Under the pieces are notes generated by a model, which did not search any database, was not told the origin of the DNA, and worked only from the letters and a program-made list of their open reading frames with translations. The translations under genes were made by a program, and so were the position numbers. Positions 1 through 10,542 of a stretch of 10,542 nt of DNA are shown in pieces. The DNA is from Clostridia bacterium (GTDB lineage Bacteria; Bacillota; Clostridia; Oscillospirales; Acutalibacteraceae), in assembly GCA_900763035.1 (NCBI GenBank), contig CAAFIS010000118.1, positions 1 through 10,542 of the forward strand. The letters run 5' to 3'. Position 1 is the first letter of the stretch, and each line of letters begins with the position of its first letter.

Positions 1-29
1 AAAAACGCGAAACGACGGGAGGTGGCCGC

Positions 30-902
30 ATGAACGGACGGACGGATCTGGCGATCGAGGCGGTCGATCGCGCAGGAGAGCTGACGGCGCGGGACGTGCG
101 CCGCACGCAGGAGGAGAGCGACGGCATGACCGTCACGCGCATGGAGGTGCTCAGCGACGCGGCGGCCGCCGCCCTCGGCAAACCGCGCGGGCGCTATATC
201 ACCGCTGCCATGCAGCGGCTGACGGACGACGAGCATCGGCTGACCGCGCACGCCGTGCGCCTTGCGCGGGAGCTGACCGCATTGCTCCCGCCAAAAGGCA
301 CGGTGCTCGTCGTCGGGCTGGGCAACCGCACCGTCACGCCGGATACGCTGGGGCCGTCCGCTGCGGACATGGTGCTGGCCACCCGCCACATCGGCGGCGA
401 GTTCGCCCGCGCCGCCGGGCTGACGGATCTGCGCCCCGTCGCGGTGCTCACGCCCGGTGTCCTCGGCCAGACCGGCGCCGAGAGCAGCGAGATCGTACAC
501 GGCGTGTGCCGCGAGCTGTCGCCCGCCGCCGTCATCGCGATCGACGCTTTGGCTGCGTGCAGTATCTCCCGCTTGGGCTGCACCGTGCAGCTGAGCGATA
601 CCGGTATCGCCCCCGGCAGCGGTGTCGGCAACGACCGCCGCCCGCTTGATCACGTCCGTCTCGGCGTGCCCGTCGTTGCGATCGGCGTGCCCACCGTCGT
701 CGATGCCGCCACCCTCATCCGCGAGCTGTCCCCTGCCGCTGTCCCCGCCGCGCAGGATGCCGCCGCCGCGATGATGGTCACCCCGCGCGAGGTCGATCTG
801 ATGATCGCCCGCGCGGCCCGCCTGATCGCCGCCTGTATCAACGCCGCCCTGCAGCCGGATTATCCGCCCCTGCAGCTTGCCGCGATCGCACGTGGTCTGT
901 GA
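30..902 (+). CDS. gpr: GPR germination protease (spore endopeptidase)
   Basis: Aspartic-type endopeptidase that degrades the small acid-soluble proteins (SASPs) coating spore DNA during germination; it is made as a zymogen in the forespore and self-processes. The 290-residue protein has the family hallmarks in order: RTDLAIE at residues 4-10, GLGN at 96-99, TPDTLGP at 103-109, TPGVLGQTG at 141-149, IDALAA at 171-176, DTGIAPGSGVGN at 190-201 and GVPTVVDAA at 219-227. D105 and D171 are 66 residues apart, the same spacing as the catalytic Asp127/Asp193 pair reported for the Bacillus megaterium enzyme, so they are the likely catalytic residues. The start is chosen from GGAGG at 18-22, 7 nt before the ATG. 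With this start the prosequence before the RTD-L processing region is only about six residues, shorter than in Bacillus. The reading frame stays open upstream to the window edge, so a longer start cannot be fully excluded. Ends in TGA; no clear terminator follows. Confidence 0.95.
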   Translation: MNGRTDLAIEAVDRAGELTARDVRRTQEESDGMTVTRMEVLSDAAAAALGKPRGRYITAAMQRLTDDEHRLTAHAVRLARELTALLPPKGTVLVVGLGNRTVTPDTLGPSAADMVLATRHIGGEFARAAGLTDLRPVAVLTPGVLGQTGAESSEIVHGVCRELSPAAVIAIDALAACSISRLGCTVQLSDTGIAPGSGVGNDRRPLDHVRLGVPVVAIGVPTVVDAATLIRELSPAAVPAAQDAAAAMMVTPREVDLMIARAARLIAACINAALQPDYPPLQLAAIARGL

Positions 903-964
903 GCCGCGCTGCGGACGCACAAAAACTCTGCCCGATCCTCAAAAAATGTTGTCAGGTTTTCGAA

Positions 965-1014
965 ATATAGTGTTATCACTTGACATATACCACAAGATAT
1001 AGTATCATTATCAC
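965..1014 (+). promoter_or_regulatory. pflBA promoter with a duplicated AT-rich element
   Basis: TTGACA (980-985), a 17-nt spacer, then TATCAT (1003-1008): one mismatch in total to the sigma-A consensus. The predicted transcript starts near 1015, leaving a leader of about 25 nt before pflB. An imperfect direct repeat brackets it: ATATAGT-g-TTATCAC at 965-979 just before the -35, and ATATAGT-atca-TTATCAC at 997-1014 over the -10. The repeats may be operator half-sites or a duplicated -10 region; no Rex consensus is visible. The rest of 903-1039 holds no gene. Confidence 0.8.
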
Positions 1015-1027
1015 GAAACGCAACTGC

Positions 1028-1042
1028 GGAGGGATAATGATG
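1028..1042 (+). promoter_or_regulatory. pflB ribosome binding site that decides the start
   Basis: GGAGGG at 1028-1033 precedes overlapping ATG codons at 1037 (3-nt spacer) and 1040 (6-nt spacer). The second has the more usual spacing. The two options differ by one Met. Confidence 0.7.
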
Positions 1043-3274
1043 AGATATGAAGGATGGACAGGCTTCACGGGCGGTGAATGGCAGGATGCCATCAACGTTC
1101 GGGACTTTATTCAAAAAAATTACGCGCCGTATACAGGCGATGATCGTTTTTTGACCGGCGCGACGGCGCGCACGCAAGCCGTCAATGAAAAATTCCGTGC
1201 TCTGCTTGCCGAGGAGCGCGCGGCGGGCGGAGTGCTGGATATCGATACGCAAACGGTCTCCACCGTGACGGCGTACCCGCCGGGCTACATCGACCGGGAG
1301 CGGGACATCATCGTCGGCCTGCAAACGGGACGTCCGCTGTGCCGGGGGATCAACCCCTTCGGCGGGATGCGTATGGTGCGTCAGGCGTGCGCGGCCTACG
1401 GCCGCACGGTGGACGACAGGATCGAGGAGCAGTTCCGCTTCCGCACCACACATAACGACGGCGTGTTCGCTGCCTATACGGACGAGATGCGCGCGGCGCG
1501 CAGCACGCACCTGATCACCGGATTGCCGGATGCCTACGGGCGCGGGCGGATCATCGGCGACTACCGCCGCGTGGCGCTGTACGGCATCGACCGGCTGATC
1601 GAGGAAAAGTGCCGCGACAAGGCGGCGCTCTGCGGGCGGCATTTCGATGAGGAGACGACGCGGCAGAGCGAGGAGCTGACGGCTCAGCTGTCGGCGCTGG
1701 AGGACATGAAGAGCATGGCCGCGTCCTACGGCTGCGACATCTCCTGTCCGGCGCGCACGGCGCGCGAGGCGGTGCAGTGGCTCTATTTCGGCTATCTGGC
1801 CGCGATCCGGGAGCAAAACGGCGCGGCGATGTCGCTGGGGCGCGTGTCGACGTTCCTCGACGTCTATTTTGCGCGGGACATGGCCGCGGGCCTGCTGGAC
1901 GAGGCGGGCGCGCAGGAGCTGATCGACGACATGGTGCTCAAGCTGCGCGCGGCTCGGCAGCTGCGCACCCCGGCGTACAATGAACTGTTCGGCGGCGATC
2001 CGATGTGGATCACGGAAAGCCTTGGCGGCATGGGCGAGGACGGCCGCACGCTGGTGACGAAAACGACGTTCCGGATGCTCAATACGCTCTACACGCTCGG
2101 CCCTGCGCCGGAGCCGAACCTGACCGTGCTGTGGTCGACGGCGCTGCCGGAGGGCTTCAAGCGCTTCTGCGCCCGTGTGTCCTGCGACACGGACGCCATC
2201 CAGTACGAAAACGACGATCTGATGCGCCCGCTGTACGGCGACGACTACGCGATCGCCTGCTGCGTGTCCGCCATGCGCGTAGGCAAGCAGATGCAGTTTT
2301 TCGGCGCACGCTGCAATCTGCCGAAGCTGCTGCTTTTGGCGATCAACGGCGGCTTCGATCCGGACAGCGGCCGTCGGCTGGGGCCGCAGCACGGGCCGCT
2401 GCCCGGCGAGGTGCTCGACTTCGACGCAGTCGATGCACGGCTGGATGAGTACATGACGTGGCTGGCCGGGCTTTATGTGGATACGATGAACGTGATCCAC
2501 TTCATGCACGACAAATACGCTTACGAAAAAAGCCAGATGGCGCTGCACGATACGGCGGTGCATCGCTTCATGGCCTTCGGCGTGGCCGGGCTGTCGGTCA
2601 TCGCGGATTCGCTCTCCGCGATCCGCTACGGCACGGTGCAGCCGCAGCGCGACGCCGACGGGCATATCGTCGGGTTCGATACGTCGGGCGACTATCCCCG
2701 TTTCGGCAATGACGACGATCGGGTGGACGGCATCGCCGCCGCACTGTGCCGCCGCATGATCGCGGCGCTGCGCCGCACGCTGGCCTACCGCGGCGCGGAG
2801 CACACGCTGTCGGTGCTCACGATCACCTCCAACGTCGTCTACGGCAAGAACACCGGCGCGACGCCGGACGGCCGCGCGGCGGGCGAACCGTTCGCGCCGG
2901 GCGCGAACCCCATGCACGGGCGCGAGGAGCGCGGTGCGCTCGCCTCGCTCGCCTCGGTGGCGAAGCTCAGCTACGACGATTGCCGCGACGGCATCTCCAA
3001 CACGTTCTCGATCGTGCCGGCTGCGCTCGGCCGCACGGCGGACGAGCGCACGGCGAACCTGACGGCGCTGCTCGACGGATATTTCGCGCAGGGCGCGCAC
3101 CACCTCAATGTCAACGTCCTCGACCGCGAAACGCTGATCCGCGCCTATGAGGACCCCGACGCGTGCCCGAACCTGACGATCCGTGTGTCCGGCTACGCCG
3201 TCGATTTCCACAAGCTGACGCGGGAGCAGCAGCGCGAGGTCATCCGCCGCACGTTCCACGGGGCGCTGGCATGA
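1040..3274 (+). CDS. pflB: formate C-acetyltransferase (pyruvate formate-lyase)
   Basis: Glycyl-radical enzyme that converts pyruvate and CoA to acetyl-CoA and formate in anaerobic fermentation; cytoplasmic. The protein is 744 residues, close to the 759 of E. coli PflB. The active-site cysteine pair lies in ACCVSAM (C407-C408, matching E. coli C418-C419). The C-terminal glycyl-radical loop is RVSGYA with G718 (E. coli G734). Other PFL blocks are also clear: INPFGGMRM at 104-112, [16 protein letters not shown] at 266-281, [17 protein letters not shown] at 596-612 and [10 protein letters not shown] at 651-660. The frame is open back to a TTG at 980, but that codon lies inside the -35 box, so it cannot be the start. 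Two ATGs (1037 and 1040) follow GGAGGG at 1028-1033; 1040 has the better 6-nt spacing. The last four bases (ATGA) overlap the pflA start. A very long open frame on the opposite strand is a composition artefact. Confidence 0.97.
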
Positions 3275-3996
3275 TCCCGGCGGCCGATACCGCCGGACGC
3301 ATCTCTGCGGTGCAGACCTTCGGCACGCTCGACGGGCCGGGCATCCGCTTCGTCGCGTTTTTGCAGGGCTGCCCGCTGCGCTGCGCCTGCTGCCACAATC
3401 CGGAAACATGGGATCCGTCCGGCGGAAAACCGATCACCGCTGCGGCGCTCTCCGCCGCCGCGCTGCGCTATCGCAGCTATTACGACCGCGGCGGCGGCGT
3501 GACCCTTTCGGGCGGCGAGCCGCTGCTGCAGCCCGCATTTTCCGCAGCGCTTTTTGCGCTGTGTCACGCCGAGGGGCTGCACACCTGTCTGGACACCAGC
3601 GGCTGCGTGACCTCGCCGCAGGCGTTCGCCGTGCTCGATCACACGGACCTCTGCCTGCTGGACATCAAATATCCGACCGACGAGGGCTATCGTGCGCACG
3701 TCGGCTGCCCGATGGCCGCACCGCTCGCCTTTTTGCGGGAGCTCGACCGACGCCGGATCCCCACGCGGCTGCGGCAGGTCGTCATCCCGGGCCTAAACGA
3801 CGACAAGGACGGCGTGCGCGCGCTGGCCCGTTTGGCGGCGGCACACTCCTGCGTGGAGGAGGTGGAGCTGCTCCCCTTCCGCAAGCTGTGCACCGAAAAA
3901 TACGACCGTCTCGGCTTGCCCTTTCCCCTGCGCGACACGCCGGAGCTGTCGCCGCAGCGCCTCGACGCCCTGCGCGCCGTGCTGTCCGAAAACTGA
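3271..3996 (+). CDS. pflA: pyruvate formate-lyase activating enzyme (radical SAM)
   Basis: Radical-SAM enzyme that installs the glycyl radical on PflB, here predicted at G718. The 241-residue protein matches PflA in size (E. coli 246). The radical-SAM CxxxCxxC motif is at C34, C38 and C41, in [14 protein letters not shown]; an extra Cys (C40) lies inside it. The SAM-binding GGEP motif is at 81-84 ([11 protein letters not shown]), and the strand [10 protein letters not shown] follows. The N-terminal [17 protein letters not shown] is typical of the family. The ATG overlaps the pflB stop by 4 nt, so translation is probably coupled; the gene has no strong Shine-Dalgarno of its own. Cotranscription with pflB is expected, and the hairpin at 4015-4044 ends the unit. 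Longer in-frame starts fall within pflB and are rejected. Confidence 0.96.
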
Positions 3997-4014
3997 TCCT
4001 TCCGCAAAACCCTT

Positions 4015-4058
4015 GCCCGCCGTGTGCAAAAGCACACGGCGGGCAGTCTTGTCTTTGC
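4015..4058 (+). terminator. rho-independent terminator of pflBA
   Basis: Perfect 13-bp stem GCCCGCCGTGTGC (4015-4027) and its complement (4032-4044) around an AAAA loop, followed by the T-rich AGTCTTGTCTTTG. An A-run (4006-4010) lies upstream, so it may also work weakly on the other strand. The stem is identical to that at 6455-6484. Confidence 0.88.
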
Positions 4059-4068
4059 TCGGTGGCCG

Positions 4069-4116
4069 TTGACAGACGTCTGCCGCCGTGATAAGATGGG
4101 ATCGGATGCGGCAGAT
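4069..4116 (+). promoter_or_regulatory. promoter of the ATPase gene with operator-like repeats
   Basis: TTGACA (4069-4074), a 17-nt spacer, then TAAGAT (4092-4097). A perfect 10-bp palindrome CAGACGTCTG (4073-4082) overlaps the end of the -35. An inverted repeat TCTGCCGC (4079-4086) / GCGGCAGA (4108-4115) flanks the -10. The 8-mer GTCTGCCG (4078-4085) reappears as CGGCAGAC in both promoter copies of the downstream HNH gene, which suggests a shared regulator. The promoter match is direct observation; the operator role is inferred. Confidence 0.7.
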
Positions 4117-4140
4117 GAAGCTGCTGAAGGAGGGAGAATC

Positions 4141-5964
4141 ATGCGATCGATCGCCATAACGCCGGAAGGGTATCGCTCGATCAAGGAGCCGGTCCGGATC
4201 GACTTTTGTCGGGATCTGCCGACCGTGCTGGTCGGCAAAAACGGCAGCGGTAAAACGAATATCCTAAGCGCACTGGAATGGATCACCCAAAACGCCCGGA
4301 GCGGGATCGCGCCGCCCGGTGAGGGCCCGCAGGGCTGGACGGCGGAGCTTTTGTTGTCGACGGAAGATCTGGCCGAGCTTTTTCCCGGGCGAACGGATCT
4401 GCCGGAGGAGATGCCGATCACGGTCTGCGCCGGTGCGGACGGCCGGATCGGTCAGATCCGGTCGAAGGAGCTGACCGCCCTTTTGCGTGAAGAGCTGCAC
4501 GCGATGACCGAACAGGCAAACGCACTTACGCACGCGCTCGACAGTTACGAGCAACAGCTTGCCGCCATCGCCGGCGACGATGACGAGATCGATCCCGTGC
4601 ATTGCTTTGCGGCCACCGACCATCGCGGCCTGTCGACGAACTACGGCATGCTGTGCCTTCGCCTTGGGTGTACACTGGATCGCGCCCGCGAGCTGGCGGA
4701 CGCGGTGCAGCGCAGCTTTTCCGGCGAAGAAGATGCATTTTCGCTCATGGCGTTCGATGCTTATTTCGGATCGCTCGATGCGGCGATGCTGCCGTTTAGG
4801 CTGGCGTATGTCGAGCCGCAGCTGGCTGCGTTCGAAAAACGGTATGTCACCGTCGACCGGACGAACCTACGGCGGCAGATCGCCCGGATCAACAAAAAGA
4901 CGGCAGCGGCCTGTGCCGCGATCGATGAGCAGTGGAACGCGCTCACGCAGCGGATGAAGGGCCTGCGCGCGGCACTGACGAACGAGCAGACGATGTTTCC
5001 CCGCGACAGTGCATTGTGCCCGCTCGTTTTCCGGATCCGGGCGGCCATCGGCCGCCGATGCCTGTTTTTGCGCAGTGAGAACAGTGCCGTCATCTTCAAG
5101 GAAAACGAGGGCCGTCAGCAGATCTATCGGCAGGATGCGTCGCACACGATCCTGGCGGTGTATCTTCGGCAGGTCTATCGCGGGGATGACCGGGAAGAAA
5201 GGCTCCGGCAGCTGGAAAAAGGAGAGATGCCGTCGCTCTCCGACGAGGAGACCGACGCGTTCACATCGTATCTGCGCAGCGTGCAGCCGCAGTTCGAGCA
5301 GGGGATGATCAGGGACATCACGGTCGAACGCGGCGAGCGGGGCGAGCTTTCGATCGTTCTGCACGAGAACACCGGCGACACCGTATCGCTTGATCAAACG
5401 AGTGCGGGCAGGCGCTGGTATTTCACGTTTTTGCTGATGAAGAGCACGCTTTCCCCCGGTGATCTGTTTTTGATCGACGAGCCGGCCGCGGCGCTCCATC
5501 CTTTGGCGCAAAAGGCGGTGCGGGAGGAGCTGTGCGCACTGAAGCGGGCCGGGATCGAGGTGGTCTTTACCACCCACAGCCCGTATCTGATCCCGGATGA
5601 GCAGCACTGCGTGCGGTTCGTCACGATGACGGACGGCGGCACGGCGGTGGCGGCGATCGGGGACGAGGAGCAGATGGCCACCCTGCGGGCGCAGATCGGC
5701 TGCGACGGCGACGATGTTTTTTCGCTGCAGGAGCTGGTCGACCGATATAACCGCGATGCCGAGGGCGTGGCGCACCGCTGTTATGATGAGCTGATGAAAA
5801 AGTTCAAAAACGTAGAGGACGCTGCGGAAAGGACGCTGCTCTCTCTCGAAACGATCAAGTCTTGGCATTCCGGGAGCAAAAAGAAAAAGCGCGCACCGAA
5901 ATTCGAAAATGTGATCCGCGCGGCGACCGCGCTCGGCATGCCGCTTTCCGACTTGTTTAGATAA
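4141..5964 (+). CDS. OLD/AAA_21-type ATPase with C-terminal XRE-like helix-turn-helix
   Basis: A 607-residue cytoplasmic ATPase of the ABC/OLD-like class. Visible elements: N-terminal strand and SIKEP turn (13-17), Walker A GKNGSGKT (32-39), a helical, charged middle (about 105-300, possibly a hinge or coiled coil), signature-like SAGRR (421-425), Walker B LFLIDEP with D446-E447 (442-448), and the H-loop TTHSPYL with H479. No TOPRIM nuclease domain follows the ATPase core, unlike in OLD or GajA. Instead the last roughly 60 residues (546-607, ending in SLETIKSWHSG...FENVIRAATALGMPLSDLF) match the pattern of an XRE/HTH_3 DNA-binding domain with a Lys-rich insert (570-574). The start is set by AAGGAGGG (4127-4134), 6 nt before the ATG. 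It is followed 149 nt later by an HNH gene, the layout of Septu PtuA/PtuB. The ATPase fold is near certain; the HTH is likely; a defence or self-regulating role is inference. Alternatives are a DNA-repair ATPase or a phage-derived regulator. Confidence 0.85.
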   Translation: MRSIAITPEGYRSIKEPVRIDFCRDLPTVLVGKNGSGKTNILSALEWITQNARSGIAPPGEGPQGWTAELLLSTEDLAELFPGRTDLPEEMPITVCAGADGRIGQIRSKELTALLREELHAMTEQANALTHALDSYEQQLAAIAGDDDEIDPVHCFAATDHRGLSTNYGMLCLRLGCTLDRARELADAVQRSFSGEEDAFSLMAFDAYFGSLDAAMLPFRLAYVEPQLAAFEKRYVTVDRTNLRRQIARINKKTAAACAAIDEQWNALTQRMKGLRAALTNEQTMFPRDSALCPLVFRIRAAIGRRCLFLRSENSAVIFKENEGRQQIYRQDASHTILAVYLRQVYRGDDREERLRQLEKGEMPSLSDEETDAFTSYLRSVQPQFEQGMIRDITVERGERGELSIVLHENTGDTVSLDQTSAGRRWYFTFLLMKSTLSPGDLFLIDEPAAALHPLAQKAVREELCALKRAGIEVVFTTHSPYLIPDEQHCVRFVTMTDGGTAVAAIGDEEQMATLRAQIGCDGDDVFSLQELVDRYNRDAEGVAHRCYDELMKKFKNVEDAAERTLLSLETIKSWHSGSKKKKRAPKFENVIRAATALGMPLSDLFR

Positions 5965-5970
5965 AACGGA

Positions 5971-5984
5971 GGTACAGCTGTACC
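5971..5984. promoter_or_regulatory. perfect 14-bp palindrome, operator 1
   Basis: GGTACAGCTGTACC reads the same on both strands. It ends 3 bp before the -35 of promoter copy 1, with its centre near -44 from the predicted transcription start. That is the usual place for a class II activator, although a repressor site is also possible. It begins 6 bp after the ATPase stop codon. Confidence 0.75.
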
Positions 5985-5986
5985 CG

Positions 5987-6015
5987 TTCTCCGTTTCGTG
6001 TGGGTCCGATATATT
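5987..6015 (+). promoter_or_regulatory. promoter copy 1 of the HNH gene
   Basis: TTCTCC (5987-5992), 17-nt spacer, TATATT (6010-6015). The -35 is weak, as expected for a promoter that needs an activator at the adjacent palindrome. Predicted start near 6022. Confidence 0.5.
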
Positions 6016-6037
6016 GACGGCAGACTCCGAACGCGGG

Positions 6038-6049
6038 GTACAGCTGTAC
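6038..6049. promoter_or_regulatory. perfect 12-bp palindrome, operator 2
   Basis: GTACAGCTGTAC, identical to the core of operator 1. It ends 2 bp before the -35 of promoter copy 2, with its centre near -43 from the predicted start. Confidence 0.75.
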
Positions 6050-6051
6050 TC

Positions 6052-6092
6052 TTCCCCCTTTCGTGCGGGTCTGCTATACTGACGGCAGACCC
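6052..6092 (+). promoter_or_regulatory. promoter copy 2 of the HNH gene with an inverted repeat around the -10
   Basis: TTCCCC (6052-6057), 17-nt spacer, TATACT (6075-6080) with an extended -10 TGC. Predicted start near 6087, giving a leader of about 27 nt. A perfect 8-bp inverted repeat GGGTCTGC (6067-6074) / GCAGACCC (6085-6092) encloses the -10 and start point, a typical repressor position. In copy 1 this repeat is degraded (GGGTCCGA / GCAGACTC). Confidence 0.65.
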
Positions 6093-6113
6093 AAACGATA
6101 GGAGGTATTCGAA

Positions 6114-6425
6114 ATGTCGAAGTACAGCTGCGCCGAACTGTGGGAGCGGGCGTTCGGCAGCAAACAGCAGGTCTATGACTATGCCGGTCGGCTGATGAAA
6201 AAGGCCGCGTGCGGCGATCCGCACAGCGCCTACCACCCCACGGTCGACCACATCCGGCCGCTCTCGCAGGGCGGGAGCGACGTGCCGGAGAACATCATCA
6301 TTTGCCATCGCGATACCAACGCCGAAAAGGCGGATCGCTTCCCGAGCTGGCGGACGAACGGCTGCACGTTCCACGCCGTGCGTATCCGCGGAAAACGCAC
6401 GGGCTACCGGATCGAAGAAGGCTGA
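6114..6425 (+). CDS. small HNH endonuclease-like protein
   Basis: A 103-residue protein with a compact beta-beta-alpha-metal (HNH) core: VDHIRPLSQGG (44-54), PENIIICH (58-65) and TNAEKADRFPSW (68-79). The likely catalytic and metal residues are D45, H46, N60 and H65, with N69 nearby. The paired CxxC zinc motifs common in larger HNH enzymes are absent; only single cysteines at 6, 33, 64 and 84 are seen. The N-terminus (KYSCAELWERAFG) resembles stand-alone clostridial HNH proteins. Start set by AGGAGG (6100-6105), 8 nt before the ATG. It is expected to cut or nick nucleic acid; the target is unknown. It lies 149 nt after the ATPase gene, on the same strand, but with its own tandem promoters, so it may be an effector held off until needed. 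A truncated copy of the palindrome (GTACAGCTG, 6122-6130) lies within its first codons. It ends in TGA 29 nt before a strong terminator. Confidence 0.85.
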   Translation: MSKYSCAELWERAFGSKQQVYDYAGRLMKKAACGDPHSAYHPTVDHIRPLSQGGSDVPENIIICHRDTNAEKADRFPSWRTNGCTFHAVRIRGKRTGYRIEEG

Positions 6426-6454
6426 CGGACAGGCCACCCCCCGCAAAAAACGCT

Positions 6455-6496
6455 GCCCGCCGTGTGCTTTTGCACACGGCGGGCGTTTTCGTTTTT
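6455..6496. terminator. bidirectional rho-independent terminator
   Basis: Perfect 13-bp stem GCCCGCCGTGTGC (6455-6467) / complement (6472-6484), TTTT loop, followed on + by GTTTTCGTTTTT. On the minus strand it is followed by a run of six T (complement of 6445-6450). It fits between the convergent HNH and rsmE genes and can serve both. It is the exact reverse complement of the hairpin at 4015-4044. Confidence 0.92.
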
Positions 6497-6507
6497 ATTT
6501 CCGGTCT

Positions 6508-6530
6508 GCGGGCGGCCACCGGCCGTCCGC
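6508..6530. other. second GC-rich hairpin after rsmE
   Basis: GCGGGCGGCC (6508-6517) pairs with GGCCGTCCGC (6521-6530), with one G-T pair (G-U in RNA) and a 3-nt loop. It begins 18 nt after the rsmE stop as read on the minus strand. Neither strand shows a proper T-run directly after it, so it may only stabilise the mRNA 3' end ahead of the terminator at 6455-6484. Confidence 0.5.
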
Positions 6531-6548
6531 TCGTTCGCTCTGCTTTTC

Positions 6549-7274
6549 TTATTTTTTCCGCGCGGCCTCCTGCAGGATCGCCAGCGCGGCCAGCGGTGCC
6601 GTTTCGCACCGCAGGATGCGCGTTCCCAGCGTGGCCAAACGTCCGCCCCCAGCCACGACGGCCTCGACCTCTTCCGGGGCGAAGCCGCCCTCCGGTCCGA
6701 TCAGCAGCGAAACGCTCTCGTCCGCCGGGCTCACCAGATCGCCCAGCGGCGTGCCGCCGCCCTCGTAGCACAGCAGCGCGTTCTCGCGCGCAAGGCGCGG
6801 CAGCGCCGCGCGCAGCATGATCGGCGGCTCCACCGTCGGGATGATGCCGCGGCCGCTCTGCCCCGCCGCCTCGGCGGCGATCCTTTGCCACCGCGCGGTC
6901 TTCTTTTCGCTGTCGCGCGGATCGATCCGCGCGATGCTGCGCGCCGTGACCGTGGGCACGATCCGTACCGCGCCCAGCTCCACGGATTTTTGGATCACCA
7001 GCTCCAGCTTGTCGGCCTTGGGCAGCCCCATGTACAGTGTGACCGAAAGCGACGGCTCGCCGATGCTCTTTTCGCTGCGCTCCACGCGCAGCGTGACCGC
7101 GTCGCGCGCCACGCTCTCGATCCGGCAGAGATAGTCCTGCCCCGCGCCGTCGCAAAGGGTCAGCGGCTCGCCCGGCGTCATGCGCAGCGCTCCGGCGATG
7201 TGTCGGGCGTCGTCGCCCGTGATGACGGCCGTGCCGCCGACGTCCGGCGGCGCGGGCACGAAGAAACGCGGCAT
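6549..7274 (-). CDS. rsmE: 16S rRNA m3U1498 methyltransferase RsmE
   Basis: SPOUT-fold enzyme that methylates N3 of U1498 in 16S rRNA using S-adenosylmethionine. The 241-residue protein is typical in length. An N-terminal PUA-like part (MPRFFV..., HIAGALRMTPGEPLTLCDG) is followed by KADKLELVIQKSVELG (87-102), EAAGQSGRG (135-143), and the knot motifs LLIGPEGGFAPEE (190-202) and LGTRILRCETAPLAAL (216-231). Start at the ATG complementary to 7272-7274, behind AAGGAG (complement of about 7281-7286); longer in-frame starts run into prmA. It lies 19 nt after the prmA stop, the same prmA-rsmE order as in Bacillus, so one operon is likely. Ends in TAA. Confidence 0.96.
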   Translation of the reverse strand: MPRFFVPAPPDVGGTAVITGDDARHIAGALRMTPGEPLTLCDGAGQDYLCRIESVARDAVTLRVERSEKSIGEPSLSVTLYMGLPKADKLELVIQKSVELGAVRIVPTVTARSIARIDPRDSEKKTARWQRIAAEAAGQSGRGIIPTVEPPIMLRAALPRLARENALLCYEGGGTPLGDLVSPADESVSLLIGPEGGFAPEEVEAVVAGGGRLATLGTRILRCETAPLAALAILQEAARKK

Positions 7275-7293
7275 ACGGCTCTCCTTTCGCCGG

Positions 7294-8220
7294 TCAGGCG
7301 GCCCTACGGCACACCAAACACAGCCAGCCGCCGTGCTCGCGCCGCTGCTCCACAGTGAAGCCGCACGCGGCAAGCGCGTCGCGCACGTCCTTTTCGCGCG
7401 TGTCGATGATGCCGGAAACGATGTACGTCCCGCCCGGCGACAGCAGCGCCGGAACGGCGGGCGACAGCGCCTTGATCGCGTCCGCCACGATGTTGGCGGC
7501 GATGACGGGGTACTGCCCCGTCACGTCACGGGCAAGGTCGCCCTGCACCATGCGGTAGCGCGGCTCGTCAAGGCCGTTCTGCCGCCCGTTCTCGCGTGCG
7601 GTGCGCACCGCCACAGCATCGATGTCGATCCCGAGGGCGCTGCCCGCGCCGAGCAGGCACGCGGCGATGGACAGGATCCCGCTGCCGCAGCCCACGTCAA
7701 GGAAGGCGTCGCCCGGCCGGATCGTATCCTCCAGCGCCTCCAGCACAAGGCGGGTCGTATCGTGCCCGCCCGTGCCGAAGGCCATGCCCGGATCGATGGA
7801 CAGCAGCTGCCGCCCGTCGGTGACCTCTGCCGTTTCCCACGTCGGGCAGATCAGCAGACGGCGGCCGACCGGCATGGGCCTGAAATACTTTTTCCAGTTG
7901 TTCGCCCAGTCCTCCTCGCGCACCGTGCCGGTGTCCAAGGTGTTGTCGATCCCGGCGGCGGTCAGCCGCTCGCGCAAAAAGGCGATGGCCTCGGTCGGGT
8001 CCTCCGCGGCATCGATGTACAGGTGGATGATGCTGTGCGTGCGGTCGCGCGCAAGCAGCTCCTCGTCGATCAGGTCGATGTGCGCGATCTCGCGCGCGCC
8101 CTGTTCCAGGTCGCTGTAATCCTCGATATACAGCCCGTAGGGCACGACCATGGCGGCGATCGCCGCGGCCTCGTCCGTGCGGGCGGTATCTACGCGGATG
8201 CGTACTTCGGTCTGATCCAT
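7294..8220 (-). CDS. prmA: ribosomal protein L11 methyltransferase PrmA
   Basis: Class I SAM-dependent methyltransferase that trimethylates ribosomal protein L11. The 308-residue protein has an N-terminal substrate-recognition domain (1 to about 100), the linker motif WANNWKKYF (105-113), DPGMAFGTGGHDTT (143-156), SAM motif I DVGCGSGILSIAA (175-187), acidic loop GIDIDAVAV (197-205) and NIVAD (243-247), all as in PrmA. Start ATG is the complement of 8218-8220, with AAGGAG (complement of 8230-8235) 9 nt upstream. The gap to rsmE is 19 nt. The ThuA-like gene ends 19 nt before prmA begins, and this prmA Shine-Dalgarno lies inside that gap, so all three are probably cotranscribed. Ends in TGA. Confidence 0.96.
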   Translation of the reverse strand: MDQTEVRIRVDTARTDEAAAIAAMVVPYGLYIEDYSDLEQGAREIAHIDLIDEELLARDRTHSIIHLYIDAAEDPTEAIAFLRERLTAAGIDNTLDTGTVREEDWANNWKKYFRPMPVGRRLLICPTWETAEVTDGRQLLSIDPGMAFGTGGHDTTRLVLEALEDTIRPGDAFLDVGCGSGILSIAACLLGAGSALGIDIDAVAVRTARENGRQNGLDEPRYRMVQGDLARDVTGQYPVIAANIVADAIKALSPAVPALLSPGGTYIVSGIIDTREKDVRDALAACGFTVEQRREHGGWLCLVCRRAA

Positions 8221-8239
8221 GTGACGATGCTCCTTATCT

Positions 8240-8962
8240 TCAGATCTCGCAGTTCGGCTTCTGCACCATCGGGCAGATCAGCTCGTCCACGCGGGCGGTC
8301 GGCTGTGCCCAGCGGACGGCGTTTTTCAGCACGCGCTGCACGTTTTTGTTGTAATAGGTCGGATACGCCTCGTGGCCGGGCTGGAAATAGAAGATCCTGC
8401 CGCGCCCGCGGTAGAAGCAGCAGCCGGAGCGGAACACCTCGCCGCCTTCGTACCAGCCGATGAACACCAGCTCGTCCGGCTGCGGGATGTCGAACGGCTC
8501 GCCGTACATCTCTTCATGCTCGATGTTGAAATATTCGCCGATGCCCTGTGCGATCGGGTGCGCGGGCGCTACCGTCCACACGCGCTCAAGGTCGCCCTCC
8601 TCGCGCCAGTGCAGGTTGCACGGCGTGCCGGTCAGCAGCCGGAAGGGCTTCGAATGGTGGCCGGAATGCAGCACGATCAGCCCCATGCCGCGCAGCACGG
8701 CCTGATGCACGCGCTCGGCGATCTCGTCGGGCACCTCGGCGTGGGCGATGTGTCCCCACCACATCAGCACGTCGGTGTCGCGGATGACCTCCTCGGTCAG
8801 GCCGCACTCCGGCTCGTCAAGCGTGGCGGTGCGCACGGTGATGTCGTCCTCTTTGCCAAGGAAGTCGGCGATCGCCTGATGGATGCCCTGCGGGTAGACC
8901 GCTGCGATGGCGGGCTCCAGCTTTTCGTGACGGTATTCGTTCCAAACGGTGACACGGATCAT
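8240..8962 (-). CDS. ThuA-like (trehalose utilisation family) protein
   Basis: A 240-residue protein of the ThuA family, which has a class I glutamine-amidotransferase-like fold. Seen in the sequence: [12 protein letters not shown] at the start, [31 protein letters not shown] with the conserved histidine-rich turn, [11 protein letters not shown], and [18 protein letters not shown] near the C-terminus. All are typical of bacterial ThuA-like proteins. Members are linked to disaccharide or sugar-derivative metabolism; the exact reaction is not settled, and nothing here gives a substrate. No signal peptide is seen. Start ATG is the complement of 8960-8962, with an AAGGAGAGG site just upstream; the longer frame to 9070 is rejected because it runs through the predicted promoter. 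Its position ahead of two translation-related methyltransferase genes, with no sugar genes nearby, is unusual. Confidence 0.88.
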
Positions 8963-9016
8963 GATGACCTCTCCTTTTCTTTTTTCGCTTTCGCGGTGGG
9001 ATATCCGTACATGATC

Positions 9017-9045
9017 ATCATAGCACAGCCGCGCGCGATTTTCGA
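9017..9045 (-). promoter_or_regulatory. promoter of the thuA-like/prmA/rsmE operon
   Basis: On the minus strand: TCGAAA (complement of 9040-9045), 17-nt spacer, TATGAT (complement of 9017-9022) with an extended -10 TGC. Predicted start near 9010, leader about 48 nt. No other good promoter is seen before prmA. Confidence 0.65.
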
Positions 9046-9094
9046 TCGACAAAACGCGCAGATCGTTCAACTATTTTTCGGTTTTGGCCGAATA

Positions 9095-9128
9095 CCGTCA
9101 ATAGACGGCGGTCGCACGCGACCGCCGT
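9095..9128. other. hairpin in the divergent intergenic region
   Basis: ACGGCGGTCG (9105-9114) pairs with CGACCGCCGT (9119-9128) around a 4-nt loop. A smaller competing stem CCGTC/GACGG (9095-9099/9104-9108) shares bases with the left arm. It lies upstream of both divergent promoters, and no T-run follows on either strand, so it is not a normal terminator. It may be a protein-binding palindrome or a relic. The rest of 8963-9240 holds only the two promoters and leaders. Confidence 0.55.
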
Positions 9129-9175
9129 GTCCAGTATATCATATCCGGCGGCATTTGTCGATCGGGATCTTTTGG

Positions 9176-9204
9176 TTGAAAAGCGGACAAGATCCTGCTA
9201 TACT
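9176..9204 (+). promoter_or_regulatory. lepA promoter
   Basis: TTGAAA (9176-9181), 17-nt spacer, TATACT (9199-9204) with an extended -10 TGC. Predicted start near 9211, leader about 30 nt. Its position rules out the upstream in-frame start codons at 9127 and 9208. Confidence 0.8.
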
Positions 9205-9240
9205 GTAATGGATATCGTCAAACGAAACGGGGTGCGGGCA

Positions 9241-10491
<1,251 letters not shown>

Positions 10492-10494
<3 letters not shown>

Positions 10495-10542
10495 GTCGGG
10501 AACATCATGGCGCTGTGTGAGCAGCGGCGGGGAGTGTTCAAG
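10492..10542 (+). pseudogene. lepA: in-frame continuation of lepA beyond the amber codon
   Basis: After TAG at codon 418 the same frame encodes VGNIMALCEQRRGVFK with no further stop to the window end. The residues match the LepA family block that follows a conserved aromatic residue. No frameshift is needed; a single base (TAC or TAT to TAG) explains the break. Confidence 0.8.

Follow-up and report, generated by a model that had tools for sequence, protein, structure and literature searches.

Among the genes of the 10,542-nucleotide stretch of Clostridia bacterium DNA analyzed here (the window), an ATPase gene and the small HNH nuclease gene that follows it appear, on balance, to form a transcription-gated nuclease module belonging to a mosaic family with a probable role against phages, where transcription of one conserved HNH gene would be controlled by an interchangeable sensor and an HTH (Table 1). 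We infer both the defence role and the direction of control. In the proposed mechanism, the ATPase head would sense a cue of infection or of DNA damage. The HTH of the ATPase would presumably occupy a palindrome whose centre precedes the HNH start site by about 43 nt (the operator position is established relative to the predicted -10 only) and would govern transcription of the HNH gene, most probably as an activator of a promoter in which a -10 is present and a -35 is not evident. The HNH protein, with its H-N-N residues, may then nick or cut nucleic acid, and the phage would be blocked or the cell stopped.

Table 1. Coordinates of the ATPase-HNH module and its putative control elements in the window
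Feature	Position	Strand	Remarks
Terminator-like hairpin 5' of the module, following the radical SAM gene	4013-4046	+	15 pairs, 11 GC
Promoter-like site for the ATPase gene	4069-4097	+	TTGACA-17-TAAGAT; consensus match only
ATPase gene	4141-5964	+	607 aa; SMC/ABC-type head (AAA_21/AAA_15) and C-terminal HTH region; likely sensor-regulator
C-terminal HTH of the ATPase	5815-5955	+	residues 559-605; HTH_3 below cut-off, helices in structure model
Operator copy 1, GGTACAGCTGTACC	5971-5984	+	putative; from the duplication and a 14-mer scan
-10 of promoter copy 1, TATATT	6010-6015	+	read from sequence; 32.5 nt from operator centre
Operator copy 2, GGTACAGCTGTACT	6037-6050	+	putative; centre 31.5 nt from -10, 7/8 pairs
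-10 of promoter copy 2, TATACT	6075-6080	+	best -35 candidate has 3/6 matches
HNH ribosome-binding site, AGGAGG	6100-6105	+	usual left edge of homology in relatives' loci with different upstream genes
HNH nuclease gene	6114-6425	+	103 aa; H46-N60-N69
Terminator-like hairpin 3' of the HNH gene	6454-6485	+	also scored as a terminator on the opposite strand

The initial annotation had placed this module between terminators in a housekeeping locus, and both points hold. Strong and nearly identical hairpins lie one on either side of it, and Pfam matches to its neighbours, from which the gene names are deduced, are of housekeeping type: a germination protease, a pyruvate-formate-lyase-like enzyme and a radical SAM protein, with RsmE-type and PrmA-type methyltransferases, a ThuA protein and a LepA-like GTPase as further neighbours. 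A search of 291 genomes for a counterpart of the locus that lacks the module gave no site to compare: the closest PrmA is 57% identical, and beside prmA in five of the genomes with such matches none of the other window proteins turned up at 1e-15 (the lepA query, out of frame, is not counted).

The ATPase matches AAA_21 (3.2e-23) and AAA_15 (2.6e-17) and carries a Walker A motif (GKNGSGKT, residue 32), TSAGRR (420), a Walker B motif (LFLIDEP, 442) and TTHSPYL (477). Its head is similar to PtuA, AriA and SMC heads, the best PADLOC model being AriA, and no relatives were found in viral contigs. As initially described, it lacks TOPRIM, for which no Pfam model matches up to E 1, and an HTH-like region occupies the C-terminal end instead. 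The assignment of that region as an HTH stands in part: the structure model places helices at residues 540-555, 558-565, 569-573 and 588-598, whereas HTH_3 stays below its Pfam cut-off (16.4 against 23 bits, E 0.0098, when the last 107 residues are searched; E 0.069 on the entire protein).

The 103-residue protein encoded on the same strand 3' of the ATPase carries the HNH superfamily motif with its catalytic residues (PF01844, 8.5e-7, 29.5 bits against a cut-off of 21.4; HNH_4, 1.8e-6) and, again as first reported, no CxxC pairs. Its H-N-N residues are spaced by 14 and 9, as they are in 41 of 41 HNH proteins, the window's included; L039 and L040, cut by contig ends, were excluded from this count and from the HNH tree. 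We take this spacing to be that of the HNH domains of Cas9 and IscB (Cas9 numbering). The likeness extends to the Gme HNH nicking endonuclease, but the protein studied here stands alone at 103 aa in a window with no Rfam match. No model in PADLOC-DB 2.0.0 matches it better than E 0.0067, and those matching up to E 1 are Cas9 and REase_II only; the Cas9d profile gives 2.1e-8 at 33 bits, far under its cut-off of 375. The first fold matches, 4h9d and 8f43, have E values of 0.14-0.5, with none at 0.001 or better. Relatives' HNH proteins are 55-72% identical to that of the window over the matched segment, and the frame ends early in L032 (78 residues) and L036 (70), past the active site in both. 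Phage or plasmid origin of the HNH was rejected, because close relatives were found neither in viral contigs (three loci, 43% over 35-42 residues) nor in phages (21 Mycobacterium phage records, at most 45%, none with 80% query coverage) nor among plasmids, where the only match was a 987-kb Mycoplasmopsis cynos record (43%).

The promoter-operator unit is duplicated in the window: in the 150-nt gap between the two genes, GTACAGCTGTAC occurs twice as part of a 65-66-nt duplication, and a separate -10 accompanies each copy. This arrangement, predicted from the sequence, agrees with the earlier proposal of a separately controlled HNH gene; the two copies themselves had been missed. At three mismatches or fewer, the window 14-mer has three matches against 0.15 expected, the third (three mismatches) lying at the HNH start, and no copy of the palindrome occurs at the promoter-like site of the ATPase gene. 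An RNA element in the gap was rejected, since Rfam has no match within the window, gap included. The search for other operator copies used 14-mers with at most two mismatches; in L009, L016, L019 and L026 the 14-mer is out of register with the palindrome.

Across related loci the palindromes differ in sequence yet have one preferred position, with the centre 31.5 nt 5' of the HNH -10. At this offset at least 6 of 8 pairs are formed in 16/39 loci, any other offset being so populated in at most two, and random shifts never raised the count above 6 in 401 runs. The count covers 39 of 43 loci, window included, leaving out the near-copies L002, L003 and L020 as well as L039 (no upstream sequence), and retains both L023 and L032, which are 94% identical. 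By class, the rule is followed in 7/13 ATPase, 7/11 HEPN-like, 1/7 DUF4238, 0/3 viperin and 1/5 other loci; in viperin loci the HNH gene begins 25 nt after the viperin gene, so that no promoter would be expected right before it. Three loci identified subsequently, L053, L052 and L074, show 7, 7 and 6 of 8 pairs at the same offset, one of them with a 34%-identical ATPase and L074 being a near relative of L008; L051, probably L027 again and hence not counted, has its palindrome at 32.5. The window conforms to the proposed family rule of an HTH plus a fixed-distance palindrome, exactly in copy 2 and with one additional nucleotide in copy 1.

In ATPase-type promoters a -10 with 5-6 of 6 matches is present in 13/13, and -35 matches average 2.54 against 2.53 in random placements. 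In HEPN-type promoters the -35 boxes are partial, averaging 3.82 matches, and repression would therefore fit these promoters equally well. An HTH is present in 37/42 loci, either as the ATPase C-terminal region (14) or as a separate gene (23); two of four separate HTH proteins tested pass the Pfam cut-off and two fall below it, and no gene for an HTH protein was recognized in L015, L035 or L038. Two ATPase HTH types share one GTACA-type palindrome, so that a strict HTH-operator match is not supported. A function of the palindrome as terminator only was rejected, because no T-run follows it in the window and HEPN-type loci carry their own terminator-like hairpin before it; for certain ATPase loci (L022, L034) a double function as operator and terminator is possible.

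In 14/42 HNH loci the gene immediately 5' of the HNH, in the same orientation, encodes the ATPase. Among the other 28, 23 have a different protein in that position: one with a HEPN motif in 12, a DUF4238 protein in 7, a prokaryotic viperin in 3 and a Mokosh-like helicase in 1. The genome scan required exact matches to two short peptides, and thus only close HNH kin were visible. In 394 genomes of one order, the ATPase was detected in 5 and the HNH in 8 at E<1e-40 (17 at E<=1e-8), and the two are adjacent in 4 of the 5 ATPase-bearing genomes (Fisher p 3.5e-7), three of these four cases being already known loci. The fifth, G411, retains ATPase, operator, promoter and ribosome-binding site, but only the first few codons of the HNH are left. 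The linkage of ATPase-HTH and HNH proposed at the outset is upheld by these data, whereas the notion of the HNH as the ATPase's particular partner has to be abandoned, given the 23 loci with another recurrent or defence-type protein. An HNH without the ATPase had been named as evidence against the module, and taken literally it is found; most such loci, however, have a different protein and an HTH before the HNH, which points to modular exchange and not to a stand-alone gene.

In some of these loci of related gut bacteria the place of the ATPase-HTH is taken by a protein of HEPN-motif, DUF4238 or SEC-C type with a small HTH gene after it, and in others by an Abi-like/HTH/viperin set, the HNH being kept in both. 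What stays constant across loci is, for the most part, the HTH, the palindrome, the promoter and the HNH. When an ATPase-type locus is matched with a HEPN-type one, the homologous stretch has its edge at the ribosome-binding site of the HNH gene in 80/96 matching pairs. On the HNH tree, 17 changes of upstream label are needed against 22.2 when shuffled, which indicates that pairing is partly inherited; ATPase and HEPN types occur as sisters at 100/93 and 100/85 (bootstrap not settled). The expected defence-like setting is apparent in relatives, with matches to viperin (L005, 3.5e-67; L024, 6.7e-75), MkoA (L038, 9.2e-74), and AbiD and a cyclase (L032, 6.3e-4 and 4.8e-6). Six HEPN-like and DUF4238 proteins tested gave no PADLOC match up to E 0.01. 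It is conceivable, although we propose it only tentatively, that these loci represent a new immunity class in which many unrelated infection sensors are each coupled, through an HTH of their own, to a single conserved HNH nuclease that is switched at the level of transcription, immunity acting through gene activation and not through a pre-formed complex; as part of the same tentative reading, fusion to the HTH would have made an ATPase that senses phage directly into a transcription factor. If true, one nuclease and one promoter design would join AriA/PtuA-like ATPases, HEPN-like proteins, DUF4238, viperin and a Mokosh-like helicase, systems thought of as separate, a role for DUF4238 would be suggested, and bacteria would rewire immunity through sensor swaps ahead of a constant output. 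The 103-residue HNH together with the operator provides a searchable signature.

The similarity of the ATPase head to PtuA, AriA and SMC heads, the adjacency of the two genes and the PtuAB analogy drawn initially are what could be expected of a Septu-like complex, in which ATPase and HNH bind each other, the ATPase acts as sensor and as post-translational gate of the HNH, and the HTH does no more than hold down the amount of HNH. We consider this rather unlikely: one HNH family adjoins at least four unrelated protein types, unlike a dedicated complex, and no PtuB model matches the HNH. Of the suggestion that the pair is a Septu-like variant or a new type, the distinction from ordinary Septu is retained, and a complex is not the simplest reading because the HNH is not a dedicated partner of the ATPase. 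The recommended comparison with Septu, retron and OLD profiles revealed no membership. Both Septu and the type I-A retron effectors resemble the module in pairing an HNH gene with an adjacent ABC/SMC-type ATPase that has no TOPRIM; here, by contrast, the ATPase bears an HTH, and the HNH sits behind its own operator-promoter and is common to other upstream proteins. The NCBIfam PtuA model, which is that of retron Ec78, gives 38.3 bits against a cut-off of 500, and PADLOC PtuA gives 40.8 bits, below AriA, mad3 and Old. For the HNH, PADLOC has no PtuB match up to E 1, and none of its seven PDB hits up to E 10 is a PtuB chain. A type I-A retron was rejected, since none of the nine window proteins scanned is a reverse transcriptase and Rfam gives no match in the window that could be an msr-msd RNA, as were OLD and Gabija GajA, which the absence of a C-terminal TOPRIM sets apart. 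PARIS (AriA/AriB) and other OLD-like systems share the AAA_21-type head, whereas the partner here is an HNH and the ATPase has a putative DNA-binding tail; the window scan found no TOPRIM protein (AriB), the neighbours being the HNH and housekeeping-type genes.

A toxin-antitoxin-like unit is a less probable explanation still. The HNH would be a toxin checked by the HTH and, in many loci, by an adjacent small acidic protein, possibly a DNA mimic, and genes for acidic proteins of roughly 50-60 residues, two examples having a pI of 4.05, do follow the HNH in many loci and also adjoin a divergent HNH (L085). No such small gene lies right after the HNH in the window or in L005, L013, L021, L023, L025, L029, L030, L032 and L035, however, and others have Asn-rich, coiled-coil-like, MatE or viperin genes there. 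That the HNH is a homing-type endonuclease spreading adjacent cargo by gene conversion, its activity limited by the HTH, seems quite improbable, even though its distribution is sporadic across MAGs labelled Clostridia, Bacilli, Acholeplasmatales and Anaeroplasmataceae, the exchange boundaries are sharp and the stretches around 12 loci contain recombinase-like genes (named by eye): a protein of this size has no room for an obvious specificity domain, and recombinases near a locus are uninformative on the HNH itself. Mere chance adjacency of a resident ATPase and an unrelated small HNH, which the housekeeping-type remainder of the locus might suggest, is scarcely credible, being contradicted by the repeated adjacency, the fixed operator spacing and the co-occurrence. 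A divergent branch comprises larger HNH proteins (313-329 aa) that combine the HNH with another domain and are seen without these partners.

With regard to transcriptional control, RptR resembles the preferred transcription-gated module in that a small regulator acts at a palindrome in a defence promoter; in the sections of PMC12255303 considered here, it represses a whole island through direct repeats, and its system is presented with neither sensor domain nor HNH unit, unlike the module. The controller (C) proteins of R-M systems likewise combine a small HTH protein, a palindromic box at a promoter and control of a nuclease gene, and a C-protein R-M system was rejected here, since the module has no DNA methyltransferase and the two methyltransferases nearby are of PrmA and RsmE type. 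The C-boxes given in the relevant portion of PMC4824078 differ from the module palindromes, and the same portion describes one C protein fused to its nuclease, whereas the HTH in the present loci either forms part of a larger sensor-type protein or comes after one.

The ATPase and HNH genes form a linked module whose reality we regard as almost certain; a glycyl-radical enzyme operon borders it on one side and rsmE/prmA-type genes on the other. The initial annotation had described an ATPase without TOPRIM but with an HTH, followed by a 103-residue HNH protein, and this architecture is borne out: TOPRIM is absent from the ATPase, the Walker A, signature-like, Walker B and H-loop motifs are intact, and a C-terminal helical region scores in Pfam as an HTH, below the cut-off. 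Sequence and fold comparison assign the ATPase head to the SMC/PtuA/AriA type, the model being only moderate (pTM 0.56) and the TM-scores of the fold matches, taken over the query, lying at about 0.2-0.3. The best NCBIfam profile for the HNH protein, the model of which is uncertain (best mean pLDDT 81, other four 42-67), is Cas9d (2.1e-8). All 41 HNH proteins compared share the H46-N60-N69 spacing, the frames of two of them (L032 and L036) ending early, at 78 and 70 residues respectively, past these active-site residues. The 150-nt gap between the genes holds a 65-66-nt tandem duplication, in which both copies carry a -10 box as well as the palindrome GTACAGCTGTAC. No other exact copy of the 13-base arm of the flanking hairpins was found in the window or in the locus sequences examined.

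Features of the window and of HNH loci (L) in other genomes; signed positions are relative to the HNH gene
Feature	Locus	Position	Strand	Remark
ATPase	window	4141-5964	+	607 aa
HNH protein	window	6114-6425	+	103 aa
Long flanking hairpins	window	4013-4046 and 6454-6485		nearly identical to each other
Ankyrin-like, upstream	L015
Only short relic-like ORF, upstream	L035
SEC-C plus HTH, upstream	L037
Mokosh-like helicase, adjoining	L038
Abi_2/AbiD-like to HNH	L005	-1911 to +311
Abi_2/AbiD-like to HNH	L023, L032	about -2550 to +311
Viperin	L024	2759-3580		directly 3' of HNH
Defence-type gene	L034	2870-4681		603 aa
Related gene	L006	about -6545 to -4734
Broken HNH	L052 (genome G411)	about 560 down to 440	-
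HNH relative	L054	5953-6267		43% identical
Divergent HNH and acidic gene	L085	3839-4396		HNH of 121 residues

The linkage of the two genes across genomes, which the initial annotation had put forward as a test, was followed in one scan of the genomes of 84,980 species, from which 42 HNH loci were sorted by their upstream gene(s). The ATPase with its HTH-like C-terminus stands upstream in 14 of them. A HEPN-like protein, then a separate HTH of 71-73 residues (longer by ORF calling in L036), does so in 12; this label derives solely from the motif RN-x3-HGDY, found in 12/12, and Pfam gave nothing above cut-off for the three proteins tested. DUF4238 (by Pfam in L024, L028 and L040, by blastp kinship in the remainder) and then an HTH precede the HNH in seven loci, and viperin (by profile in L005, by blastp in the other two), with an HTH gene ahead of it, in three. 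Four loci have other contents, listed in the table, and two (L004, L039) are cut by a contig edge. Hence an HTH is part of 37 of the 42 loci.

In a sample of 394 genomes of one order, centred on G005, the ATPase (E<=1e-30) was present in five and an HNH match (E<=1e-8) in 17, eight of which belong to the 103-residue class (E<1e-40); the pair was linked in four of the five ATPase genomes. Co-occurrence gave a Fisher p of 3.5e-7, to be read with the G005-centred sampling and with the prior inclusion of G003, G004, G005, G010 and G416 among the 42 loci. Within the 103-residue class, the HNH adjoins the ATPase in four genomes (G003, G004, G005, G408) and accompanies a HEPN-like protein in two (G318, G416) and DUF4238 in one (G010, the genome of L019), the upstream side being cut off in the last (G241). 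The new ATPase genomes are G408, with the HNH adjacent, and G411, with the HNH broken off. In G411 the ATPase, operator, promoter and RBS are intact and other sequence follows the first HNH codons, which may represent real loss by recombination or an assembly break. A second sample of 200 genomes contained the ATPase in two, both with the HNH and probably the known loci L002 and L027. Among clusters of close relatives of the window proteins, three of 13 HNH clusters equal one of 20 ATPase clusters in the length of the longest contig (7124, 2601, 69347), which suggests shared contigs.

The HNH gene remains constant while its partners are exchanged. Including the window, 96 of 180 possible ATPase-HEPN pairs present a blastn match spanning the HNH, with homology ending at the HNH RBS (-20 to -5) in 80 and between -60 and -21 in 16; in 43 HEPN-DUF4238 pairs it extends into the HTH gene in seven, to -130..-61 in 14, to the RBS in 19 and elsewhere in three; pairs share members in these counts and are not independent. 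The clearest exchange is that between L008 (HEPN-like) and L027 (ATPase), which share 91% identity over the stretch -16 to +506 but not the sequence before it. On the HNH tree (41 rows) 17 changes of upstream label are needed, against 22.2 for shuffled labels, so that labels are more clustered than by chance shuffling. ATPase and HEPN-like loci appear there as sisters in L033/L036 (100/93, L036 being a truncated row) and L006/L008 (100/85), in a tree whose bootstrap had not settled. Many loci possess a second exchangeable gene downstream of the HNH. Its product may be one of two kinds of acidic protein (about 50-60 residues), a protein rich in Asn, a short one of coiled-coil-like type, a MatE-type transporter or, in L024, a viperin; the window HNH has none of these. 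The MatE-type membrane protein gene follows the HNH in L022 (Pfam tested), L026 and L076, and its apparent start does so in L012, which is cut by the contig end. In L085 a divergent HNH precedes the same acidic small gene, whose 59-residue product is matched with 100% identity by another copy, at +1290 in L006.

A further recurrent feature is the position of the predicted operator. In each of 39 loci the best -10 hexamer upstream of the HNH was chosen blind to palindromes, and all offsets were then scored for palindromicity. On average 4.77 of 8 positions pair at 31.5 nt, while the mean across offsets is 2.13 (sd 0.36). At least 6 of 8 pairs occur there in 16/39 loci and at any other offset in at most two, and the best offset of randomly shifted loci never exceeded six loci in 401 runs. 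The palindrome sequences vary between loci (GGTACANCTGTACC, TGGACAGCTGTCCA, GGTACTGCGGTACC, GGTGGTGCGCCACC, GAACCNNNNGGTTC). By class, the rule holds in 7/13 ATPase, 7/11 HEPN-like, 1/7 DUF4238, 0/3 viperin and 1/5 other loci; L006, L010, L016 and L019 miss it with a good palindrome at most about 1.5 nt from the expected place, and in the remaining misses the palindrome is imperfect or there is none. Three loci found later conform (L053 and L052 with 7 of 8, L074 with 6 of 8), only two of which are new evidence because L074 and L008 are closely related, their HEPN-like proteins being 93% identical. A search for operator 14-mers (up to 2 mismatches; out of palindrome register in L009, L016, L019 and L026) within 4.5 kb around the HNH returned the window's duplicate and no further copies, bar three weak matches rich in A/T; these lie in L023, L032 and L038, loci in which no operator had been recognised.

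With its centre 31.5 nt away from where the -10 begins, the palindrome lies at about -43, close to the position taken by lambda CI, C proteins and similar activators. According to PMC4824078, C protein contacts sigma-70. In ATPase-type promoters activation is favoured, since the -10 is strong and the -35 no better than random (2.54 matches vs 2.53), while in HEPN-type promoters, the -35 boxes of which are partial (3.82 matches), repression is also possible. Overall we incline slightly to activation rather than repression.

From the observed gene order, motifs, operator placement and exchange of partners, a mechanism may be proposed in which the HTH would bind the palindrome, the ATPase head would sense a cue and alter HTH activity, HNH expression would go up and the HNH would nick or cut nucleic acid. 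Control of the HNH by the HTH is very probable, and a transcription-gated nuclease module of a mosaic, probably anti-phage family seems to us a somewhat better than even overall reading; that the HNH is a mobility gene we consider highly improbable. The profile comparisons with Septu, retron and OLD families suggested by the initial annotation were run and returned no membership; these families and PARIS were rejected, the module failing their membership tests. For retron-Eco7, PMC11555353 describes PtuA and PtuB as toxic only together. Functionally closer likenesses appear to be controller-protein restriction systems (PMC4824078) and RptR (PMC12255303), from which the window regulator differs by its attached sensor. 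The module is not mentioned in the accessible portion of the DefensePredictor paper (PMC13092281), nor described in open-licence PubMed Central literature, mostly titles and abstract openings, which is weak evidence of absence.

A defence role is likely on the basis of neighbours, above all viperin (3.5e-67 in L005; 6.7e-75, PADLOC pVip, in L024), the Mokosh-like helicase (9.2e-74 in L038) and Abi-like and cyclase-like genes. The HNH starts 25 nt after the viperin gene in L005, L023 and L032, and the two genes seem to make up a single operon downstream of the HTH. In L023 and L032 the order is Abi_2/AbiD-like, cyclase-like (profile match in L032), HTH, viperin and HNH, and in L005 Abi_2/AbiD-like, HTH, viperin and HNH. 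In L024, a DUF4238 locus, viperin lies on the other side of the HNH. The HEPN-like and DUF4238 proteins tested had no PADLOC match. Another defence-type neighbour is a related gene of 603 aa present in L034 and L006, which in L034 is HEC-05-like (PADLOC 2.5e-29).

Among more distant relatives, the HNH of L054 (Mycoplasmopsis cynos) adjoins a gene annotated as a nicotinamide mononucleotide transporter, its gene table listing none of the partner types described so far. L078-L082 form a separate branch of 313-329 aa, with an HNH plus an unknown C-terminal domain, and ATPase, HEPN-like and DUF4238 neighbours are absent from their listed stretches. L083 and L084 encode proteins of 521-548 aa with two HNH-like repeats, in which the catalytic His has apparently been lost.
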